NCBI RefSeq assembly: GCF_000165835.1
Contig: NC_014640.1
Span: forward strand, 3,782,001-3,846,000
DNA: 64,000 nt
Direction: 5' to 3'
Origin: Achromobacter xylosoxidans A8
GTDB lineage: Bacteria > Pseudomonadota > Gammaproteobacteria > Burkholderiales > Burkholderiaceae_B
Shown: positions 1-64,000 of the stretch, one piece after another
Layout of the letters: each line of letters opens with the position of its first letter
How positions within the stretch are numbered: position 1 is the stretch's first letter
Notes under the pieces: generated by a model
Told to the model about the DNA's origin: nothing
Databases searched by the model: none
Seen by the model: only the letters and a program-made list of their open reading frames with translations
Position numbers and translations under genes: made by a program

Positions 1-1
1 T

Positions 2-1228
2 CCCGTGCTGGACGGATTGGTGGAGAAAGCCCTGGCGGCCAACACCGACCTGCGCGTCGCCAGCGCCAACCTGGAACGCGCCCAGGCCGCGGTGAAGGAA
101 AGCCAGGCGCAGCAACAGCCTACGATCGGCGTCAATGCCTCGCCCACTTTCGGCCACGTGTCGGGCTTGCAGGAGCTGCAACCCGGCATCAATCCGCCCA
201 ACCGCTGGTCCTATTCCATGGGCGCCAGCGTGTCGTATCAGCTGGATCTGTTCGGCCAGATCCGCCGCGCCGTGGAAGCGGCCAGCGGCGACGAGCAGGC
301 CGCGCAGGCGGCCTACGACGCCACCCGCGTCACCGTGGCCGCCGAGACCGCCCGCGCCTACGCCAATATGTGCGCAGCCGGCATGCAACTGGCTTCCGCC
401 CAGCATTCGGTGCAAGTGCAGAAGCAATCGCTGGACGCAGTGGACCGGCTGCAACGCGCCGGCCGCGGCACCACACTGGACGTGACCCGCGCCCGCAGCC
501 AGCTACAACAATTGCAGGCCAACCTGCCGCCGTTCCAGGCCCAGCAGCGCACGGCCCTGTACCGGCTGGCAGCGCTGACGAGCCAGACGCCAAGTGAAAT
601 CTCGCCCGCGCTGTTGCAATGCGCCCAGGCGCCGCGCCTGACCGAGACCATCCCCGTGGGCGATGGCGCCGAACTGCTGCGCCGCCGTCCGGACATCCGC
701 CAGGCCGAGCGCACGCTGGCCGCGTCCACCGCCCGCATCGGCGTGGCCACGGCCGACCTGTATCCGAAAATCTCGTTGGGCCTGTCGTCCGCCTCGGGCG
801 GACCAGCCAGCATGTTCGGCGACCGCGGCACCTTCAGCTGGAGCGTTGGTCCGCTGATCTCCTGGACCATCCCCAACACCGGCGCGGCCCAAGCCCGCAT
901 CGCCGAGGCACAGGCCAGCACCAAGGCCGCGGCGGCGCGCTTCGACGCCACCGTGCTGAACGCCCTGCGGGAAACGGAAAGTGCCTTGGTGGTCTACGCG
1001 CGCCAACTGGACCGCGACGCCGCCCTGCGCGCCGCGCGCGACCAGAGCGCCGAGGCGGCCTCGCAGGCCAGCCGCCTGTTCCAGTACGGCAAGACCGACT
1101 ACCTGACGGTGTTGGACGCCGAACGCACGCTGGCTACCAATGAAAGCGCGCTGGCCGCCTCGCAGGCCGACCTCAGCAACGACCAGATCGCGCTGTTCCT
1201 GGCGCTGGGCGGCGGCTGGGAAAAGTGA
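2..1228 (+). CDS. Efflux transporter outer-membrane factor (NodT/OprM type), 5' truncated
   Basis: This is the outer-membrane channel of a tripartite (RND-type) efflux pump; it would join an inner-membrane pump and a periplasmic adaptor to export drugs or other toxic compounds. About 408 residues are present, and the family is usually 450-500, so the N-terminus (signal peptide and lipobox) lies before the window. What remains shows the two tandem OEP repeats: long Ala/Gln-rich helices, Tyr/Leu-rich beta-barrel stretches (for example SYQLDLFGQIRRAVEAA near residue 75), the conserved LLRRRPDIRQAERTLAA segment that begins the second repeat, and the C-terminal YLTVLDAERTL motif. The adaptor and pump genes are presumably upstream, outside the window. 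It ends directly against the convergent esterase gene with no gap. Family assignment is secure; the exported substrate is unknown. Confidence 0.93.
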   Translation, partial: PVLDGLVEKALAANTDLRVASANLERAQAAVKESQAQQQPTIGVNASPTFGHVSGLQELQPGINPPNRWSYSMGASVSYQLDLFGQIRRAVEAASGDEQAAQAAYDATRVTVAAETARAYANMCAAGMQLASAQHSVQVQKQSLDAVDRLQRAGRGTTLDVTRARSQLQQLQANLPPFQAQQRTALYRLAALTSQTPSEISPALLQCAQAPRLTETIPVGDGAELLRRRPDIRQAERTLAASTARIGVATADLYPKISLGLSSASGGPASMFGDRGTFSWSVGPLISWTIPNTGAAQARIAEAQASTKAAAARFDATVLNALRETESALVVYARQLDRDAALRAARDQSAEAASQASRLFQYGKTDYLTVLDAERTLATNESALAASQADLSNDQIALFLALGGGWEK

Positions 1229-1933
1229 TCAATGCACCGAGGCGCCGTCCGGCGGCGTCTGGTTCAGGCCCAGCGCGGCCTCCCAGCTGCGCAGCGGCAC
1301 GCAGGTCTTCAGGCGCACGATGGCGCGCTCGATCAAGGCCGGATGCAGCGCGTGCCCCACATTGCTGGCGATATCGATGGTCGAATCCCCATGCAGTTCG
1401 CTCAGGCGCGCCTGGGCGGCCTGGATGTGGTCCACGCTCATGATGGGATCGGCCTCGCCATGCAGCAGGTGCAGCGTGGTGTATTGCGGCGCGGACTTGG
1501 GCAGCTGCGCATAGCGGCCTGAAAACGCGATCACGCGGCCGGCCATGCCGTCGTGCGCCTGTACCAGTTCCAGCGCCATGATGGCGCCCTGCGAAAAACC
1601 CGCCAGCGCCGTATCCGATTGCAGCAGGCCGAAGCGCGCCTGCGCCTCGCGCATATAGGCTTCCAGGGGCGGCAGCGCCCGCGCCACGCGCTCGGGGCGG
1701 TTTTCCTCGGTCACGCCGCGCACCGAGAACCATTGCCGGCCCTCGCCGCCGCCGTCGAAAGGCTCGAACCCCTGGGGCACCAGCACCGCCGCGCTGGGGA
1801 ACGCCGCGCGCACCGCCTGCGCCAGGGGCTGCATGTCAGCGGGGGTGCCGCCCACGCCGTGCAGCAGGATGAACAGCTGGCGCACGTCGACGCCGGCATC
1901 GGGAAGGAATTCGATAGAAGAGGAAGACGCCAT
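1229..1933 (-). CDS. ypfH: Alpha/beta-hydrolase, phospholipase/carboxylesterase family (YpfH-like)
   Basis: A cytosolic serine esterase of the carboxylesterase/lysophospholipase group, 234 residues, close to the usual length. The fold markers are visible: LFILLHGVGG (oxyanion region, about residue 20), the nucleophile elbow GFSQGA with Ser114, Asp162 in HGEADPIM and His194 in NVGHALHP, giving a complete Ser-Asp-His triad. I chose the ATG that starts MASSSSIEFLPD. Reading further upstream is possible but gives low-complexity sequence unlike the family. It is convergent with the efflux gene and divergent from the lysine permease. The natural substrate is not evident from context; the symbol reflects similarity only. 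Confidence 0.85.
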   Translation of the reverse strand: MASSSSIEFLPDAGVDVRQLFILLHGVGGTPADMQPLAQAVRAAFPSAAVLVPQGFEPFDGGGEGRQWFSVRGVTEENRPERVARALPPLEAYMREAQARFGLLQSDTALAGFSQGAIMALELVQAHDGMAGRVIAFSGRYAQLPKSAPQYTTLHLLHGEADPIMSVDHIQAAQARLSELHGDSTIDIASNVGHALHPALIERAIVRLKTCVPLRSWEAALGLNQTPPDGASVH

Positions 1934-2116
1934 GAAACCGCTCCGTGCTGGCTGGGGCCGCCGAACAGCCCCGGAATAGCCGCATTGTAAAATGCGCGCC
2001 TTGAAGCAACCTTTGCCGCACCGCCACGGACCGGCTGGCTTGCGGCGTTGCCCGGCGGGCAGGCCCGCATGCCCGTGCCTGATGGGTCCGCCGCCCCGGC
2101 AACCACCTACCCAGCA

Positions 2117-3652
2117 ATGCAAACTCCGACGACAGAATCCGGCGCCACGCCTGCCAGCCAGAACCAGCTGCATCGCGTGCTCAAGGCGCGCCACCTCACG
2201 ATGATAGCGTTAGGTGGCGCCATCGGCACCGGCCTGTTCGTGGCCTCCGGCGCGGCCATCGCCCAGGCGGGCCCGGGCGGCGCGCTGATGGTCTACCTGG
2301 CCATCGGCCTGATGGTCTACTTCATCATGACCAGTCTGGGCGAACTGGCCACCTTCATGCCGGTATCGGGCTCCTTCTGCACCTATGCCTCGCGCTATGT
2401 GGATGGCGGCTTCGGCTTTGCGCTGGGCTGGAACTTCTGGATCAGCTGGGCCACGGTCGTGGCGGTGGACGTGGTCGCCGCGCAACTGGTCATGGCGTAC
2501 TGGTTCCCCGACACGCCCGGCTGGATCTGGAGCGTGGCCTTCCTGGCCCTGACCTTCGGCCTGAACGCCTTCTCCGCGCGCAGCTTCGGCGAGGCCGAAT
2601 ACTGGTTCGCCATCATCAAGGTCGTGGCCGTGCTGTGCTTCATCGGCGTCGGGCTGGCGATGCTGGTCGGCATCATCCACGGCGGCACCACGGTAGGCCT
2701 GGCCAACTGGACCATCGGCGACGCGCCCTTCGTGGGCAACGCGGCCACCTGGGTGGGCGTGGCAATGGTGGTGGCCTATTCGTTCCAGGGCACCGAACTG
2801 GTGGCCGTGGCTGCCGGCGAATCCGAGAACCCCCGCCGCAACGTGCCGCGCGCGATCAACCACGTGTTCTGGCGCATTCTGCTGTTCTACGTGCTGGCCA
2901 TCCTGATCATCGGCCTGCTGCTGCCCTATACCGACCCGCAACTGCTGCGCAACGAAGTGGAAGACATCGCGGTCAGCCCCTTCACGCTGGTATTCCAGCA
3001 CGCGGGGCTGCTGTCGGCGGCCACCGTGATGAACGCGGTGATCCTGACCTCGGTGCTGTCGGCCGGCAATTCCGGCATGTACGCGGCAACGCGGATGCTG
3101 TTCAACATGGCGGCCGAAGGCCAGGCGCCCGCCCTGTTCCGGCGCGTGACCCGCAGCGGCGTGCCGCTGTACGCGCTGATGGCCACCGCGCTGCTGGCCT
3201 GCCTGTGCCTGTTCAGCCTGGTATACAGCCCCAAGGCGGTCTACATCTGGCTGCTGAACTTCGCCGGCATGACCGAATTCATCGTGTGGCTGAGCATCGC
3301 CGTCAGCCATTACCGCTTCCGCCAGGGCTATGTGAAGCACGGCTACGACACCGCCGACCTGCCCTACAAGGCCGGCCTGTTCCCCTTCGGCCCCCTGCTC
3401 GCCTTCGTCCTGTGCCTGCTGGTCACGCTGGGCCAGAATTACCAGGCCTTCCTGCAAGACCGCATCGACTGGATCGGCGTGATCTCCACCTACCTGGCGA
3501 TTCCCCTGTTCCTGGCCTTGTGGATCGGCCACCGGCTGGTGCGCAAGTCGCACTGGATCCGGTACGAGGATATGCGGTTTTATGGGCTGGATCTGGATCG
3601 CGCGGCGGGGACGGAGACCTCGGTATCTACTGCGGAGAACGCCCGGGCTTGA
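2117..3652 (+). CDS. lysP: Amino acid permease, LysP-like lysine:H+ symporter
   Basis: Inner-membrane APC-family (amino acid transporter, AAT subfamily) permease with 12 predicted helices. The N-terminal LKARHLTMIALGGAIGTGLF motif is the family signature, and I recognise E. coli LysP-like wording throughout (VDVVAAQLVMAYWFPDTPGW, QGTELVAVAAGES, PYTDPQLLRNEV, SHYRFRQGYVKHGYD). Lysine is therefore the most likely substrate, although related permeases carry other amino acids. I start at the ATG encoding MQTPTTESG; the in-frame ATG 69 nt earlier adds a Pro/Gly-rich stretch not typical of the family. The gene stands alone and is followed by a strong terminator. Confidence 0.88.
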   Translation: MQTPTTESGATPASQNQLHRVLKARHLTMIALGGAIGTGLFVASGAAIAQAGPGGALMVYLAIGLMVYFIMTSLGELATFMPVSGSFCTYASRYVDGGFGFALGWNFWISWATVVAVDVVAAQLVMAYWFPDTPGWIWSVAFLALTFGLNAFSARSFGEAEYWFAIIKVVAVLCFIGVGLAMLVGIIHGGTTVGLANWTIGDAPFVGNAATWVGVAMVVAYSFQGTELVAVAAGESENPRRNVPRAINHVFWRILLFYVLAILIIGLLLPYTDPQLLRNEVEDIAVSPFTLVFQHAGLLSAATVMNAVILTSVLSAGNSGMYAATRMLFNMAAEGQAPALFRRVTRSGVPLYALMATALLACLCLFSLVYSPKAVYIWLLNFAGMTEFIVWLSIAVSHYRFRQGYVKHGYDTADLPYKAGLFPFGPLLAFVLCLLVTLGQNYQAFLQDRIDWIGVISTYLAIPLFLALWIGHRLVRKSHWIRYEDMRFYGLDLDRAAGTETSVSTAENARA

Positions 3653-3698
3653 CCGTGGATCCGCGTGCCTGAAGCGACTAAAATCGCACTCAACACGG

Positions 3699-3741
3699 CC
3701 CACCCCTCTGCATCGAAAGGTGTACGGGTGGGTTTTCTTTT
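3699..3741 (+). terminator. Rho-independent terminator after the lysine permease
   Basis: A 7-bp perfect stem, CCCACCC (3699-3705) with GGGTGGG (3726-3732), is followed by TTTTCTTTT. It lies 47 nt after the lysP stop and separates this gene from the SOS-regulated cassette. Confidence 0.88.
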
Positions 3742-3798
3742 GGGCCACGGCGTTACCGGCGCAAAACTATTCGCGGCACGCTCCGCCCCTTTTAACTA

Positions 3799-3821
3799 CT
3801 GTATATACATACAGCTATAAT
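3799..3821 (+). promoter_or_regulatory. LexA (SOS) box overlapping the imuA promoter
   Basis: CTGTATATACATACAG at 3799-3814 fits the gammaproteobacterial/betaproteobacterial LexA consensus CTGT-N8-ACAG exactly. A perfect -10 hexamer TATAAT follows at 3816-3821, so bound LexA would cover the -35/-10 spacer and block RNA polymerase. The imuA ATG is 49 nt beyond the -10. This predicts damage-inducible transcription of imuA-imuB-dnaE2. Confidence 0.95.
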
Positions 3822-3869
3822 GGCGCATCGGCCACTACCCCGGTTCCTGCCATCCAGGAACCGATTGCC

Positions 3870-4574
3870 ATGCAGTCCCCAGAACGTATCCACCCCGCGT
3901 TGTGGCGCGCCACCCAGTTGGCCCAAAGCGCCGCCCGCACCCTGCCCACCGGGCATGCCGCGCTGTCCGCCGAGCTGCCGGACGGCGGCTGGCCGCTGGG
4001 TTCCCTGATCGAATTGATGGCCCCGCATCCCGGCATCGGTGAAATCCGCCTGCTGCGTCCGGCGCTGGCCCAACTGGAAACACGCCGCGCCATCGCGCTG
4101 GTGCAGCCGCCGCACGCGCCTCACATCGCCAGCTGGATGAGCTGGCGGCTGGATCCGCGCCAATTGCTCTGGGTCGCGCCGGAAAAACCCGTGGACGCGC
4201 TCTGGGCCGCCGAACAGATCCTGAAGAACGGCAGCTGCGGCGCCCTGATCTGCTGGCTACCCCACGTGCGCCCCGAATCCCTGCGCCGCCTGCACCTGGC
4301 CGCCCAGGCCAGCGACCTGCTGTTCATCGCCGTGCGCCCCAGCAGCGCGGCGCAGAACGCCACGCCCGCCCCCTTGCGGCTGGCGCTTGCGCCGGCCGCG
4401 GGCGGCCTGTCCGTGCACATCCTGAAGCGCCGCGGGCCTGCCTGCGACACCCCCTTGTACGTGGGCCTGGAATCCGGCGCCCCCATCCCTGTTTCTCCCC
4501 GCCATGCGCCTCTGGATCGCCGCCTTCCTGCGCTGCCTGCCGCTGGACGCACTGCGCCCGCACTGGCCGCTTGA
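3870..4574 (+). CDS. imuA: ImuA, RecA-like accessory protein of the SOS mutagenesis cassette
   Basis: First gene of the translesion-synthesis cassette, 234 residues. ImuA proteins are related to the RecA/SulA fold and act with ImuB and DnaE2 in error-prone lesion bypass; the exact role is not settled. The family pattern is visible: the opening MQSPERIHPALWRATQLA, then LPDGGWPLGSLIELM (about residue 35), GEIRLLRPAL and ILKNGSCGALICWLP. I chose the ATG 49 nt after the TATAAT box; a longer open frame begins upstream but reads through the LexA box and the permease terminator. The 3' end overlaps imuB by 71 nt, suggesting translational coupling. Confidence 0.92.
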   Translation: MQSPERIHPALWRATQLAQSAARTLPTGHAALSAELPDGGWPLGSLIELMAPHPGIGEIRLLRPALAQLETRRAIALVQPPHAPHIASWMSWRLDPRQLLWVAPEKPVDALWAAEQILKNGSCGALICWLPHVRPESLRRLHLAAQASDLLFIAVRPSSAAQNATPAPLRLALAPAAGGLSVHILKRRGPACDTPLYVGLESGAPIPVSPRHAPLDRRLPALPAAGRTAPALAA

Positions 4575-5973
4575 GGGGCAGGCGTTCGCGGTCCTGGAAC
4601 AGGAACGCGTCGCCGCCCTGACGCCCGCCGCCCGCCGGGCCGGCGTCAAGCCGGACATGCGCCGCGCCGGCGCGGCCGCCATCGCCCCCGAGGTCGAGCT
4701 GCTGCCCCGCGACGTCCAGGCCGAGGCCGAAGCATTACAGGGCGCGGCGCTGGCCTTGCTGCAATACACCCCTGAAGTCGCACTGGCCGACGGCGACACC
4801 CTGCTCCTGAACGTAGGCGCCAGCCTGATGTTCTTCCGCGGTCCGAAGGCCCTGCACCGCAGGGTGGCCGCCACCCTGCACGCGCTGGACCTGCGCGCCT
4901 CGCTAGGCATGGCGCCCACCGCCGCCGGCGCCTGGCTGCTGGCGCGCAGCCCCGGCCGGCGCGCGCCCCGACGCACCCTGACGCTGCCCACGCTGACCCG
5001 GCGGCTGGACGCCCTGCCGCTCACCCTGCTGCCGCAGGCGCAGACCCGCCGCGACTGGCTCGACGACATCGGCTGCCATACCCTGGCGGACCTGCGCGCC
5101 CTGCCGCGCGCGGGCCTGCAGCGGCGCAGCGCCCCCGAACTGCTCCAGGCCCTGGACGCCGCCTACGGCCAGGCGCCCGAACTGCATCGCTGGATCGAAC
5201 CGCCGCACCAGTTTTCGCGCCGCATCGAACTCACGGACTACGTCGAGCACACCGACGCGGTGCTGGCGGTGGCGCGCCGCCTGGCCGAACAGCTGGGCGG
5301 CTGGCTCAGCGCCCGGCAACTGGCGGTGCGCCGCGTGGTGCTCAGCATGGAGCACGAACGCGGCCGCCACGCCCGGCCGCCCACCGAACTGGAGCTGGCC
5401 CTGGCCCAGCCGGTGTGGCAGGCGCCGCAGATCCTCCACCTGCTGCGGGAAAAGCTGGCCCGTTTCACGCTGGAAGCGCCTGTAATCGCCGTGATGCTGC
5501 TGGCGCCCGACACGGTCGAGCAGCCCGCCGCCAGCACCACCCTGTTCCCCGAGCCCGGCGGCACGCCCGCCGACCATGCCCGGCTGCTGGACCTGCTGGT
5601 CGCGCGGCTGGGCCGCGACCAGGTGCGCCACGCCCATCCGGTTCCCGATCACCGCCCCGAGGCCGCCAACGCCTGGGGCGACGCGCTGTCGCCGCCCCAG
5701 CGGCCCGCCCCTCTGCCCGCGCTACTGGACCGACCCTTCTGGCTGCTGGACCCGCCGCTACCCTTGAAGCTGTCCGGCCATCGCCCGCAGTACGGCGGCC
5801 AGGCGCTGCGGCTGATGCGCGGCCCGGAACGCATCGAAAGCGGCTGGTGGGATCCGGCCCTGACCGTGCGCGACTACTTCGTCGCCGAGGACGCCGCCGC
5901 CGCGCGCTACTGGATCTACCGCGAGCGCGACGACGAGCACGCCCGCTGGTTCCTGCATGGGCTCTACGCCTGA
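4504..5973 (+). CDS. imuB: ImuB, catalytically inactive Y-family polymerase homologue
   Basis: A 489-residue Y-family (DinB/UmuC-like) protein that in this cassette bridges the beta clamp, ImuA and DnaE2. The N-terminal palm region reads MRLWIAAFLRCLPLDAL where active polymerases have the first catalytic Asp, and the second catalytic motif (SIDEA in DinB) is replaced by LLNVGASLMFFRG. The metal-binding carboxylates are therefore absent, as is usual for ImuB. A helix-hairpin-helix region (about residues 180-215) and a long C-terminal adaptor region follow; I could not pick out a clear clamp-binding peptide. It lies between imuA (71-nt overlap) and dnaE2 (6-nt gap), so the three are one transcription unit. 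Confidence 0.93.
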   Translation: MRLWIAAFLRCLPLDALRPHWPLEGQAFAVLEQERVAALTPAARRAGVKPDMRRAGAAAIAPEVELLPRDVQAEAEALQGAALALLQYTPEVALADGDTLLLNVGASLMFFRGPKALHRRVAATLHALDLRASLGMAPTAAGAWLLARSPGRRAPRRTLTLPTLTRRLDALPLTLLPQAQTRRDWLDDIGCHTLADLRALPRAGLQRRSAPELLQALDAAYGQAPELHRWIEPPHQFSRRIELTDYVEHTDAVLAVARRLAEQLGGWLSARQLAVRRVVLSMEHERGRHARPPTELELALAQPVWQAPQILHLLREKLARFTLEAPVIAVMLLAPDTVEQPAASTTLFPEPGGTPADHARLLDLLVARLGRDQVRHAHPVPDHRPEAANAWGDALSPPQRPAPLPALLDRPFWLLDPPLPLKLSGHRPQYGGQALRLMRGPERIESGWWDPALTVRDYFVAEDAAAARYWIYRERDDEHARWFLHGLYA

Positions 5974-5979
5974 AGCGGC

Positions 5980-8900
5980 ATGCGCATGGACGACGACGAT
6001 ACCCCCGGCATCCTGGCGCAGCTGCCCGGCTACGCCGAGCTGCAATGCCAGTCCAATTTTTCTTTCCTGCAGGGCGCTTCGCACCCCGAGGAACTGATCG
6101 ACCGCGCCGCCGAGCTGGGCTATGCCGCCCTCGCCATCACCGACGAATGCTCGCTGGCGGGCGTGGTCCGCGCCCACGTGGAGGCCCGCGCCCGCAAGCT
6201 GCCGCTCATCATCGGCGCCACCTTCCAGCTGCGCGCCGCGCCCGACGCCGCGCCGCTGGGCCTGACCCTGCTGGCGCAGACCCGCGAGGGCTACGGCAAC
6301 CTGTCCGAATTGATCACCCTGGCCCGCACCCGCGCGCCCAAGGGCGAATACCGGCTGGCGCCCGAAGACCTCACCGATCCGCCCGCGGGCTACGCCCATC
6401 TGCGCCACCTGCCCGAATGCCTGGCCATCCTGAGTCCCGCCTACGGCACCGATGCCGACCGCATGGCCGAGCAGGCGCGCTGGCTGGCGCGCGTCTTCCC
6501 CCACCGCGCCTGGGTCGGGCTGACCCTGCTGCACCGCTCGCGCGACGACCTGCACCGCGCCGCGGTCGAACAAGCCGCGCAGGCCGCGGAACTGCCCCTC
6601 GTGGCCTTGGGCCAGGTGCAGATGCACCTACGTTCGCGCAAGCCGCTGCACGACACGCTGACCGGCATCCGCACCCGCCAGCCGGTGTCGCAGTGCGGCT
6701 ACGAACTGTCCGGCAACGCCGAGCAGCACCTGCGCACGCGCATGCGGCTGGCCAACCTGTACCCGCCGCAAGCGATGGCCCAGACGCTGGCCGTGGCCCG
6801 CCGCTGCGCCTTCTCATTGGACGAGCTGCGCTACGAATACCCGGACGAGATCATTCCGCGCGGCCACACGCCGGCGACCTATCTGCGCCAGGAAACCCTG
6901 GCCGGAGCCGCCCGCCGCTTTCCTTTGGGCACGCCGGACAGCGTCACCACGCAGATCGAAAAAGAACTGGCCCTGATCACGGACCTGCACTACGAAGCCT
7001 ATTTCCTGACGGTCTACGACATCGTCCAATTCGCCCGCGGCCAGGGCATCCTGTGCCAGGGCCGCGGGTCGGCCGCCAACTCGGCCGTCTGCTACTGCCT
7101 GGGCATCACCGAAGTGGACCCGGTGCGCGGCAACAACCTGTTCGAACGCTTCATCAGCAAGGAGCGCAACGAACCGCCCGACATCGACGTGGACTTCGAG
7201 CACCAGCGCCGCGAAGAGGTCATCCAGTACATCTACGGCAAGTATGGCCGCGAGCGCGCCGCGCTGACCGCCGTGGTCATCTCCTACCGCCCGCGCAGCG
7301 TATTGCGCGATACCGGCAGCGCGCTGGGCGTGGACCTCGGTGTCATCGACGCCGTGGCGCGCGCCCACCAATGGTGGGACGGCAAGAAGGAAATGCTGCG
7401 CACCCTGGGCGCCTGCGGCCTGGACCCGGAATCGCAGGTGGCGCGGCACTGGGCATCGCTAGCGCAGACGCTGATGGGCTTTCCGCGCCACCTGTCGCAG
7501 CACCCCGGCGGCTTCGTGATTTCACGCGGCAAGCTGTCGCGCCTGGTGCCCATCGAGAACGCCGCCATGGCGGACCGCAGCGTCGTGCAATGGGACAAGG
7601 ACGACCTGGACGCACTCGGCCTGCTGAAGGTGGACGTGTTGGCGCTGGGCATGCTGTCGGCGTTGCGCCGCACGCTGGAGCTGGCCGGCCAGCGCCGCGG
7701 CCAGCCCTTGCGGCTGCAAGACATCCCACCGGACGACACACCTACCTACGACATGATCTGCGACGCCGACACCATAGGCGTGTTCCAGATCGAATCCCGC
7801 GCCCAGATGACCATGCTGCCGCGCCTGCGTCCGCGCCAATACTACGACCTGGTGGTACAGGTGGCCATTGTGCGCCCAGGGCCGATCCAGGGCGGCATGG
7901 TCCATCCCTACCTGCGCCGCCGCCAGGGCAAGGAGCCCGAAACCTATCCCAGCGAAAAAGTGCGCGGTGTGCTCAGCCGCACCATGGGCGTGCCCATCTT
8001 CCAGGAACAGGTCATGCAGATCGCCGTCGTGGCCGCCGGCTTCACGCCCGGCGAGTCCGACCAGTTGCGCCGCTCCATGGCCGCCTGGAAGCGCAAGGGT
8101 GGCGTGGACAAATACCGTACCAAGCTGGTCGGCGGCCTGCTGGCCCATGGCTACAAGCTGGACTTCGCCGAGGCGCTGTTCCGCCAGATCGAAGGCTTCG
8201 GCGAATACGGCTTCCCCGAAAGCCACGCCGCCAGCTTCGCCCTGCTGGCCTATGCCAGCTCGTGGCTCAAGCGGCACGAGCCCGAAGCCTTCCTGGCCGC
8301 CCTGCTCAACTCCCAGCCCATGGGCTTCTACGCCCCCGCGCAACTGGTGCAGGACGCCCGCCGCCACGGCGTCTGCGTGCTGCCGCCGGACGTGACGATC
8401 AGCGGCTGGGACTCGGCGCTGGAAACCCTGCCCGAAGGCCACCCCGGCGCCCGCCGTACCACGCATCCGCACGCCCCCTCCACCGACGGCCCCCGCCCCG
8501 CCGTCAGGCTGGGACTGAGCCTGATCCAGGGCATGCGCGAAGACGCCGCCCGGCGCATCGAGGACGCGCGCGCTACCGCACCCTTTGCCGACACCGGCGA
8601 CCTGGCCCGCCGTGCCGCGCTCAACCGCCATGACCTGAACGCCCTGGCCGCCGGCGACGCCCTGCGCACCCTGGCCGGCCATCGCCGCCAGGCCAGCTGG
8701 GAAGCCGCCGCCAGCGTGCAGAGCCGCGACCTGCTGCGCGACGCCGCCATCCAGGAAACCCAGGCGCCGCAACTGTCCGCCCCCTCCGAGGGCCAGACCG
8801 TGGCGGCCGACTACCGCAGCGTGGGCCTGACCCTGCACAGCCACCCCGTGGCCCTGCTGCGCCCCCAACTGGCGGCGCGCAATTTCCAGCCCGCCTCGGT

Positions 8901-9204
8901 GTTGAACGGCTACCCCGACAAGCGCGTGGCGCGCGCCTGCGGCATCGTCACCGTGCGCCAGCGCCCGCAGACCGCCAAGGGCGTGATCTTCGTCACGCTG
9001 GAAGACGAGACCGGCCCCGTCAACGTGGTCGTGCGTACGGAACTCATCGAACGCCAGCGCCGGGAACTGTTGGGGGCCTCGCTGCTGGGCGTCTATGGAT
9101 CCTGGCAAAGCGTGGACGGCGTGCGCCACCTGATCGCGCAACGCCTGGTGGATTTGTCCGAACTGCTGGGCGACTTGAACACCCAGAGCCGCAATTTCCA
9201 CTGA
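5980..9204 (+). CDS. dnaE2: Error-prone DNA polymerase III alpha subunit DnaE2
   Basis: The C-family polymerase that does the error-prone synthesis in the ImuA-ImuB-DnaE2 system, 1074 residues, the usual size and shorter than replicative DnaE. Visible order: an N-terminal PHP domain (YAELQCQSNFSFLQGASHP), the polymerase core with the catalytic PDIDVDFEHQRREEV motif near residue 400, the fingers/thumb region with GVFQIESRAQM and the DnaE2-typical RPGPIQGGMVHPYL and FGEYGFPESHAASFALL, and a C-terminal OB-fold (GVIFVTLEDETGPVNVVV). The start is 6 nt after imuB; a second ATG lies two codons on. Expression should be LexA-controlled from the promoter before imuA. Confidence 0.96.
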   Translation: MRMDDDDTPGILAQLPGYAELQCQSNFSFLQGASHPEELIDRAAELGYAALAITDECSLAGVVRAHVEARARKLPLIIGATFQLRAAPDAAPLGLTLLAQTREGYGNLSELITLARTRAPKGEYRLAPEDLTDPPAGYAHLRHLPECLAILSPAYGTDADRMAEQARWLARVFPHRAWVGLTLLHRSRDDLHRAAVEQAAQAAELPLVALGQVQMHLRSRKPLHDTLTGIRTRQPVSQCGYELSGNAEQHLRTRMRLANLYPPQAMAQTLAVARRCAFSLDELRYEYPDEIIPRGHTPATYLRQETLAGAARRFPLGTPDSVTTQIEKELALITDLHYEAYFLTVYDIVQFARGQGILCQGRGSAANSAVCYCLGITEVDPVRGNNLFERFISKERNEPPDIDVDFEHQRREEVIQYIYGKYGRERAALTAVVISYRPRSVLRDTGSALGVDLGVIDAVARAHQWWDGKKEMLRTLGACGLDPESQVARHWASLAQTLMGFPRHLSQHPGGFVISRGKLSRLVPIENAAMADRSVVQWDKDDLDALGLLKVDVLALGMLSALRRTLELAGQRRGQPLRLQDIPPDDTPTYDMICDADTIGVFQIESRAQMTMLPRLRPRQYYDLVVQVAIVRPGPIQGGMVHPYLRRRQGKEPETYPSEKVRGVLSRTMGVPIFQEQVMQIAVVAAGFTPGESDQLRRSMAAWKRKGGVDKYRTKLVGGLLAHGYKLDFAEALFRQIEGFGEYGFPESHAASFALLAYASSWLKRHEPEAFLAALLNSQPMGFYAPAQLVQDARRHGVCVLPPDVTISGWDSALETLPEGHPGARRTTHPHAPSTDGPRPAVRLGLSLIQGMREDAARRIEDARATAPFADTGDLARRAALNRHDLNALAAGDALRTLAGHRRQASWEAAASVQSRDLLRDAAIQETQAPQLSAPSEGQTVAADYRSVGLTLHSHPVALLRPQLAARNFQPASVLNGYPDKRVARACGIVTVRQRPQTAKGVIFVTLEDETGPVNVVVRTELIERQRRELLGASLLGVYGSWQSVDGVRHLIAQRLVDLSELLGDLNTQSRNFH

Positions 9205-9220
9205 CCGCTCCGGACGCATC

Positions 9221-10507
9221 TCAATCGCCGAACAGCGTGGCCAGATCCAAGGCCTGCGCCATGGCCTGGTAGCCGGCATCGTTGGGATGCAGGTGGTCGC
9301 CCGAGTCATACGCGGCCAGCAGCCGCGCCGGATGCGCCGGATCACGCAGCACCGCGTCAAAATCCACCACCGCGTCGAACACGCCGCTTTCGCGAATCCA
9401 GCGGTTCACCTCCCGCCGCACCGCATCCTTCGCCGGGTTGTAGTGGCCCGACAGCGGCGTGCCGTGCAGCGAGCCTTCATACGGCGCGATGGTGCCACCC
9501 ACGATGCGCACGCCGCGCAGGTGGGCGGCCTCCGCCAGTTGCCGGTAGCCCTCGGTCAACCTTGCCGCCGTCATGGGCGCGTCGTCCGGCGCGAAGCCGC
9601 TGTCCGGCCAACCGATGTCATTGATGCCCATCATCATCACCACCGTGCGCACGCCAGGCTGCGACAGTACGTCGGCATCGAAGCGCGCCATCGCGTTCAC
9701 GCCCATCTTGTCGCCCCAGACCCTCGCGCCCGAAATGCCCGCGTTCGCCACGCCCATGCCCTGCGGCGCCAGACGGCGCGCCAGGAAGTCCGGCCAGCGG
9801 CGATTGGCGCCGGGCGTCGAGCCATTGCCATCGGTCAAGGAATCCCCAAACGCCACCACCACCGGCGCGCGCGACGGGCTCTCGACCCAGATCCCGGCCA
9901 GGAAGGCCCGGCCTTGCAGCGCCTGCGCATCCGGCAGCTCCGCCGCCGCAGTGGCATCGCCCCGCACCAGGGCGCCGGTCTGCTGCGCGCCCCAATGGAA
10001 GGTCGTCACCGGCGTGGCCTGCGGGAAGTAGAGGCTGACGGCCAGCTCGGCCAGCGCGGCTACCGGCAGGTCCACCGGATCGCTGACGACCTGCGCGCCC
10101 GGCGCCACCGTCACGCTTGGCCGACCGCCAAAGGCCAGTCCGCGGCTGGACGCCGGACTGATCTTTGAAGGGCCGGAGGCCAAGGCAACGCTGGCCGCCC
10201 CGATCTCCAGGGGCTGCGTGCCATAGCGGTTGGACAACACCACCCGCAGGCGCGGTCCGCCCACGCTGAGCATCAAGGTCTGGCGCAGCGTCTGGCCGCG
10301 CAATTCGGCCGGCATTTCCGTGGGCAGCACGAAAGAATCCTCCCACAGCGGTTGCGGGCTGGCGAACCAGGAACTGACCCAACTGGAACGCGCGGCATCG
10401 GCCTGAACAGGAGGCTGCGCGGCGATGGCGGCGGACGGGGCCAGGACCGAAAGGCCACCGGCCAACGCAACGGCCGAAACCAGGGAATGAAGATTGAAGC
10501 GATTCAT
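9221..10507 (-). CDS. Secreted SGNH/GDSL-type esterase
   Basis: A 428-residue exported hydrolase. A signal peptide is evident at the N-terminus (hydrophobic core VSAVALAGGLSVLAP then an Ala-rich cleavage region near residue 30). The SGNH blocks are all present in the C-terminal half: block I VVAFGDSLTDG (Ser near residue 222), block II GVANAGISGARV (Gly), block III MMMGINDIG (Asn) and block V DHLHPNDAGY (Asp and His near residue 405). The N-terminal 180 residues form a beta-rich accessory domain seen in GDSL esterases that act on polysaccharide or acyl esters. I start at MNRFNLHSLV because it begins the signal peptide. It is convergent with dnaE2 (16-nt gap) and divergent from a LysR gene. 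Substrate unknown. Confidence 0.88.
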   Translation of the reverse strand: MNRFNLHSLVSAVALAGGLSVLAPSAAIAAQPPVQADAARSSWVSSWFASPQPLWEDSFVLPTEMPAELRGQTLRQTLMLSVGGPRLRVVLSNRYGTQPLEIGAASVALASGPSKISPASSRGLAFGGRPSVTVAPGAQVVSDPVDLPVAALAELAVSLYFPQATPVTTFHWGAQQTGALVRGDATAAAELPDAQALQGRAFLAGIWVESPSRAPVVVAFGDSLTDGNGSTPGANRRWPDFLARRLAPQGMGVANAGISGARVWGDKMGVNAMARFDADVLSQPGVRTVVMMMGINDIGWPDSGFAPDDAPMTAARLTEGYRQLAEAAHLRGVRIVGGTIAPYEGSLHGTPLSGHYNPAKDAVRREVNRWIRESGVFDAVVDFDAVLRDPAHPARLLAAYDSGDHLHPNDAGYQAMAQALDLATLFGD

Positions 10508-10608
10508 GACGACTCCAGAAAAAGAGAAAGTGACGTCACGATAGGTTCTTCCCAATTTCACCGGTAGAACCCTAAACTGCATACCACTTCTTCCAAAAAG
10601 GAATGACC

Positions 10609-11544
10609 ATGGATACCCTGCGCGCCATGCGGGCCTTCGTCCGCGCCGTGGAGCTGGGCACACTGTCGGCCGTGGCCCGCGAACAGGCGCTGAGCCAACC
10701 GGCCCTGAGCAAGATCGTCGCCGCGCTGGAAAAGGACCTTAACGTGCGGCTGCTGGAACGCAGCACCACCCGCGTCGTACCCACCGAGCAAGGCAAGCGT
10801 TTCTACGAGCGCGCCACCCGCGTGCTGGAGGAATATTCCGAAGCCGTCGCCGACGCCCGCGGCCAGACCGAAAAGCCCGCCGGCTTCCTGCGCATCAACG
10901 CGCCCGTGGCGCTGGGCCAGTTCCGCTTGAATGCACTGGTCCGCAAGTTCCTGGACGAATACCCCGACATCCAGGTCGAACTGATCCTGAACGACCGGTT
11001 CGTGGACCTGGTGGAAGAAGGCGTGGACGTGGCGCTGCGCCTGGGCGGCAACCTGCCGCCCAACGCCATCGCGCGCAAGGCGGCCGAGTCGCCGCGCTAC
11101 CTGGTGGCAGCCCCCTCCTACCTGGCGCAGCGCGGCAAGCCCCGCGCGCCCCGCGATCTGGCCGCCCACGAATACGTGCGCTTTGCCTGGCTGGCCGCGG
11201 GCGACACCCTGGAACTGCACCAGGGCGCCACCCTCGCCACCGTCCAGACCCAGGGACGTTTCCGCGTCAACAACGCCCTGGCCATCCGCGAAAGCCTGGC
11301 CATGGGCGCCGGCATCGGCCTATGCCCCGCGTGGCTGGTGCAGGACCTGGTCGCCAGCGGCGAACTGCTGCGCGTGCTGCCCAAATGGAGCGCCACGCCG
11401 CAAGAGGCCTACCTCATCTACCCGTCGCGCCGTTACCAGTCGCTGCGCGCGCGGCTGCTGATCGACTTCCTGAACGACCGGCTGGCCCGCCTGCCCGGCA
11501 TGCAAACGCCTCAACCGCAGACGGCGCGGACCAGCGTCCGATAG
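10609..11544 (+). CDS. LysR-family transcriptional regulator
   Basis: DNA-binding regulator with the standard N-terminal winged helix-turn-helix (residues 1-60, LRAMRAFVRAVELGTLSAVA then SQPALSKIVAALEKDLNVRL) and a C-terminal periplasmic-binding-like effector domain. The length, 311 residues, is normal. Two ATGs compete: the one at 10603 touches the ribosome-binding site AAGGA (10598-10602), while 10609 has it at a proper 6-nt distance, so I chose 10609. It is divergent from the secreted esterase, which is a plausible target. Its 3' end overlaps the convergent M20 hydrolase gene by 34 nt. Confidence 0.9.
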   Translation: MDTLRAMRAFVRAVELGTLSAVAREQALSQPALSKIVAALEKDLNVRLLERSTTRVVPTEQGKRFYERATRVLEEYSEAVADARGQTEKPAGFLRINAPVALGQFRLNALVRKFLDEYPDIQVELILNDRFVDLVEEGVDVALRLGGNLPPNAIARKAAESPRYLVAAPSYLAQRGKPRAPRDLAAHEYVRFAWLAAGDTLELHQGATLATVQTQGRFRVNNALAIRESLAMGAGIGLCPAWLVQDLVASGELLRVLPKWSATPQEAYLIYPSRRYQSLRARLLIDFLNDRLARLPGMQTPQPQTARTSVR

Positions 11545-12659
11545 ATGTCGCGCGCGCCTTCCAGCTGCTCCAGCGCAATGGATTCGTCGATCGTGTGGGC
11601 ATCCTCTTCATTGCCCGGGCCCAATCCTATCGTCGGGATACCGCGGCGTCCGGCCGATTCCGACCCGTTGGTGCAGAATGCCCAGCTGCCCACCACCGGA
11701 TCCCGGCCGCTGGCGCTGACCGCCGTGCGCGCGGCCTGCAACAAGCTGGCCTCTGCATCGCAACGCCAACCCGGCAACCAGCGCGGCGGCGTGGCATGCT
11801 GCCCGGTATAGGTCGCCACCTGGTCCTCGCTGACCCGCAAGGTGAAATCGGACAGGCCATGGGCGGCCAGATGCCCGCGGATCTGCGCCAGCACGTCCTC
11901 CAGGCTTTCGCCCGACACGGTGCGCCGGTCAAAACGTATCGTCGTCGAAATCGGAATCATGGAAATCGACGGGTAAGGATGCGACACGATATCCGTCGGC
12001 ACCAGCAGCGCCTGGCCCAGCACCTCATCGTGCGGCAAAGGCAAGCTCTCCAGGACCGCCAGCGCCCGGGCTGCGGCATGCAAGGGGTTGACGCCGATGT
12101 GCGGCGTCGCGGCATGGGCCGGCTTGCCGTGGAAGGTCAGCAGCAACTCCACCCGTCCCTTCTGCCCCGCCTTGATCTGCAATTTCGAGGGCTCGCAGAT
12201 GACCACCGCCTGCGGTGCGCAGATGTCCAGCACCGAAGCCAGCGCATGCCCTTCGATGACTTCCTCCAGCACGCTGGCCGACACCGCCACGCGGCGCTTC
12301 AAGCCATCCCGCGCGGCCTCCGCCACGCCGCAAATCGCTGCGGCGATGCCACCCTTCATGTCGGTGCTGCCGCGCCCATACAGCCGTCCATCCCGGATCT
12401 CGGCGCCGAACGGATCGAAGCGCCACTCGCCCGCCACCGGCACCACGTCCATGTGCCCGTCGAACAACAGGGCCACGTCCGCATCCTCGGGGCCGATCAA
12501 TCCCAGCACCGAGCCATTGCTATCGGTCGTGACCGAACTGAAGCCCGCCTCCCGCATGGTCGCGGCCATCAGCGCCGCCATCTCGCCTTCCTTGCCCGAA
12601 AGGCTCGGAACCCGCACCATCGCCTGCGTCAATGCAACTACGTCCAGAGTCATCATCAT
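11511..12659 (-). CDS. M20 metallopeptidase/deacylase, ArgE/DapE/YgeY-like
   Basis: Zinc-dependent amidohydrolase of 382 residues, last gene of the six-gene operon that runs from 18532 down. Metal-binding motifs of the M20 family are visible: LLFDGHMDVVP (His and Asp, about residue 70), GRGSTDMKGG (bridging Asp), SVLEEVIEGHAL (catalytic and ligand Glu) and ICEPSKL. Proteins of this type remove acyl groups from amino acids; in E. coli the related YgeY is encoded beside diaminopropionate ammonia-lyase YgeX, as here. I infer that it deacylates an N-acyl diaminopropionate or similar compound. The stop overlaps the convergent LysR gene by 34 nt, and a 10-bp-arm hairpin separates it from the transporter upstream. 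Confidence 0.85.
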   Translation of the reverse strand: MMMTLDVVALTQAMVRVPSLSGKEGEMAALMAATMREAGFSSVTTDSNGSVLGLIGPEDADVALLFDGHMDVVPVAGEWRFDPFGAEIRDGRLYGRGSTDMKGGIAAAICGVAEAARDGLKRRVAVSASVLEEVIEGHALASVLDICAPQAVVICEPSKLQIKAGQKGRVELLLTFHGKPAHAATPHIGVNPLHAAARALAVLESLPLPHDEVLGQALLVPTDIVSHPYPSISMIPISTTIRFDRRTVSGESLEDVLAQIRGHLAAHGLSDFTLRVSEDQVATYTGQHATPPRWLPGWRCDAEASLLQAARTAVSASGRDPVVGSWAFCTNGSESAGRRGIPTIGLGPGNEEDAHTIDESIALEQLEGARDIYRTLVRAVCG

Positions 12660-12673
12660 TCCTGTCTGAGAGT

Positions 12674-12694
12674 GGCGGGCGCGGCGCGCCCGCC
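12674..12694 (-). repeat. Strong hairpin between the MFS and M20 genes
   Basis: GGCGGGCGCG (12674-12683) is followed, after one G, by its exact reverse complement (12685-12694). There is no T-run, so it is more likely an RNA stability or partial-termination element within the operon than an intrinsic terminator. Confidence 0.6.
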
Positions 12695-12714
12695 GATGTG
12701 GAGAGGCGCGACGC

Positions 12715-14046
12715 CTACCGGTTGACCAGGCTCTTCGGCACGCGATACACCAGCACCGCCCCGATCAGCGCGAAGCTGGCGAGGAAATACATGCCCCAGT
12801 CGGTCGAACCGGTCAGGTCCTTGATCCAACCGATCGCGTACGGGCTGACAAAGGCCGCCAACCCTGCGAACGAATTGATCCCGGCAATACCCGCCGCCGC
12901 GCTCTTGCCTTCCAGGAACGCCGTCGGCAGACTCCAGAACAGCGGCGAGCACACCATGCAACCGGCGGCCGCCACCGACAGCATGGCCACGGCCAACATC
13001 GGGTTATGGCTGAACAGCGTGCTCAGCGCCAGACCCGTCCCACCCACCAGAAAGGGCACGATCATGTGCCAGCGGCGCTCCCGCGTCGCGTCCGAATGGC
13101 GGCACACCAGCACCATCGAGATCACTGCGCATATGTTCGGCACCGCCGTCAGCAGGCCGATGTCCAGCAGCGACACCACGCCGGTGGAGCGGATCACCGA
13201 CGGTATCCAGAACGCCAGGCCGGACAGGCTGGACACCGTGCAATAGCAGATCAGCGCCATATGGACCACGCGCCGGTCCTTGAGCAGCGTCAGCATCGAC
13301 ACGTGTTCGGTCTTGGCGGTCTTCTCGCGCAGCAGGTTCTGGCCCAGCCGCGACTTCTCTGTGGTCGACAGCCAGCGCGCATCGTCGATGCGGTCATCCA
13401 GGTACCAGAACACCGCCAGGCCCAACAGCACCGAAGGAATCGCCTCGATGATGAACATCCATTGCCAACCAGCGAGACCATGCGTGTCATGGAAAGATTC
13501 CATCACCCAGCCCGACAGCGGCCCGCCCAGGATGCCGGCGAACGGCACCGCCGTCATGAACACCGCCACGATCTGGCCGCGCCGGTTCGACGGAAACCAA
13601 TAGGTCAGGTACAGGATGATGCCGGGATAGAAGCCGGCCTCGGCCGCCCCCAGCAGGAAGCGCAGGATGTAGAACTGGGTCGGCGTCTGCGTCAGGGCCA
13701 TGGCGGCCGAGATGATGCCCCACAGGATCATGATGCGCGCCAGCGTCTTCTTCGCGCCGATGCGGTGCATCAGCACATTGCTCGGCACCTCGAACAGGAA
13801 ATAGCCGATGAAGAAAATGCCCGCGCCCAGGCCGTACACCGTTTCGCTGAACTTCAGATCGTCCAGCATCTGCAGCTTGGCAAAGCCTACGTTCACCCGG
13901 TCCAGAAACGCCGCGATGTAGCACACCATCAAAAACGGCAGCAGCCGCCACGCCACCTTCCGATACAGCGCGTCATCCCGCGCCGCCAGGGGATCCTTGT
14001 CTGCGGCAACCGGAGGCGCCGCAATACTCTCGACTGACTGGTCCAT
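12715..14046 (-). CDS. MFS transporter, anion:cation symporter (ACS) family
   Basis: Inner-membrane 12-helix secondary transporter of 443 residues. The N-terminal signature WRLLPFLMVCYIAAFLDRVN and the loop AAEAGFYPGIILYLTYWFP are typical of the ACS family, which carries organic anions such as tartrate, phthalate, glucarate or N-substituted amino acids. A ribosome-binding site AAGGTG sits 5 nt before the ATG. It is the fifth gene of the RpiR-headed operon, 145 nt after the carbamoylase, and most likely imports the substrate of the pathway. The substrate cannot be read from the sequence. Confidence 0.88.
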   Translation of the reverse strand: MDQSVESIAAPPVAADKDPLAARDDALYRKVAWRLLPFLMVCYIAAFLDRVNVGFAKLQMLDDLKFSETVYGLGAGIFFIGYFLFEVPSNVLMHRIGAKKTLARIMILWGIISAAMALTQTPTQFYILRFLLGAAEAGFYPGIILYLTYWFPSNRRGQIVAVFMTAVPFAGILGGPLSGWVMESFHDTHGLAGWQWMFIIEAIPSVLLGLAVFWYLDDRIDDARWLSTTEKSRLGQNLLREKTAKTEHVSMLTLLKDRRVVHMALICYCTVSSLSGLAFWIPSVIRSTGVVSLLDIGLLTAVPNICAVISMVLVCRHSDATRERRWHMIVPFLVGGTGLALSTLFSHNPMLAVAMLSVAAAGCMVCSPLFWSLPTAFLEGKSAAAGIAGINSFAGLAAFVSPYAIGWIKDLTGSTDWGMYFLASFALIGAVLVYRVPKSLVNR

Positions 14047-14191
14047 ATTTTCACCTTGGGGTCTGTTTTTTTAGGCCGAACGCTCCCCTGCAGGCGCTCG
14101 GGGCGTCCGCATGCTGTTTTTTATGGGAAGGAAACGTCCGGACCGGTTATGCGGACGGTCTATCGACGGTCCGCGCTGGCCGCGCCGCAGG

Positions 14192-15145
14192 TCAGGCGGT
14201 TGCCGCCACCTCCGGCGCAGGTTCCACCGCGCCTCTGCGTTCCGTGATCAGGCCGTAAGCCTCGGGACGCCGGTGCCGGCCGAAATTGAAAGTCGTGCTC
14301 TTGTAGGACAGGCACAGGTCCAGGTCGCAGCGCGCGATCGCCAGCTCATCGCCCTTGGTCGAGCAGGCGGCCACGATCTCGCCCGACGGCGCGATGATGC
14401 AGCTGCCGCCTATCATCTCGCAGCCCTCTTCCTTGCCGGCCTTGGCCACGCCCACCACCCAGGTGCCGTTCTGATAGGCGCCCGCCTGCATCACCAGGTG
14501 GTTGTGGAACATGGACAGGTCGTCATGCTCGGGCGCCGGCGGATTGTGCACCGGCGTGTTGTAGCCGAGCAGAATCATTTCCGCGCCTTGCAGGCCCATC
14601 ACGCGATAGGTCTCGGACCAGCGGCGGTCGTTGCACAAGGCCATGCCCATCACGCCGCCAAAGCCGCGCCAGACATCGAACGACTCGCCTGGCTCGAAAT
14701 AGTGCTTCTCCAGATGCTGGAATGCGCGCCACGGCTCATGCTCGGCATGCCCAGGCAAATGCACCTTGCGGTACTTGCCGATGATGTCGCCGTTCTGGTT
14801 CACCAGGATCGACGTGTTGAAGCGGCGCTTGACGCCCTGCTCCACCGCCAGCTCCGCATAGCCCAGGTAAAAGCCTATGCCCAGCTTGCGCGCGGTCTCG
14901 AACAGCACCCGGGTCTGCGGACCGGGCATCTCGCTTTCATAGAACGCGTCGATCTCGGCCGGATCTTCCATGTACCAGCGCGGAAAGAAAGTCGTCAGCG
15001 CCAGTTCCGGAAAAACCACCAGCTGGCAGCCCATGGCATGGGCCTGGCGCAGATGCGCGAGCAGGCGCTCGACGACGTCGCGGCGTGTGTCGCTGCGCTG
15101 AATCGGCCCAAGCTGCGCGGCCGCGACATTGATGATGCGTGACAT
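14192..15145 (-). CDS. N-carbamoyl-D-amino-acid hydrolase-like nitrilase-superfamily amidohydrolase
   Basis: A 317-residue carbon-nitrogen hydrolase that removes a carbamoyl group from an N-carbamoyl amino acid, releasing CO2 and ammonia. It resembles Agrobacterium D-carbamoylase along its whole length (VVFPELALTTFFPRW, MPGPQTRVLFETA, GKYRKVHLPGH, CNDRRWSETYRVMGLQGAE, YNTPVHNPP). The catalytic triad is complete at Glu47, Lys127 and Cys171. An AGGAG ribosome-binding site precedes the ATG. It follows the L-carbamoylase/M20 gene by 18 nt in the operon. The neighbouring diaminopropionate lyase suggests the real substrate may be a ureido derivative of diaminopropionate rather than a hydantoin product; that is inference. 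Confidence 0.88.
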   Translation of the reverse strand: MSRIINVAAAQLGPIQRSDTRRDVVERLLAHLRQAHAMGCQLVVFPELALTTFFPRWYMEDPAEIDAFYESEMPGPQTRVLFETARKLGIGFYLGYAELAVEQGVKRRFNTSILVNQNGDIIGKYRKVHLPGHAEHEPWRAFQHLEKHYFEPGESFDVWRGFGGVMGMALCNDRRWSETYRVMGLQGAEMILLGYNTPVHNPPAPEHDDLSMFHNHLVMQAGAYQNGTWVVGVAKAGKEEGCEMIGGSCIIAPSGEIVAACSTKGDELAIARCDLDLCLSYKSTTFNFGRHRRPEAYGLITERRGAVEPAPEVAATA

Positions 15146-15163
15146 GTTCAGTCTCCTACGGTT

Positions 15164-16420
15164 TCATTGTTCTGCGAGTTCGAGCATCAGCTCTAGCAAC
15201 ACGCCGGCGCCCGCCTCGATATCCTGGTCATGCGTGAATTCGGCGACGTTGTGCGACAGCCCGCCCACGCTGGGAACAAACACCATGCCCGTCGGGCACA
15301 TGCGCGCCAGCATCTGGGCATCGTGCCCGGCGCCGCTGGGCAGCCGCCGCACGCGGTGCCCGCGGCTACGCGCGATGTCCTCGACCCGGCCGACGATGGC
15401 CTCGTCGAACGCCACCGGCGCAAAATCGGCCAGCACCCGATGGCTCAGTTCCACCCCTTCGTCCGCCGCAGCCTGCGCCGCGTACTTCATGCAGCGCGCA
15501 ATCGCCTCCTGCAAGGCCGCGCCATCGGTGTTGCGCAGGTCCAGCGTGAAGGTGGCGCGGTTGGGGATGACGTTGATCAGGTTGGGAAACAGATTGACCT
15601 GGCCAACAGTCGCCAGTTGCCCCGCCCCCAATTCGACGGTCAGATCCCGTGCAAAGCACGCGATGCGCGCCGCCACGATGCCGGCGTCATGGCGCAACGC
15701 CATTGGCGTGGTGCCGGCATGGTTGGACACTCCCCGCACGGTGAACTCGATCCAGTGGATGCCCTGCACCCCGGTCACCGCGCCGATGGTGTAGTCCTCA
15801 TGCTCCAGCACCGGCCCCTGTTCCACATGCAGCTCGACAAAGGCATGCACCTCGTTATTGCCTACCGGAGCCGTCCCGGCATAGCCGATGCGGGCCAGGT
15901 TCTCGCCCACCGTGGTGCCGTCTATACCGACCGTGGCCAGCGCATCCGCCAGCGCCAAGTCGCCCTGGAACACCAGGCTGCCCATCATGTCCGGCGCAAA
16001 GCGCGCGCCTTCCTCGTTGGTGAAGAACGCCACCGCTATCGACCTTTCAGTGACCACGCTCGCGTCGTTCAAGGCCGCGACCACTTCCAGCCCGGCCAGC
16101 ACCCCCAGGTTGCCGTCGTAGCGACCGCCGGTGCGTACCGTGTCGATGTGCGACCCTGTCATCACGGGCGGGCCGGCCTTGCGCCCGGCCCGCAGGCCCA
16201 CCACATTGCCTATGCCGTCCACCGTCACGGCCAGGCCCAGTTCGCGCATCCACTGCACCACCAGATCGCGTCCCTGCCGGTCCGCGTCCGTCAGCGCCAG
16301 GCGGCAGACGCCGCCGCCCTCGATGGCGCCGACCCGCGCCAGGTCGGCAATGCGGCGCAACAGGCGGGCGCCGTCGATCCGCACGGCCTCGCGGCCGGCC
16401 TCAAGCGTGGCGCCAGTCAT
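15164..16420 (-). CDS. Zn-dependent hydantoinase/carbamoylase-family amidase (M20 fold)
   Basis: A 418-residue metal-dependent amidohydrolase of the family containing N-carbamoyl-L-amino-acid hydrolase, beta-ureidopropionase and allantoate amidohydrolase. Seen motifs: GSHIDTVRTGGRYDGNLG (His and Asp ligands, about residue 95), FFTNEEGARF (catalytic Glu), ELHVEQGPVLE, NHAGTTPMALRHDAG and the C-terminal PSGAGHDAQMLA with its ligand His. Its ATG overlaps the lyase stop codon by 4 nt (ATGA), which implies coupled translation. With the D-carbamoylase-like gene downstream the operon has two different deureidating enzymes, possibly for two stereoisomers or two steps. Confidence 0.9.
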   Translation of the reverse strand: MTGATLEAGREAVRIDGARLLRRIADLARVGAIEGGGVCRLALTDADRQGRDLVVQWMRELGLAVTVDGIGNVVGLRAGRKAGPPVMTGSHIDTVRTGGRYDGNLGVLAGLEVVAALNDASVVTERSIAVAFFTNEEGARFAPDMMGSLVFQGDLALADALATVGIDGTTVGENLARIGYAGTAPVGNNEVHAFVELHVEQGPVLEHEDYTIGAVTGVQGIHWIEFTVRGVSNHAGTTPMALRHDAGIVAARIACFARDLTVELGAGQLATVGQVNLFPNLINVIPNRATFTLDLRNTDGAALQEAIARCMKYAAQAAADEGVELSHRVLADFAPVAFDEAIVGRVEDIARSRGHRVRRLPSGAGHDAQMLARMCPTGMVFVPSVGGLSHNVAEFTHDQDIEAGAGVLLELMLELAEQ

Positions 16421-17664
16421 ACCACAGCCTCGGCTTCGACTTCGGCGGCGCTCCGCCCGACGATGCGTTGATACAGTTCCGGGTCGGTCGCCCCTTCGCT
16501 GCCGAACACCAGCACGCGGCTGCCTGCGTCCAGGCCCAGCGCATCACGCACTGCCGGCTCGGCCAGCGCAGCAAGACAACCGGTCAGCCCAGCGACGGCC
16601 GATTCGCCAGCCACGATGGGCGCGTCGCCATACTTGCCGCCAGCCAATAGACGCACCGTCTCCAGCGCGGCCTCGTCGTCAACCGTCAGGAAAGCCTGCG
16701 CGCCGGGATGCAGCACCTCCCACGCCAGCAGCGACACTTCCCCGCAGGCCAGCCCGGCCATCACCGTATCCAGATCGCCATGCACCGCCACCGGCTTGCC
16801 GGCGCGGGCGCTCTCGTACAGGCAGGCCGCCTTGTCCGGTTCCACCACGATGAAACGCGGACGACGCTCGCCCAGCTGCTCCCAGAAATGCGCGCAGACC
16901 GCGGCAGCCAGCCCGCCCACGCCGCCTTGCAGGAACACGTGCGTCGGCAACTCGCCATCGCCCGCCTCGCGCAGCTGGCGCAATGCCTCGTCGGCCATCA
17001 CGGCGTACCCCTGCATCACGTCCTTGGGCACCTCCATATAGCCGGGATACGACGTATCCGACACCACATAACGTCCGAGCCGAGCCGCGTCTTCCGCCGC
17101 CTGCCGCACCGAATCGTCGTAATTTCCAGGCGTGCGCACAACCTGCGCGCCATATTGCTCAATCGCCCGCTTGCGCCCTTCGCTAACGGTCGCGTGGATG
17201 TAGATCACGCATAGGCAGCCAAAGCGTTGCGCGCCCCAGGCGACAGAACGGCCATGGTTGCCATCGGTCGCGCAGGTCACCGTCATGGCCTGGGTCAATT
17301 CCCGATAGCGGCCGGACAGCAAATCCTCGACCGACAGATCGTCACGCCCCAGCTTGGCCGCCAATTCCCGCAGCAATTGGCGACTGACGGCATAGGCGCC
17401 GCCCAAGGCCTTGAAGCTGCCCAGCCCGAAGCGGCCGCCCTCATCCTTGTACCGGATACCCGCCACGCCCGCGGCCCGGGCCAGCCCCGACAAATCCCGC
17501 AACGGTGTCGGCTGATAGCCGGGCCAGCGGCGGATCTGCGTCTCGGCAAGCGCATAGGCCTGGCCACCCAGCACGTCCAGCTGCCGTTGGCCATAAGGCG
17601 CGGCCGGCTCAAAAGCCGGGTTGGGCGCGTACTGCAGCCGGATGTTCGGAATGGGATGGTTCAA
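16417..17664 (-). CDS. dpaL: Diaminopropionate ammonia-lyase
   Basis: Fold-type II PLP enzyme of 415 residues (E. coli YgeX/DpaL). It cleaves 2,3-diaminopropionate (D and L forms in the known enzymes) to pyruvate and two ammonia. The PLP lysine is Lys85 in GLGSFKALGGAY; the Asn/Gly phosphate-side motif CATDGNHGRSVAWGA and the glycine loop FLQGGVGGLAAAV are also visible. The only well-placed start is TTG at 17664, preceded by GAGGAG at 6-nt spacing; no ATG fits. It is the second gene of the operon, 19 nt after the RpiR regulator and overlapping the next gene by 4 nt. It defines the end product (pyruvate) of the proposed pathway. Confidence 0.93.
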   Translation of the reverse strand: MNHPIPNIRLQYAPNPAFEPAAPYGQRQLDVLGGQAYALAETQIRRWPGYQPTPLRDLSGLARAAGVAGIRYKDEGGRFGLGSFKALGGAYAVSRQLLRELAAKLGRDDLSVEDLLSGRYRELTQAMTVTCATDGNHGRSVAWGAQRFGCLCVIYIHATVSEGRKRAIEQYGAQVVRTPGNYDDSVRQAAEDAARLGRYVVSDTSYPGYMEVPKDVMQGYAVMADEALRQLREAGDGELPTHVFLQGGVGGLAAAVCAHFWEQLGERRPRFIVVEPDKAACLYESARAGKPVAVHGDLDTVMAGLACGEVSLLAWEVLHPGAQAFLTVDDEAALETVRLLAGGKYGDAPIVAGESAVAGLTGCLAALAEPAVRDALGLDAGSRVLVFGSEGATDPELYQRIVGRSAAEVEAEAVV

Positions 17665-17683
17665 GTCAGTCTCCTCTTGGAAT

Positions 17684-18532
17684 TCAGCGATGCAAGTCGC
17701 CGTAGTGTTCGTGCAGGCGTTCTATGTTCTGCAGACGTTCGCGCGCGGCAGGTCCAAGCTTGCGAGCCAGGGCCGAGCACAGATGATTGATGACGCTGGT
17801 GGCGGCGACGTAGGAATCGAACACGGCCGCGCCGCTGTTCACGCATCGCAATACCAGGTCCGAGCGCGCGGGCAATTCGGTAGCGGTCGGATCGGTCAGC
17901 ACCACGACCTTCGCGCCTACCCGGTTCGCGTGTTCGACGATGGGCTTGAGCAGCGTGACGCGACGCCGGAAATCCATCACCAGCAGCACGTCGTCAGGCC
18001 CCAGGTCGGCCAGATCCTCGGCCAGGTTCAAACCCGCACCCGGCACCAACGCAACGCCGTCGCGCAGCTGCGTCAGCAAGGCCCAGGCGTACTGCGCCAG
18101 CACCCGTCCATTGCGAAAGCCTGCGATGCAGATGCGGCGAGCGCCGGCGAACAGCTCGATGGCCCGCTCCACGTCGCGGCTGTCCAGGCGCTCGAAGGTC
18201 TGCGCCAGGTTCTGCAAGTCCGTGGCCAGATGCTCCGCCAGCGCGTCGCCCGTCGCGTCCGGCGGGCGCACGCCCGCCATCTCGTACAGCGGCGACCCAC
18301 GATCCGCCTCGTCGCGCGCCTGCGCACGCACCTCGTTGAAATTTTCGTAGCCCAGACGCCGGAAAAACCGCCCCGCCGTGGCCTTGGACACGCCCGCCTT
18401 CTGCGCCAGCTCGGCGCCCGAATAGGCCGCGATATTGCCCAGGCACTCCAGGGTCACGCTGGCCAGCCGCTGCTCGCTGTCCGTGAAGCTGTCCTGCAGC
18501 GCGAGGATGCGCTCCTGCAACACCGAAGTCAT
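17684..18532 (-). CDS. RpiR/MurR-family transcriptional regulator
   Basis: A 282-residue regulator with an N-terminal RpiR helix-turn-helix (residues 1-80, AYSGAELAQKAGVSKATAGRFFRRLGYENFNE) and a C-terminal SIS domain (about 120-255, RICIAGFRNGRVLAQYAWALL and DDVLLVMDFRRRV). SIS domains normally bind phosphosugars, yet here the operon is for amino-acid derivatives. It is the first gene of the six-gene operon, and two copies of a TGAAACT-type palindrome stand directly before it, so it very probably controls its own operon. Confidence 0.92.
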   Translation of the reverse strand: MTSVLQERILALQDSFTDSEQRLASVTLECLGNIAAYSGAELAQKAGVSKATAGRFFRRLGYENFNEVRAQARDEADRGSPLYEMAGVRPPDATGDALAEHLATDLQNLAQTFERLDSRDVERAIELFAGARRICIAGFRNGRVLAQYAWALLTQLRDGVALVPGAGLNLAEDLADLGPDDVLLVMDFRRRVTLLKPIVEHANRVGAKVVVLTDPTATELPARSDLVLRCVNSGAAVFDSYVAATSVINHLCSALARKLGPAARERLQNIERLHEHYGDLHR

Positions 18533-18546
18533 GATGATCCCGTCTA

Positions 18547-18592
18547 TGAAACTGTAGTTTCACAAATATATATTCATGAAACTACAGTGTCA
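18547..18592 (-). promoter_or_regulatory. Tandem RpiR operator candidates upstream of the dpaL operon
   Basis: Two 16-bp near-identical palindromes, TGAAACTGTAGTTTCA (18547-18562) and TGAAACTACAGTGTCA (18577-18592), are spaced 30 bp start to start, about three helical turns, so dimers would bind the same face of the helix. The nearer one is 14 nt from the regulator's ATG. The two match as inverted copies of each other (ACTGTAGT versus ACTACAGT). Confidence 0.85.
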
Positions 18593-18819
18593 ACGCAAAA
18601 ATCGGATCGTCGCGCAGCGGCGAATGCCCACGGAAATCTGGACGCCTGGAAAGGAATTCGATGAGCGGGCGTCAAGGCCATGGCGGCCCTGCATGCGCAA
18701 GAACGCGCACAGCGTCCTATAACGGCAACACCTCGCGCCGGCCGCATCCGCTCCCGGTCACAGCCCGCCATGGCTGGTCTATCATGGCTTTTTCGACGAG
18801 TTGTTGTAAGGAGCGTTAC

Positions 18820-19209
18820 ATGATCCGAAAGCTGATCCCTTTCCTGCTGGTCGCCAGCCTGACCGCATGCGCCAACACCGGCGCCCCGCGTTCATCCAGT
18901 GCGCCGGCGGCCTCCAGCTCCTCCGGCAGCGCGTCCTCCTCTGACGCCGGGACCAGCACGTACGGCGGCTCGTCCTATGGCTCGTCGTCCTCCATGGGCG
19001 GCGGCAAGACCTGCGACGCCGCGGCGCTGCAATCCCAGATCGGCCAAAAGGCCACCGCATCCGTCATGGAAGAACTGCGCACCCGCAGCGGCAGCGCCAC
19101 GGCCCGCATGTTGCGTCCGGGCCAATTGGTCACGATGGAGTACAACGCTACGCGCTTGAACCTGATCGTTGACGATAAGGACGTCATGACCGCCATCCGC
19201 TGCGGCTGA
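18820..19209 (+). CDS. I78-family peptidase-inhibitor-like lipoprotein
   Basis: A 129-residue exported lipoprotein. The signal peptide ends in the lipobox LTAC (Cys17), followed by a Ser/Gly-rich linker (about residues 20-60). The C-terminal 65 residues match the I78 (elastase/subtilisin inhibitor-like) domain: CDAAALQSQIGQ, then RMLRPGQLVTMEYNATRLNL and VDDKDVMTAIRCG with the characteristic terminal Cys-Gly and its partner Cys. I chose the ATG 6 nt after AAGGAG; longer frames are open upstream but have no ribosome-binding site. It probably sits in the periplasm bound to the outer membrane. The target protease is unknown. It stands alone, convergent with the LysR gene. Confidence 0.85.
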   Translation: MIRKLIPFLLVASLTACANTGAPRSSSAPAASSSSGSASSSDAGTSTYGGSSYGSSSSMGGGKTCDAAALQSQIGQKATASVMEELRTRSGSATARMLRPGQLVTMEYNATRLNLIVDDKDVMTAIRCG

Positions 19210-19241
19210 TGCCTCGCGGGGTCGGCCCGGCCGGCCTCGCG

Positions 19242-20207
19242 CTACGCCTCTGGCGGCCTGACCGCCGGCGGCACATGGGGCAGGAACGCCCCCGCCACCT
19301 CGAAAGCGCATTCCTCGCGCGCGATATCGATCACCCGGGCCACCACCGGGTTGACGATGTTCTTCTTGTGCACCGCGTAGTAATTGATCGTGGGCAGGTC
19401 GGGTTGCACATTCAAGCGGCATAGCGCGCCGCGCTCCACCAGCGGCGCGAAATACGCGCCCGGCAGATAGCTGATGCCCAGGCCCAGCATCGTCAGCTGC
19501 GCCATCATTCCCAGGCTGTTGCAGGTCAGCACACGTTTGACCGGCAGGCCCTGTTCCGCGAACCAGGCATCGTACAGATGCGACAAGGCCGAATTGGTAG
19601 GCTGCGAGATCACCGGATAAGGCGCCAGGTCCTGCGGCGTCAGCTTCGCGGAAAAGTCGATATCCAGCGCCGGACTGGCCATCCAGACATTGGTGACCGC
19701 GCCCAGGTGCACGCAATCATATTGATAGCCCCAGAACGGACCCGGCATGATGGCCAGGTCCAGCTCGTCCTGCTCCAGCCTTTCATACAGCGTGATGCCG
19801 CCATCGATCTCCGGCATCAGCTGCACGCGCGGATAGCGCAGGCTGATCTGGCTGATCAGCCGCGCCAGCCAGGTCATACCCACCAGTTCCGTCACGCCCA
19901 GCCGCACCACGCCTTCGAAGCTGGCCGGGTCGGCCATGTTCTGCACAATGCGGCTGTTCAGGTCCAGCATTTCCCGCGCCAGCTCGTACAGCTTGCGGCC
20001 CTGCGGGGTCATGATCAGCTTCTTGGCGCGGCGCTCGAACAGCGGCGCGCCGGCAAAGGCTTCCAGTTCGCCCACCCGTTTGGCGACCGCCGACTGGGTG
20101 GTGTGCAATTTGCGGGAAGATGCGCTGAAGCTGCCCAGCTGGGAACTCCAGTAGAACGCCTCTAGCTGTTTGAGGGTGTACATCGCGGCGGTCGATGCGA
20201 AACGCAT
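19242..20207 (-). CDS. LysR-family regulator of the adjacent amino-acid transport operon
   Basis: A 321-residue LysR regulator; the winged helix (MYTLKQLEAFYWSSQLGSFS, then TTQSAVAKRVGELEAF) and a C-terminal effector-binding domain are clear. The start MRFASTAA is preferred because AAGGTGAGG precedes it by 6 nt; a start 24 nt later at MYTLKQ matches the usual LysR N-terminus but has no such site. It is the last gene of the minus-strand operon that begins with the RraA-type aldolase, 44 nt after the ATPase gene, so it is probably co-transcribed and controls the operon. Confidence 0.88.
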   Translation of the reverse strand: MRFASTAAMYTLKQLEAFYWSSQLGSFSASSRKLHTTQSAVAKRVGELEAFAGAPLFERRAKKLIMTPQGRKLYELAREMLDLNSRIVQNMADPASFEGVVRLGVTELVGMTWLARLISQISLRYPRVQLMPEIDGGITLYERLEQDELDLAIMPGPFWGYQYDCVHLGAVTNVWMASPALDIDFSAKLTPQDLAPYPVISQPTNSALSHLYDAWFAEQGLPVKRVLTCNSLGMMAQLTMLGLGISYLPGAYFAPLVERGALCRLNVQPDLPTINYYAVHKKNIVNPVVARVIDIAREECAFEVAGAFLPHVPPAVRPPEA

Positions 20208-20251
20208 GGAAACCCTCACCTTACCATCATGGCAACGCCTGCCGCCCGGCC

Positions 20252-20986
20252 TCAGCCGCGCGGATGCAGGATGTCCGCCAGGAAGCGTTGCGCGCGCGGA
20301 TGCGAGGGCGCGCTGAAGAAGCGCTCGGGCGTATCCATCTCCAGGATCTCGCCCGCGTCCATGAAAACCACCCGGTCGCACACGTCGCGCGCGAAGCCCA
20401 TTTCGTGGGTCACGCACACCATGGTCATGCCGTCCTTGGCCAGGCCCTTCATCACTTGCAGCACCTCGCCCACCATCTCCGGATCGAGCGCGCTGGTCGG
20501 TTCGTCGAACAGCATCACCGGCGGCTGCAAGGCCAGCGCCCGGGCGATCGCCACGCGCTGCTGCTGGCCACCGGACAGCGAGCCCGGATAGGCGTCGATC
20601 TTGTGCTCCAGCCCCACCCGCTCCAGCAACCCGCGCGCCAGCTCCACGGCTTGCTTGCGCGGTTGCTTGCGGATGCTGACGGGCGCAAAGATCACGTTCT
20701 CCAGCACGCTCATGTGCGGGAACAGATTGAACTGCTGGAACACGAAGCCGATCTTCTGGCGCAGCGCGTTCAGGTCCGCCCCCTTGGCATAGATGTCCTT
20801 GCCGTCGATCAGGATGCGCCCCTTCTCGATGGGCTCCAGCCGGTTGATGGTGCGGATCATGGTGGACTTGCCCGAGCCCGACGGGCCGCACACCACCAGA
20901 ACCTCGCCGCGCGCCACCGAAAGATCCACGTCCTTCAGCACGTGATGCGCGCCGTACCACTTGTTCACTTTTTCTAGATTGATCAT
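20252..20986 (-). CDS. Polar amino-acid ABC transporter, ATP-binding protein
   Basis: Cytoplasmic ATPase of a polar amino-acid uptake (PAAT, GltL/GlnQ-like) transporter, 244 residues. Walker [10 protein letters not shown] (about residue 34), Q-loop [18 protein letters not shown], signature [15 protein letters not shown], Walker [15 protein letters not shown] and the switch His in [10 protein letters not shown] are all intact. AAGGA precedes the ATG. The two permeases and the binding protein are encoded directly upstream. Confidence 0.95.
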
Positions 20987-20997
20987 GTTTTGTTCCT

Positions 20998-21687
20998 TCA
21001 AGCCATGGCGCGCGAGCGGCGGATACGCAGGTCCAGCCAGCTCAGCCCGCGGCTCAGGCTGAAGCACACCAGGAAATAGATGATGGCCAGGATGCCGAAC
21101 ACTTGCAGCGGCTTGGTCAGCACCAGGTTGTTGACCTGGTTGGCCGCGAAGGTCAACTCGTTGACGCTGATGACATAGCCCAGCGAGGTCTCCTTGATGG
21201 TGGAGACGAACTGGCTGGTCATGCTGGGCAGCACGTTGAACAGCGCCTGCGGCAGCACCACCCGCCGCATCGTGGTCCAGTAGCCCACGCCCAGCGAACG
21301 CGACGCTTCGATCTGGCCGCGCGGCACCGCCTCGATACCCGAGCGGATCACTTCCGACAGATAGGCGCTTTCATAGACCACCAGCGCAAAGATCAGCGTC
21401 CAGAAGCCGCTGATCACCTGCCCGGTCAGCTTGGGCACCACGAAGTAGGCCCAGAAGATCAGCATCAGCAACGGCATGCCGCGCACCACGTTGACCAGCG
21501 CCTTGCTGGCCGTGCGCAGCCAGCCATAGGGGCTGACCCGGGCCAGCGCGATCAAGAGCGCCAGCGGCAGCGACAAAGCCAGGCCGCAGGCGGCCAGGAT
21601 CAGCGTCAGCGCCAGTCCGCCCAGCGGCCCGTTGGGGTATTGGCCAACCAGCAGCGTGGGCCAGTATTGAGACAGTAGATCAAGCAC
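20998..21687 (-). CDS. Polar amino-acid ABC transporter, permease (GltK-like)
   Basis: Inner-membrane permease of 229 residues with five or so helices and the EAA-type loop [21 protein letters not shown] that contacts the ATPase. It carries the HisM/GlnP family wording ([32 protein letters not shown]). It overlaps the preceding permease gene by 8 nt, and the pair forms the heterodimeric channel. Confidence 0.93.
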
Positions 21688-22369
21688 CGTGGCCTCCCCG
21701 GTTCAAGCGATAGCGGTCATAGATGCGCGATCCGATCAGCATGATGAGGAACGATCCCAGCAGGTACATGATCGTGGCGGCGCCAAACGTGGCGAAGGTG
21801 CGGTAGGTCTCGTTTTCGATCTCGCGGGCCTGGTAGGTCAGCTCCATCACACCGATGGCCATCGCCACGCTGGTGTTCTTGAACAGCAGCAGCGCGCGCC
21901 CCACCAGCGGCGGAATCGAAATCCGCACCGCCTGCGGCACGATCACGAAACGCATGCATTGCAGATAGCTGGCGCCCAGCGCGCGGGCGGCCTCGAACTG
22001 CGTAAAGGGAATGGCGCGCAAACCGCTGCGGATGTCCTCGGCGATATACGCCGCCGACCCCAGCGCCAGCGCGATCGCCGCCAGCGACATCTCGGCGTTG
22101 TGCTGGTACAGCCACATGCGGAAACCCTCGGGCAGCAGCTCGGGCATGCCGAAATACCAGAACAGCACCTGCACCAGCAGCGGCACATTGCGGTGGTATT
22201 CCACGTAGGCGTCGACCAGCCAGCGACAAGGCGCCAGATTGGTCGCGCGCACCACCACCAGCGTCACCGCAATGGCAAAGGCCATGACCCAGGCAACCAG
22301 GAACAGCTGCACGGTCACAGCCATGCCGCTCAACAGCAGTTGGTATTGGGAAGCGTCAAGTAGGCTCAT
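21680..22369 (-). CDS. Polar amino-acid ABC transporter, permease (GltJ-like)
   Basis: Second inner-membrane permease, also 229 residues, with the EAA loop AARALGASYLQCMRFVIVPQAV and YVEYHRNVPLLVQVLFWYFG typical of glutamate/aspartate-type transporters. It follows the binding-protein gene after a 118-nt gap that holds a strong hairpin, and overlaps the next permease by 8 nt. Confidence 0.93.
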   Translation of the reverse strand: MSLLDASQYQLLLSGMAVTVQLFLVAWVMAFAIAVTLVVVRATNLAPCRWLVDAYVEYHRNVPLLVQVLFWYFGMPELLPEGFRMWLYQHNAEMSLAAIALALGSAAYIAEDIRSGLRAIPFTQFEAARALGASYLQCMRFVIVPQAVRISIPPLVGRALLLFKNTSVAMAIGVMELTYQAREIENETYRTFATFGAATIMYLLGSFLIMLIGSRIYDRYRLNRGGHGA

Positions 22370-22410
22370 AAAACAATCAATCTCCTGCTAGCGCGAGGCC
22401 CAGGCCAAAC

Positions 22411-22457
22411 GTCACGGGTTCCGGCCGCCCGCTGGATGCGGCGCCGGAACCCGTGAC
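22411..22457 (-). repeat. 15-bp perfect hairpin between binding-protein and permease genes
   Basis: GTCACGGGTTCCGGC (22411-22425) and its exact reverse complement (22443-22457) are separated by 17 nt. There is no T-run. Placement directly after the binding-protein gene is that of an mRNA-protecting stem that raises the level of the binding protein over the permeases. Confidence 0.8.
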
Positions 22458-22487
22458 GAGGGACTCGCGGTGGTGCTTGACCCGACC

Positions 22488-23309
22488 TCAGCCCGCAATC
22501 GGACCGATCTTGAAGCCGCGCTCCAACTTGTACGGCGTCTCGGGGCCGAACCACTTGTCGAACAGCTTGGCGGCCACGCCCGAGGCTTCGGCCTCATCAA
22601 GCGCCTGGTTCACCGTTTCCAGGAAACGCGGTTCGGACTTGCGCACGCCCAGGCCCCAAGGCTCGTCGAACACCGACTTGGCGATCACGCTGACGGGCGC
22701 GGTCGGCGGGCTTTGCAGCACCAGGCGCACTAGCACCAGCTCAGAAGCGAACTGCGCGTCCACCTTCTTCTGCTGCAAGGCCAGATAGGTAGCCGAGCTG
22801 TCGCCATAGCCAATCACCTGCGACTTGTCCAGAATGCGCTTGATCTCGCGCTCCGAGCTGGAACCCTTGGTCGCGCCGATGCGGCGGCCGTTCAGCGCTT
22901 CCACCGTTTCCAGCCCTGAATCCTTGCGCACCAGCAGCTTCTGCGGGCTGACGTAATAGGCGTGGCTGAAGCCGATTTGCTGCGCCCGGTCCGGCGAATA
23001 ACCCAGGTTGGCCGCCAGGATGTCCACCCGCCCTTCATTCAGTTCCGGCACCCGCGCCGCCACCGACAGCAGCTTGTAGCTGATCTTCACGCCCAGCTTG
23101 TCCGCGACCAGCTTGCACACGTCCACGTCATAGCCCACCAGCTGGCGCGTCGTGCCATCCTGGAAACTGAACGGCTGCGACGTGCCCAGCGTGCCGCAAA
23201 TCAGCTCGCCGCGCGCCTTGATGTCATCCACCTGGTCGGCCTGGGCGACGGCGCCCAGGGCCAGCGTCGCCAGGCCCAGGCAGGCGGCGAAAAGAGTGTG
23301 ACGTTTCAT
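22488..23309 (-). CDS. Polar amino-acid ABC transporter, periplasmic binding protein
   Basis: Periplasmic SBP_bac_3-type receptor of 273 residues with a signal peptide (MKRHTLFAACLGLATLALGA, cleavage near AQA). Recognisable family segments are GELICGTLGTSQPFSFQD, VGYDVDVCKLVADKLGV, ILAANLGYSPDRAQQIGFS and the second-lobe ATKGSSSEREIKRI. Ligands of this family are amino acids such as Glu, Asp, Gln or Arg; a hydroxylated glutamate is suggested by the neighbouring enzymes. It follows the aminotransferase gene by 51 nt. Confidence 0.92.
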   Translation of the reverse strand: MKRHTLFAACLGLATLALGAVAQADQVDDIKARGELICGTLGTSQPFSFQDGTTRQLVGYDVDVCKLVADKLGVKISYKLLSVAARVPELNEGRVDILAANLGYSPDRAQQIGFSHAYYVSPQKLLVRKDSGLETVEALNGRRIGATKGSSSEREIKRILDKSQVIGYGDSSATYLALQQKKVDAQFASELVLVRLVLQSPPTAPVSVIAKSVFDEPWGLGVRKSEPRFLETVNQALDEAEASGVAAKLFDKWFGPETPYKLERGFKIGPIAG

Positions 23310-23360
23310 GCTTGATTCCCCTTGTATGGTTGTATGGTGAACTGACTGCTTAGCCCGGCC

Positions 23361-24614
23361 TCAGGCCAGCTTGGCGCAAGCTTCCCGGATGGCCGAGCAG
23401 CCCTGCTTGATATCGTCCATCGAAGCCGCGAACGACAACCTGAACGTGCCCGGCGCGCCATAGGCATGGCCGTCGATGACCGCCACGCCCGCTTCGCGCA
23501 ACAGATAGTGCGTCAGATCGGTATCGGTCGCGATCACGTCGCCCGCCGGCGTCTTCTTGCCCAACAGGCCCGAGCAGTCCGGGAACACATAGAACGCGCC
23601 CTGCGGCACGACGATATCCAGGCCCTGCGTACCCGACAATTCCGCAATCGCCAGATCGCGGCGCTGGCGGAACACCTGCGCAAACTCGGCCACGCAATCC
23701 TGCGGCCCCGACAAGGCCTCCAGCGCCGCCGCCTGGCTCACGGACGATGCGCCCGACGTGCTCTGCGACTGCAGGATAGCCATCGCCTTGATCAGCTCAT
23801 CCGGACCCGCACCATAGCCGATGCGCCAGCCCGTCATGGCATAAGCCTTGGACACGCCATTGACCACCAGCGTGCGCGCCGCCAGTTCCGGCGCGACCTG
23901 CAGCGGATGCACCGTCGGCTCGCCGGTGAAATTCAGGCGGGCGTAGATATCGTCCGTCATCAGCCACACCTGGGGGTGGCGCTTCAGCACCTCGGCCAGG
24001 CCGCGCAGCTCGTCCGCACTATAGACCGAGCCCGTAGGGTTGCTGGGCGCGTTCATCATCAGCCACTTGGTGCGCGGCGTAATCGCGCGCTCCAGCGCTT
24101 CGGGCGTGACCTTGTAGCCGGTCGCCGGCGAGGTCTCCACCGCCACCGGCACGCCGCCGTTGACCAGCACCATGTCCGGGTACGACACCCAGAACGGCGC
24201 GGGGATCAGCACCTCGTCGCCATCGTTCAGCGTGGCGGCCAGGCCGTTGAAGATCACCTGCTTCGCGCCCGTGCTGACGATGATGCGCCCCACGGGATAG
24301 TCGACGCCGGTCGCTTCCAGCAAGTGCTGGGCGGCGGCGCGGCGCAGCGGCACCGTGCCCTGGGCCGGCGGGTACTTGGTTTCGCCGCGGTTCATGGCGG
24401 CGGTGGCTGCCAGGCGGATGTGTTCGGGCGTCGAGAAATCTGGCTCGCCGATGGTCAGGTCGATGATGCGGCGGCCTTGTTCGCGCAGTTCCGCGATGAT
24501 GGCGCGCGCGGCTACGCTGGGCGACAGCTTGATGCGCTTGATGCGGTCGGCGACGATGCTGGTGGGTTGCGGGGTTTGGGTTTGGCTCGAGGTTTGGCTC
24601 ACGCTTTGGCTCAT
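23361..24614 (-). CDS. Class I aminotransferase (aspartate aminotransferase-like)
   Basis: PLP-dependent aminotransferase of 417 residues, fold type I, subgroup Igamma-like (aspartate/prephenate aminotransferase type). The core begins at IKLSPSVAARAIIAEL; the motifs DLTIGEPDFSTPEHI, NAPSNPTGSVYS, DDIYARLNF and the PLP lysine in VVNGVSKAYAMTGWRIGYG (near residue 255) are clear. The first 18 residues are a Ser/Gln/Thr-rich tail encoded by three tandem 12-bp units and are absent from most relatives. The gene overlaps the RraA-type gene by 4 nt and precedes the ABC transporter, so it probably transaminates the imported amino acid to its 2-oxo acid. Confidence 0.9.
   Translation of the reverse strand: MSQSVSQTSSQTQTPQPTSIVADRIKRIKLSPSVAARAIIAELREQGRRIIDLTIGEPDFSTPEHIRLAATAAMNRGETKYPPAQGTVPLRRAAAQHLLEATGVDYPVGRIIVSTGAKQVIFNGLAATLNDGDEVLIPAPFWVSYPDMVLVNGGVPVAVETSPATGYKVTPEALERAITPRTKWLMMNAPSNPTGSVYSADELRGLAEVLKRHPQVWLMTDDIYARLNFTGEPTVHPLQVAPELAARTLVVNGVSKAYAMTGWRIGYGAGPDELIKAMAILQSQSTSGASSVSQAAALEALSGPQDCVAEFAQVFRQRRDLAIAELSGTQGLDIVVPQGAFYVFPDCSGLLGKKTPAGDVIATDTDLTHYLLREAGVAVIDGHAYGAPGTFRLSFAASMDDIKQGCSAIREACAKLA
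24579..24614 (-). repeat. Three tandem 12-bp units at the aminotransferase start codon
   Basis: The units ATGAGCCAAAGC, GTGAGCCAAACC and TCGAGCCAAACC lie head to tail from the start codon and keep the reading frame, encoding (M/V/S)-Ser-Gln-(Ser/Thr). Copy-number change would be in frame and would move or duplicate a possible start codon (ATG in unit 1, GTG in unit 2). Confidence 0.75.
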
Positions 24615-25291
24615 TTCGCGGCTCCCGTCTTCTCGGCCAGGGTCTTCTCCAGCCAGGGCTTGGTATAGGTGCCGGCGCGCAGCTTCTCCTTCGCCACCAC
24701 CTCGTCGGCTTCCTTCTTCTGCGCCAAAGCCAGCACAGCCGCGGCATGCTCGGCGGGAATCACCACCACGCCATCGGCGTCGCCCACCACCACGTCGCCC
24801 GGGTTGACCACCTGGCCGCCCACCGACACCGGCACATTGATCTCGCCCGGACCATCCTTGTACGGACCCTTGTGCGACACGGCCCGCGCATAGCAACCGA
24901 ACTCGCCCTGCGCAAACACATCCAGATCGCGCACCGCGCCGTCGATCACAAAACCCTCGATGCCGCGCGACTGCGCATCCATCATCATCAGCTCGCCCAC
25001 CAGCGCATTGCTGGTGTCGCCCGCGCCGTCGACAACAATCACGTCGCCCGCGCCGCCAAGCGAAATCGCCTTGTGGATCATCAGGTTGTCGCCCGGGCGG
25101 GTTTTGACGGTCAGCGCCAAGCCGACCGTGCGGCGGGCGCCGGCGTGCAGCGGGCGCAGGCCCGAAACGCCGTAGAGGCGGTTCATGCAGTCGCTGATCT
25201 GGGCCGAGCCTATGGCGGCGAAGCCGGCCAGCACGTCGGCCGAGACGGCCGGGCCGGAACGGGGAAGAATGCGGTATCCGATGGGATTCAT
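24611..25291 (-). CDS. RraA-family aldolase (4-hydroxy-4-methyl-2-oxoglutarate aldolase-like)
   Basis: A 226-residue RraA/MenG-fold protein. Members of this family that carry an acidic residue, then x20, then Arg-Asp are divalent-metal-dependent aldolases that split 4-hydroxy-4-methyl-2-oxoglutarate or 4-carboxy-4-hydroxy-2-oxoadipate; RraA itself binds RNase E. Here Arg121-Asp122 are present in FVIDGAVRD, with Glu100 at the spacing of the usual Asp. The location, first in an operon with an aminotransferase and an amino-acid importer and translationally coupled by a 4-nt overlap, supports an enzyme rather than an RNase regulator. Products would be pyruvate plus a second 2-oxo acid. Confidence 0.82.
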   Translation of the reverse strand: MNPIGYRILPRSGPAVSADVLAGFAAIGSAQISDCMNRLYGVSGLRPLHAGARRTVGLALTVKTRPGDNLMIHKAISLGGAGDVIVVDGAGDTSNALVGELMMMDAQSRGIEGFVIDGAVRDLDVFAQGEFGCYARAVSHKGPYKDGPGEINVPVSVGGQVVNPGDVVVGDADGVVVIPAEHAAAVLALAQKKEADEVVAKEKLRAGTYTKPWLEKTLAEKTGAAK

Positions 25292-25304
25292 GAGTCTGGG
25301 GGTA

Positions 25305-25336
25305 AATGCGTGGACAGCGTTAAGCGAACACGCATT
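25305..25336 (-). promoter_or_regulatory. Inverted repeat upstream of the aldolase operon (LysR-type operator candidate)
   Basis: AATGCGTG (25305-25312) and CACGCATT (25329-25336) are exact 8-bp inverted arms with a 16-nt spacer, 14 nt before the first gene of the operon. The position suits a regulator site for the LysR protein at the operon's end. The rest of the 342-nt gap (25292-25633) shows no further gene; AT-rich DNA at 25355-25400 may hold the promoter, which I could not define. Confidence 0.5.
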
Positions 25337-25633
25337 ACAAGGCCCCAGGGGGTGTTCCTCAAAACGATATAAATTCCCGGTGATGTAGGAATTTTATTCG
25401 TGAATGGTGATGACTAGGGTTATCCCTTATTCGTGGTTGAGTGGGGTCGAGTCCGGGGTCCAGAGGTTAGACGTTGTCTTTGGCGTCGTGTGTTTCCATC
25501 AACGCCACTGCCCCGGGGAAGAAGGTAGTGCCCGCCTGCACTTCGATGTCGGCTTCGACGTCGAGACTGTAGGCGAACACCATTCCCTTGGTACTCCTGG
25601 ATCAGCGATCGGCGCGTCGCGCTTTCGTCGCCA

Positions 25634-25966
25634 CTACTGAATCAACGCCAGCGCCTCGTGCATCGCGTCACCTGCATCTGCGTCGTCCTTTCCATGCAGC
25701 GCTTGTTCCAACATGGCGTCGGTCAAAATAGCCATGTGTTCGCAAAGGCCCTCCACTCCTCCCATTAACGCAGCCACCGACCAGGCATCCAGCGGCGGCG
25801 AGCCGGTTGCATCGGGTTCGGATGCGCTGTTACCGACCATGCGGGCGATGGTCTGGATGGCGTAGCGGGCACGGTCTATTTGGTGGATGTGGGAAAGGGA
25901 GACTGGGCCGGATTCGAGATTGGTATCGATGGACCAAGGGTTTTCGGTCAGGGGGTGGTGCAGCAT
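25634..25966 (-). CDS. Hypothetical protein, 110 residues
   Basis: I do not recognise this protein. It is soluble, acidic and Ala/Met-rich, with likely helices (RARYAIQTIARMVGN; LMGGVEGLCEHMAILTDAMLEQAL) and no signal peptide, membrane segment or cysteine-rich motif; a single Cys is present. A very good ribosome-binding site, AGGAGG, lies 7 nt before the ATG, which is the main reason to accept it. It is isolated between the aldolase operon and a stretch without genes, on the same strand as the operon. Confidence 0.6.
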   Translation of the reverse strand: MLHHPLTENPWSIDTNLESGPVSLSHIHQIDRARYAIQTIARMVGNSASEPDATGSPPLDAWSVAALMGGVEGLCEHMAILTDAMLEQALHGKDDADAGDAMHEALALIQ

Positions 25967-26638
25967 GGGGCTGCCTCCTATAGGGATGAGTCAAGCCGCA
26001 TGCGTTGCAGCTATCCGCCTATAGCTTTCCGGCTTCCAAACCGAACTACCGGTGGGGTAGTGGGGAAAAGTCTACCGCATGGACAGCGGCTGAGCGCCAC
26101 AAGAGTGGCAATTCCGCTGCGGTGTAGGAGGTGCTGAACTTCACACATTGAGAGACCGGTTGAATGCACAACCCAAAGCGGCCATTTACCTTGCGCGCGA
26201 AAATCTCCTTCAGAGCTGAAGCTACCTGCTGCGGGGATAGAGCTGATGCCTAACGCGGTGCCCCAGCGAGCCGCGCGTCGGACCCACGGTGCCCGCGAGG
26301 GCATGGAGGCGGCGAATGCGGCTAAGCCGCGCGCGACAAGCGGCAGTACGTCCATCCACAGGGCCGACGGCGCCAGCGGTAGCAGGGAAGTTGGCGGCGC
26401 AGGATTGCGTCGGTCTCAGCAGCCGGACGTGGCAAGGGCCGTTCAGGTCGACCAAACTGCCGGTCACTGAGATTACGCTGCAGCAGGCGAGTACATGGGA
26501 ATTGAACACCACTTTTAGCTCGACTGGCGCGCCGCTCTGAGCCGGGCTGATGGAAAGTTCAGGGCGGGACAGATGAAGCGGAGCTGAGCGAGCTGAGAGG
26601 TCAGCTTGGCGCACAAATCTTGTGCAGTTAGCATCGGC
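25967..26638. other. 672-nt stretch with no recognisable gene
   Basis: Six-frame reading gives only short frames of biased composition (Arg/Ala/Pro-rich), with no start supported by a ribosome-binding site and no family I can name. Base composition in the middle part is as GC-rich as coding DNA, so this may be an old decayed gene. I see no convincing hairpin or repeat. Confidence 0.5.
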
Positions 26639-27583
26639 CTACCGTAGCGCGAACGGCCGCCGGTCGCCTGCACGGAACTGCCTCGGCTGCTCGCCGCTGT
26701 AGCGCTTGAACGCGATCGAGAACGCCGCCTCGGACTGGTAGCCCACCTGCCAGGCAATCCGGCCCACCGACATCGAAGTGTCGGCAAGCAGGCGCGCGGC
26801 TTCCTGCATCCGGATGCGAGTCACGTAATTGAAAATGCCCGCGCCCAGCTCGCGTTGCGCCGCGGCGATCAGCCGCGAGCGCGAGGTGCCGGCAGCGCTG
26901 GCCAGCATTTCCAACGTCCAAGGTCGGGAAATGTCGCGGTGGAACTCGCGCAGCGCCAGCGCCACCCTTGAATGCTCGGGCAGCGCTATCCATGCCGGCA
27001 GTAGCGCCGTGTGCGTAGCGATGTAGTGCCGGATCAAGTGGATCACGACCAACTCGGCCTGGCGCAATGCCACGGCGCGAAAACCCGGGCGCTGCGAAGT
27101 CAATTCGTCGCGGATGGATTCGGTCGCGCGGCACAGCCACAGCGGCAGTTCATCGAAGTCCAGTTGCAGCACGTCGGGCAACGCGTCGAACAGCGCTGTG
27201 CTCGTGCCCTTGGCCGGCGCCATGCCGGCGTAGAACGTCGACGTGACGCCCGTATCAGGCGACTCGCCGAACGCGAGCGTACGGAAGCGGTCGGCATTGG
27301 CGGGATTGCGCAGATCCACGGGTTGGTTGGGAGAGGTGTGCAACGCGTCCTGGACGATATGTTCCTGGGCGCGCAGGATCAGGCACACGGTCTTGTCGCG
27401 CACCGCGCTCTTTTGCCCCGAACGGGTCATGAGCAGGTTGCAGCCCGCGCCGGTGAACACATACAGCGACACCGGCCACACGCCGCCAGGCATGTGCACG
27501 GCCCATGGGCTGCTTGATTGCGCCTGACCCGCCTCGATCTCGGCGAGGCGGCAAGCGTCAAGCGCGGCGCTTATCGGGTCCAT
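26639..27583 (-). CDS. AraC-family transcriptional regulator
   Basis: A 314-residue regulator: an N-terminal cupin-like ligand-binding domain (about residues 1-190, with PWAVHMPGGVWPVSLYVFTGAGCNL) and a C-terminal double helix-turn-helix (HRDISRPWTLEMLASAAGTS and the second HTH MSVGRIAWQVGYQSEAAFSIAFKRYSGEQPRQFR is standard). It is divergent from the P450 operon across a 292-nt gap, so the P450 operon is the obvious target. Confidence 0.9.
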   Translation of the reverse strand: MDPISAALDACRLAEIEAGQAQSSSPWAVHMPGGVWPVSLYVFTGAGCNLLMTRSGQKSAVRDKTVCLILRAQEHIVQDALHTSPNQPVDLRNPANADRFRTLAFGESPDTGVTSTFYAGMAPAKGTSTALFDALPDVLQLDFDELPLWLCRATESIRDELTSQRPGFRAVALRQAELVVIHLIRHYIATHTALLPAWIALPEHSRVALALREFHRDISRPWTLEMLASAAGTSRSRLIAAAQRELGAGIFNYVTRIRMQEAARLLADTSMSVGRIAWQVGYQSEAAFSIAFKRYSGEQPRQFRAGDRRPFALR

Positions 27584-27875
27584 CTGTGTCCTTCATCCAT
27601 TTCGACCCTCCGGGGAGGGGCATGCGGCACCAATTTTTACTCGAGCGGCCATGCCGGAAGCTAAACACTGTCGGACAGGCGCGCAATCCGTGAATCCCCG
27701 AACATCCGGACAGCCCCCCGCCGGTGGCGCTTTCGCAAAAGGAAACGAGTCCCTTGCACGGCGGCGCGAAACCATACTCCCGCCAGGCCGACGCGCAGAC
27801 GTTCCGAGCACAGGAGACACTAAGCTGGGACTCAAGACGCGCGGCGGATCGTTCACCCATTTCAAGAAGAATGCG
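27584..27875. promoter_or_regulatory. Divergent control region, AraC regulator / P450 operon
   Basis: The 292-nt gap contains a direct repeat CGGACAG at 27672-27678 and 27707-27713 (35-nt period) with the first copy inside a near palindrome CTGTCGGACAG. AraC regulators often bind direct repeats, so these are candidate sites. I could not identify -35/-10 hexamers with confidence. Confidence 0.4.
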
Positions 27876-29096
27876 ATGCGCCCTACCGACATCCCCGATC
27901 TCAAGTCCGCGGCTTTCCTCGCCGACCGATATCCGACCTATCGCCGCCTGCAAAGCGACTTTCCTCATTTCGAGATGGACATCAATGGCGAAGAGTGCAT
28001 CGTCCTAACGCGTTACAGCGATGTGGACGAAGTGCTGCGCAATCCGCTGGCGACCGTGCAGCAGGCACCCGGCGTGTTTCCCGAGCGCATCGGCCAGGGC
28101 GCGGGGGCACGCTTCTATCGGGAGTCGCTGCCGAACATCGACGCGCCCGACCACACCCGCATCCGCCGCATCGTCACCCCTGCGTTCAATCCCAAGACCG
28201 TCGCCAACATGCGCGGCTGGGTGGAAAAGGTCATCGTCGAGCATTTGGACAGGCTCGAGGGCCAGGATGAAATCGACTTCGTGTCTTCGTTTGCCGACCC
28301 GGTGCCCGCGGAAATTGCTTGTCAGTTACTGCACGTGCCAGTGTCCGACGCCCCAGAGTTGTTCGCGCGTCAGCATGGCCTGAATGCGGTATTGAGCGTA
28401 TCGGACATCACGCCGGAACGTCTGGCCGAGGCTGATGCCTCGGCAGCCTACTACTACGAGTACATGGATGACGTGCTGGACACGCTCAAGGGCAAACTGC
28501 CCGAGGACGACTTCGTCGGCGCACTGATGGCCGCCGAGGGCGGGGACAACGGCCTGACGCGCTCCGAGCTGGTGACCACGCTGATCGGTTTCCTGGTGGC
28601 CAGCTACCACACCACCAAGGTGGCGATGACCAACACGGTACTGACCCTGCTGAACCACGACGGCGAACGGGCGCGGCTGGTGGCTCAGCCCGACCTGGCT
28701 CGCAACGCCTGGGAAGAGTCGCTGCGCTATGACTCGCCGGTGCATTTCGTGCACCGCTACGCGTCCGAGCCTCTCACGATCGGCGGCCAGCCCGTCGCGC
28801 AGGGCAAGCGGCTATTGCTGGGGCTGCATGCGGCGAGCCGGGACGAGAACCGCTTCGCGCAGGCCGATCACTACCTTATCGACCGTCCCGACAACCGCCA
28901 TCTGGCGTTCGCGGGCGGCGGCCATTTCTGCCTGGGGTCTCAGCTGTCCCGGCTGGAAGGCGACGTGCTGCTGCGCACGATCTTCCAGCGATTTCCCGCC
29001 ATGCGGCTGACGGAAACGCGCTTCGAGCGCGTGCCGGACCTGACCTTCCCGATGCTCCTGCGCATGACGGTCTCGCTCCGCGCCGGGCAAGGTTGA
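27876..29096 (+). CDS. Cytochrome P450 with His at the I-helix acid position
   Basis: Soluble bacterial P450 monooxygenase of 406 residues; it needs the ferredoxin and reductase encoded next. The heme Cys is Cys352 in FAGGGHFCLGSQLSR, and the ExxR pair is Glu281/Arg284. The I-helix reads LVASYHTTK (242-247 ASYHTT) where most P450s have A-G-x-(D/E)-T-T: the conserved acid is His245 and the Gly is Ser, while both Thr remain. I start at the ATG for MRPTDIPDLK, which is where the homologous fold begins; the open frame extends 225 nt upstream without family resemblance. It is the first gene of the six-gene operon. Substrate unknown; the ring-cleavage-type hydrolase downstream suggests an aromatic or cyclic compound. 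Confidence 0.92.
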   Translation: MRPTDIPDLKSAAFLADRYPTYRRLQSDFPHFEMDINGEECIVLTRYSDVDEVLRNPLATVQQAPGVFPERIGQGAGARFYRESLPNIDAPDHTRIRRIVTPAFNPKTVANMRGWVEKVIVEHLDRLEGQDEIDFVSSFADPVPAEIACQLLHVPVSDAPELFARQHGLNAVLSVSDITPERLAEADASAAYYYEYMDDVLDTLKGKLPEDDFVGALMAAEGGDNGLTRSELVTTLIGFLVASYHTTKVAMTNTVLTLLNHDGERARLVAQPDLARNAWEESLRYDSPVHFVHRYASEPLTIGGQPVAQGKRLLLGLHAASRDENRFAQADHYLIDRPDNRHLAFAGGGHFCLGSQLSRLEGDVLLRTIFQRFPAMRLTETRFERVPDLTFPMLLRMTVSLRAGQG

Positions 29097-29102
29097 ACGG
29101 CC

Positions 29103-29336
29103 ATGAGTCAAATCACTGTCCAGATCCTGAACGGCATGTGTTGCGGCTTCGGCAACTGCGCGGCGCTTTGCCCCCAGGTCTTCGCGCTCGACTACGACAC
29201 GAACCGGACGCGAATCGTGCCTGACGCGCCGCTGGCCGACTATGCGGCGGCGATCTCGCAGGCCGCCAGCGAGTGTCCGACACAGGCCATTTTCTTCAGC
29301 GCGTCCGACGACCCAGCGCGGGCTTCGCATGGTTGA
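29103..29336 (+). CDS. Small P450-associated ferredoxin (single Fe-S cluster)
   Basis: A 77-residue ferredoxin, the typical size of one-cluster [3Fe-4S]/[4Fe-4S] proteins found beside bacterial P450s. Cysteines are at 13, 14, 19, 23 and 58 (GMCCGFGNCAALCP and ECPTQAI). Cys13, Cys19 and Cys58 give the normal [3Fe-4S] ligand set; Cys23, followed by Pro, and the extra Cys14 are unusual, and the fourth-ligand position 16 is Phe. It should carry electrons from the reductase to the P450. It is 6 nt after the P450 and overlaps the reductase gene by 8 nt. Confidence 0.9.
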   Translation: MSQITVQILNGMCCGFGNCAALCPQVFALDYDTNRTRIVPDAPLADYAAAISQAASECPTQAIFFSASDDPARASHG

Positions 29337-30318
29337 GCACGCTCCGGGCCGTGAGACGGCGGATTGGCGGCCAATGCTGCTGGCGGGGCGCCAGCGGATC
29401 GCCGAAAACATCTATGCGGTGACGCTGGCCTGCGAACAGGGCGCGCCGCTGCCCGACATCGCGCCGGGCGATCACATCGAAGTACAGGTGCCGGGCGGCA
29501 CGCGCGCCTACTCGCTGTGCAATCCACCCGACGCGCGGGATGGCTACCACTTGGCCATCCATTGCGCGTCCGCGCACGGCGTAGCGCATTATCTGTGCGA
29601 GACGCATGCCATCGGCGCGCCCTTGCTGGTGCGAGGGCCGCGCAATCTTTTCGCGCTGTCGCCCCGACATCGTCGGGTTGTGCTGGTCGCGGGGGGCATC
29701 GGCATCACGCCCATCATCGCGATGGCGGAATACCTGGCGCGGCGCGGCCTGGACTTCGCGATGCACTACTGCGCGCGCCGCCGCGCCGCCGCCGCGTTCC
29801 TGAACCGGCTCGATGCCGGCGCCTGCCGGCACCAGGTGCGATACCACTTCGATGACGAACCCGAGGACGGGAGGTTGGACCTGGACAGGCTGTTTGCCGA
29901 CCTGGACGCGGACCAGCACGTGTATCTATGCGGTCCGAACGCGATGCTGGCCGACGCCGTGGCTTCGGCCGAGCGGCATGGCCTGGCCGGCCGCCTGCAT
30001 TACGAGCGCTTCGGCGCGAGCCGGCCGCCAGCGGCACAGGCGGCGGCAGAGGGAGCATTCGAAGTGGTGGCGGCACGCAGTGGCCGGCGCGTCGACGTGC
30101 CGCCGGACTGCTCGATCGCCACCGCGCTGGCCCGCGCCGGCGTGGAGGTACCGCTGTCCTGCGAGCAGGGCGTGTGCGGCATGTGCATGACGCGGGTCCT
30201 CGACGGCATCCCCGACCATCGCGACGACGTGCTGTCGGAGGCCGAGCGCGCGTCGAACAACCTCATCTTGCCCTGCGTTTCGCGCGCAAAGTCGGCGTCG
30301 CTCACGCTGGACCTTTGA
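29329..30318 (+). CDS. Phthalate-dioxygenase-type reductase with C-terminal [2Fe-2S] domain
   Basis: A 329-residue flavoprotein-iron-sulfur reductase (PDR/VanB family): flavin-binding RAYSLCN (residues 59-65), NAD(P)-binding GGIGITPIIAMAEYL and YLCGPNAML, then a plant-type [2Fe-2S] domain with CEQGVCGMCMTRVLDG and a distal Cys in LILPCVS. It takes electrons from NAD(P)H. Having both this built-in [2Fe-2S] domain and a separate ferredoxin for one P450 is uncommon; electrons may pass reductase to ferredoxin to P450, or the ferredoxin may be bypassed. The chosen ATG overlaps the ferredoxin stop by 8 nt; longer upstream reading would run inside the ferredoxin gene. Confidence 0.9.
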   Translation: MVEHAPGRETADWRPMLLAGRQRIAENIYAVTLACEQGAPLPDIAPGDHIEVQVPGGTRAYSLCNPPDARDGYHLAIHCASAHGVAHYLCETHAIGAPLLVRGPRNLFALSPRHRRVVLVAGGIGITPIIAMAEYLARRGLDFAMHYCARRRAAAAFLNRLDAGACRHQVRYHFDDEPEDGRLDLDRLFADLDADQHVYLCGPNAMLADAVASAERHGLAGRLHYERFGASRPPAAQAAAEGAFEVVAARSGRRVDVPPDCSIATALARAGVEVPLSCEQGVCGMCMTRVLDGIPDHRDDVLSEAERASNNLILPCVSRAKSASLTLDL

Positions 30319-30405
30319 GTCGGCGCGCGGGGGCAATCGAACATCACTTGCACCCGTCATCCGGTTCGCTGGCGGTCGGGCGCCACAACATACCTAGGAG
30401 ATAGG

Positions 30406-31284
30406 ATGAAACTTGCCATGTTCCACGAGGGCGGCCGAGACCGCCTGGGCGTCGTCGAGGCGGACGCGATCATCGACGTGACCGCGGACCTACCGGCGTT
30501 GTCGCCCGATCTTGCCGACTGGCTGCCAGGGCAGGACACGTCGTGGCGGCTGCTTGCGCTGCTGGCGCGCGAGTCCAGAGCACGCCTGCCGCTGTCCGCC
30601 GTGCGGCTGCTGCCGCCGCTGCGGCGGCCGTCAGCGTTTCTGGCCATCGGCGGCAACTATGCCTCGCATCTGCGGGAGATCGCCCGTTTGAACGTCAGCG
30701 TGGGAGAGCACCAGATCTGGTTCAACAAGCAGGCCTCCTGCATTACCGGGCCGTTCGATGACCTGATCATTCCCCCGGGTATGTCGACGCTGGACTACGA
30801 AGTGGAACTGGCGGTGGTTATTGGCCGGCGTTGCCGCAACGTGCGAGCCCGCGACGCCATCCACTACATCGCCGGATACACAGTCTGCAACGACGCCAGC
30901 ATCCGCGAACGCCATCACCGCAGTCCGACCATCACGCTGGCCAAGTCATTCGATTCGCTGGGCCCGCTGGGGCCGTGGCTGGTCACGGCCGACGAGATCG
31001 CCGACCCGCACGCGCTCCAGATCCGCACCTGGGTCAATGGCGAACTGCGGCAAGACGGCAACACGGCGGAGATGCGCTTCAACATCTTCGATCAGATCGA
31101 GGAGCTGAGCAGCGCCATGACACTGGAGCCCGGCGATGTGTTGGCCACGGGCACGCCGGCGGGCATCGGCGCCGCGCGCCAACCGCCGTTGTTCCTCGCG
31201 CCGGGCGACGTCGTTCGCATGCATATCGAAGGCATCGGCGACATCAGGAACCGCGTCGTGGCCGCACCGCCTGCGCAGGCCTGA
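30406..31284 (+). CDS. Fumarylacetoacetate hydrolase-family protein
   Basis: A 292-residue FAH-fold enzyme. The catalytic domain has the metal ligands in STLDYEVELAVVIGRRC (two Glu) and CNDASIRERHH (Asp), and the substrate loop TPAGIGAARQPP. This family cleaves C-C bonds of acylpyruvates or decarboxylates/hydrates ring-fission products of aromatic catabolism. AGGAG precedes the ATG by 7 nt. It is the fourth gene of the P450 operon and probably acts late in the pathway that the P450 begins. Confidence 0.88.
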   Translation: MKLAMFHEGGRDRLGVVEADAIIDVTADLPALSPDLADWLPGQDTSWRLLALLARESRARLPLSAVRLLPPLRRPSAFLAIGGNYASHLREIARLNVSVGEHQIWFNKQASCITGPFDDLIIPPGMSTLDYEVELAVVIGRRCRNVRARDAIHYIAGYTVCNDASIRERHHRSPTITLAKSFDSLGPLGPWLVTADEIADPHALQIRTWVNGELRQDGNTAEMRFNIFDQIEELSSAMTLEPGDVLATGTPAGIGAARQPPLFLAPGDVVRMHIEGIGDIRNRVVAAPPAQA

Positions 31285-31354
31285 ACGGCGGCGCCACATC
31301 CCGCGCCACCGTCTTGATGGCGGCGCCCGCACCTTCCAAGCAGGACTTCCGATC

Positions 31355-32152
31355 ATGCTATGCATCACGTTTGACAACTTCGGTAGCGCGGCCGGCGACG
31401 CGCTGCCCTGGCCTTGCCCCGCCAGCATTCCCACCGCCGAATGGGCTGCCTACAACCAAATCGGCCTGGAGTTGGGCCATCCGCGCATCCTCCAGCTGTT
31501 GGATGAATTACAGATCCGCTGCACCTATTTCGCCGAGGGCTATGCAGCCCTGCGGTATCCGGATGAGTTGCTGGCCTGGCATGCGGCCGGGCATGAGATT
31601 GCCATGCACGGCTGGAAACATGAAATGTGGACGGGCATCGCCTCGCGCGAAGAAGAAGACCGCCTGATCCAGCTCGCCGTATCGAGCATCCGCGGGTTGA
31701 CAGGGCTGGCGCCGGTGGGTTTCCGGCCGCCGGGGCTGGCCATCAATCCCTGGACGGACGAGGCGCTGGCGGCGCACGGCATCCGCTATGTGTCGCTGGC
31801 GCTGCCTGGCAGGACCGACGCGACGACGATGCCGACGCGGGTGGCGGTGCTGCCTACCGATCCCGCGCTGATCGATGGCGCGGTCATCCATCCACGATTC
31901 GGCGGCATTTTCGGCACGCTGGACGCGACGGCAGCCTATGAGCAGCTGTATCGGTCCGCGCTGACCCACGAGACGGCGCGTCCCGACGAACCCTGGGTGC
32001 TGGTCGTGCATCCGTTCACCTCGGGCAACCGGGCCTGGTTCGGCTTTGAGGATTTCATGCGGCGCCTGGCCTTGGCATTCGGCCCCGCGCGTTTTGCGCT
32101 GGCGAAGGACGCGGTGCCATCAATGACGCACGCCCGCGCGCCCCTGGATTGA
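31355..32152 (+). CDS. Polysaccharide deacetylase-family (NodB-fold) hydrolase
   Basis: A 265-residue NodB-homology protein with no signal peptide, so probably cytosolic. Motif 1 is ITFDNFG, where the catalytic Asp is kept but the second Asp, usually a metal ligand, is Asn; motif 2 MHGWKHE supplies the His-x3-His pair; motif 3 FRPPGLAINPWT and motif 5 VLVVHPF are present. Cytosolic members of this fold act on small amides or imides (PuuE allantoinase is an example), so a ring-opening or amide-hydrolysing step fits better than a polysaccharide. AGGA lies before the ATG. Fifth gene of the P450 operon. Confidence 0.82.
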   Translation: MLCITFDNFGSAAGDALPWPCPASIPTAEWAAYNQIGLELGHPRILQLLDELQIRCTYFAEGYAALRYPDELLAWHAAGHEIAMHGWKHEMWTGIASREEEDRLIQLAVSSIRGLTGLAPVGFRPPGLAINPWTDEALAAHGIRYVSLALPGRTDATTMPTRVAVLPTDPALIDGAVIHPRFGGIFGTLDATAAYEQLYRSALTHETARPDEPWVLVVHPFTSGNRAWFGFEDFMRRLALAFGPARFALAKDAVPSMTHARAPLD

Positions 32153-32257
32153 TATCAGACCGTCCGTCTGTGCATCGGCGCGGGCCGGCAGGCCCTGCGG
32201 GCCCGCGCCATTTAAGCAGCAGTCGCACACACAAAATACATATAAGGGAGACAAATC

Positions 32258-33184
32258 ATGAGGCATTTCGTTTTCATCGGCATCCTGCTCTGGGCCTGTG
32301 CGCGCAACGCGCTGGCGGCGCAAGGTGTGACCTATGGTGGTCCGGTCGGGGGCACCGACATACAGAGCGCCTACTTGCCGCCGCATCCGGGCCTATATGG
32401 TTCGGCCATCGCCGTGGGCGCGTTGGGGGAAAAGTTCTATGACAACGCCGGGCAGAGTTCCACGACTTCCGGAAGGCTGCCAGGCGGAATTGCGCAGTTC
32501 GGTCTTCTCTTTGTCTATCCGCATAAGCTGTTCGGTGGGACCCTGGGCAGTTCCGTCTCCACTGGCTACGGTTGGGGCAGTATCACCGTCAACGGCAAGC
32601 ATCAGAACTTCAAGGGTATGAACGACATCTACACCGACGTACTCATGTGGAGCAAGCATCTTGGCACTGTCGAAGAGGGCCGACCGCGCGGCTTGACGAT
32701 GAAGCTGGGGTATTCGATGGTACTGCCCACTGGCAAGTACGACGCGAAAGAACTGTACACGACAGGACGCAATACGCTCTATTACATCCCGAACGGTGCG
32801 TTCACCTATCTGACCGGGCCGAATTTCTTGGGCGACGGCACCGAGTTCAGCATGAGCTATTTCCTGGACATTGCCCGCAAGAATTCTGCGACCGGCTACC
32901 GGAACGGGATGGTGGTGGACGTGGACATGGCGATCAGTGAGGTCATCGGTCGATGGCAGCTGGGCGTGGCGGGGTACTACGCGCGCCAGATCGCCGACGA
33001 CAGGCTGAACGGGCAACGTGTGTCGGGTAATCGCTTCGCCAGCGCGGCGGTCGGGCCGGTCATCGCGTACAACATGCCGGACTGCAAATGCAGCGTCAAG
33101 TTCAAGGCACAGTTCTCCGTGTTCACGCGAAATTCACTGGCGCCTAACGCCGCCTATCTATTCTTCAACAAAGCATTCAACTAG
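32258..33184 (+). CDS. Outer-membrane MetA-pathway-of-phenol-degradation-type channel
   Basis: A 308-residue protein with a signal peptide (IGILLWACARNALAA, about residue 20) and a beta-barrel pattern of alternating aromatic residues ending in Phe-Asn (LFFNKAFN). It resembles the Phenol_MetA_deg family, outer-membrane proteins found in operons for degradation of phenols and other hydrophobic compounds and thought to help their uptake. AGGGAGA precedes the ATG. It is the last gene of the P450 operon and is followed by palindromic repeat A with a T-run. Confidence 0.85.
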   Translation: MRHFVFIGILLWACARNALAAQGVTYGGPVGGTDIQSAYLPPHPGLYGSAIAVGALGEKFYDNAGQSSTTSGRLPGGIAQFGLLFVYPHKLFGGTLGSSVSTGYGWGSITVNGKHQNFKGMNDIYTDVLMWSKHLGTVEEGRPRGLTMKLGYSMVLPTGKYDAKELYTTGRNTLYYIPNGAFTYLTGPNFLGDGTEFSMSYFLDIARKNSATGYRNGMVVDVDMAISEVIGRWQLGVAGYYARQIADDRLNGQRVSGNRFASAAVGPVIAYNMPDCKCSVKFKAQFSVFTRNSLAPNAAYLFFNKAFN

Positions 33185-33270
33185 AGCGAACTATGAATAT
33201 GACGCGATGTTTCAGCGATAAAACCACCGCTTGCTGCGTTGGGCCGGTGTGCTGTTGTCTTAGAAGATAA

Positions 33271-33329
33271 GGTGTCAGACTACAATTTCACAGTATCTAA
33301 GTGGCGAAATTGTAGTCTGACACCTTTTT
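33271..33329 (+). repeat. Palindromic repeat copy A, also terminator of the P450 operon
   Basis: GGTGTCAGACTACAATTTC (33271-33289) and its perfect reverse complement (33306-33324) enclose a 16-nt spacer and are followed by TTTTT. As RNA this is a 19-bp stem with a U-run, which would end the P450 operon. It is the best-preserved member of a family with further copies at 34443, 39846 and 42022. Confidence 0.85.
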
Positions 33330-33369
33330 CTGCGTCACCATCGGCCCTTCCGACGATACCGCGCACCCT

Positions 33370-34146
33370 TTAGGAGGCTGGATAGAACGCGCGACATTCG
33401 CTGCCAAGATGCCCATCCGCCATGACGTTACCGCTGCAGCAGTCCAACCCATCGCGTCCGACATAGCTACCGGCGTAACAGGCCCCTGGCAGCAGCTTTT
33501 TCCAGGTTACGCCTTTGGAATTCGGCCCCCCCGTACCTCTAGCCTCATAGGCGCAGTCGCTCGATCTCTGCTGCGCGACTGGCTTGGTCTTGTTGAACTG
33601 CGTAGCTCCCAGAGATCTACATTGCTGATAGCTGACCAGATCCGTCTCCTGCTGTGCTTTGGCCTGGGCTACCAGATCTTTGCAAGTCACGTGTTCCGGC
33701 GTGCGAATACAGTTGATTCTGTTTTTGAGGGCCGTAGCGTCCCGGATCAACTCATCGCATTTCTTCTTTAGCGATGGCAGCCCATCCGTACTTTGGCAGC
33801 GTGCCTCGAAAAACGCAGGCGTGAAGTCGAATGTATTTTTGCTCGGACCGGCGCCACGGTACATCACGATGAGACACTGCTTCCTGCCTGAAGCAATGCA
33901 TACTTCGCAATCGGCTCCCTTTGTGCATGCACTATACGAGGCAGTGGTGCTCGCAGGTGTGTGCGCATACTCTGTGCCGTTCAGTTTGGCATCAAACACC
34001 ACGTGCGCATCACAGTTGGCAGGACAGGACTTGCCATCCGCGTACATGGTCAGTCGGATCTCGGACGCCTGCACCCCACCCGACCAAATAAAAAACCCCA
34101 GCATCAATACTATTGCCCGAAAAATATGAACAATTTTCGTTTTCAT
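33370..34146 (-). CDS. Secreted cysteine-rich hypothetical protein
   Basis: Not a family I recognise. 258 residues with a clear signal peptide (IVLMLGFFIWSGGVQA, cleavage near residue 27). The mature part has 16 Cys, an even number that suggests eight disulfides, in clusters such as SACTKGADCEVC, DCCSG and SECRAFYP. Codon use is much less GC-rich than in the neighbouring P450 operon, pointing to recent acquisition. It lies in the accessory island between palindromic repeat A and an IS3 remnant, on the same strand as phyH and cysS but separated from them by IS debris. Confidence 0.7.
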   Translation of the reverse strand: MKTKIVHIFRAIVLMLGFFIWSGGVQASEIRLTMYADGKSCPANCDAHVVFDAKLNGTEYAHTPASTTASYSACTKGADCEVCIASGRKQCLIVMYRGAGPSKNTFDFTPAFFEARCQSTDGLPSLKKKCDELIRDATALKNRINCIRTPEHVTCKDLVAQAKAQQETDLVSYQQCRSLGATQFNKTKPVAQQRSSDCAYEARGTGGPNSKGVTWKKLLPGACYAGSYVGRDGLDCCSGNVMADGHLGSECRAFYPAS

Positions 34147-34233
34147 AGATGTGACTCCATTTAGTAAATAGCTGTCTTAGGAGCTTGCCAGCATCAGTGC
34201 AAAGAACCAATCTGGCTCTGGAGTTATCAGGGT

Positions 34234-34434
34234 TCAGTGGACACCTAATTTCCGCTTGCTATGCGCAGCTTCAAACTCATTCGGACTAACACCGCCGAGA
34301 TAGCTGTGTCGTCGCACTGAATTGTAGAAATCATCAATGTACTCGGCCAAGCTTAAAGTAGCAGCATCGCGGTCCGAGTAGATATGCTTCTTGATGTGCT
34401 CCTTCTTCCGGCCACCGAAGAACGACTCGGCTAC
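34234..34434 (-). mobile_element. IS3-family transposase (OrfB) C-terminal remnant
   Basis: The translation AESFFGGRKKEHIKKHIYSD followed by LAEYIDDFYNSVRRHSYLGG and VSPNEFEAA is the end of an IS3-group integrase-fold transposase, including the third catalytic Glu in AESFF. Everything before AESFF, with the other catalytic Asp residues, is missing; the frame continues instead into palindromic repeat B. About 66 residues remain, so it is inactive debris. Confidence 0.88.
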
Positions 34435-34442
34435 GAGGAAAA

Positions 34443-34495
34443 GGTGGCAGACTACAATTTCGCCACCGACTGCTGCGGAATTGTAGTTTGACACC
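34443..34495. repeat. Palindromic repeat copy B
   Basis: GGTGGCAGACTACAATTTC (34443-34461), a 15-nt spacer and GGAATTGTAGTTTGACACC (34477-34495). The arms pair with three mismatches. It abuts the truncated edge of the IS3 remnant. Confidence 0.8.
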
Positions 34496-34528
34496 TTTCT
34501 TGTTGAATCCCCCCCGCAGCTCCCGCCC

Positions 34529-35242
34529 CTATCTGCTTGTGCGCAAACCGAAACGAGTTGTGGCCATCATCCTGATACGGTTGGACGAATTGACGGATGG
34601 GGTGTGCAGCACGCGCATATCCATCAAAAAAACATCGCCAGCCCGTCCCGACATCTCGATGATTTCGGTGTTGGATGCGCTGAGAACAGCTTCGAGATCA
34701 ACAGGCGTTTTCAACGACCTACGAAGTCTCCCAGCCGTTTCACCCGCCACGCGATGAGAACGGGCCAGCGCTAAAGTCGCGCCCCCGTGTTCAATAACGT
34801 CGTCGATCAGATAGAACACCTGGATGCCGGGAATCTCAGCGCCAGATGTCGCAGCCAGGTCAACGTGCCAGTTCAGGCTGCCCAGAGACCAAGGCCCTTG
34901 ATGAGGCAGAGACAGCAAGGGCTGCGTGCCTTGGCTGGATTGCCGGGCTCTGCCGGTCAGGTCAGCAATTGCGTTGCGGATTTCCGCCGTGTTCAGCGTT
35001 CTATCCAGATCCGCAATCTTCACCATCGAGGATAGCTTTGCGATCTGCTGGAAGGGCGACAAATTATTCAGTGAGCTGCCAAGACTTTTTCCACCGGCCC
35101 AGACCTTGAGCCGCGATAGCTCACGCAGAATGCACTCTCGAAGCGGCTTCAGACAGCGCTTGGAATGTGCACCGCTCAATCGCAAGTACCCTTCTCTATG
35201 GAAAAAATCGAGCTCTGATTGATTGAAAGTTTTGCCTGTCAT
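34529..35242 (-). CDS. Phytanoyl-CoA dioxygenase (PhyH)-family Fe(II)/2-oxoglutarate oxygenase
   Basis: A non-heme iron oxygenase; family members hydroxylate (sometimes halogenate) small molecules or carrier-bound amino acids. The fold begins at FNQSELDFFHREGYLRLSG. Iron ligands are His and Asp in NWHVDLA and the distal His in MRVLHTPSV, with the 2-oxoglutarate-binding Arg in NSSNRIRMM. I chose the ATG for MTGKTFNQ (237 residues) because it starts the family-like region; the frame stays open to 35443 but that extension resembles nothing in the family. It follows the second cysS gene on the same strand, so the two may share transcription. Substrate unknown; start uncertain. Confidence 0.78.
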   Translation of the reverse strand: MTGKTFNQSELDFFHREGYLRLSGAHSKRCLKPLRECILRELSRLKVWAGGKSLGSSLNNLSPFQQIAKLSSMVKIADLDRTLNTAEIRNAIADLTGRARQSSQGTQPLLSLPHQGPWSLGSLNWHVDLAATSGAEIPGIQVFYLIDDVIEHGGATLALARSHRVAGETAGRLRRSLKTPVDLEAVLSASNTEIIEMSGRAGDVFLMDMRVLHTPSVNSSNRIRMMATTRFGLRTSR

Positions 35243-35453
35243 GTTCGAGACTTTCGTATAACGGCTTCTGTCTGGACAGTCGTAAACGTCATTTAATCCG
35301 TAGGTTGCTGGCTTCGATAGATTACACATTCCAACTCGCTGAACATCCGCAACTGGCCGGGAGCCGCCTTTGATAGCCAACCGTTCTCGACCCACAACGG
35401 CCAATCGAGCCCGTGCCAACCGGACATTCAGTTCGGTGCCCATGCTGTTATCA

Positions 35454-36857
35454 CTAGCTTCCGATATCTGTGGGGAGCGTGGCGATTTCAGTCAGGCGTT
35501 GCCCGTCGTTGCCATCCTCGACTCTCCAGCCTCGGGTGTTTAACATCTTCCGTATCTCATCGGCTTTTACCCAGTTCTTTGCCTCTCGGGCTTGAGCGCG
35601 TTCACCGAGTAGCACCCGGATACTTTCCGGAATGTCAGACGCAACTGGGTTCCAATCGCGTAACCCGAGGCCCAGTACAAAATCAAAGCTGTCCACAGTC
35701 GCTTTCAAGGTCGCAGGGGGGAGCTCGCTCTTGACGAGTTCCCATAGCACGGCCAATGCCCTCGGCAGATTCAGGTCATCATTCAATTCGGCGTTGAAGC
35801 GCGCGGCGAAATCCGGATCGATGCGGCCACCGTCAGGCCAACCGGAATAGAGATGCCGCAGCCGGTTCAAGGCTGTCTGCGCGGCACCAAGAGACGCCCA
35901 ACTGAAATGCAGCTTGCTCCGGTAATGCGCTGTCATGCACAGGTAGCGGTAGGCAAGCGGATCGATGTTCCGACTGCGCAAGGTCTGCAAGCGAACAAAA
36001 TCCCCGCTCGACTTCGACATCTTGCTGTCGGCATTGAGTGTTAGAAAATGTCCGTGTATCCAGAAGTTCGCAAGACGAGTGCCGTGGGCCGCTTGTGTTT
36101 GCGCAATTTCGTTGCTGTGATGCACGGCGATATGGTCTTCTCCGCCACAGTGGATGTCGAACCAGATGCCGAGGTGTTTCGCCGACATGGCCGAGCACTC
36201 AATGTGCCAGCCCGGAAATCCACGCCCCCATGGGCTATCCCATTCCATCTGCCGGACCACGCCCTCCGGACTGAACTTCCATAGCGCAAAATCCGTGATG
36301 TTCTGCTTCGCGCCAAGTGCTACGCGCTTGCCCGCCTGCAGGCCGGCACGGTCAAGCCGGGCCAGAAAGCCGTAGTCATCCTGTTTGCTTGTGTCGAAAT
36401 AGAGACCGTCGTTGGTCCTATACACGTAGCCGGACCGATCCAACTGGCCGATAAACGCGATCTGTTCGGCAATGTGATCGGTCGCGCGGCACCATACCGT
36501 CGGCTCCAGCAAGTTGAGGGCTTGCCAATCCGCGACGAAGGCCTCGGTGTAGCGCTGAGCAATAGCATATGCGGACTCCCCGGTCCGTCTGCTACCTTTT
36601 TCCATCTTGTCTTCGCCTTCGTCGGCATCCGAAGTCAGATGACCGACGTCGGTGATATTGACGACGTGACGGACCTCATAGCCGTTGCGAATGAGTACCC
36701 GACGCAGAATGTCTTCAAACACATACGTTCTTAAATTGCCAATATGCGCATGGTCGTAGACGGTGGGGCCGCAGCAATACATGCCGACGTGGCCAGCGTG
36801 GATTGGCGTAAACGAGCGCACGGTACGCGACCAGGTGTCATACAACGCAAGCGGCAT
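35454..36857 (-). CDS. cysS: Cysteinyl-tRNA synthetase, probable second copy
   Basis: A complete class I aminoacyl-tRNA synthetase of 467 residues that charges tRNA(Cys) with cysteine. Seen: the zinc Cys and HIGH-type motif in YCCGPTVYDHAHIGN (HIGN rather than HIGH, residues 38-41), zinc ligands in WHIECSAM and DIHCGGEDHIAVHHSNE, the KMSKS loop in NADSKMSKSSGDF, and the C-terminal DALR helical part with WVKADEIRKML. The ATG has GGAGAGAG 4 nt before it. Its lower GC, its island setting beside IS debris and the divergent HIGN and CGGED wording suggest a horizontally acquired extra copy rather than the housekeeping gene, which should lie elsewhere. Regulation is probably by the leader-peptide attenuator just upstream. 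Confidence 0.9.
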   Translation of the reverse strand: MPLALYDTWSRTVRSFTPIHAGHVGMYCCGPTVYDHAHIGNLRTYVFEDILRRVLIRNGYEVRHVVNITDVGHLTSDADEGEDKMEKGSRRTGESAYAIAQRYTEAFVADWQALNLLEPTVWCRATDHIAEQIAFIGQLDRSGYVYRTNDGLYFDTSKQDDYGFLARLDRAGLQAGKRVALGAKQNITDFALWKFSPEGVVRQMEWDSPWGRGFPGWHIECSAMSAKHLGIWFDIHCGGEDHIAVHHSNEIAQTQAAHGTRLANFWIHGHFLTLNADSKMSKSSGDFVRLQTLRSRNIDPLAYRYLCMTAHYRSKLHFSWASLGAAQTALNRLRHLYSGWPDGGRIDPDFAARFNAELNDDLNLPRALAVLWELVKSELPPATLKATVDSFDFVLGLGLRDWNPVASDIPESIRVLLGERAQAREAKNWVKADEIRKMLNTRGWRVEDGNDGQRLTEIATLPTDIGS

Positions 36858-36891
36858 CAACTCTCTCCGTATGGAAGGGCGCAGGCAAAAA

Positions 36892-36922
36892 CAAAAAAGC
36901 CGCCGGTTTTGCAACGGGCGGC
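36892..36922 (-). terminator. Intrinsic terminator (attenuator) before cysS
   Basis: On the minus strand GCCGCC (36922-36917) pairs with GGCGGC (36904-36899), extended after a C-C mismatch by GTT/AAC closed with a GCAA loop, then TTTTTTG. It lies 32 nt after the leader-peptide stop and 35 nt before the cysS ATG, the position of a transcription attenuator. Confidence 0.88.
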
Positions 36923-36954
36923 CAAAGGCGATTGATTCAACGTGCAGCTAATGG

Positions 36955-37032
36955 CTAGACGCAGCTTCCCCCCGGCACGTTCTGACAACATGCACGGACC
37001 AGCGGAAAGAGGGATTTGAAGCGAGTAGACAT
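36955..37032 (-). CDS. Cys-containing leader peptide, 25 codons, upstream of cysS
   Basis: A short ORF, too small for routine gene calling, encodes 25 residues that end RACCQNVPGGSCV, with adjacent Cys codons at 15-16 and a third at 24, directly before the stop. Its ATG is only 7 nt after the -10 box, so the mRNA would start at or next to the ATG (leaderless). AACGTGC inside the leader can pair with GCACGTT just after its stop, and the G-rich part (CCGGGGGG) could pair with the left arm of the terminator. A ribosome waiting at the Cys codons would favour the second pairing and let transcription reach cysS. The layout is seen; the regulation is inferred. Confidence 0.75.
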   Translation of the reverse strand: MSTRFKSLFPLVRACCQNVPGGSCV

Positions 37033-37039
37033 GCCCACA

Positions 37040-37069
37040 ATCCTAGCGGCTTTTGGCTGAGCAGGTCAA
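37040..37069 (-). promoter_or_regulatory. Sigma-70-type promoter for the leader peptide and cysS
   Basis: On the minus strand -35 TTGACC (37069-37064), an 18-nt spacer and -10 TAGGAT (37045-37040). Transcription would begin at about 37032-37034, at the leader ATG. The promoter lies 40 nt past the end of an IS110-family remnant. Confidence 0.75.
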
Positions 37070-37108
37070 TACTGGCGGAAAAAAGATGCCCTCTTGCCCG
37101 TCCAGAAA

Positions 37109-37234
37109 CTAGGCGTAATCCGGGCGATAGGATGAACGCGTCTTGAGTACGCCGAAGCACAGATGAGCGAGCTTTCTCATTGCAGCGCTCACCCCGACCC
37201 AGCATCGTTCTTGGAACCGGGCGACGAGCAGCCG
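37109..37234 (-). mobile_element. IS110-family transposase C-terminal remnant
   Basis: The minus-strand frame reads RLLVARFQERCWVGVS then AAMRKLAHLCFGVLKTRSSY and RPDYA before a stop. The pattern AAMRKLxHxxxGVLK is the conserved C-terminal end of IS110-type (DEDD/Tpase_20) transposases. Only about 41 residues are left and no start codon or other part of the element is visible, so it is debris. Confidence 0.7.
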
Positions 37235-37412
37235 GCAAGCAAGGCGACAAGGCACAGCGCTGCAACACAGAGCATCAACAGCCCCTGTGCGCTGCGATAT
37301 CAGCCATAATCAATTCAACCTGGCCCCGCGTGACGGCAGGAGTTCAGTTTTCGCTCCCACATAAGCCGGTAGCGGGTGGGTCGTAGCGTACTCAGTGCGG
37401 AGTATCTCAGTG
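37235..37412. other. Intergenic DNA between IS110 remnant and membrane-protein gene
   Basis: No gene is seen. The upstream side of the IS110 remnant has lost recognisable transposase sequence. A GCAGGAGT stretch near 37337 is the only ribosome-binding-like motif and it has no nearby start. Confidence 0.4.
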
Positions 37413-37766
37413 ATGACACCGGAAACGCCAGACGACGACTTGGTACGGACCCGCAGCCACAGGCCCCGCGAACTGCCCCAGGGCTATCGGGCGGGATTGA
37501 TTACGGCCATCACGGTATTGCTGGGCTTTTCGCTGGGTTTCCTGCGCTACTGGGGCTTCGACGCGCCGGGCGATTGGAGCGCGCTGTCCATACTGCCGGG
37601 CCTGTCCCTGGTGCTCGCCAGTCTGCTGCAGATAATTGCTCTTTACCGCGCCTTGCGCTTGGAGGATGACGCCGAGGATGAATACCGGAAAACCGTGCGA
37701 TGGTTCATCGCGTCGGCGGTACTGCTATTGCTGGGTCTGACAGCGGCGCTGTGGGAAGCGGCGTGA
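37413..37766 (+). CDS. Small hypothetical inner-membrane protein
   Basis: 117 residues with three likely membrane helices: about 29-47 (AGLITAITVLLGFSLGFLRY), 58-76 (ALSILPGLSLVLASLLQIIA) and 95-113 (WFIASAVLLLLGLTAALW). The ends are charged (RTRSHRPREL and EDDAEDEYRK). I chose the ATG at MTPETPDDD; a GTG start 18 nt earlier is possible. I cannot name the family or function. It lies 101 nt before the RlmN-type gene on the same strand. Confidence 0.7.
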   Translation: MTPETPDDDLVRTRSHRPRELPQGYRAGLITAITVLLGFSLGFLRYWGFDAPGDWSALSILPGLSLVLASLLQIIALYRALRLEDDAEDEYRKTVRWFIASAVLLLLGLTAALWEAA

Positions 37767-37867
37767 TAAGAGAGGGATTGGAGCGGGTGTAGGGAACCCA
37801 GTGGTCGCCAACGAGACCATCTACCCTCCAGCAGCCCGTTCCAGCGGCAGGGTAAAATGCGCCCCCC

Positions 37868-38923
37868 ATGCGCTACTCCGACTTCGACCAACGCCTCGCC
37901 GCTCTCGGCGCCCTGCCCGTCCATCGTGGCCGGATCCTGCGCGTCTGGCTGCAAGGGCAAGCGCTCGACACCGGCACGCGACGCCGGAGCTCCGAGCATT
38001 TTCTGCCTCTCGCACTACGCGACGCCGTGCCCGTCTTGACGGCGGAACTGGACGCCCTCGCCCGCGTCCGCTCCGAACACGCCGGCAACGACGGCTCGCG
38101 CTTGCTGGTCGAACTTGCCGACGGGCAGATGGTGGAAAGCGTGCTGTTGCCGCGCGACGGACTCTGCGTCTCCACGCAGGTCGGCTGCGCGGTCGGCTGC
38201 CGCTTCTGTATGACCGGCAAGAGCGGCCTGATCCGCCAGGTCACTAGCATGGAAATCCTTGCCCAAGTCGTGCTGGCGCGGCGTCAGCGCGCGGTGAAGA
38301 AAGTCGTCTTCATGGGCATGGGTGAACCGGCGCACAACCTCGACAACGTGCTCGAAGCCATCGACCTGCTCGGCACCGAGGGCAATATCGGCCACAAGAA
38401 TCTCGTGTTTTCCACCGTGGGCGACCTGCGCGTGTTCGAGGCCCTACCCCAACAACGCGTCAAGCCCGCGCTGGCGCTGTCGCTGCACACGACCAAGGCC
38501 GAACTGCGCGCACACTTGCTGCCGCGCGCGCCGAGAATTGCGCCGGAAGAACTGATCGAACTGGGCGAGAGATACGCCCGCGACACCGACTATCCGATCC
38601 AGTATCAATGGACGCTGCTCAAGGACATCAACGACGGCGACGACGAACTCGATGCGGTCGTGCGCTTGCTCAAGGGCAAGTACGGCGTGCTCAACGTCAT
38701 TCCCTTCAATAGCCTCGAAGGGGATGACTACCAACGCCCCGATACCGAGCGCATCCACGAGATCGTCCGCTCTCTGCAAAGCCGTGGCGTGCTGACCAAG
38801 GTGAGGAATAGCGCCGGGCAGGACGTGGATGGAGGCTGTGGGCAGTTGCGCGCGCGGGCTGTCGGCGCAGCGCAAGTGGTCGAACTGCGCCGCACGCGCA
38901 TTGCAAAGCTGGAAGCTACCTAG
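37868..38923 (+). CDS. RlmN-family radical SAM RNA methyltransferase (paralogue)
   Basis: A 351-residue radical SAM enzyme of the RlmN/Cfr family, which methylate A2503 of 23S rRNA (and in RlmN also A37 of some tRNAs). The [4Fe-4S] motif is Cys107-x3-Cys111-x2-Cys114 in QVGCAVGCRFCMTGKSG; VFMGMGEPAHNLDNV, SLHTTKAELR and the methyl-carrier Cys in QDVDGGCGQLRARA are intact, as is the nearby Cys100. It is shorter than E. coli RlmN (384 residues), and its setting in the island, without the usual housekeeping neighbours, suggests a second copy. Whether it modifies C2 (RlmN) or C8 (Cfr) cannot be decided here. Confidence 0.85.
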   Translation: MRYSDFDQRLAALGALPVHRGRILRVWLQGQALDTGTRRRSSEHFLPLALRDAVPVLTAELDALARVRSEHAGNDGSRLLVELADGQMVESVLLPRDGLCVSTQVGCAVGCRFCMTGKSGLIRQVTSMEILAQVVLARRQRAVKKVVFMGMGEPAHNLDNVLEAIDLLGTEGNIGHKNLVFSTVGDLRVFEALPQQRVKPALALSLHTTKAELRAHLLPRAPRIAPEELIELGERYARDTDYPIQYQWTLLKDINDGDDELDAVVRLLKGKYGVLNVIPFNSLEGDDYQRPDTERIHEIVRSLQSRGVLTKVRNSAGQDVDGGCGQLRARAVGAAQVVELRRTRIAKLEAT

Positions 38924-38995
38924 GACGGGACCGCCCGTAGCCTGATCCTTTCTCTGCTTACGGATTCACGAGTAGTTCCGCAGAGATTCGCCTGG

Positions 38996-39769
38996 TCAGT
39001 CATTCACAGATGGAATTTTGTAGGTCCCATTTTGAACCGCCTGCTGAGCGCGTCCGGGATCGTATTCCCAATGCCATGGCTCACCACTGACGGTGCGAAC
39101 GAATCCAAACCGAGGCGCGCTCTGTTTTAGCCACTCATAAACCTCGTTGCCGTCCGCGCCGGCGACAGCAATATCGATGGCGATTCCGTTCTGGTGGTTC
39201 GAGTTGCCGGGTTTCGCAGCCAAATTGAATCCGGGAAGACGCTTGACATACCCATCCCACAACATCTTCTGCTCCGGATAGGATCGGAACCCGCTATTGA
39301 TAGTGAGGTTGACCCCCGACGACTTCGCCTCACCAACCATTTCCAGATATGGCGAAACAGTATCAATGGAAAGACGCTCAATTTCCATCTTCGAATCGAT
39401 TATTTCGACGACGTCAATCTGGCCAATGTAGGCGCCATGCGACCAGGCGGCATTAGAACCGAACTTTCCACTTCCAGCCGCGGGCTTGAGCAGATCCAGT
39501 GTCTCATTGATAAACCCGCCGTCGACGTTCTTTGTCGAGGTCCAGCCAAGTGGCTCGCCATCTTCTCGGACGGCATGCGCAAACAACGCGACCTTCTTTG
39601 CTCCAGTCTGCAAGCGTTGAATCGCATCAACACGTACGACAGTCCCTTTCGGTATTATTCGGATTTTTCCGTTGGCCGTTTCGAAAGCCATGAGATTGTT
39701 TGCTTGCCTCAACCGCGCGTCGGGATCCGAGACGGTGAAGCTGTTGCTGAGATAGCTACGTTCAAGCAT
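38996..39769 (-). CDS. M15-type D-Ala-D-Ala carboxypeptidase/endolysin-like peptidase
   Basis: A 257-residue zinc peptidase of the VanY/DacA-like M15B group that trims cell-wall peptides. The C-terminal catalytic domain (about 135-250) has INSGFRSYPEQ (Arg162), the zinc ligands His192 and Asp199 in SNHQNGIAIDIAV, and His233 in GEPWHWEY. The N-terminal 80 residues look like an SH3-type wall-binding domain (IRIIPKGTVVRVDAI, EPLGWTSTKN). There is no signal peptide, so export may need a holin or another route, as for phage-derived or type VI-linked peptidases. Lower GC than the flanks. It stands in the island with unrelated genes. Confidence 0.85.
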   Translation of the reverse strand: MLERSYLSNSFTVSDPDARLRQANNLMAFETANGKIRIIPKGTVVRVDAIQRLQTGAKKVALFAHAVREDGEPLGWTSTKNVDGGFINETLDLLKPAAGSGKFGSNAAWSHGAYIGQIDVVEIIDSKMEIERLSIDTVSPYLEMVGEAKSSGVNLTINSGFRSYPEQKMLWDGYVKRLPGFNLAAKPGNSNHQNGIAIDIAVAGADGNEVYEWLKQSAPRFGFVRTVSGEPWHWEYDPGRAQQAVQNGTYKIPSVND

Positions 39770-39845
39770 AGGTCCTCCATTTAGGCGCTTGCCTGAAATC
39801 AGATCGGAACACTACGACACACCTAGCTGTGCAAAAAATAAAATG

Positions 39846-39900
39846 GGTACCAGACTAAAATTTCCGCAATATCCAGATAGCGAAACTGTTGTCCAACACC
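39846..39900. repeat. Palindromic repeat copy C (degenerate)
   Basis: GGTACCAGACTAAAATTTC (39846-39864), a 17-nt spacer and GAAACTGTTGTCCAACACC (39882-39900). The spacer (CAATATCCAGATAGC) resembles that of copy A, so the copies share descent rather than only the arms. Confidence 0.7.
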
Positions 39901-39981
39901 ATTTCCTGAGCGCGGATCAGCCGGCCGGTAGCAGACCGGGCGGCTTTCGAATTCGGCCGCATGACCGGCATTGTGGCCAGA

Positions 39982-40623
39982 TCAGTTATCGACCCGTGCG
40001 CGAAGTTTTTCCAGAAAACTTTCGACCGAACTGGACTTGATAATGGACTTGAAATTCGAATAATGGGCCTGCTGAACGGACATCCCGCTCACATACATTT
40101 CGACCATCTGCCATTTACCATCTATATAGAGAAGTTGAAACTCCATGGTGAACTCGTTGGCCTTCGATTTCGCCGAATAGTAAATGCAGTCCGCCATCTT
40201 CAGCGTGAGGCAGGTGATCTGGATCACAGCAACCGAGCTTGGCTTGCTTCGGAACATCTCCCCAGACTCCAATACAAACTGCGAGGGCAACAGGCCTTCG
40301 AAGGCGCCTTGGAGGGTCCTCATCAAGAACCGGCTATAAAGTTCAACGGCTTCTGCCTGCCTTGCCGCTGACATCGATCCCCATGCGGGTCCCAGTACAA
40401 CTCGCGTCATGGTCTCGGTTGCTACCAGGCGCTTGAAGGTGGGGCCAACACGTTGAGCGAACGCTTGCTTGGTCTCTTTCTGCGGGTTCGCCATAGCTAG
40501 AAGTGCCACTGCAACCCCTTTGGCATCGGCATCCGGTTTTTGAGAGGGCTGCGCGGTTCCACTTCCGGGCGATCCCATCAAAAGAAAGCTCAGCAGCAGA
40601 AGTTTCGCAAGCACGTATTGCAT
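39982..40623 (-). CDS. MlaC/Ttg2D-family periplasmic phospholipid-binding-like protein
   Basis: A 213-residue exported protein: signal peptide (LAKLLLLSFLLMGSPGSGTA) followed by the MlaC/Tol_Tol_Ttg2 pattern, with FKRLVATETMTRVVLGPAW, SAARQAEAVELYSRFLMRTL and the beta-sheet part FQLLYIDGKWQMVEMYVSGMSVQQAHYSNF near the C-terminus (written here in part). MlaC carries phospholipids between the membranes, but here no mlaA/B/D/E/F genes are nearby and the gene is in an island, so the role may differ. I chose MQYVLAKLL because it begins the signal peptide. Confidence 0.75.
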   Translation of the reverse strand: MQYVLAKLLLLSFLLMGSPGSGTAQPSQKPDADAKGVAVALLAMANPQKETKQAFAQRVGPTFKRLVATETMTRVVLGPAWGSMSAARQAEAVELYSRFLMRTLQGAFEGLLPSQFVLESGEMFRSKPSSVAVIQITCLTLKMADCIYYSAKSKANEFTMEFQLLYIDGKWQMVEMYVSGMSVQQAHYSNFKSIIKSSSVESFLEKLRARVDN

Positions 40624-40709
40624 CTTTTTTTCATCCAGCAGCCGTGGAGAATGCACGCGTCCTACGCAAGACGCCTGTGCTCGGTGAGCAAACTTCGAGT
40701 CGCGGGACA

Positions 40710-41309
40710 CTACTGTTTAGCGCTCGCGGCCTCCCGGCCAGGCTTTGCCGCGTTGCTGCCGGCCTTTAACTTCGCGCGCTCCGCGTTGCAGTCGAGTTCC
40801 AGCACCACCTTCCCGGTATTCTTTTCCGTGACCTTCGACGCCAGCTTCAGGTCTTTCGGATTGCCCCGATCCTTGCATGCTTCGTATGCATAGCCTTTTG
40901 CGGAAGAGAGTAGTAGCCCAGGATGGCGCGGAGCGGTAACCGCCGCTTTCCACTGGCCGGATTGTTCCTGCCAGTACGCCTGATACATCGTGGTGTCCTG
41001 CGGCGGGTTTGTTGCCGCCTGGAGTTCCTTGGTTTTAGCTCGCTCCGCGTTGCAGTCCAGTTCCAGCACGACCTTCCCGGTAGCCTTCTCCGTCACTTTC
41101 GCGGCGCGGTTCCAAAGCTTGGGGATACCGCGATCCAGGCAGGCCCGATGCGCAGCTCCTTCTGCAAAATTCAGATCGGTCCCAGGTTGATTTGCCGCAG
41201 GCCCCTTCCACACTCCCGCAGGATCCTCCCAGGTGGCGACGTATTGCGCGTCAGCCGGACCAGCCAGCAGCATGCCTATCACGCCCGCACCGCATAGCCA
41301 ATTCCTCAT
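40710..41309 (-). CDS. Exported hypothetical protein with an internal domain duplication
   Basis: A 199-residue protein with a short signal peptide (WLCGAGVIGMLLAGPADA). The mature part is two copies of a domain of about 70 residues: residues 24-93 and 110-182. Each has W-x-D/Q near its start, then CxDRGxPK, KVTEKxTGKVVLELDCNAER at its end and one pair of Cys (57/86 and 145/174). The duplication is also very clear in the DNA (around 40771-40830 against 41036-41100), so it is recent or kept alike by recombination. No family known to me. It is in tandem with the MlaC-like gene, 86 nt apart. Confidence 0.7.
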   Translation of the reverse strand: MRNWLCGAGVIGMLLAGPADAQYVATWEDPAGVWKGPAANQPGTDLNFAEGAAHRACLDRGIPKLWNRAAKVTEKATGKVVLELDCNAERAKTKELQAATNPPQDTTMYQAYWQEQSGQWKAAVTAPRHPGLLLSSAKGYAYEACKDRGNPKDLKLASKVTEKNTGKVVLELDCNAERAKLKAGSNAAKPGREAASAKQ

Positions 41310-41575
41310 GATCGCCCCCCATTCTCTTTTTGAACGAGTAGGTTATTCGTGATCGCGGTGTAAGTAACTAGCCCGGAAGGAGCAATCCGATGCTTCCGGG
41401 CGATACGGTGACACAGCCCTAAGCTCCCCTTTCCCGGCCCGATCCATCAAGTCCGTCGAATCTGATGCAGGCCACCTCGTCCGCCTTGATCCGGATCGCA
41501 AAAACTGACCAGTCTCAGCCCTGGCGGCTCGATTTCGAACGAGTTAGATAGCGCAGTCAGCCTGTCAACACGCCA
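41310..41575. other. 266-nt intergenic region with one hairpin
   Basis: GCCCGGAAG (41371-41379) and CTTCCGGGC (41393-41401) form a 9-bp stem without a T-run. No gene, promoter or transposase relic was recognised in the rest. Confidence 0.5.
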
Positions 41576-41959
41576 TCATCGGCTTTTGGAAATCACATCG
41601 CTCATGTACTTGTTCAAATCCCGAAAATCCTGAACGGTCCAGGAGTGCGGCGCCAGCTTCACGCCGTTCTCTCTCAACGTTCTCGGAATCAGATCTCCGT
41701 TCGGACGAAGGATTACCGACGAGACTATGACGCCCGGATATTCATTGAGTCGCTTCTTGAACGCAGTCGTTGTGAGGTCGGGCGTGGGAGGATTGCTTTT
41801 CTTGGCCAGTGGCCCCGAGCCCTTGATATCTGCGCCGTGGCACATCGCGCATCTCTGGGTGTAGAGATTCTTCCCGTTGAGGCTCTGTGCGAAAGATAGT
41901 GATGGTTGAGTCAACACCCACGCTCCTAGCGTGGCGAGGACTAATTCTCTTGCTTTCAT
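41576..41959 (-). CDS. Single-heme c-type cytochrome
   Basis: A 127-residue periplasmic cytochrome c: signal peptide (ELVLATLGAWVLTQPSLSFA), then the heme-binding CAMCHG about 12 residues into the mature protein (Cys37, Cys40, His41). The likely axial Met is in DLNKYMSDVI near the C-terminus. AAGGA precedes the ATG. No oxidase or dehydrogenase partner is encoded beside it. It is the last gene of the island before half-repeat D. Confidence 0.85.
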   Translation of the reverse strand: MKARELVLATLGAWVLTQPSLSFAQSLNGKNLYTQRCAMCHGADIKGSGPLAKKSNPPTPDLTTTAFKKRLNEYPGVIVSSVILRPNGDLIPRTLRENGVKLAPHSWTVQDFRDLNKYMSDVISKSR

Positions 41960-42021
41960 TTGTCCTTGTCGTATCAGGCAAATTGGCGGGCCGCCGAGTA
42001 TAGACTCGTAGCAAGAAAATT

Positions 42022-42040
42022 GGTGCCAGACTACAGTTCC
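42022..42040. repeat. Palindromic repeat copy D (half copy)
   Basis: GGTGCCAGACTACAGTTCC matches the left arm of the repeat family at 16 of 19 positions; the right arm is missing and the convergent end of the LysR gene lies 10 nt further on. It marks the right edge of the stretch that carries these repeats. Confidence 0.65.
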
Positions 42041-42049
42041 GAAGCACAG

Positions 42050-42958
42050 TCAGCGGCCCTCGCGCTTCTCGACCAGAAAATCAATCAACGCGCGCACCTT
42101 GGCGGGCATCTGAGCCCGAGTTGGCGCATAGATATAGAACCCCGCGAAGGGCTTGCACCAGTTGTGCAGCACACGCACCAGCGCGCCGGACTCCAGATGT
42201 TGCTGGACAGCGATGTCGATGTGCTGCATGAGTCCAGCGCCTTGCAACGCGGCACGGATCATTCCGTCGTCGTCGTTGGTGATGATGCGGCCCTGAGGCT
42301 CCACGGTGAAGGTGTGGCCGCCGGCCTCGGGCGAGGTGAATTCCCACGGGTGGATCGCACCCCGGGTCTGCCTGAAACGCAGGCAGTTGTGCCGGGACAG
42401 GTCTGCCGGTGTGACGGGCAAGCCATGTTGCTCGAAGTACGCGGGCGTGGCCACTACCGCCATTTCCAGCGCTGACGTGATCGGCACCGCCACCATGTGT
42501 TCGGCCAGGCTCTCGCCTATGCGTATGCCGGCATCACAGCCTTCGGCCACGATGTTGGCCAGCGCATCGTCCATGACCAGTTCCAGTTGGAGTCTGGGGT
42601 AGCGCGTACAAAACTCCTGCAAATGGGGGTCCAGCAGCGTTTTGGCCGCTACGCGCGAGGTGTTCACCCGCACCAGCCCGGAGGGCTCGTCACGCATGTC
42701 GTGCATGGTGCGTACCGTGCGCTCCACCGCGATCAATGCCGGATACCACACGTCATAGAGACGCTGGCCTTCTTCGGTCAGCGACATGTCCCGCGTCGTG
42801 CGGTACAGCAGCTTGACGTTCAAGCGGCGCTCCAGTGCCTTCACGTTCTGCGACAGATTGGCGCGAGAGACCCCCATTTCAGCCGCGGCTTTGGTAAAGC
42901 TGCGGTGGTGGGCCACATGGGCGAACCAGGCCAGGGAAGGAAGCAATGACGGGTCCAT
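42050..42958 (-). CDS. LysR-family transcriptional regulator
   Basis: A 302-residue LysR regulator with the usual helix-turn-helix (HVAHHRSFTKAAAEMGVSRA, NLSQNVKALERRLNVKLLYR) and effector domain (CDAGIRIGESLAEHMVAVPI). It is divergent from the dienelactone-hydrolase-like gene across 158 nt, where ACTACTGTAGT and CAATT/AATTG half-sites make a possible operator near 42976-43004. It probably controls the hydrolase and the reductase after it. Confidence 0.9.
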   Translation of the reverse strand: MDPSLLPSLAWFAHVAHHRSFTKAAAEMGVSRANLSQNVKALERRLNVKLLYRTTRDMSLTEEGQRLYDVWYPALIAVERTVRTMHDMRDEPSGLVRVNTSRVAAKTLLDPHLQEFCTRYPRLQLELVMDDALANIVAEGCDAGIRIGESLAEHMVAVPITSALEMAVVATPAYFEQHGLPVTPADLSRHNCLRFRQTRGAIHPWEFTSPEAGGHTFTVEPQGRIITNDDDGMIRAALQGAGLMQHIDIAVQQHLESGALVRVLHNWCKPFAGFYIYAPTRAQMPAKVRALIDFLVEKREGR

Positions 42959-43116
42959 GCAACGCTCATTGTCAATTTGGAAATACTACTGTAGTTCGAA
43001 TTGGGGGCTATGGCTAACCAAATGCACGGCGTACAGTGCATTCATCGGGCTTGGGCTTGCGCCTTCAGACAGAAGTGGCCCGGCAATTCCTACTTAGCGG
43101 CCACCAGGAGCGCATC

Positions 43117-44037
43117 ATGCAAAGCGTCAAGATCAAGCACACCTACTGGGACATTGCGGCGGACCTGTACTTCCCGCCGGATTTCGACAAAAGCAGGAAG
43201 TACCCGGCGATCATCAGCGCGCACCCCATAGGAAGCTGCAAGGAGCAGACCTCGGGCAAGGTCTACGGCGAGGCCCTGGCCAAGGCAGGTTTCGTCGTCA
43301 TCGCCTTCGATGCCAGCTTCCAGGGCGCCAGCGGCGGCGAACCGCGTTTCACCGAAGACCCCACGCTGCGCGTCGAGGACTTTCGGGTGGTGTGCGACTA
43401 CCTGGTGACGCTGCCCTATGTGGACGAAGAACGCATCGGCGTGCTGGGTATTTGTGGAGGCGGCGGCTACTCCATCAACGCCGCCATGACCGAGCGCCGG
43501 ATCAAGGCCGTGGGCACCGTCACGGGCGCGAACTATGGCCGCCTGATGCGCGAAGGCTTCAGCGGATTTGATCCTATCGGCGCGCTGGAGGCCATGGCCA
43601 AGCAGCGCACGGCAGAGGCCCGGGGGGCCGCGCTGCGCGTTGACGACCTGCTGCCGCCCTCGCCCGAGGCAGCCAAGGAAGCGGGCATCAAGGAAATTGA
43701 CGTGCTTGGCGCCACCGAGTACTACCGCAGTGACCGTGGCCGCGCGCCCAATGGCCTGAACCGTGCGCTGCTCTCGCACCAGTCCGCGGCCATAGGCTGG
43801 GATGCTTTTCACCTCTGCGAGACCTTGTTGACGCAGCCCTTGATGGTGGTGGTCGGCGATCAGGTCGGGGCCTTTGGCGCCTACCGCGACGGCTGCGAGA
43901 TCATTGGCCGCGCCGCCTCGAAGAAGAAGGAGTTGGTCGTGGTCGAAGGCTGGTCGCATTATGACCTGTACGACAAGCCCGAGCCCGTCGGCCAGGCGTT
44001 GGCCAAGCTGATCCCCTTCTATCAGGAAAACCTGTAG
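43117..44037 (+). CDS. Alpha/beta-hydrolase with Cys nucleophile, dienelactone-hydrolase-like
   Basis: A 306-residue alpha/beta-hydrolase. The nucleophile elbow is GICGGGGYS with Cys113 in place of Ser, as in dienelactone hydrolase; the acid is probably Asp in VVVGDQVGAF and the His is in VEGWSHYDLYD. The N-terminal part (PAIISAHPIGSCKEQTSG, FDASFQGASGGEPRF) matches a group of larger relatives often beside LysR regulators. CAGGAG lies 6 nt before the ATG. It is followed by an NAD(P)-binding reductase, likely in the same operon. Substrate not known. Confidence 0.82.
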   Translation: MQSVKIKHTYWDIAADLYFPPDFDKSRKYPAIISAHPIGSCKEQTSGKVYGEALAKAGFVVIAFDASFQGASGGEPRFTEDPTLRVEDFRVVCDYLVTLPYVDEERIGVLGICGGGGYSINAAMTERRIKAVGTVTGANYGRLMREGFSGFDPIGALEAMAKQRTAEARGAALRVDDLLPPSPEAAKEAGIKEIDVLGATEYYRSDRGRAPNGLNRALLSHQSAAIGWDAFHLCETLLTQPLMVVVGDQVGAFGAYRDGCEIIGRAASKKKELVVVEGWSHYDLYDKPEPVGQALAKLIPFYQENL

Positions 44038-44138
44038 ACGCAGGCTGAGCGCGAGCCTGCTGCTCCCCGGCCTTCTGCGAGAACAAGCCATCGGCCCCGC
44101 CGGAGACGGCTGGGCCGATTCATTTGGAGAGGAACAAC

Positions 44139-44786
44139 ATGACCAAGGCCATGACCAAGGTATTGATCCTGGGCGCGAGCGGCCAGATTGCCCGCTGGGT
44201 CGTACAGATGCTGGGCGAGCGCAAGGATCTCGAACAGACTCTGCTTGTGCGCGACCCCAAGAAGCTCACCAGCGCGGAACCCGCCAACGCCAGAATAGCC
44301 ATCGGCGATGTGATGGACAAGAAGCTGCTGCCCCAGCTTATGGAGGGACAGGATGTGGTCTATGCCAATCTGGCGGGTGACGTGGACAAACAGACTGCGC
44401 ACATCCTGGCGGTGATGAGGTCCAAGGGCGTCAAGCGCCTGATCATCGTGAACTCGCTGGGCATCTATGACGAAGTGCCAGGCAAGTTCGGCGAATGGAA
44501 CCGCCACGAGATCGGCCAGTACCTGCCGCCTTACCGCAAGTCAGCGGATCTGATCGAGGCGTCCGATACCGACTACACCATCTTGCGTGCTGCCTGGCTG
44601 CAGAACGAAGAGGAAGTGGACTACGAGATCACCGGGCGGGACGAGCCATTCAAGGGCACCGAAGTATCGCGCAAGAGCGTGGCAGCGTTGGTGACGGAAC
44701 TGGTAGCGCACCCCGAGCGGCTGGTGCGCGCCAACGTGGGGGTGAACAAGCCCAATACCGCCGGCGACAAGCCAGCTTTCGCTTGA
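44139..44786 (+). CDS. NAD(P)H-binding (NmrA/SDR-like) protein
   Basis: A 215-residue Rossmann-fold protein of the atypical short-chain dehydrogenase/NmrA group: dinucleotide-binding [18 protein letters not shown] at the N-terminus, then [32 protein letters not shown] and [11 protein letters not shown] Tyr-x3-Lys (YRKSADL region is PPYRKS) is loosely present, so catalytic activity is uncertain. GGAGAGGA precedes the ATG. It follows the hydrolase by 101 nt on the same strand. Confidence 0.82.
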
Positions 44787-44833
44787 TTCGAAGCTTCTCT
44801 ACTCAGTTCCCGCCCCCTACGCCACCCAAGCCT

Positions 44834-45682
44834 TCAATCATCCCCTCCCGCCGACGCATTCCGAGCCTCAGCCAGCGCCACCGTCAAATGCATCACCTTC
44901 TTCTTAAGCTGATCCCGCTCATCCGTCAGCCGGGTCAGCAGTTCGCGCAGCCGCACCACCTCGGCCGGCAAATCCGCAATATTCTCAACAGGAATATCCG
45001 GCACAGCCTCCCGCGGCGGCGGCGCCTTGGCTTGGCGGACTTCCCGGGCAGCCTGCTGCAATTCCTTCCTGCCGCCAGCCACTGCCGCAGCCTGGCGCTC
45101 GGGCGGCAACGTCGCCACAGCCGCCGCAGCATTGATGGAGATAGCCCCATCCTTGACCGCCCGCACCAGTTCCGGCGCTGCAGCCTTCTGTATCTTCTCG
45201 ATCTGCCCCAAGGTATTGCTGCTGATACGCGCAGCCCGAGCCAGAGCCTGGCGGCTCAGCGCCTGCGACACGACTGCGGCCGGCAACGGCGGCGGTTCGC
45301 CGGAGTCTTCGTCCCAAGGCGGATCGTCGGACGCGGGCGCCGAGGGGGTGCGCGCCTGCAGGATTTCCTTCTTGCGCAACGCCAGCACCCCACGCTGGAA
45401 GTCGGACACGCTACGCCGGCCCAGGTGGTTTTCGATCATCCATAGGTGCACGTCCTCGATGGACTTGAACGAGGTGTTCTGGCGGGTCTCGAAGGGGATG
45501 CCGTGCTGCATGCAGAGCGCATGGCGGTTGTGGCCGTCGACCAGCAGATCGCCCCATAGCACCAGGGCGTCCCGGCAGCCTTCGGCCAGCAGGCTGCGTT
45601 CCAGCGCTTCGCGCTCGTCGTCGGTCAAGGGGTCTATGTAGGCGCGCAGGCCCTCGTCTATCCTGATTTCCATGGTGTCCAA
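44834..45682 (-). CDS. ParB/Srx-domain orphan DNA-binding-type protein
   Basis: A 282-residue protein with an N-terminal ParB-type domain (about residues 10-75; SLLAEGCRDALVLWGDLLVD then GHNRHAL, the family's DGHxR-like motif). A Gln/Ala-rich middle with a possible helix-turn-helix (ARAARISSNTLGQIEKI) and a C-terminal coiled coil (LPAEVVRLRELLTRLTDERD) follow. There is no ParA partner and no sign of plasmid or phage genes nearby; GC is as in the host. The role, perhaps as a nucleoid or regulatory protein, cannot be deduced. It is convergent with the reductase gene. Confidence 0.75.
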   Translation of the reverse strand: MDTMEIRIDEGLRAYIDPLTDDEREALERSLLAEGCRDALVLWGDLLVDGHNRHALCMQHGIPFETRQNTSFKSIEDVHLWMIENHLGRRSVSDFQRGVLALRKKEILQARTPSAPASDDPPWDEDSGEPPPLPAAVVSQALSRQALARAARISSNTLGQIEKIQKAAAPELVRAVKDGAISINAAAAVATLPPERQAAAVAGGRKELQQAAREVRQAKAPPPREAVPDIPVENIADLPAEVVRLRELLTRLTDERDQLKKKVMHLTVALAEARNASAGGDD

Positions 45683-45764
45683 ATACGGTTACGCCGAGGC
45701 CCGGCACGCAATACGAGCCATACGAGGCCCCTGGCATCTGCCCTAAACCAGCCCTTGATCTGTC

Positions 45765-46376
45765 CTAAGCCAGCCCCTGCCCCCGCAGCACGTCCTGGAT
45801 TGCCGCCAGGCGCGCCACCGGATCGGTCATGGCGAGCAAGGCGGCCTTGTCGTCGGGCGGCAGCGGCAGCAGTTCGCACCAGCGATCGGCGACCCAGCCG
45901 CTGTCGTCGAGCCGGAACGGCGGGCCCAGGGGCATTCTTTCGGGGGACACCCCGTCTTGCTGCCATTGGGCGACCAGGCGTCCCAACGCGTCGGCGCTAG
46001 GCTGCATGGCCGCCGGCACGGGCGCGGGCGGGTCGTCGGGGATGGGCTCGGCCTGGCCCATCCAAAGGCCGTATTTTGCCACCTCGCTGGAAAGCAGCCG
46101 GAAGCGGCTGGTGCCGACGCAGCGCAGCTCCAGCAGGGCCGGCATGGGCGCGTCCCACGATTCGATGCGCGCCATCGTACCGACCGGCGCCAGCGTCTCC
46201 ATGCCCTCCGGCGTGCGAACCTCCTGGCCCGACAGCAGGCCCACCACGCCGAACTCGCTGCCGTCCGCGATGCATCGTCGGATCATGTCCAGGTAGCGCA
46301 CCTCGAAGATGCGCAAATGCAGCACGCCGGCGGGAAACAGCGCGTTGGATAGCGGAAACAGCGGAATCAGAGACAT
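45765..46376 (-). CDS. LON-substrate-binding-domain protein
   Basis: A 203-residue stand-alone LON N-domain protein: IPLFPLSNALFPAGVLHLRI at the start, RIFEVRYLDMIRRCIADGSEFG and the PVGTMARIESW strand are the family core (residues 1-110). There is no ATPase or protease domain, so it is not a Lon protease; its role is unknown though such proteins are common in proteobacteria. It is 9 nt after the AhpD-like gene on the same strand. Confidence 0.88.
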   Translation of the reverse strand: MSLIPLFPLSNALFPAGVLHLRIFEVRYLDMIRRCIADGSEFGVVGLLSGQEVRTPEGMETLAPVGTMARIESWDAPMPALLELRCVGTSRFRLLSSEVAKYGLWMGQAEPIPDDPPAPVPAAMQPSADALGRLVAQWQQDGVSPERMPLGPPFRLDDSGWVADRWCELLPLPPDDKAALLAMTDPVARLAAIQDVLRGQGLA

Positions 46377-46385
46377 GGCGGCCTC

Positions 46386-46793
46386 CTATTTCACGATGAA
46401 TGCCTCGTCGACAGGCACCTGCATGGCCGTGACCATGGCGTTGGTCTGCGCGGCCATGCCGATCACGCCCAGCAGTTCGGCATGCTGGCCGTCGGTCATG
46501 CCCTTGGCGCGGGCGGCGGCGGTGTGGGAGTGGATGCAGTAAGTGCAGCCGTTGGCGGTGGACACGGCGATGTAGATCATTTCACGCACCAGCGGCGAGA
46601 GTTCGCCGTCGGCCATCATGACCTGTTTGAGCTGGCCCCAGACCCGCTCCAGCTGCGGCGGATCGTTGGCCAGGGCGCGCCAGAAGTTGTTGATGAAATC
46701 CGACTTGCGCGTGGCGCGAATGTCTTCGAACACGGCCCAGGCTTGCGGGCTTTTGCGTACGTCTTCGTCGGACAGCAGTGTTACGGTGCTCAT
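46386..46793 (-). CDS. Carboxymuconolactone decarboxylase/AhpD-family protein
   Basis: A 135-residue all-helical protein with the AhpD redox motif CTYCIHSH (Cys83, Cys86, His90), so it probably works as an alkylhydroperoxidase-type antioxidant. The conserved start of the catalytic helix, LSPLVREMIYIAVSTANG, is present. It precedes the LON-domain gene in what looks like a two-gene operon. Confidence 0.9.
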   Translation of the reverse strand: MSTVTLLSDEDVRKSPQAWAVFEDIRATRKSDFINNFWRALANDPPQLERVWGQLKQVMMADGELSPLVREMIYIAVSTANGCTYCIHSHTAAARAKGMTDGQHAELLGVIGMAAQTNAMVTAMQVPVDEAFIVK

Positions 46794-46899
46794 GCGGCGC
46801 TTCCCTGGAAACTAGTTCAATTCGATGAAAAGACATGTCACGCACTCGCCATATCGCGCGGCGCGGCCATGCCCTATGATGTAGCCCGGTTCGCGGCGC

Positions 46900-47244
46900 T
46901 CAGACGCTGCGGCCGTCGTACGGAATGCGGGGCCAGGCGTTCAGATCCACGTTTTCCAGGCAGCGCACGTTCACCGCCGCGGTCTCTTCGCCCTTGGCGC
47001 CTACGCCAAAGCCGAATGGCGCGCAGCCGCAATTGGCGCAGAAATGGTGTGAGATCACGTGCTTGTTGAACCGGTAGGTCGACAAGCCGCTGGCGGGCGT
47101 GGCAAGGCGCACGCTGGCGCGAGGCACGAACCACAGCAGATAGCCTTTACGGATGCAGTGCGAGCAATTGCATTCCAGGACCTGGGACGGTTCGCCGTCG
47201 ACTTCAAATGCGATCTGTCCGCAATGGCAGCTTCCTTTCAGCAT
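46900..47244 (-). CDS. GFA-family zinc-binding protein
   Basis: A 114-residue protein of the glutathione-dependent formaldehyde-activating enzyme (GFA/CENP-V) family, a zinc-binding fold with many members of unknown activity. Metal ligands are in GSCHCGQIAF, ECNCSHCIRKG and FCANCGCAPFG. True S-hydroxymethylglutathione synthase activity cannot be assumed. It is divergent from the VOC gene. Confidence 0.88.
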   Translation of the reverse strand: MLKGSCHCGQIAFEVDGEPSQVLECNCSHCIRKGYLLWFVPRASVRLATPASGLSTYRFNKHVISHHFCANCGCAPFGFGVGAKGEETAAVNVRCLENVDLNAWPRIPYDGRSV

Positions 47245-47334
47245 GGCCGGGCTCCTTGGTATGTGAGGGTCGGGCTTCCATCATAGAGCGGCGCCGCCCT
47301 CCTGGCACCGTCCGTTCACCACTCTGGAGAGATC

Positions 47335-47763
47335 ATGCCCCAACTATCCGCCTACCTCAGCTTTGACGGCAATTGCGCCGAAGCCATGCAGTTCTACGAA
47401 CGCGTGCTGGGCGGCCGGATGGAGGCCATGATCCGCTATGCGGACGCGCCGCCCGACGCCGCCATGCCGGTCCTGTCGGACGAAGACGCCGGGCGCATCA
47501 TGCACGCACGCCTGGGCCTGGACGAGCAGACGCTGATGGGCAGCGATGCCACCGCCGGGCATCCTTACCCTGGCAAACAGGGCGTGGCCCTGTCCCTGGC
47601 CTATCCCACGGTCTCGGACGCGCAGCGCGTCTTCGAGCTGCTGGCCGATGGCGGCAGTATTACGATGCCGCTGCAGAAGACCTTCTGGGCCGAAGCCCAT
47701 GGCTCGCTGATAGACCGCTACGGCACCCGCTGGATGGTCAGCGGCGGGCGCGTTTCCCACTAA
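47335..47763 (+). CDS. VOC-family (PhnB-like) protein
   Basis: A 142-residue vicinal-oxygen-chelate fold protein of the PhnB/glyoxalase-like group. The start PQLSAYLSFDGNCAEAMQFYE, the centre GRIMHARLGLDEQTLMGSD and the end FWAEAHGSLIDRYGTRWMV are standard for this family, whose activity is mostly unknown. GGAGAGATC stands before the ATG. It is followed 45 nt later by the DHA2 transporter. Confidence 0.88.
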   Translation: MPQLSAYLSFDGNCAEAMQFYERVLGGRMEAMIRYADAPPDAAMPVLSDEDAGRIMHARLGLDEQTLMGSDATAGHPYPGKQGVALSLAYPTVSDAQRVFELLADGGSITMPLQKTFWAEAHGSLIDRYGTRWMVSGGRVSH

Positions 47764-47808
47764 GAAGCAAGACGGCGGATCGAGCCGCCATCCACGGAGC
47801 AACAACTG

Positions 47809-49248
47809 ATGACGCATGGAATACACGGCAAGCAACGCTGGTGGGCGCTGATGGTGCTTTGCCTGGGCGTGTTGATGATTGTGCTGGACACCACCATCGT
47901 GAACGTCGCCCTGCCCTCTATTCGCGAAGACCTGCATTTCACCGAGACCTCGCTGGTCTGGGTGGTGAATGCCTACATGCTGACGTTCGGCGGCTTCCTG
48001 CTGCTGGGTGGGCGGCTGGGCGACCTGCTGGGCCACCGCCGCATGTTCCTGGCGGGCCTGGTGGTCTTCACCATCGCCTCGCTGGCCTGTGGCCTGGCGC
48101 AGAACCAGGCCCTGCTGATCGGCGCACGCGCCGCGCAGGGGTTGGGCGGCGCGGTGGTGTCGGCGGTGTCGCTGTCGCTCATCATGAATCTGTTCACCGA
48201 AACGGGCGAACGGGCGCGCGCCATGGGCGTGTACGGCTTTGTCTGTGCAGGCGGCGGCAGCATCGGGGTGCTGTTGGGCGGGCTGCTGACCAGCGCACTG
48301 TCCTGGCACTGGATCTTCCTGGTCAACCTGCCTATCGGCGTAGTGGTCTATGCGCTGTGCCTGCGGCTGATTCCGGCCGCCCGGCCCGCCGCCGCGGGTA
48401 CCCGGCTGGACGTGGCCGGCGCGCTCAGCGTCACGGCCTCGCTCATGCTGGCGGTGTATGCCGTGGTCAATGGCAATGAAGCCGGCTGGACGTCGACGCA
48501 ATCGCTGACCCTGCTGGGCGCGGCCGCCGCGCTGATGATCCTGTTCCTGACCATCGAGGCGCGGGTGGAATCGCCGCTGATGCCGCTGGGCCTGTTCCGC
48601 CTGCGCAACGTGGCCACCGCCAACGTCGTGGGCGTGCTGTGGGCTGCTGCCATGTTCGCGTGGTTCTTCGTGTCGGCGCTGTACATGCAGCTGGTGCTGG
48701 GCTATAGCCCTATGGAAGTGGGCCTGGCCTTCCTGCCGGCCAACCTCATCATGGCGGCGTTCTCGCTGGGCCTGTCGGCCAAGCTGGTGATGCGCTTCGG
48801 CATCCGCGCGCCGTTGGCCACGGGCCTGTTCATGGCAGCGTTGGGACTGGCGCTGTTTGCGCGCGCGCCGGTGGACGGCAGCTTCGCCGCGGACGTGCTG
48901 CCCGGCATGCTATTGCTGGGCCTGGGCGCGGGCGTGGCCTTCAATCCCATGCTGCTGGCCGCGATGAGCGATGTGGAGCCCAGCCAGTCGGGCCTGGCTT
49001 CGGGCGTGGTCAACACCGCTTTCATGATGGGTGGCGCATTGGGCCTGGCGGTGCTGGCCAGTCTGGCCGCGGCGCGCAGCGCGGGCCTGGCCGCCGCAGG
49101 CGCGGCGCCGAGCGTGGCGCTGAATGGCGGCTATCAGCTGACCTTTCTGGCGGGCGCGCTGATCGCGGGGCTGGCCGCGGTGCTGAGCGCGCTGCTGGTG
49201 CGCACACGCAACCATGAGTTGTCGGTCCAGGCCGGTACCACACACTGA
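47809..49248 (+). CDS. MFS drug:H+ antiporter, DHA2 (14-helix) family
   Basis: A 479-residue inner-membrane efflux pump of the EmrB/QacA type. Motif C of the family (LDTTIVNVALPSI), motif A (LGGRLGDLLGHRRMF) and the pattern of 14 helices are clear. Such pumps export hydrophobic drugs, dyes or antibiotics. There is no EmrA-like adaptor gene beside it. It ends at a strong hairpin shared with the convergent M20 gene. Confidence 0.9.
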   Translation: MTHGIHGKQRWWALMVLCLGVLMIVLDTTIVNVALPSIREDLHFTETSLVWVVNAYMLTFGGFLLLGGRLGDLLGHRRMFLAGLVVFTIASLACGLAQNQALLIGARAAQGLGGAVVSAVSLSLIMNLFTETGERARAMGVYGFVCAGGGSIGVLLGGLLTSALSWHWIFLVNLPIGVVVYALCLRLIPAARPAAAGTRLDVAGALSVTASLMLAVYAVVNGNEAGWTSTQSLTLLGAAAALMILFLTIEARVESPLMPLGLFRLRNVATANVVGVLWAAAMFAWFFVSALYMQLVLGYSPMEVGLAFLPANLIMAAFSLGLSAKLVMRFGIRAPLATGLFMAALGLALFARAPVDGSFAADVLPGMLLLGLGAGVAFNPMLLAAMSDVEPSQSGLASGVVNTAFMMGGALGLAVLASLAAARSAGLAAAGAAPSVALNGGYQLTFLAGALIAGLAAVLSALLVRTRNHELSVQAGTTH

Positions 49249-49266
49249 ACCCGGATTTTGCGGCAC

Positions 49267-49298
49267 GCGGGCGGACAGGCATTGCCCTGCCCGCCCGC
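49267..49298. terminator. Bidirectional hairpin between convergent MFS and M20 genes
   Basis: GCGGGCGG (49267-49274) pairs with CCGCCCGC (49291-49298); after one mismatch CAGG pairs with CCTG inside. There is no T-run on either side, so the terminator role is by position. Confidence 0.55.
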
Positions 49299-49311
49299 GC
49301 CGCCATTGCCG

Positions 49312-50502
49312 CTACTTGCGCGGCATCCAGTTTTCCGCCAGCTTCACGAAGGCGCTGGCGCCGATCGGCAGCAGCGCATCGTTGAAGTCGTAGCTGGTGT
49401 TGTGGACCAGGCACGGACCTTCACCGTGGCCAGGTTCGCGGTGGTCGCCTTCGCCGTTGCCGATGAAGCAATAGCTGCCGGGCACCTCTTCCAGCATGAA
49501 GGAAAAATCCTCGGCCGCCATGATGGGCGCCTGCACCAGCACGCGCTCCTGCCCCACCACCTGGGTCAGCGCGTTGCGCATGAAGGAGGTCTCGGCTTCG
49601 TGGTTGATGGTCGACGGATAGTGCCGCGTGAAAACGAATTCGCACTGCGCGCCGAACATGCCAGCCACGTGCTGCGCGACCTCGCCCATGCGGCGCTCGA
49701 TCAGGTCCAGCGTTTCGCGGGTGTAGGCGCGCACCGTGCCGCGCAGTTCGCAGGTGTCGGGGATGACGTTGACGACCCCGCCCGCCTGCACTGTGGTTAC
49801 CGAGATGACTGCCGTCTCCAGCGGTTTCTTGTTGCGGCTGATGATGGTCTGGAAGGCCTCGATCATCTGGGCCGCCGCGGGTATGGGATCGATGGCCAGG
49901 TGCGGCATGGCCGCGTGGCCGCCCTTGCCGCGTATGGTCACGTGGAATTCGCTGTTGGACGCCAGCACCGGCCCCGCGGACGAGGCGAAGCAGCCGACCG
50001 GGATGCCCGGCATGTTGTGCATGCCGAACACGGCTTCCATGGGAAATTTCTCGAACAGGCCGTCGCGCATCATCTCGCGCGCGCCGCCGCCGCGCTCTTC
50101 GGCCGGCTGGAAGATCAGGTAGACCGTGCCGTCGAAGTTGCGATGGCGCGCCAGATGCTGGGCGGCGCCCAGCAACATGGCGGTGTGGCCGTCGTGGCCG
50201 CAGGCGTGCATCACGCCGGGATGCTTGCTGGCGTGGCTGAACTGGTTGACCTCGTGCATGGGCAGCGCGTCCATGTCGGCGCGCAGGCCCAGGGTGCGGC
50301 CGGAGTCGCCATTGCGGATCACGCCCACCAGGCCGGTCTTGCCGAAGCCCCGATGCACCGGGATGTCCCAGCTTTCCAGCAGCTGGGCCACCAGGTCGGA
50401 GGTGCGGTTCTCTTCGAACGCCAGTTCCGGATGCGCATGGATGTCCCTGCGGATGTCGCGGATGGACGGGGAGTTTTCAACAATCTCTTCGATCAGGTTC
50501 AT
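49312..50502 (-). CDS. M20 amidohydrolase (hippurate hydrolase/aminoacylase-like)
   Basis: A 396-residue metal-dependent amidohydrolase of the HipO/AbgB-like M20D group that cleaves N-acyl amino acids. Family motifs: RRDIHAHPELAFEE, LRADMDALPM, HACGHDGHTAML (metal His/Asp), FQPAEERGGGAREM (catalytic Glu), HNMPGIPVG and MAAEDFSFML. Start chosen at MNLIEEIVEN; a frame 21 nt longer is open. It is the second gene after the Bug receptor on the minus strand, so the substrate taken up may be an acylated amino acid. Confidence 0.9.
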   Translation of the reverse strand: MNLIEEIVENSPSIRDIRRDIHAHPELAFEENRTSDLVAQLLESWDIPVHRGFGKTGLVGVIRNGDSGRTLGLRADMDALPMHEVNQFSHASKHPGVMHACGHDGHTAMLLGAAQHLARHRNFDGTVYLIFQPAEERGGGAREMMRDGLFEKFPMEAVFGMHNMPGIPVGCFASSAGPVLASNSEFHVTIRGKGGHAAMPHLAIDPIPAAAQMIEAFQTIISRNKKPLETAVISVTTVQAGGVVNVIPDTCELRGTVRAYTRETLDLIERRMGEVAQHVAGMFGAQCEFVFTRHYPSTINHEAETSFMRNALTQVVGQERVLVQAPIMAAEDFSFMLEEVPGSYCFIGNGEGDHREPGHGEGPCLVHNTSYDFNDALLPIGASAFVKLAENWMPRK

Positions 50503-50511
50503 AAGCTGCTG

Positions 50512-50533
50512 CGGGCTCCGCAAGCGGAGCCCG
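50512..50533 (-). repeat. Hairpin after the Bug-receptor gene
   Basis: CGGGCTCCG (50512-50520) and CGGAGCCCG (50525-50533) form a 9-bp perfect stem with a CAAG loop, just downstream of the binding-protein gene and before the M20 gene. No T-run. Confidence 0.75.
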
Positions 50534-50598
50534 GAATTAGAGGGCTGTTACGCACTGACGCGAGCCTTGCGCAGGCCCTCGGGTTGGAAAGGGGGAAT

Positions 50599-51645
50599 TC
50601 AATCGGGCTTGATGCCCAGCTTGCGCAGCACGGGACCGGAAGTATCCCGCTCTGCAGCAACCCGCTGGGCAAAGGCCGCCGCCGCCAGATGGTACGGCAG
50701 CGAGCCGTGGCTGGCGTACATCTGCTTGAGCGCGCCGTCCTGCTGCGCGCGGCCGATTTCTTCGTTGAGCCGCTGCACGATGGCGTCCGGCGTGCCGGCG
50801 CGCGCGGCCACGCCCAGCCACACCGCGCCCTCGAAGCCCGTGAAATGGCTGGCGGCCAGCGTCGGCGCCTTGCCGAAAGCCGCATCGGGCACGGTTTCGC
50901 TCATGGCCAGCACGCGCAAGCGTCCTTCCTTGACCATGGGCTCCACCAGGGCGGTGCCGGCGAAATAGATTTCCGTGTCGCCCGCCAGCACGGAGTTCAG
51001 CGCGCCGGTGCCGGTCTTGAACGGCACGTGCATGATGTCGACGCCGGCCTGTTCACGCAGCATCTCGAACAGCACATGGGGCGGGCTGCCGTTACCCGAG
51101 GACGCGTAATTCAGCCGGCCAGGCTTCTGGCGCGCCAGCGCCAGCAACTGGTCCAGGGACTTGGCCTGCAGCTTGTCATTGACCGTGAGCGCCATGGGGA
51201 TGACCGCCAGCGGGCTGACCGGCTGCAGGTCGCGCGCCGGATCGTAGGTCAGGGCCGGAAAAATGTAGGGGTTCCACACCAGGTGGGCGTTGGTGACCAG
51301 GGCCAGCGTGTGGCCGTCGGCCGGCGCGGATTTCAGCTGCTGCATCGCCAGCATGCCGCCTGCGCCGGGCTTGTTTTCAACCACCACAGGCTGGCCCAGG
51401 GCGTGGTGCAGGCGCTCGGCCAGGGGCCGGGCGAACAGGTCCGGCAAGCTGCCGGGACCGCCGTTGACCAGGATCGTCACGGGCCGGGCGGGCCAGTTCT
51501 CGGCGCTGGCCCAGGGGCTTGCGGCAAGCGCCGCGAACGCGGCCACGCAGGCCGCCATGCGGCGCAACATCGGTCTCCGCGCGGGCGTTTTGGACGGATT
51601 GCGGGTGCGCAGCCGGGCCTGCCGGACGTCGTGTAGCCGTATCAC
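50599..51645 (-). CDS. Bug-family tripartite tricarboxylate transporter substrate-binding protein
   Basis: Periplasmic receptor of the TctC/Bug type, a family greatly expanded in Bordetella and relatives. After the signal peptide (MAACVAAFAALAASPWASA) come WPARPVTILVNGGPGSLPD, VVENKPGAGGMLAMQQL, LNYASSGNGSPPHVLFEM and VAARAGTPDAIVQRLNEEI, all family marks. The GTG start used here (348 residues) has AGGAG 9 nt before it; an ATG 75 nt further in (MLRRMAAC) has GGAG close to it and gives a more normal signal peptide, so the start is open. No TctA/TctB membrane genes are nearby. It is divergent from a GntR regulator. Confidence 0.9.
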   Translation of the reverse strand: MIRLHDVRQARLRTRNPSKTPARRPMLRRMAACVAAFAALAASPWASAENWPARPVTILVNGGPGSLPDLFARPLAERLHHALGQPVVVENKPGAGGMLAMQQLKSAPADGHTLALVTNAHLVWNPYIFPALTYDPARDLQPVSPLAVIPMALTVNDKLQAKSLDQLLALARQKPGRLNYASSGNGSPPHVLFEMLREQAGVDIMHVPFKTGTGALNSVLAGDTEIYFAGTALVEPMVKEGRLRVLAMSETVPDAAFGKAPTLAASHFTGFEGAVWLGVAARAGTPDAIVQRLNEEIGRAQQDGALKQMYASHGSLPYHLAAAAFAQRVAAERDTSGPVLRKLGIKPD

Positions 51646-51725
51646 TCTGCTTGTCTCCTGGTTGCGCCTGCCGCCGGCTTCATGCCGGTCGTCGTCTCGA
51701 CGCTTTTTTCTACGATAAGCAGCAT

Positions 51726-51776
51726 AAATCTCGGCGTCAATAATTTTTATCGAGATTTTTTTATCACAGTGATAAA
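51726..51776. promoter_or_regulatory. Two inverted repeats between Bug gene and GntR regulator
   Basis: A perfect 17-bp palindrome TTTATCACAGTGATAAA at 51760-51776 ends 9 nt before the GntR ATG. A second inverted repeat, AAATCTCG (51726-51733) with CGAGATTT (51751-51758), lies beside it. Both are AT-rich against a GC-rich background and are likely binding sites for the divergent GntR regulator, controlling both directions. Confidence 0.8.
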
Positions 51777-51785
51777 GTAGCCCCC

Positions 51786-52502
51786 ATGTCAGAAGGCGCC
51801 ACCCTCCCTCCGCTTGCCCATTCCGCCTCGGCCAACACCCTGGTCGGCGCGGCCTATGTCAACCTGCGCCGCGACATCATCCAGGGCGTGCACCCGCCAG
51901 GATCGCGCTTGCGGGTCGAACACCTGAAGGACGATTACGGCGTGGGCGCGGGCACGCTGCGCGAAGCGCTGGCGCTGCTGGTGTCGGATGCACTGGTCAT
52001 CGCGCAAGGCCAGCGCGGCTTTCACGTCACGCCGATTTCGCTGGAAGACTTCCGCGACATCACCGAGAACCGGGTGCTGCTGGAAACCCAGGCCTTGCGG
52101 CAGTCCATCGCCCTGGGCGACGACGACTGGGAAAGCGCCGTGCTCGCCGCCTTCCACCGCCTGAGCAAGGCCGAACAGCGCCTGGCCGCTGACCCCGACA
52201 CCCGATTCGAGGAATGGGAACAGCGCAATCGCGAATTCCACCGCGAACTGATCCGCGCCTGTCCCTCGCGCTGGCTGCATCATTTCCTGGGCATCCTGTA
52301 CCAGCAGGCCGAGCGCTACCGCCGCCTGACCGTCACGCGCAAGCCCATCGCCCGTAACCTGGACGACGAACACAAGGGCATTCTGGACGCCACGCTGGCC
52401 CGCGATGCCGACCGCGCCTGTGACCTGCTGGCTGCTCATATCCGGCTTACCTACGACGCGGTGGCGCGCTTGCCGCCGGACCTGTTCAATCCTCAAGCCT
52501 GA
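51786..52502 (+). CDS. GntR-family regulator, FadR/FCD subgroup
   Basis: A 238-residue regulator with an N-terminal winged helix (LRRDIIQGVHPPGSRLRVEH, GVGAGTLREALALLVSDALV) and a C-terminal all-helical FCD domain that binds a small carboxylate through metal (DFRDITENRVLLETQALRQS; FHRELIRACPSRWL; HIRLTYDAV). It is divergent from the Bug receptor/M20 pair, with a perfect palindrome between them. Confidence 0.92.
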   Translation: MSEGATLPPLAHSASANTLVGAAYVNLRRDIIQGVHPPGSRLRVEHLKDDYGVGAGTLREALALLVSDALVIAQGQRGFHVTPISLEDFRDITENRVLLETQALRQSIALGDDDWESAVLAAFHRLSKAEQRLAADPDTRFEEWEQRNREFHRELIRACPSRWLHHFLGILYQQAERYRRLTVTRKPIARNLDDEHKGILDATLARDADRACDLLAAHIRLTYDAVARLPPDLFNPQA

Positions 52503-52529
52503 ACCGCGGCCCGCCCGCGAAGCGCGCGG

Positions 52530-53363
52530 TCAAGCCGCGCCGGCGCGATGCTGCGCCAGCACCTCGTGCATGGATCTTGCCGCGCGTTCCAGTACGGGCA
52601 CCGCGCGCAGCAGATCATCGAGCATGACCCGGGCGGTCGGTGCATGGCAGGCCACCGCCGCCACCACCCGGTCGTCCGCATCGCGCACCGGCACGGCCAC
52701 GGCGCTCATGCCGCGCACGAACTCCTCGTTGTCGATGCCTATGCCGCGCGCGGCCAGCCGCTCAAGCTCTTCTTCCAATCGGGCCGGGTCCGTCAGCGTG
52801 CGCGGCGTGTTGCGCGTGAGCGGCAGGCGCGCCAGCACCCGCCCGCGCTCCAACCGATTCATGGACGCCAGGAACAGCTTGCCGCTGGCGGTGCAATGCA
52901 TGGGCACATGGCTGCCCACCGCGAAGAACAGACGTAGCGGCTCCTCCGTTTCCACCCGCTCCATGTAGATCACGCGATCGCCGTCAGGCGCCGTCAAGTT
53001 GCAGGTTTCGCCCAAGGTGCCGACAAGCTGTGCCAACACGGCGCGGCAGGCGCGCGAGAAGGCAGATGCGCGCAAGGTGGCGAGCGCCAGCGTGGCGGCC
53101 TGCGGCCCGGGCACGAAGCCGTTCTCGGTGGGCGTGGCGGCGACATAGCCGGCGCGCTGCATGGCCGCCAGCAGGCGCATCAAGGTGGTCTTGGGCATAT
53201 CCAGCCGCTGCGCCAGTTGCGCCAGGGTGGGCGGATGCTGGGCTCGCGCCAGGTGGTCCAGCACCACCAGCGCGCGCAGCGAACGCGCGGCTTCCTGTTG
53301 GGTCGCGGCGTCGTCGGCCTGCTGCGCCGATGCTGCACCGCGATTTTGAAACTGAATCTGCAT
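52530..53363 (-). CDS. IclR-family transcriptional regulator
   Basis: A 277-residue regulator: N-terminal winged helix (about 25-90, RALVVLDHLARAQHPPTLAQ, LAQRLDMPKTTLMRLLAAM) and the C-terminal GAF-like IclR effector domain (VGSHVPMHCTASGKLFLASM, GIGIDNEEFVRGMSAVAVPV). I chose the ATG for MQIQFQNRG; a much longer open frame in the same phase is only the antisense of the oxidoreductase gene. It is divergent from the GMC oxidoreductase, its likely target. Confidence 0.9.
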   Translation of the reverse strand: MQIQFQNRGAASAQQADDAATQQEAARSLRALVVLDHLARAQHPPTLAQLAQRLDMPKTTLMRLLAAMQRAGYVAATPTENGFVPGPQAATLALATLRASAFSRACRAVLAQLVGTLGETCNLTAPDGDRVIYMERVETEEPLRLFFAVGSHVPMHCTASGKLFLASMNRLERGRVLARLPLTRNTPRTLTDPARLEEELERLAARGIGIDNEEFVRGMSAVAVPVRDADDRVVAAVACHAPTARVMLDDLLRAVPVLERAARSMHEVLAQHRAGAA

Positions 53364-53555
53364 ATTCTGTTCCACTTTTCCGCCCCTGCGCCTGTTGTGC
53401 TTTGTTCTGCGCGCGTGCTTCCTAGAATCGCCACAAATGACGGAGCACCCAAGCCCCGGCATCGATCCAGTATATAAGTGCGCCCCACAACGACAAGCAG
53501 GGTAAACGCGCCGTAGGCCAGGCGCAGCGCCCGGCTGCAGGGAGAGCTTGCGGAC
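53364..53555. promoter_or_regulatory. Divergent control region, IclR regulator / GMC oxidoreductase
   Basis: 192 nt. TATATAAG near 53471 could be part of a -10 for the oxidoreductase, and GGGAG at 53541-53545 is its ribosome-binding site. The stretch ATTCTGTTCCAC near 53364 and GTTCTG near 53404 may be IclR half-sites; I could not define a full operator. Confidence 0.35.
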
Positions 53556-55193
53556 ATGTCCGATACCGTGGATTACATCGTGGTTGGCGCCGGCTCGGCC
53601 GGATGCGTGATGGCCAACCGGCTGAGCGCCAGCGGCACGCATAGCGTCTGCCTGCTGGAAGCCGGCCCCAAGGACAGCAACCCGTGGATACACATCCCCA
53701 TCGGCTACGGCAAGACCATGTTCCACAAGGTCCTGAACTGGGGCTACTACACCGACCCCGACCCCGGCATGCTGGACCGGCGCATCTATTGGCCGCGCGG
53801 CCGCACGCTGGGCGGCTCCAGCTCCATCAACGGTTTGATCTACATCCGCGGCCAGCGGCGCGACTACGACGCCTGGGCCGCCGCCGGCAATCCCGGCTGG
53901 AGCTGGGACGAATGCCTGCCCTACTTCCGCAAGCTGGAAAACAATGACCTGGGTCCTGGCCCCACGCGCGGCACCGAAGGCATGCTCAACGCCACCTCGA
54001 TCAAAACGGCGCATCCGCTGGTGGAAGCGCTGATCGGCGCCGCGCAAAAGCTGGGCCTGCCGCATGTGCAGGACTTCAATACCGGCGACCAGGAAGGCGT
54101 GGGCTACTACCAGCTCACCACGCGCAACGGCCGCCGCTGCTCCACCGCCGTCGCCTACCTGCGCCCAGCGCAGGGCCGCAGCAATCTGCGCGTGGAGACC
54201 GACGCCCACGCCATGGCCGTGCTGTTCGAAGGCAAGCGAGCCTGCGGCGTGCGCTACCGGCGCAACGGCCAGGTGCACACCGTGCGCGCCCGCCGCGAAG
54301 TCGTGCTGTGCGCGGGCGCCCTGCAGTCGCCGCAGCTGTTGCAGTTGTCCGGCGTCGGCCCCGCAGCCCTGCTGCGCCAGTTCGGCATCGGCGTGGTGCG
54401 CGACCTGCCAGGCGTGGGCGAGAACCTGCAGGACCACTTGCAGATCCGTCTGATCTACGAAACCACCCGCCCCATCACCACCAACGACCAGTTGCGCAGC
54501 CTGACTGGCCGCGCCCGCATGGGGCTGGAATGGCTGCTGTTCCGCGGCGGCCCGCTGGCCGTGGGCATCAATCAGGGCGGCGTGTTCTGCCGGGTCGATC
54601 CGGCCAGCCGCACGCCCGACACGCAGTTCCATTTCGCCACGCTGTCCGCCGACATGGCGGGCGGCAAGGTGCATCCGTTCTCAGGCTGCACCTATTCGGT
54701 GTGCCAGCTGCGGCCCACGTCGCGCGGCCGGGTCCAGCTGCGCAGCGCGGACCCCTTCGAGGCGCCGTCCATGCAGCCGAACTACCTGTCCACCGAACTG
54801 GACCGCCACATGGCCGTGGCCGCGGTGAAGTATGCGCGCAGACTCGCCGCCACCGAGCCGCTGGCCGGCCTGATGAAGCGCGAGTTCCGCCCCGGGCCGG
54901 AGGTGCGCACGGACGACGAGATCCTGCACTTCTGCCGCGAATACGGCGCCACGATCTTCCATCCGTCCGGCACCGCCAAGATGGGACCGTCCAGCGACCC
55001 CATGGCCGTGGTGGACGAGCGCCTGCGCGTGCATGGCGTGGCGGGACTGCGCGTGGTGGACTGCTCGATCATGCCCACGCTGGTGTCAGGTAACACCAAC
55101 GTGCCCGTGGTGATGCTGGCCGAACGCGCGGCCGATTTCATGTTGCAGGACCTCAGGCAAGCACAGCCGCAGGCGCTGCGCGTCGCCGCCTGA
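53556..55193 (+). CDS. GMC-family FAD-dependent oxidoreductase (choline-dehydrogenase-like)
   Basis: A 545-residue flavoprotein that oxidises an alcohol. Seen: the FAD-binding DYIVVGAGSAGCVMANRLS and LLEAGPKD at the N-terminus, PRGRTLGGSSSINGLIYIRG, GALQSPQLLQLSGVGP, and the C-terminal catalytic TIFHPSGTAKMG and CSIMPTLVSGNTN. The family members closest in wording include choline, aliphatic-alcohol and polyethylene-glycol dehydrogenases, so the substrate stays open. It is followed 87 nt later by an MHS transporter on the same strand; the two probably form one uptake-and-oxidation unit under the IclR regulator. Confidence 0.92.
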   Translation: MSDTVDYIVVGAGSAGCVMANRLSASGTHSVCLLEAGPKDSNPWIHIPIGYGKTMFHKVLNWGYYTDPDPGMLDRRIYWPRGRTLGGSSSINGLIYIRGQRRDYDAWAAAGNPGWSWDECLPYFRKLENNDLGPGPTRGTEGMLNATSIKTAHPLVEALIGAAQKLGLPHVQDFNTGDQEGVGYYQLTTRNGRRCSTAVAYLRPAQGRSNLRVETDAHAMAVLFEGKRACGVRYRRNGQVHTVRARREVVLCAGALQSPQLLQLSGVGPAALLRQFGIGVVRDLPGVGENLQDHLQIRLIYETTRPITTNDQLRSLTGRARMGLEWLLFRGGPLAVGINQGGVFCRVDPASRTPDTQFHFATLSADMAGGKVHPFSGCTYSVCQLRPTSRGRVQLRSADPFEAPSMQPNYLSTELDRHMAVAAVKYARRLAATEPLAGLMKREFRPGPEVRTDDEILHFCREYGATIFHPSGTAKMGPSSDPMAVVDERLRVHGVAGLRVVDCSIMPTLVSGNTNVPVVMLAERAADFMLQDLRQAQPQALRVAA

Positions 55194-55280
55194 ATCGGAG
55201 ATGACGGACCCCGGATAGCAGAACCCCCAAGGCGCAGGACAACGCAGATTGCCCGACCGCCCCACCAAAGGAGACTAGAC

Positions 55281-56618
55281 ATGGCCAAGCAAAACGAAGC
55301 CGCGGTGCGCAAAGTCGTCGCCGCGTCGCTGATCGGCGCCACCATCGAGTGGTACGACTTTTTCCTGTACGGCGTCGTCGCGGGCATCGTGTTCAACAAG
55401 CTGTACTTCCCCACCGGCGACCCGACGATCTCGACCATGCTGGCCTATACCACCTTCGCCGTGGGCTTTATCACCCGGCCGCTGGGCGGGCTGATCTTCG
55501 GCCACTTCGGCGACCGCATCGGCAGGAAGAGCATGCTGGTGATGACGCTGATGATCATGGGCATCGCCACCTTTCTGATCGGCCTGGTGCCGACCTACGA
55601 CAGCATCGGCATCTGGGCGCCCATCCTGCTGCTTCTGCTGCGCGTGTTCCAGGGCATCGGGCTGGGCGGCGAATGGGGCGGCGCGGTGCTGATGGCCTAT
55701 GAATACGCCCCGCCCGGCAAGAAAGGCTTCTACGCCTCGCTGCCGCAGATCGGACTGGCGATCGGACTGTGCCTGGCCTCTGGCACGGTGGCGCTGCTAT
55801 CCACCCTGCTGACCGACGAGCAGTTCATGGCCTGGGGCTGGCGCATCGCCTTCCTGGCCTCGGCCGCGATGGTGCTGGTGGGCATGTACATCCGCCTGAA
55901 CATCAAAGAGACGCCGGAATTCGCGGCGGTCAAGGCCAACAACGCCGAAAGCCGCATTCCCTTCTTCGACATGCTCAAGCGCTATCCGGGCAATGTCTTC
56001 AAGGGCATGGGCGCGCGCTACATCGACGGCGTGTTCTTCAACGTGTTCGGCGTGTTCTCGATCTCGTACCTGACGCAGACCGTACAGATCACGCGCACCG
56101 AAGCGCTGATCGGCGTGATGGCCGCGGCCCTGGTGATGTGCTTCTTCATCCCCTTCTTCGGCCGCCTGTCCGACCGCATTGGACGCACCCGGGTCTACTT
56201 CTGGGGCTCGCTCATCACTGCTGCAGCGTCCTTCCCCGGCTTCTGGCTGATGCTCAACAGCCAGGGCAGCGTGATGCTGATCTGGCTGGCCATCATCATT
56301 CCGTTCGGCATCCTGTACGCCGCCGTGTACGGGCCGGAAGCGGCGCTGTTCTGCGAGCTGTTCGACGCCAAGGTGCGCTACACGGGGATTTCCTTTGTCT
56401 ATCAGTTCTCCGGCATCTTCGCCTCGGGCATCACGCCCATCATCGCGACCGCGCTGTTGAAGACGGGCGGCGGCCAGCCTTGGCTGATCTGCCTGTACGT
56501 GCTGTTCGCGGGGGTGGTGTCGGCGGTGTGCGCCATGCTGATCGGACGCGGCGCGCAGCCGGCGGAACTGGAGGCGGCGGCAAATGCCATGCCCCGCGGG
56601 GGATTGGGCAAGGCTTGA
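55281..56618 (+). CDS. MFS transporter, metabolite:H+ symporter (MHS) family
   Basis: A 445-residue 12-helix inner-membrane symporter of the MHS group (ShiA, ProP, citrate and betaine carriers). Family marks: VVAASLIGATIEWYDFFLYG at the N-terminus, RPLGGLIFGHFGDRIGRKSM (motif A), GIGLGGEWGGAVLMAYEYAP, and the central GRLSDRIGRTRVYFWG. It probably imports the substrate of the GMC oxidoreductase encoded before it. AAGGAG stands before the ATG. A strong terminator follows. Confidence 0.92.
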   Translation: MAKQNEAAVRKVVAASLIGATIEWYDFFLYGVVAGIVFNKLYFPTGDPTISTMLAYTTFAVGFITRPLGGLIFGHFGDRIGRKSMLVMTLMIMGIATFLIGLVPTYDSIGIWAPILLLLLRVFQGIGLGGEWGGAVLMAYEYAPPGKKGFYASLPQIGLAIGLCLASGTVALLSTLLTDEQFMAWGWRIAFLASAAMVLVGMYIRLNIKETPEFAAVKANNAESRIPFFDMLKRYPGNVFKGMGARYIDGVFFNVFGVFSISYLTQTVQITRTEALIGVMAAALVMCFFIPFFGRLSDRIGRTRVYFWGSLITAAASFPGFWLMLNSQGSVMLIWLAIIIPFGILYAAVYGPEAALFCELFDAKVRYTGISFVYQFSGIFASGITPIIATALLKTGGGQPWLICLYVLFAGVVSAVCAMLIGRGAQPAELEAAANAMPRGGLGKA

Positions 56619-56623
56619 ACGTG

Positions 56624-56652
56624 AAAGCGCCGGCCGCACGGGCCGGCGCTTT
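56624..56652. terminator. Bidirectional terminator after the MHS transporter
   Basis: AAAGCGCCGGCC (56624-56635) and GGCCGGCGCTTT (56641-56652) form a perfect 12-bp stem with a 5-nt loop and short A/T ends on both sides, between the convergent transporter and aldo/keto reductase genes. Confidence 0.85.
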
Positions 56653-56671
56653 CTGCCTGAGGTTTATTGCT

Positions 56672-57682
56672 TCAGGCGGTTGCCACCGGACGGCCGTAGA
56701 ACGGATAATTGGGATCGTTGTAGCCGTGGGTCGACGCGTGGCCCGGCGTGACCCAGTCATTGACGACGGCCTCGTCCTCGGCCGTAATCTTCACATCCAG
56801 GGCCGCGTAGTAGTCCTCCATCTGCGCCAGCGTGCGCGGACCGGCGATGACGGCGGTGATGATGGGATTGGCCAGCACCCAGGCGGTAGCGAAATGCCCC
56901 GCCTGCGTGCCACGGGCGGCGGCATGCGCCACCAGCTTTTGCGCGATTTCCAGGGACTCTTCGCGGAACTCAGTGGCCAGGATGCGGCGGTCGCCGCGTC
57001 CGGCGCGGCTGTCGGCCGCGGGCGCCTGGCCCGGCAGGTACTTGCCGGTGAGCACGCCGCGCGCGATCGGGCTGTAGGGCACGACGCCCAGGCCGTAGTG
57101 CTTGCAGGCGGGCAGGATCTCGACTTCGGGGCCGCGGTTGAGCATGTTGTAGTAAGGCTGGCACACCACGGGTTGCGGCACGCCGAGCTTTTCGCACAGG
57201 CGCATCACTTCGGCGATGCGCCAGCCGCGGAAGTTGGACAGGCCAAAGCTGCGCAGCTTGCCGGCGCGGATCAGGTCGCCCAGGGCCCACAGGGCCTCTT
57301 CGAGGTTTTCCTCGTGGTAGTCGCGGTGCAGGTAGAGGATGTCCATGAAATCGGTGCCCAGGCGCGTGAGGCTGTCCTCCACGCCGCGGATGAGCCACTG
57401 GCGCGAATAATGGGCCTGGTTCGGGCCTTCACCGACGGCGTTGCCGATCTTGCTGGCGAGCACCCAGTCGTGGCGCTGGCCTTTCAGGAGCTTGCCGACC
57501 ACTTCTTCGGAGCGGCCGCCGTTGTAGACGTCTGCGGTGTCGATGAAGTTCAAGCCATGGTCACGCGCGGACGCGACGATGCGGGCGGCTTCGTCGTCGG
57601 GGGTTTGCTCGCCGAACATCATGGTGCCCAGGCAGAGCGGAGAGACGCGGAGATTGCTGCGGCCGAGGCGGCGGTAGTTCAT
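56672..57682 (-). CDS. Aldo/keto reductase
   Basis: A 336-residue NADPH-dependent reductase of the aldo/keto reductase family (YghZ/Tas-like group). Catalytic Asp and Tyr are in FIDTADVYNGGRSEEVVG, Lys in VLASKIGN, and His in ILYLHRDYH; further marks are GLSNFRGW and CQPYYNMLNRGPEVEILP. I start at MNYRRLGRS, which has GAGGAAG before it; a GTG 21 nt upstream is possible. No operon partner; it is convergent with the MHS transporter. Confidence 0.92.
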   Translation of the reverse strand: MNYRRLGRSNLRVSPLCLGTMMFGEQTPDDEAARIVASARDHGLNFIDTADVYNGGRSEEVVGKLLKGQRHDWVLASKIGNAVGEGPNQAHYSRQWLIRGVEDSLTRLGTDFMDILYLHRDYHEENLEEALWALGDLIRAGKLRSFGLSNFRGWRIAEVMRLCEKLGVPQPVVCQPYYNMLNRGPEVEILPACKHYGLGVVPYSPIARGVLTGKYLPGQAPAADSRAGRGDRRILATEFREESLEIAQKLVAHAAARGTQAGHFATAWVLANPIITAVIAGPRTLAQMEDYYAALDVKITAEDEAVVNDWVTPGHASTHGYNDPNYPFYGRPVATA

Positions 57683-57810
57683 GGTTGGCTTCCTCTCATT
57701 CACGGAAATGGATTAGACGCGAGCATGCAACGGTAAGCCCGCGCCCGTCAAATTTGCACCTAAGGCATTGTTGGTTGGATTGTTGATGATCGGTTTTGTA
57801 AGGCCGCGGT

Positions 57811-58036
57811 TCTTGAACCGCCGGCGTCCGGACTGCGGGATTCCGATGCTCGCCCCGGTGGGGCTGCGCTTCGGATCCCTCCGTCCGGCCACCGGCTCAC
57901 GCCATCTGCCCATGAACAGGGGTCCAAAACCAAGGCATTGGGCAACTGTCAGCCGAGGACCCCGGAGCCATCCGAAGCGCAGCCCCGCCGGGGCGAGCAT
58001 CGGAATGGCGCAGGGCAGCCTCGGCGGCTAAAGAAC
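57811..58036. repeat. Large fold-back (inverted repeat) element
   Basis: Arms of 37 bp, 57840-57876 and 57970-58006, are reverse complements except at one position (GGTGG against GGCGG). They enclose 93 nt that contain no ORF of note. Outside these arms the inverted symmetry goes on imperfectly: GGTTCTTGAACCGCCG at 57811-57826 against CGGCGGCTAAAGAACC at 58021-58036. The whole could fold into a hairpin of more than 50 bp. It fills most of the 419-nt gap between the aldo/keto reductase and serine hydrolase genes. It carries no transposase; a MITE-like or REP-like element fits. Confidence 0.8.
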
Positions 58037-58101
58037 CCTGACATCGGCAAGCTCGAAGCCCCTCCCCATATCCCGAACACCAAAAGCCAAGCCAAAACTC
58101 C

Positions 58102-59154
58102 CTACACGCCAGCGTCCACCGCCGCCAGGATCTTCCCGAACAAAGCATCCGCATGGGCCGAATCCAGCCAGCGCACGATCACCACCATCTGCCGTTCCGG
58201 CTCCACCCAGGTAAACGAGCTACCCGCCCCCACGCCAAAGAAGCTGGAAGCCGGCACGCTCGGGAACACGCGGCCTTCATGATTCAGCCAGATCAAATAG
58301 CCGTAATACGGCGCGATCGCGCATGGCGTGCGCATATCCCGGATCCACTCGCTGGACAGGATGCGGCGGCCGTTGGCCATACCGTCGTTCAGCAGCATCT
58401 GGCCGATCAGCGCCTGGTCGCGGGCGCTGATGGACATGCCGCCGCCCCAGTGCGAGCCGCCCGGCACGGAGGGCATGCGCTGGCCGTCGATCTCGACCCA
58501 GGCGTTGTCGTAGCCCACCCATTGCCAGTTTTCGCTGGCGCCGATGGGCCGCGTGACGGCTTCGCGGAAGACTTCGGGCAAGGGTTTGCGGAACAGGTGC
58601 AGCAGCGCATACGACAGCTGGTTGATGCGCACGTCGTTGTATTCCCAGTACGTGCCGGGACGCTGCAAGGGCCGGGCCTCGCCCTTCTTGCCGTCCGGCG
58701 GCACGCCGAAGGTAACGGCGCGGTAGCGGTCGGCCTGGTCGGATACGCCGAAGCGTTCGCCTTCCCATTCGCTGGTCTGCTGCAGCAGGTGACGCCAGGT
58801 GATGTCGGCGTTCTGCCCTTCGTCGAAACCAATGCCACGCACGCGCTTGCCCACAGGTTCGTCCACGTCCGGCAACAGACCGCGGTCGTGGGCCACGCCG
58901 GCCAGGATTGCCAGATAGAGCTTGGCCACGCTGAACGTCAAGTCGGCGCGCTCGGGTTCGCCCCAGGACGCGATGGTCTCGCCGCGCACGGTGACCACGC
59001 CGGACACGGGGCCGCGGTCGTGGATCGGGCCCAGCAGGCGGTTCCAGGGCGGCGGATCGTTCAGGTGCACGCCGAAGTTGCCCTTGACGCTGCGGTCCCA
59101 GGCGGATTCGTGGTCGTTGGCGAACTGGATCGCCTGCTGCATGAGTGTGTTCAT
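58102..59154 (-). CDS. Serine hydrolase, class C beta-lactamase-like fold
   Basis: A 350-residue protein of the beta-lactamase/transpeptidase-like family without a signal peptide, so cytosolic and probably an esterase or amidase rather than a beta-lactamase. The SxxK motif is Ser75-Val-Ala-Lys78 in DLTFSVAKLY, the YxN motif is in GTYWEYNDVR, and GGSHWGGGMSISARD is the usual post-motif strand. It lies 24 nt after the aminotransferase gene on the minus strand and may be co-transcribed with it. Confidence 0.85.
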   Translation of the reverse strand: MNTLMQQAIQFANDHESAWDRSVKGNFGVHLNDPPPWNRLLGPIHDRGPVSGVVTVRGETIASWGEPERADLTFSVAKLYLAILAGVAHDRGLLPDVDEPVGKRVRGIGFDEGQNADITWRHLLQQTSEWEGERFGVSDQADRYRAVTFGVPPDGKKGEARPLQRPGTYWEYNDVRINQLSYALLHLFRKPLPEVFREAVTRPIGASENWQWVGYDNAWVEIDGQRMPSVPGGSHWGGGMSISARDQALIGQMLLNDGMANGRRILSSEWIRDMRTPCAIAPYYGYLIWLNHEGRVFPSVPASSFFGVGAGSSFTWVEPERQMVVIVRWLDSAHADALFGKILAAVDAGV

Positions 59155-59178
59155 TGTTTCCCTCGTTATGTGTGTATC

Positions 59179-60375
59179 TCAGGCCGGGGCGCTTGCCCGC
59201 CCCCCGGCCAGGAATTCCATTGCCGCCTGCACGCCGCCGGGCCGATGCGGCACGCCTGCCGCGGCCAGGCCCATTTCCACGCCGGCCAAGGTGCCGCACA
59301 GCGTCAGGTCGTTGAAGTGACCCAGGTGGCCGATGCGGAACACGCGGTCGGTCAGCTTGCCCAGGCCCTGCCCCAGCGACATGTCGAAGCGTTCCAGCAC
59401 CACTTTGCGGAAGGCGTCGGCGCTGTGGCCTTGCGGCATGATCGCCGCAGTCAGGGCCGGGCTGTGCGCGGCCGGGTCCAGGCTCAGCAGTTCCAGCCCC
59501 CAGCCGGCCAGGGCCAGGCGCGTGGCCTGGGCGTGGCGCTGGTGGCGCGCGAAGACTTGCGACAGGCCTTCTTCGCGCAGCATGGCCAGGGCCTCGTGCA
59601 GGCCGTAGAGCAAATTGGTCGAAGGCGTGTACGGAAAGTAGCCGCGGGCGTTGGCCGCGAGCATTTCGCGCCAGTCCCAGTACGAACGCGGCAGCCGTGC
59701 CTGGTCGGCCGCGGCCAGGGCGCGTGCGCTGACGGCGTTGAAGGCCAGACCCGGCGGCAGCATCAGGCCCTTTTGCGAACCGGCCACGGTCACGTCCACG
59801 CCCCATTCGTCGTGGCGGTAGTCGATGGAGCCCAGCGACGAGATCGTGTCCACCATCAGCAGCGCCGGATGCGCGGCGCCGTCAATCGCGGCGCGCACGG
59901 CTGCAATGTCGCTCGTCACGCCGGTAGAGGTTTCGTTATGCACCACGCACACGGCCTTGATCTCACGTTCCTTGTCTTCGGCCAGGCGGGCGGCGATGGC
60001 CGCCGCGTCCACCGGGTGGCGCCAGTCGCCTTCCAGGAAATCCACTTCCAGTCCCAGCCGCCCCGCCAGCTTGCGCCACAGGCTGGCGAAATGGCCCGTC
60101 TCGACCATCAGCACGCGGTCGCCGGGCGACAGGGTATTGACCAGCGCGGCCTCCCAGGCGCCGGTGCCGGACGACGGGAAGATCACCACCGGCGACTGTG
60201 TCTGGAACACCTGCTTGATGCCTTCCAGCACCGCCAGGCCCAACGCGCCGAACTCCGGTCCGCGATGGTCGATGGTGGGCTGGTCGATGGCGCGCAGCAC
60301 GCGGTCGGGTACGTTGGTCGGCCCCGGAATCTGCAGGAAATGCCGGCCGGACGGATGACTGTTCAGGGTAAGCAT
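59179..60375 (-). CDS. Serine-glyoxylate/alanine-glyoxylate-type aminotransferase
   Basis: A class V PLP aminotransferase of 398 residues. The N-terminal FLQIPGPTNVPDRVLRAI, VIFPSSGTGAWEAALVNTL, HNETSTGVTSDI, VDTISSLGSIDYRHDEW and the PLP lysine Lys202 in VAGSQKGLMLPPGLAF identify the SgaA/AGXT group, which transfers the amino group from serine or another amino acid to glyoxylate. It is divergent from a GntR regulator, with a shared 14-bp operator-like repeat before each gene. Confidence 0.92.
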   Translation of the reverse strand: MLTLNSHPSGRHFLQIPGPTNVPDRVLRAIDQPTIDHRGPEFGALGLAVLEGIKQVFQTQSPVVIFPSSGTGAWEAALVNTLSPGDRVLMVETGHFASLWRKLAGRLGLEVDFLEGDWRHPVDAAAIAARLAEDKEREIKAVCVVHNETSTGVTSDIAAVRAAIDGAAHPALLMVDTISSLGSIDYRHDEWGVDVTVAGSQKGLMLPPGLAFNAVSARALAAADQARLPRSYWDWREMLAANARGYFPYTPSTNLLYGLHEALAMLREEGLSQVFARHQRHAQATRLALAGWGLELLSLDPAAHSPALTAAIMPQGHSADAFRKVVLERFDMSLGQGLGKLTDRVFRIGHLGHFNDLTLCGTLAGVEMGLAAAGVPHRPGGVQAAMEFLAGGRASAPA

Positions 60376-60396
60376 GCGTAGTCCCAAAGTGGAATA

Positions 60397-60577
60397 TTTT
60401 TGTATACCAACAAAAGGCGCCAAGCAAACAAGCAAGGGTTGCCCGGCATGCGGACTTGCGGCATGCGTCACTCTATCCCATTGTTTTTACGTTAATAACC
60501 TAGGGTATACACCCATCGGGCGATACGGAAGTACAGGTTTATAGTTTCGCAAAACACGGGGAATTTTTGTATACCAA
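60397..60577. promoter_or_regulatory. Three GTATAC-centred sites between aminotransferase and GntR regulator
   Basis: The identical 14-mer TTTTTGTATACCAA occurs at 60397-60410 and 60564-60577, and GGGTATACACC lies between them with GTATAC at 60505-60510. The right-hand 14-mer ends on the A of the GntR start codon and the left-hand one is 21 nt before the aminotransferase ATG. TTGTATACCAA is nearly palindromic and fits FadR-type operators. Binding would repress both genes. Confidence 0.85.
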
Positions 60578-61332
60578 TGAGCAGCGTTTCCAGCCTGATG
60601 CCTGATTCCGGCGCCGCCAGCGTGGCTGCCGAAACCGCGCCGCCGACTGCGGCCCGCGGCGCGGGCAACGGCCGCACGCTGCCGGCTACGGTGGCCGGGC
60701 AATTGCGCGAACGCATCATCCAGGGTGAATTCCCGCCCGGCACGCGGCTGAACGAGCGCACCCTTTGCGACCTGCTGGGCGTGTCCCGCACGCCCTTGCG
60801 CGAAGCCTTTCGCGTGCTGGCCGCCGAAGGGCTGGTGCAAATCGAACCGAACCGCGGCGCGCAGGTGGTGGCGCTGTCGGAGGCGAACATCCGCGAAGCC
60901 TTCGAGGTCATAGGCGGGCTGGAAGCCATGTCCTGCCGGCTGGCCTGCGAACGGGCCACGGACACCGAGATCGCCGAGATCCGCGCGCTGACCTACGAAA
61001 TGATGGCCAGCCACGCGCGCCACGACCTGCCGACCTACTTCCAGACCAATCGCGCGATCCACGAACGCATCAGCCTGGCCGCGCACAACAGCCTGCTCAA
61101 GCAGCTGTACGACGCCCAGAATGCGCGCATTCAGAACCTGCGATTCGTTTCGAACGAGAACCGCCAGAAATGGGATCTGGCGATGCGCGAGCACATCGAG
61201 ATGGCCGAGGCCCTGGACGCGCGCGACGCCGACCGGCTGGCCGGCATCATGCGCCAGCACTTGCAGCGCAAGTGCGAGGCGGCGTTGAAGACCCTGGCCC
61301 AACCGCCCGCGGCAGTGGCCGATTCGGGCTGA
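60577..61332 (+). CDS. GntR-family regulator, FadR/FCD subgroup
   Basis: A 251-residue regulator with a winged helix (about 25-95; LRERIIQGEFPPGTRLNERT, LLGVSRTPLREAFRVLAAEG) and an FCD ligand domain (REAFEVIGGLEAMSCRLACE, HERISLAAHNSLLKQLYDAQ, HIEMAEALDARDADRLAGIM). It is divergent from the aminotransferase gene and 100 nt before the dipeptide-type ABC operon, so it may control both. Its start codon lies within one of its own likely operators. Confidence 0.92.
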   Translation: MSSVSSLMPDSGAASVAAETAPPTAARGAGNGRTLPATVAGQLRERIIQGEFPPGTRLNERTLCDLLGVSRTPLREAFRVLAAEGLVQIEPNRGAQVVALSEANIREAFEVIGGLEAMSCRLACERATDTEIAEIRALTYEMMASHARHDLPTYFQTNRAIHERISLAAHNSLLKQLYDAQNARIQNLRFVSNENRQKWDLAMREHIEMAEALDARDADRLAGIMRQHLQRKCEAALKTLAQPPAAVADSG

Positions 61333-61432
61333 CGCCCCCTCTTGCGCAAGCAGGACAGCGGGCCGAGCCGCCCGCATGAATAGAAGATGTCAGATACGCA
61401 GTACGTGCAGTGACTTCCACAGGAGCCTCACC

Positions 61433-63004
61433 ATGACTGATTTCCGCATCACCCCCGCAGCATCCGCGCCGACCCGACGCAGCCCCATCCCCCTCAAGGC
61501 CCTGACCGCCGCCCTGCTGGCCTGCGCCACGCTGGCGGCCCAGCCGGCGCTGGCCGGCAAGAAGGACGACACGCTGCGCATGGCCTACGACCAGGCGCCC
61601 GAGAGCGTGGACCCCTACTACAACAACGTGCGGATCGGCGTCATCATCGCCGCCAACGTCTGGGACACCCTGCTCTACCGCGACCCGGTCACCAACGAGT
61701 ACAAGGGGCAGCTCGCCAAGAGCTGGAAGCAGGTCGACGACAAGACCATGGAATTCGAACTGCGCCAAGGCGTCAAATTCCATAACGGCGAGGAGTTCGA
61801 CGCGGACTCGGTGGTGTACACGCTGAACTACGTGGCGGACCCGAAGAACAAGGCCGTGACGCAGCAGAACGTGGCCTGGATCGACAGGGTCGAGAAGATC
61901 GACAAGTACAAGGTGCGCCTGATCACCAAGGAGCCCTTCCCTGGCGCCAAGGAATACCTGTCCACCACCGCCGCCATCCATCCGGCCAAGTACTACCAGG
62001 AAGTCGGCCCCAAGGGCATGAACGCCAAGCCGGTGGGCTCGGGGCCCTACAAGGTGGTGGACTACCAGCCGGGCAAGTCCATCACGCTGGAACGCAATGC
62101 CGACTACTTCAAGGATTCGCCCAAGGCTCAGCCCAAGATCGGCAAGGTGGTGATCCGCTTCATCCCCGACCGCCAGACGCAGATGGCCGAAGTCATCTCG
62201 GGCGGCGAGGACCTGATCATGAGCGTGCCCAAGGACCAGGCCGAACAGCTGGGCGGCATGCCCTCGCTGCAGATGGTCACCGGCAACACCATGCGCATCG
62301 TGTTCATGCAGATGAACATCCAGGAAGGCACGCCGGCACCGCAGCTGAAAGACGAACGCGTGCGCCGCGCCATCATCCACGCGATCGACCGCGAGTCCAT
62401 GCTGAAGAACATCGTGGGCGAAGGCGGCGGCCTCATCAACACCATCTGCACGCCTTCGCAGACGGGCTGCACGCAGGAAGGCGCGCCGGTCTACAAGTAC
62501 GACCCGGCCCAGGCCAAGAAGCTGCTGGCCGAGGCCGGCTACCCCAACGGCTTCGACATCGACCTGGTGGCCTACCGCGAGCGCAACCAGACCGAAGCCA
62601 TCATCAACTACCTGCAGGCGGTGGGCATCCGCGCCAAGCTCAACTTCCTGCAGTACGCCGCCATGCGCGACATGATCCGCGCCAACAAGGCCTCGCTCAC
62701 GCACCAGACCTGGGGCTCCAACCTGGTCAACGACGTGTCCGCGTCCACGCCGGTGTACTTCGCCTTCGGCAACGACGACGTCACTCGCGACCCGCAGGTG
62801 CGCGACCTGCTCACCAAGGGCGACCGCACCATCGACAGCCCCGCGCGCAACGCCGCCTACAAGCAGGCGCTGGACCTGATCGCGCAGAAGGCCTACGCGG
62901 TGCCGCTGTGGACCTTGCCTGCCTACTACGTGGCCACCAAGGACGTGAACTTCAAGCCCTATTCGGACGAACTGGTGCGCTTCTGGGACATGAGCTGGAA
63001 GTAA
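61433..63004 (+). CDS. Dipeptide/oligopeptide-type ABC transporter, periplasmic binding protein
   Basis: A 523-residue SBP_bac_5 (DppA/OppA-type) receptor. The signal peptide has a long n-region, then LKALTAALLACATLAAQPAL. Family marks: LRMAYDQAPESVDPYYNNVR, WKQVDDKTMEFELRQGVKFH, YKVVDYQPGKSITLERNADY and HAIDRESMLKNIVGEGGG. Ligands of such receptors range from peptides to opines, glutathione and nickel; the aminotransferase next door does not settle it. AGGAG precedes the ATG by 7 nt. Confidence 0.93.
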   Translation: MTDFRITPAASAPTRRSPIPLKALTAALLACATLAAQPALAGKKDDTLRMAYDQAPESVDPYYNNVRIGVIIAANVWDTLLYRDPVTNEYKGQLAKSWKQVDDKTMEFELRQGVKFHNGEEFDADSVVYTLNYVADPKNKAVTQQNVAWIDRVEKIDKYKVRLITKEPFPGAKEYLSTTAAIHPAKYYQEVGPKGMNAKPVGSGPYKVVDYQPGKSITLERNADYFKDSPKAQPKIGKVVIRFIPDRQTQMAEVISGGEDLIMSVPKDQAEQLGGMPSLQMVTGNTMRIVFMQMNIQEGTPAPQLKDERVRRAIIHAIDRESMLKNIVGEGGGLINTICTPSQTGCTQEGAPVYKYDPAQAKKLLAEAGYPNGFDIDLVAYRERNQTEAIINYLQAVGIRAKLNFLQYAAMRDMIRANKASLTHQTWGSNLVNDVSASTPVYFAFGNDDVTRDPQVRDLLTKGDRTIDSPARNAAYKQALDLIAQKAYAVPLWTLPAYYVATKDVNFKPYSDELVRFWDMSWK

Positions 63005-63016
63005 GGCGCGGCCCCG

Positions 63017-63045
63017 CGCCGGCCCTGCATCGCGCCGGGCCGGCG
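63017..63045 (+). repeat. Hairpin between binding-protein and permease genes
   Basis: CGCCGGCCC (63017-63025) and GGGCCGGCG (63037-63045) form a perfect 9-bp stem with an 11-nt loop, 12 nt after the binding-protein stop codon. No T-run follows. Confidence 0.75.
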
Positions 63046-63069
63046 TGAGTCCAACGAAGAGGAAGCCCT

Positions 63070-63987
63070 ATGCTGTATTTCACGATCAGGCGCCTGGGCC
63101 TGGCGGTGCTGGTGGCGCTGACGGTCTCGATCCTGGCGTTCCTGCTGCTGCACCTGTCCGGCGACCCGGCGCTGGCCCTGGCCGGCGAAGGCGCGCGCCA
63201 GGCCGACATCGACATGATCCGCAAGACCTACGGCCTGGACCGGCCGCTGGCGGTGCAGTACGCGGACTGGCTCTGGCACATCCTGCAGGGCGACTTCGGC
63301 ACCTCGGTGTATTTCAAGACCGAGGCCGGGCCGCTGATCCTCTCCAAGCTCAAGACCACGCTGCTGCTGGGCATGGGCGCGCTGGCCTTCGCGCTCTTGA
63401 TCTCGATTCCGCTGGGCGTGCTGGCCGCGCTGTACAAGGGCAGCCTGATCGACCGCATCTGCCTGGCGGTCGCCGTGCTGGGGCAGGCGCTGCCCAACTT
63501 CTTCTTCGCGCTGATCCTGATCATGCTGTTCTCGATCTCGCTGCGCATCCTGCCGGTGTCGGGCAGCGGCAGCTGGCAGCATTTCGTCATGCCGGCGATC
63601 GCACTGGGCTACTACGTCGCGCCCGCCTTCATGCGCCTGATACGCGCCGGCATGATCGAGGTCCTGGCCGCCGACTACATCCGCACCGCCCGCGCCAAGG
63701 GCCTGCCGGCGCGCAAGATCGTCTTCAAGCACGCGCTGCGCAACGCCATCGTGCCGGTGGTGGCGCTGGCCGCGGTGCAGCTGGGCTACCTGCTGGGCGG
63801 CTCGGTCGTCATCGAAACCATCTTCGCGCTGGACGGCCTGGGCTACCTGGCTTACCAGAGCATCACCTACAAGGACTATCCCGTGATGCAGCTGATCGTG
63901 CTGCTGCTGTCGGTGCTCTACGTGCTGCTGACCCTGGCGGCCGATATCGCCAACGCGTGGCTCGACCCGCGCATCCGGGTGTCCTGA
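63070..63987 (+). CDS. Dipeptide-type ABC transporter permease (DppB-like)
   Basis: A 305-residue inner-membrane permease of the DppB/OppB group: N-terminal LRLAVLVALTVSILAFLLLH-like helix, the loop FGTSVYFKTEAGPLILSKL, and the C-terminal EAA loop YIRTARAKGLPARKIVFKHA followed by LRNAIVPVVAL. It is 65 nt after the receptor gene and directly precedes the next permease gene. Confidence 0.94.
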   Translation: MLYFTIRRLGLAVLVALTVSILAFLLLHLSGDPALALAGEGARQADIDMIRKTYGLDRPLAVQYADWLWHILQGDFGTSVYFKTEAGPLILSKLKTTLLLGMGALAFALLISIPLGVLAALYKGSLIDRICLAVAVLGQALPNFFFALILIMLFSISLRILPVSGSGSWQHFVMPAIALGYYVAPAFMRLIRAGMIEVLAADYIRTARAKGLPARKIVFKHALRNAIVPVVALAAVQLGYLLGGSVVIETIFALDGLGYLAYQSITYKDYPVMQLIVLLLSVLYVLLTLAADIANAWLDPRIRVS

Positions 63988-63988
63988 C

Positions 63989-64000
63989 ATGAATACGCCT
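63989..64000 (+). CDS. Start of the next gene, probably a DppC-like permease (cut by window end)
   Basis: An ATG one nucleotide after the dppB-like stop opens a frame (Met-Asn-Thr-Pro) that runs out of the window. Position and operon type suggest the second permease; the sequence itself is too short to show it. Confidence 0.5.

Follow-up and report, generated by a model that had tools for sequence, protein, structure and literature searches.

A predicted, nearly leaderless cysteine attenuator in front of an accessory cysteinyl-tRNA synthetase gene of betaproteobacteria

The minus strand of the analysed 64,000-nucleotide stretch of the Achromobacter xylosoxidans A8 genome (the window) carries the gene of a type-2 cysteinyl-tRNA synthetase (CysRS), cysS2 (35454..36857; ATG at 36857; 467 aa), which is preceded by a compact leader region. 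A sequence scan places a -35 hexamer, TTGACC, at 37064..37069 and a -10 hexamer, TAGGAT, at 37040..37045; with a spacer of 18 nucleotides the promoter has 9 of 12 matches. The -10 hexamer ends 7 nt before the ATG (37032) of a short open reading frame of 25 codons plus TAG, MSTRFKSLFPLVRACCQNVPGGSCV (36955..37032), and because this gap is so short the transcript probably starts at the ATG itself or within about one base of it. Codons 15 and 16 of the leader are tandem cysteine codons, TGT TGT (36985..36990), and a third, Cys24, lies at 36961..36963. The tandem pair is part of a hairpin, GCATGTT-GTCAG-AACGTGC (36975..36993), whose pairing was followed in 29 aligned sequences. Further downstream lie an intrinsic terminator stem-loop, GGCCGCCCGTTGCAAAACCGGCGGCT (36898..36923; -16.4 kcal/mol, with 2 of 200 shuffles as good), and its T-rich tail, TTTTTTGTTTTT (36887..36898). 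The ribosome-binding site of cysS2, recognised by inspection as GGAGAGAG (36861..36868), follows about 30 nt past the terminator stem. The promoter, 25-codon Cys frame, terminator, ribosome-binding site and cysS described in the earlier note are thus all present on the minus strand.

The product of cysS2 is recognisable as a CysRS, matching PF01406 (9.7e-88) and PDB 3sp1, a CysRS (1.9e-94), and scoring 395.6 bits against TIGR00435 (cysS; cut-off 340). Aligned to 3sp1, the protein shows the HIGN and KMSKS motifs, and the residues that we take to be the zinc ligands look present by inspection. The 7.36-Mb genome contains a second CysRS gene of the housekeeping type 1, whose product shares 40% identity with that of cysS2. 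No tandem-Cys frame was found by eye in about 420 nt upstream of this housekeeping cysS, in agreement with a scan of locus L197.

Taken singly, the elements of the leader score near chance. In the 901-nt region scanned there is one promoter-like site (shuffle mean 0.6) and there are two overlapping terminator-like sites (shuffle mean 1.0), and the 177-nt leader as a whole folds no better than its shuffles (z -1.25). These scores speak for one alternative, a fixed terminator behind a promoter with a reading frame that arose by chance and regulates nothing. Since single elements are uninformative in a region of this size, conservation had to decide. Comparison with known RNA families gave no Rfam match at gathering score anywhere in the window, and the three weak matches within 36840-37120 include no T-box; a T-box or another Rfam family at the leader was therefore rejected.

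Conservation was assessed at 91 type-2 loci with at least 55% identity, namely the best 80 of 587 relatives and 11 further loci; two pairs with identical CysRS, L003/L086 and L004/L087, are probably duplicates. A strict test asked for an ATG-initiated frame of 8-60 codons with a Cys-Cys pair, starting 5-8 nt downstream of a promoter that matches at 9 of 12 positions. Of the 91 loci, 41 passed, while shuffling their upstream regions, with base composition kept but not dinucleotides, gave 2 passes in 18,200. Among loci at least 72% identical, all 31 passed, and their gap is always exactly 7 nt; the -35 hexamer is TTGACC in 30 of these 31, the window included, and TTGACG in the remaining one. A relaxed -35 adds the leaders of five loci (L041, L053, L055, L066 and L081), and in five Oxalobacteraceae loci (L052, L060, L077, L078 and L082) the leader contains just one Cys codon. 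Three Undibacterium loci (L029, L031 and L080) carry poly-Cys frames; a simple scan finds no terminator there, and the same scan missed some clear terminators elsewhere. In a control of 19 type-1 cysS loci, none passed, and no frame of any kind there meets even the promoter and length part of the test. A further control comprised 56 cysS upstream regions (30 loci and 26 regions) from 60 genomes of the phylum, including the housekeeping cysS of the window's genome; only one of them (L205) has a tandem-Cys frame with a -10-like hexamer 4-9 nt upstream. The Cys leader and promoter before cysS2 are not a product of chance, and the observation is confirmed. Set against the 41 of 91 loci and the compensatory changes in two of the hairpins described below, the idea of a chance reading frame is scarcely credible.

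In a midpoint-rooted tree of 90 CysRS sequences (the short row L079 was left out), with leader labels assigned by the analyst, the betaproteobacterial side holds 65 rows: 46 with the Cys pair, 5 with a single Cys codon, 3 with poly-Cys and 11 without a Cys leader. On the other side, comprising Chloroflexota, some Gammaproteobacteria and others, no Cys leader was found in any of the 25 rows. Genera with the leader include Achromobacter, Burkholderia, Paraburkholderia, Trinickia and Chromobacterium, among others. The expectation that homologues keep both the Cys codons and the terminator thus holds for the close loci (31 of 31, with 99.7% of terminator cells paired) and breaks down at a distance, where the leader is often missing (11 of 65 and 25 of 25 rows). 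With tandem Cys codons and the 7-nt gap kept at all close loci, the proposal of Cys-leader attenuation before a second CysRS is supported.

The alignment used for the finer analysis, A1, contains 29 close loci, two of the 31 (L086 and L087) having been dropped as duplicates. Here, the triplets GCA TGY TGT are invariant in all 29 rows. The codon TGT is found at the first sensor position in 26 of 38 leaders and at the second in 37 of 38, while its share of Cys codons elsewhere is 30 of 251 in the cysS2 frames and 9 of 44 in six other frames of the window. As the last two bases of the second sensor codon sit in the hairpin loop in the close loci, pairing cannot explain the preference for TGT. The frame beyond the pair is far less constant. 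A one-base shift after the Cys pair in L083, L088 and L090 gives the reading ETASSN or ETAPSN and removes Cys24, the usual stop is lost in L089, and Cys24 is replaced by another residue in L009, L010, L014 and L023. With the frame drifting after the pair in four loci (L083, L088, L089 and L090) while the pair stays, it is the pair that is kept and not the peptide. The inclusion of Cys24 in the switch, as the earlier note had it, does not survive this comparison. As a sensor codon it was rejected, both because it is not conserved and because a ribosome standing there leaves a fold of only -6.0 kcal/mol ahead of it. NCBIfam has no family for the five leader peptides tested.

These data also bear on the notion that the Cys pair senses something other than charging, such as a metal, oxidation of the nascent peptide or a ribosome-arresting drug. 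In its favour, tandem Cys residues can bind metals, and among close relatives no part of the peptide is better conserved than the codons flanking the pair. Yet the residues near the pair vary in distant relatives, some close ones change frame behind it, the controlled gene encodes the enzyme for that very codon, and a peptide sensor would not need TGT over its synonym. A signal unrelated to charging is accordingly regarded as very improbable.

The hairpin over the Cys codons, GCAUGUU:AACGUGC, is paired in 91.1% of cells in 29 sequences. Compensatory changes number 10 cells (shuffle mean 3.3) and are confined to one pair of the hairpin; 12 of 29 rows break another. The terminator is paired in 99.7% of cells of the 29 sequences and shows covariation in 16 cells at two pairs, against a shuffle mean of 5.2; for both hairpins the shuffles ignore the relatedness of the sequences. 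The parts, their conservation and the compensatory changes in these two hairpins are read directly from the sequences. RNAalifold also proposes a helix UCCC:GGGG enclosing the Cys hairpin, which pairs in 94.0% of cells and shows no covariation.

An attenuator would require a structure that competes with the terminator, and the earlier note had offered two. The first, AACGTGC with GCACGTT across the leader stop, was rejected as an antiterminator, since 57.1% of its cells pair compared with 56.9% in shuffles; among the 29 aligned loci it is perfect only in the window. The second joins the G-rich end of the leader to the left arm of the terminator, and a helix of this kind, GCCxGGGG:CYUCUGGC, is paired in 86.3% of cells in A1. 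In the window its candidate 5' arm is GCCGGGGGG (36968..36976), which the Cys hairpin overlaps by only about 2 nt, and its candidate 3' arm is CCTTTGGC (36921..36928), which overlaps the terminator left arm. Covariation of this helix on A1 is not beyond shuffles. As its register drifts, it was also tested as a free duplex against shuffled spacers in 37 of 39 leaders, leaving out L043, where no terminator was found, and L092, which has a short spacer. The duplex lies below the shuffle mean in 35 of the 37 leaders and within the best 5% in 15, with a mean z of -1.49; L036 and L067 go the opposite way. The pairing thus has some support from the set of leaders and from fold energies that fit, but none from covariation, and the duplex of the window itself is unremarkable (z -0.71, equalled or bettered by 112 of 500 shuffles). 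A looser measure asks how likely the terminator left arm is to be paired upstream; in 34 of 38 leaders it gives a higher value for a Cys stall than for a ribosome at the stop. Only 7 of 38 leaders exceed the shuffle mean on this measure, which so does no better than shuffles; having failed the shuffled-spacer control, it was dropped as evidence for the antiterminator. In the window, the left arm is already 0.47 paired without any ribosome. Of all the parts, the candidate antiterminator has the least evidence behind it.

The effect of ribosome position was explored by folding the window RNA ahead of the ribosome, cut before the right arm of the terminator. With the ribosome at Cys15 or Cys16 the fold reaches -20.5 or -18.5 kcal/mol and the terminator left arm is tied up, the G-rich segment pairing with its inner end in a register unlike that of the conserved duplex. 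At Cys24 and at the stop codon the values are -6.0 and -5.1 kcal/mol. Judged by these energies, the polymerase should pass when the ribosome stalls at the Cys pair but not when it stalls at Cys24, and a finished leader should stop it.

Collectively, the findings make it highly probable that the leader is a ribosome-mediated transcription attenuator, with charged tRNA-Cys as its signal and the accessory CysRS as its target. From the sequences we infer where transcription starts, that the ribosome stalls, that termination is then prevented and what the physiological signal is. RNA polymerase would start at or beside the leader ATG, and a ribosome would load on the nearly leaderless message. With ample Cys-tRNA, the ribosome would reach the stop codon and cover the G-rich segment, so that the terminator forms and cysS2 stays off. 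With scarce Cys-tRNA, it would stall at Cys15 or Cys16 and melt the Cys-codon hairpin. The front edge of a ribosome lies about 12 nt ahead of its A site, and with the A site at Cys15 it would come to stand at or just before the start of GCCGGGGGG. The freed segment could then pair with CCTTTGGC and the terminator left arm, the terminator would fail, and transcription of cysS2 would provide more Cys-tRNA.

A Cys attenuator of a different kind has to be weighed at this point, in which the cysS2 ribosome-binding site or Rho decides and the terminator hairpin is secondary. Translation attenuation has been reported for cysteine genes of M. smegmatis (PMC13236596), and Rho has been proposed for actinobacterial cys operons (PMC1262725). 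Further, the three Undibacterium poly-Cys leaders for which the simple scan returned no terminator would suit such control, as would the fact that the transcription model is weakest at its antiterminator. However, a canonical terminator with a T-run is conserved beside the Cys leader, and the distance of the cysS2 ribosome-binding site from the terminator stem, about 30 nt, does not favour control at that site. Control by translation or Rho is hence considered unlikely, and attenuation of transcription remains the preferred reading.

The occurrence of related leaders was surveyed with a covariance model, R1. In the window's genome it gives six matches up to E 10, one of them strong (1.8e-36); the next match (0.0235) looks by eye like a tRNA with a terminator behind it. 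At E up to 0.1, matches occur in 31 of 369 genomes of the class, and at E up to 0.001 in 16 of 399 genomes of the order. Of 13 match loci that were read, 6 with their surrounding genes, most look like chance terminators. With strict filters R1 missed the Cys leader of one genome (L092 in G042), so its silence elsewhere proves little. Among the loci read, L148 is a Cys leader before cysE, and L162 and L153 are Leu leaders. The cysE leader, MNMPSRFFVPCCAQCCRPGPGELVA, begins 7 nt behind TACGAT with a poor -35. A terminator comes next, and then cysE, whose product, a serine O-acetyltransferase, belongs to cysteine synthesis; the product matches PF06426 (1.4e-26), and the piece tested scores 196.5 bits against TIGR01172, below the cut-off of 210.65. 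The same genome has a Leu leader, MFSIRQSVLLLLANDPTGPALEHVC, before a GNAT-like frame (by eye) and leuA, which is above the cut-off of NF002086. With a Cys leader at cysE and a Leu leader at leuA, the layout may be a common style that serves more than one amino acid. At 30 other cysE loci from 60 genomes of the order, 24 of which were seen only partly upstream as the match starts inside the protein, there was no clear Cys leader.

The company that cysS2 keeps was recorded in 50 genomes, which account for 50 of 80 named loci and include several metagenome bins that may be incomplete. Both CysRS types are present in 28 of them, and in 26 of these 28 (all except L027 and L030) a Cys leader precedes type 2, five of the 26 leaders carrying a single Cys codon; this association, like the leader before cysE, counts in favour of the attenuator. 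Type 2 is the only CysRS in the other 22, of which 8 have a Cys leader, two being poly-Cys without a visible terminator. Within the genus, type-2 genes at least 95% identical occur in 10 of 37 genomes, the window's genome included, and the most similar cysS2 among the named loci listed are those of A. xylosoxidans and A. insolitus.

The surroundings of the gene change from genus to genus. Among 30 of the 91 loci compared by their 14 largest gene groups, only cysS2 with its promoter and attenuator is common across genera, while 6-7 Paraburkholderia loci have neighbours in common with each other. The downstream PhyH gene has relatives at 4 of 90 other type-2 loci (L003, L083, L086 and L088), some of the flanks being short. 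An integrase remnant lies close to the cassette of leader and gene, and the Achromobacter type-2 enzymes nest in a clade of Burkholderia and Trinickia (support 97/97). The shared unit, the differing neighbours, the integrase remnant and the nesting in the tree suggest transfer as a unit. The GC content is 0.55-0.58 at the cassette compared with 0.65-0.68 at 30000-32500; it is also low at 39000-42000 (0.52-0.59), so that low GC is not special to the cassette.

A more far-reaching reading, offered tentatively and with the balance somewhat against it, is that the promoter, the Cys attenuator, the terminator and the type-2 gene together make up a rescue cassette, complete in itself and able to move horizontally. 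Its divergent synthetase would stand by, silent, until charging of tRNA-Cys fails. Charging might fail because cysteine is lacking or because the housekeeping enzyme is damaged or inhibited, and cysS2 would then restore it. If true, this would make the cassette the cysteine counterpart of drug-tolerant accessory synthetases; we know of no drug link for cysS2. Regardless, the locus raises the question of why a second, divergent CysRS, probably switched off during ordinary growth, is found in so many betaproteobacteria.

Several known systems resemble parts of this arrangement. In mycobacteria, leaderless poly-Cys frames are reportedly Cys-responsive (Canestrari et al. 2020). The likeness lies in a Cys-rich frame, predicted to be leaderless here from the 7-nt gap. 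The mycobacterial frames precede cysteine biosynthesis genes and are described as working by translation attenuation (PMC13236596), whereas a synthetase gene follows here; further, the cys leaders of Mycobacterium are described as having no conserved terminator hairpin (PMC1262725), in contrast to the conserved terminator of cysS2. The 39 natural variants of the leader offer a set for testing a nearly leaderless attenuator.

Attenuation of synthetase genes by their own amino acid has precedents. Streptomyces coelicolor has an auxiliary, indolmycin-resistant trpRS1 under a Trp leader attenuator. Attenuation leaders have also been described for trpS and leuS of Streptomyces and for pheST of gammaproteobacteria (PMC1262725). 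All of these synthetase genes are attenuated by their own amino acid, as is predicted for cysS2, and trpRS1 is likewise an accessory enzyme; they concern other amino acids and lineages. In bacilli, His leader peptides precede the paralogues hisZ and hisS* (PMC2965389), so that there, too, an extra aminoacyl-tRNA synthetase gene stands behind a leader-peptide attenuator. There the amino acid is histidine and the lineage Firmicutes, and the account of them makes no mention of leaderlessness, whereas the present case concerns Cys in betaproteobacteria.

The closest relative by description is the uORFC-8-2 motif, with 145 examples before cysS, exclusively in Rhodobacterales (PMC8632094). It too has a short frame with two tandem Cys codons (usually 14 and 15 there, 15 and 16 here), a first stem that holds the Cys codons and a terminator with a U-run before cysS, and the same mechanism was proposed for it. 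The section on this motif mentions neither leaderless frames nor an antiterminator. The motif belongs to alphaproteobacteria, while the present leader is found in betaproteobacteria, stands before an accessory type-2 CysRS beside a type-1 enzyme and begins 7 nt from the -10 hexamer. A literature search, whose coverage excluded most subscription journals, returned no betaproteobacterial Cys attenuator before cysS and no experiment on one. The arrangement, which seemed unusual to the earlier note, recurs in altered sequence in many betaproteobacteria beyond this strain, and a tandem-Cys leader of cysS had been predicted earlier in alphaproteobacteria (PMC8632094). The findings extend predicted Cys-codon attenuation of cysS to betaproteobacteria and tie it to an accessory rather than a housekeeping synthetase. 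Compared with the systems above, what is new here is the lineage, the accessory enzyme, the nearly leaderless frame and, as it seems, a cassette that travels alone.

The covariance model of the Cys-leader attenuator (R1) matched, in a genome of the window's order, a Cys leader, MNMPSRFFVPCCAQCCRPGPGELVA, followed by a terminator (locus L148, 1647-1500, minus strand), and the gene after them encodes a cysE-like serine O-acetyltransferase. The same model scored 43 and 37.9 bits at loci L118 and L119, from two genomes that belong to a single genus within the window's class, where an ORF containing both Trp and Cys residues is followed by a terminator and then by a gene for an EamA-type transporter, as assigned by a Pfam run on the L118 protein. 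No cysS match was present in either of these two loci. The matches of R1 also included Leu leaders (LLLL) with terminators at L162 (145-287) and L153, the former lying upstream of a GNAT-like ORF and leuA.

Among the loci of cysS genes themselves, three from Undibacterium (L029, L031 and L080) carry an ORF 5' of the type-2 CysRS gene wherein Cys codons are abundant toward the end. A simple scan found no terminator at these three loci, and the ORFs are perhaps a translation-level version of the attenuator. Further, a short ORF, MCCCALRKVHEIGA, precedes a type-1 cysS in a genome of the window's class (L205, about 1339); it is possibly, but not certainly, a Cys leader.

In the window, the gene immediately 3' of cysS2 encodes a PhyH-type dioxygenase (34529-35443, minus strand), relatives of which occur at only four of the 90 other type-2 loci, all four in Achromobacter or same-genus genomes. 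Next to the cassette are a truncated integrase core (rve_2, 34234-34494) and an inverted repeat around GTGTCAGACTACAATTTC, recognized by eye at about 33280-33345, which are likely IS remnants.

Elsewhere in the genome containing the window (G000), a -10-like hexamer lies 6-8 nt before the ATG of two genes whose products resemble, on inspection, ArsR- and MarR-type regulators (G000:C1:2688101-2688137 and G000:C1:6657645-6657682), which suggests further leaderless messages in this genome; the hexamer/ATG pattern occurs at only four places in it.
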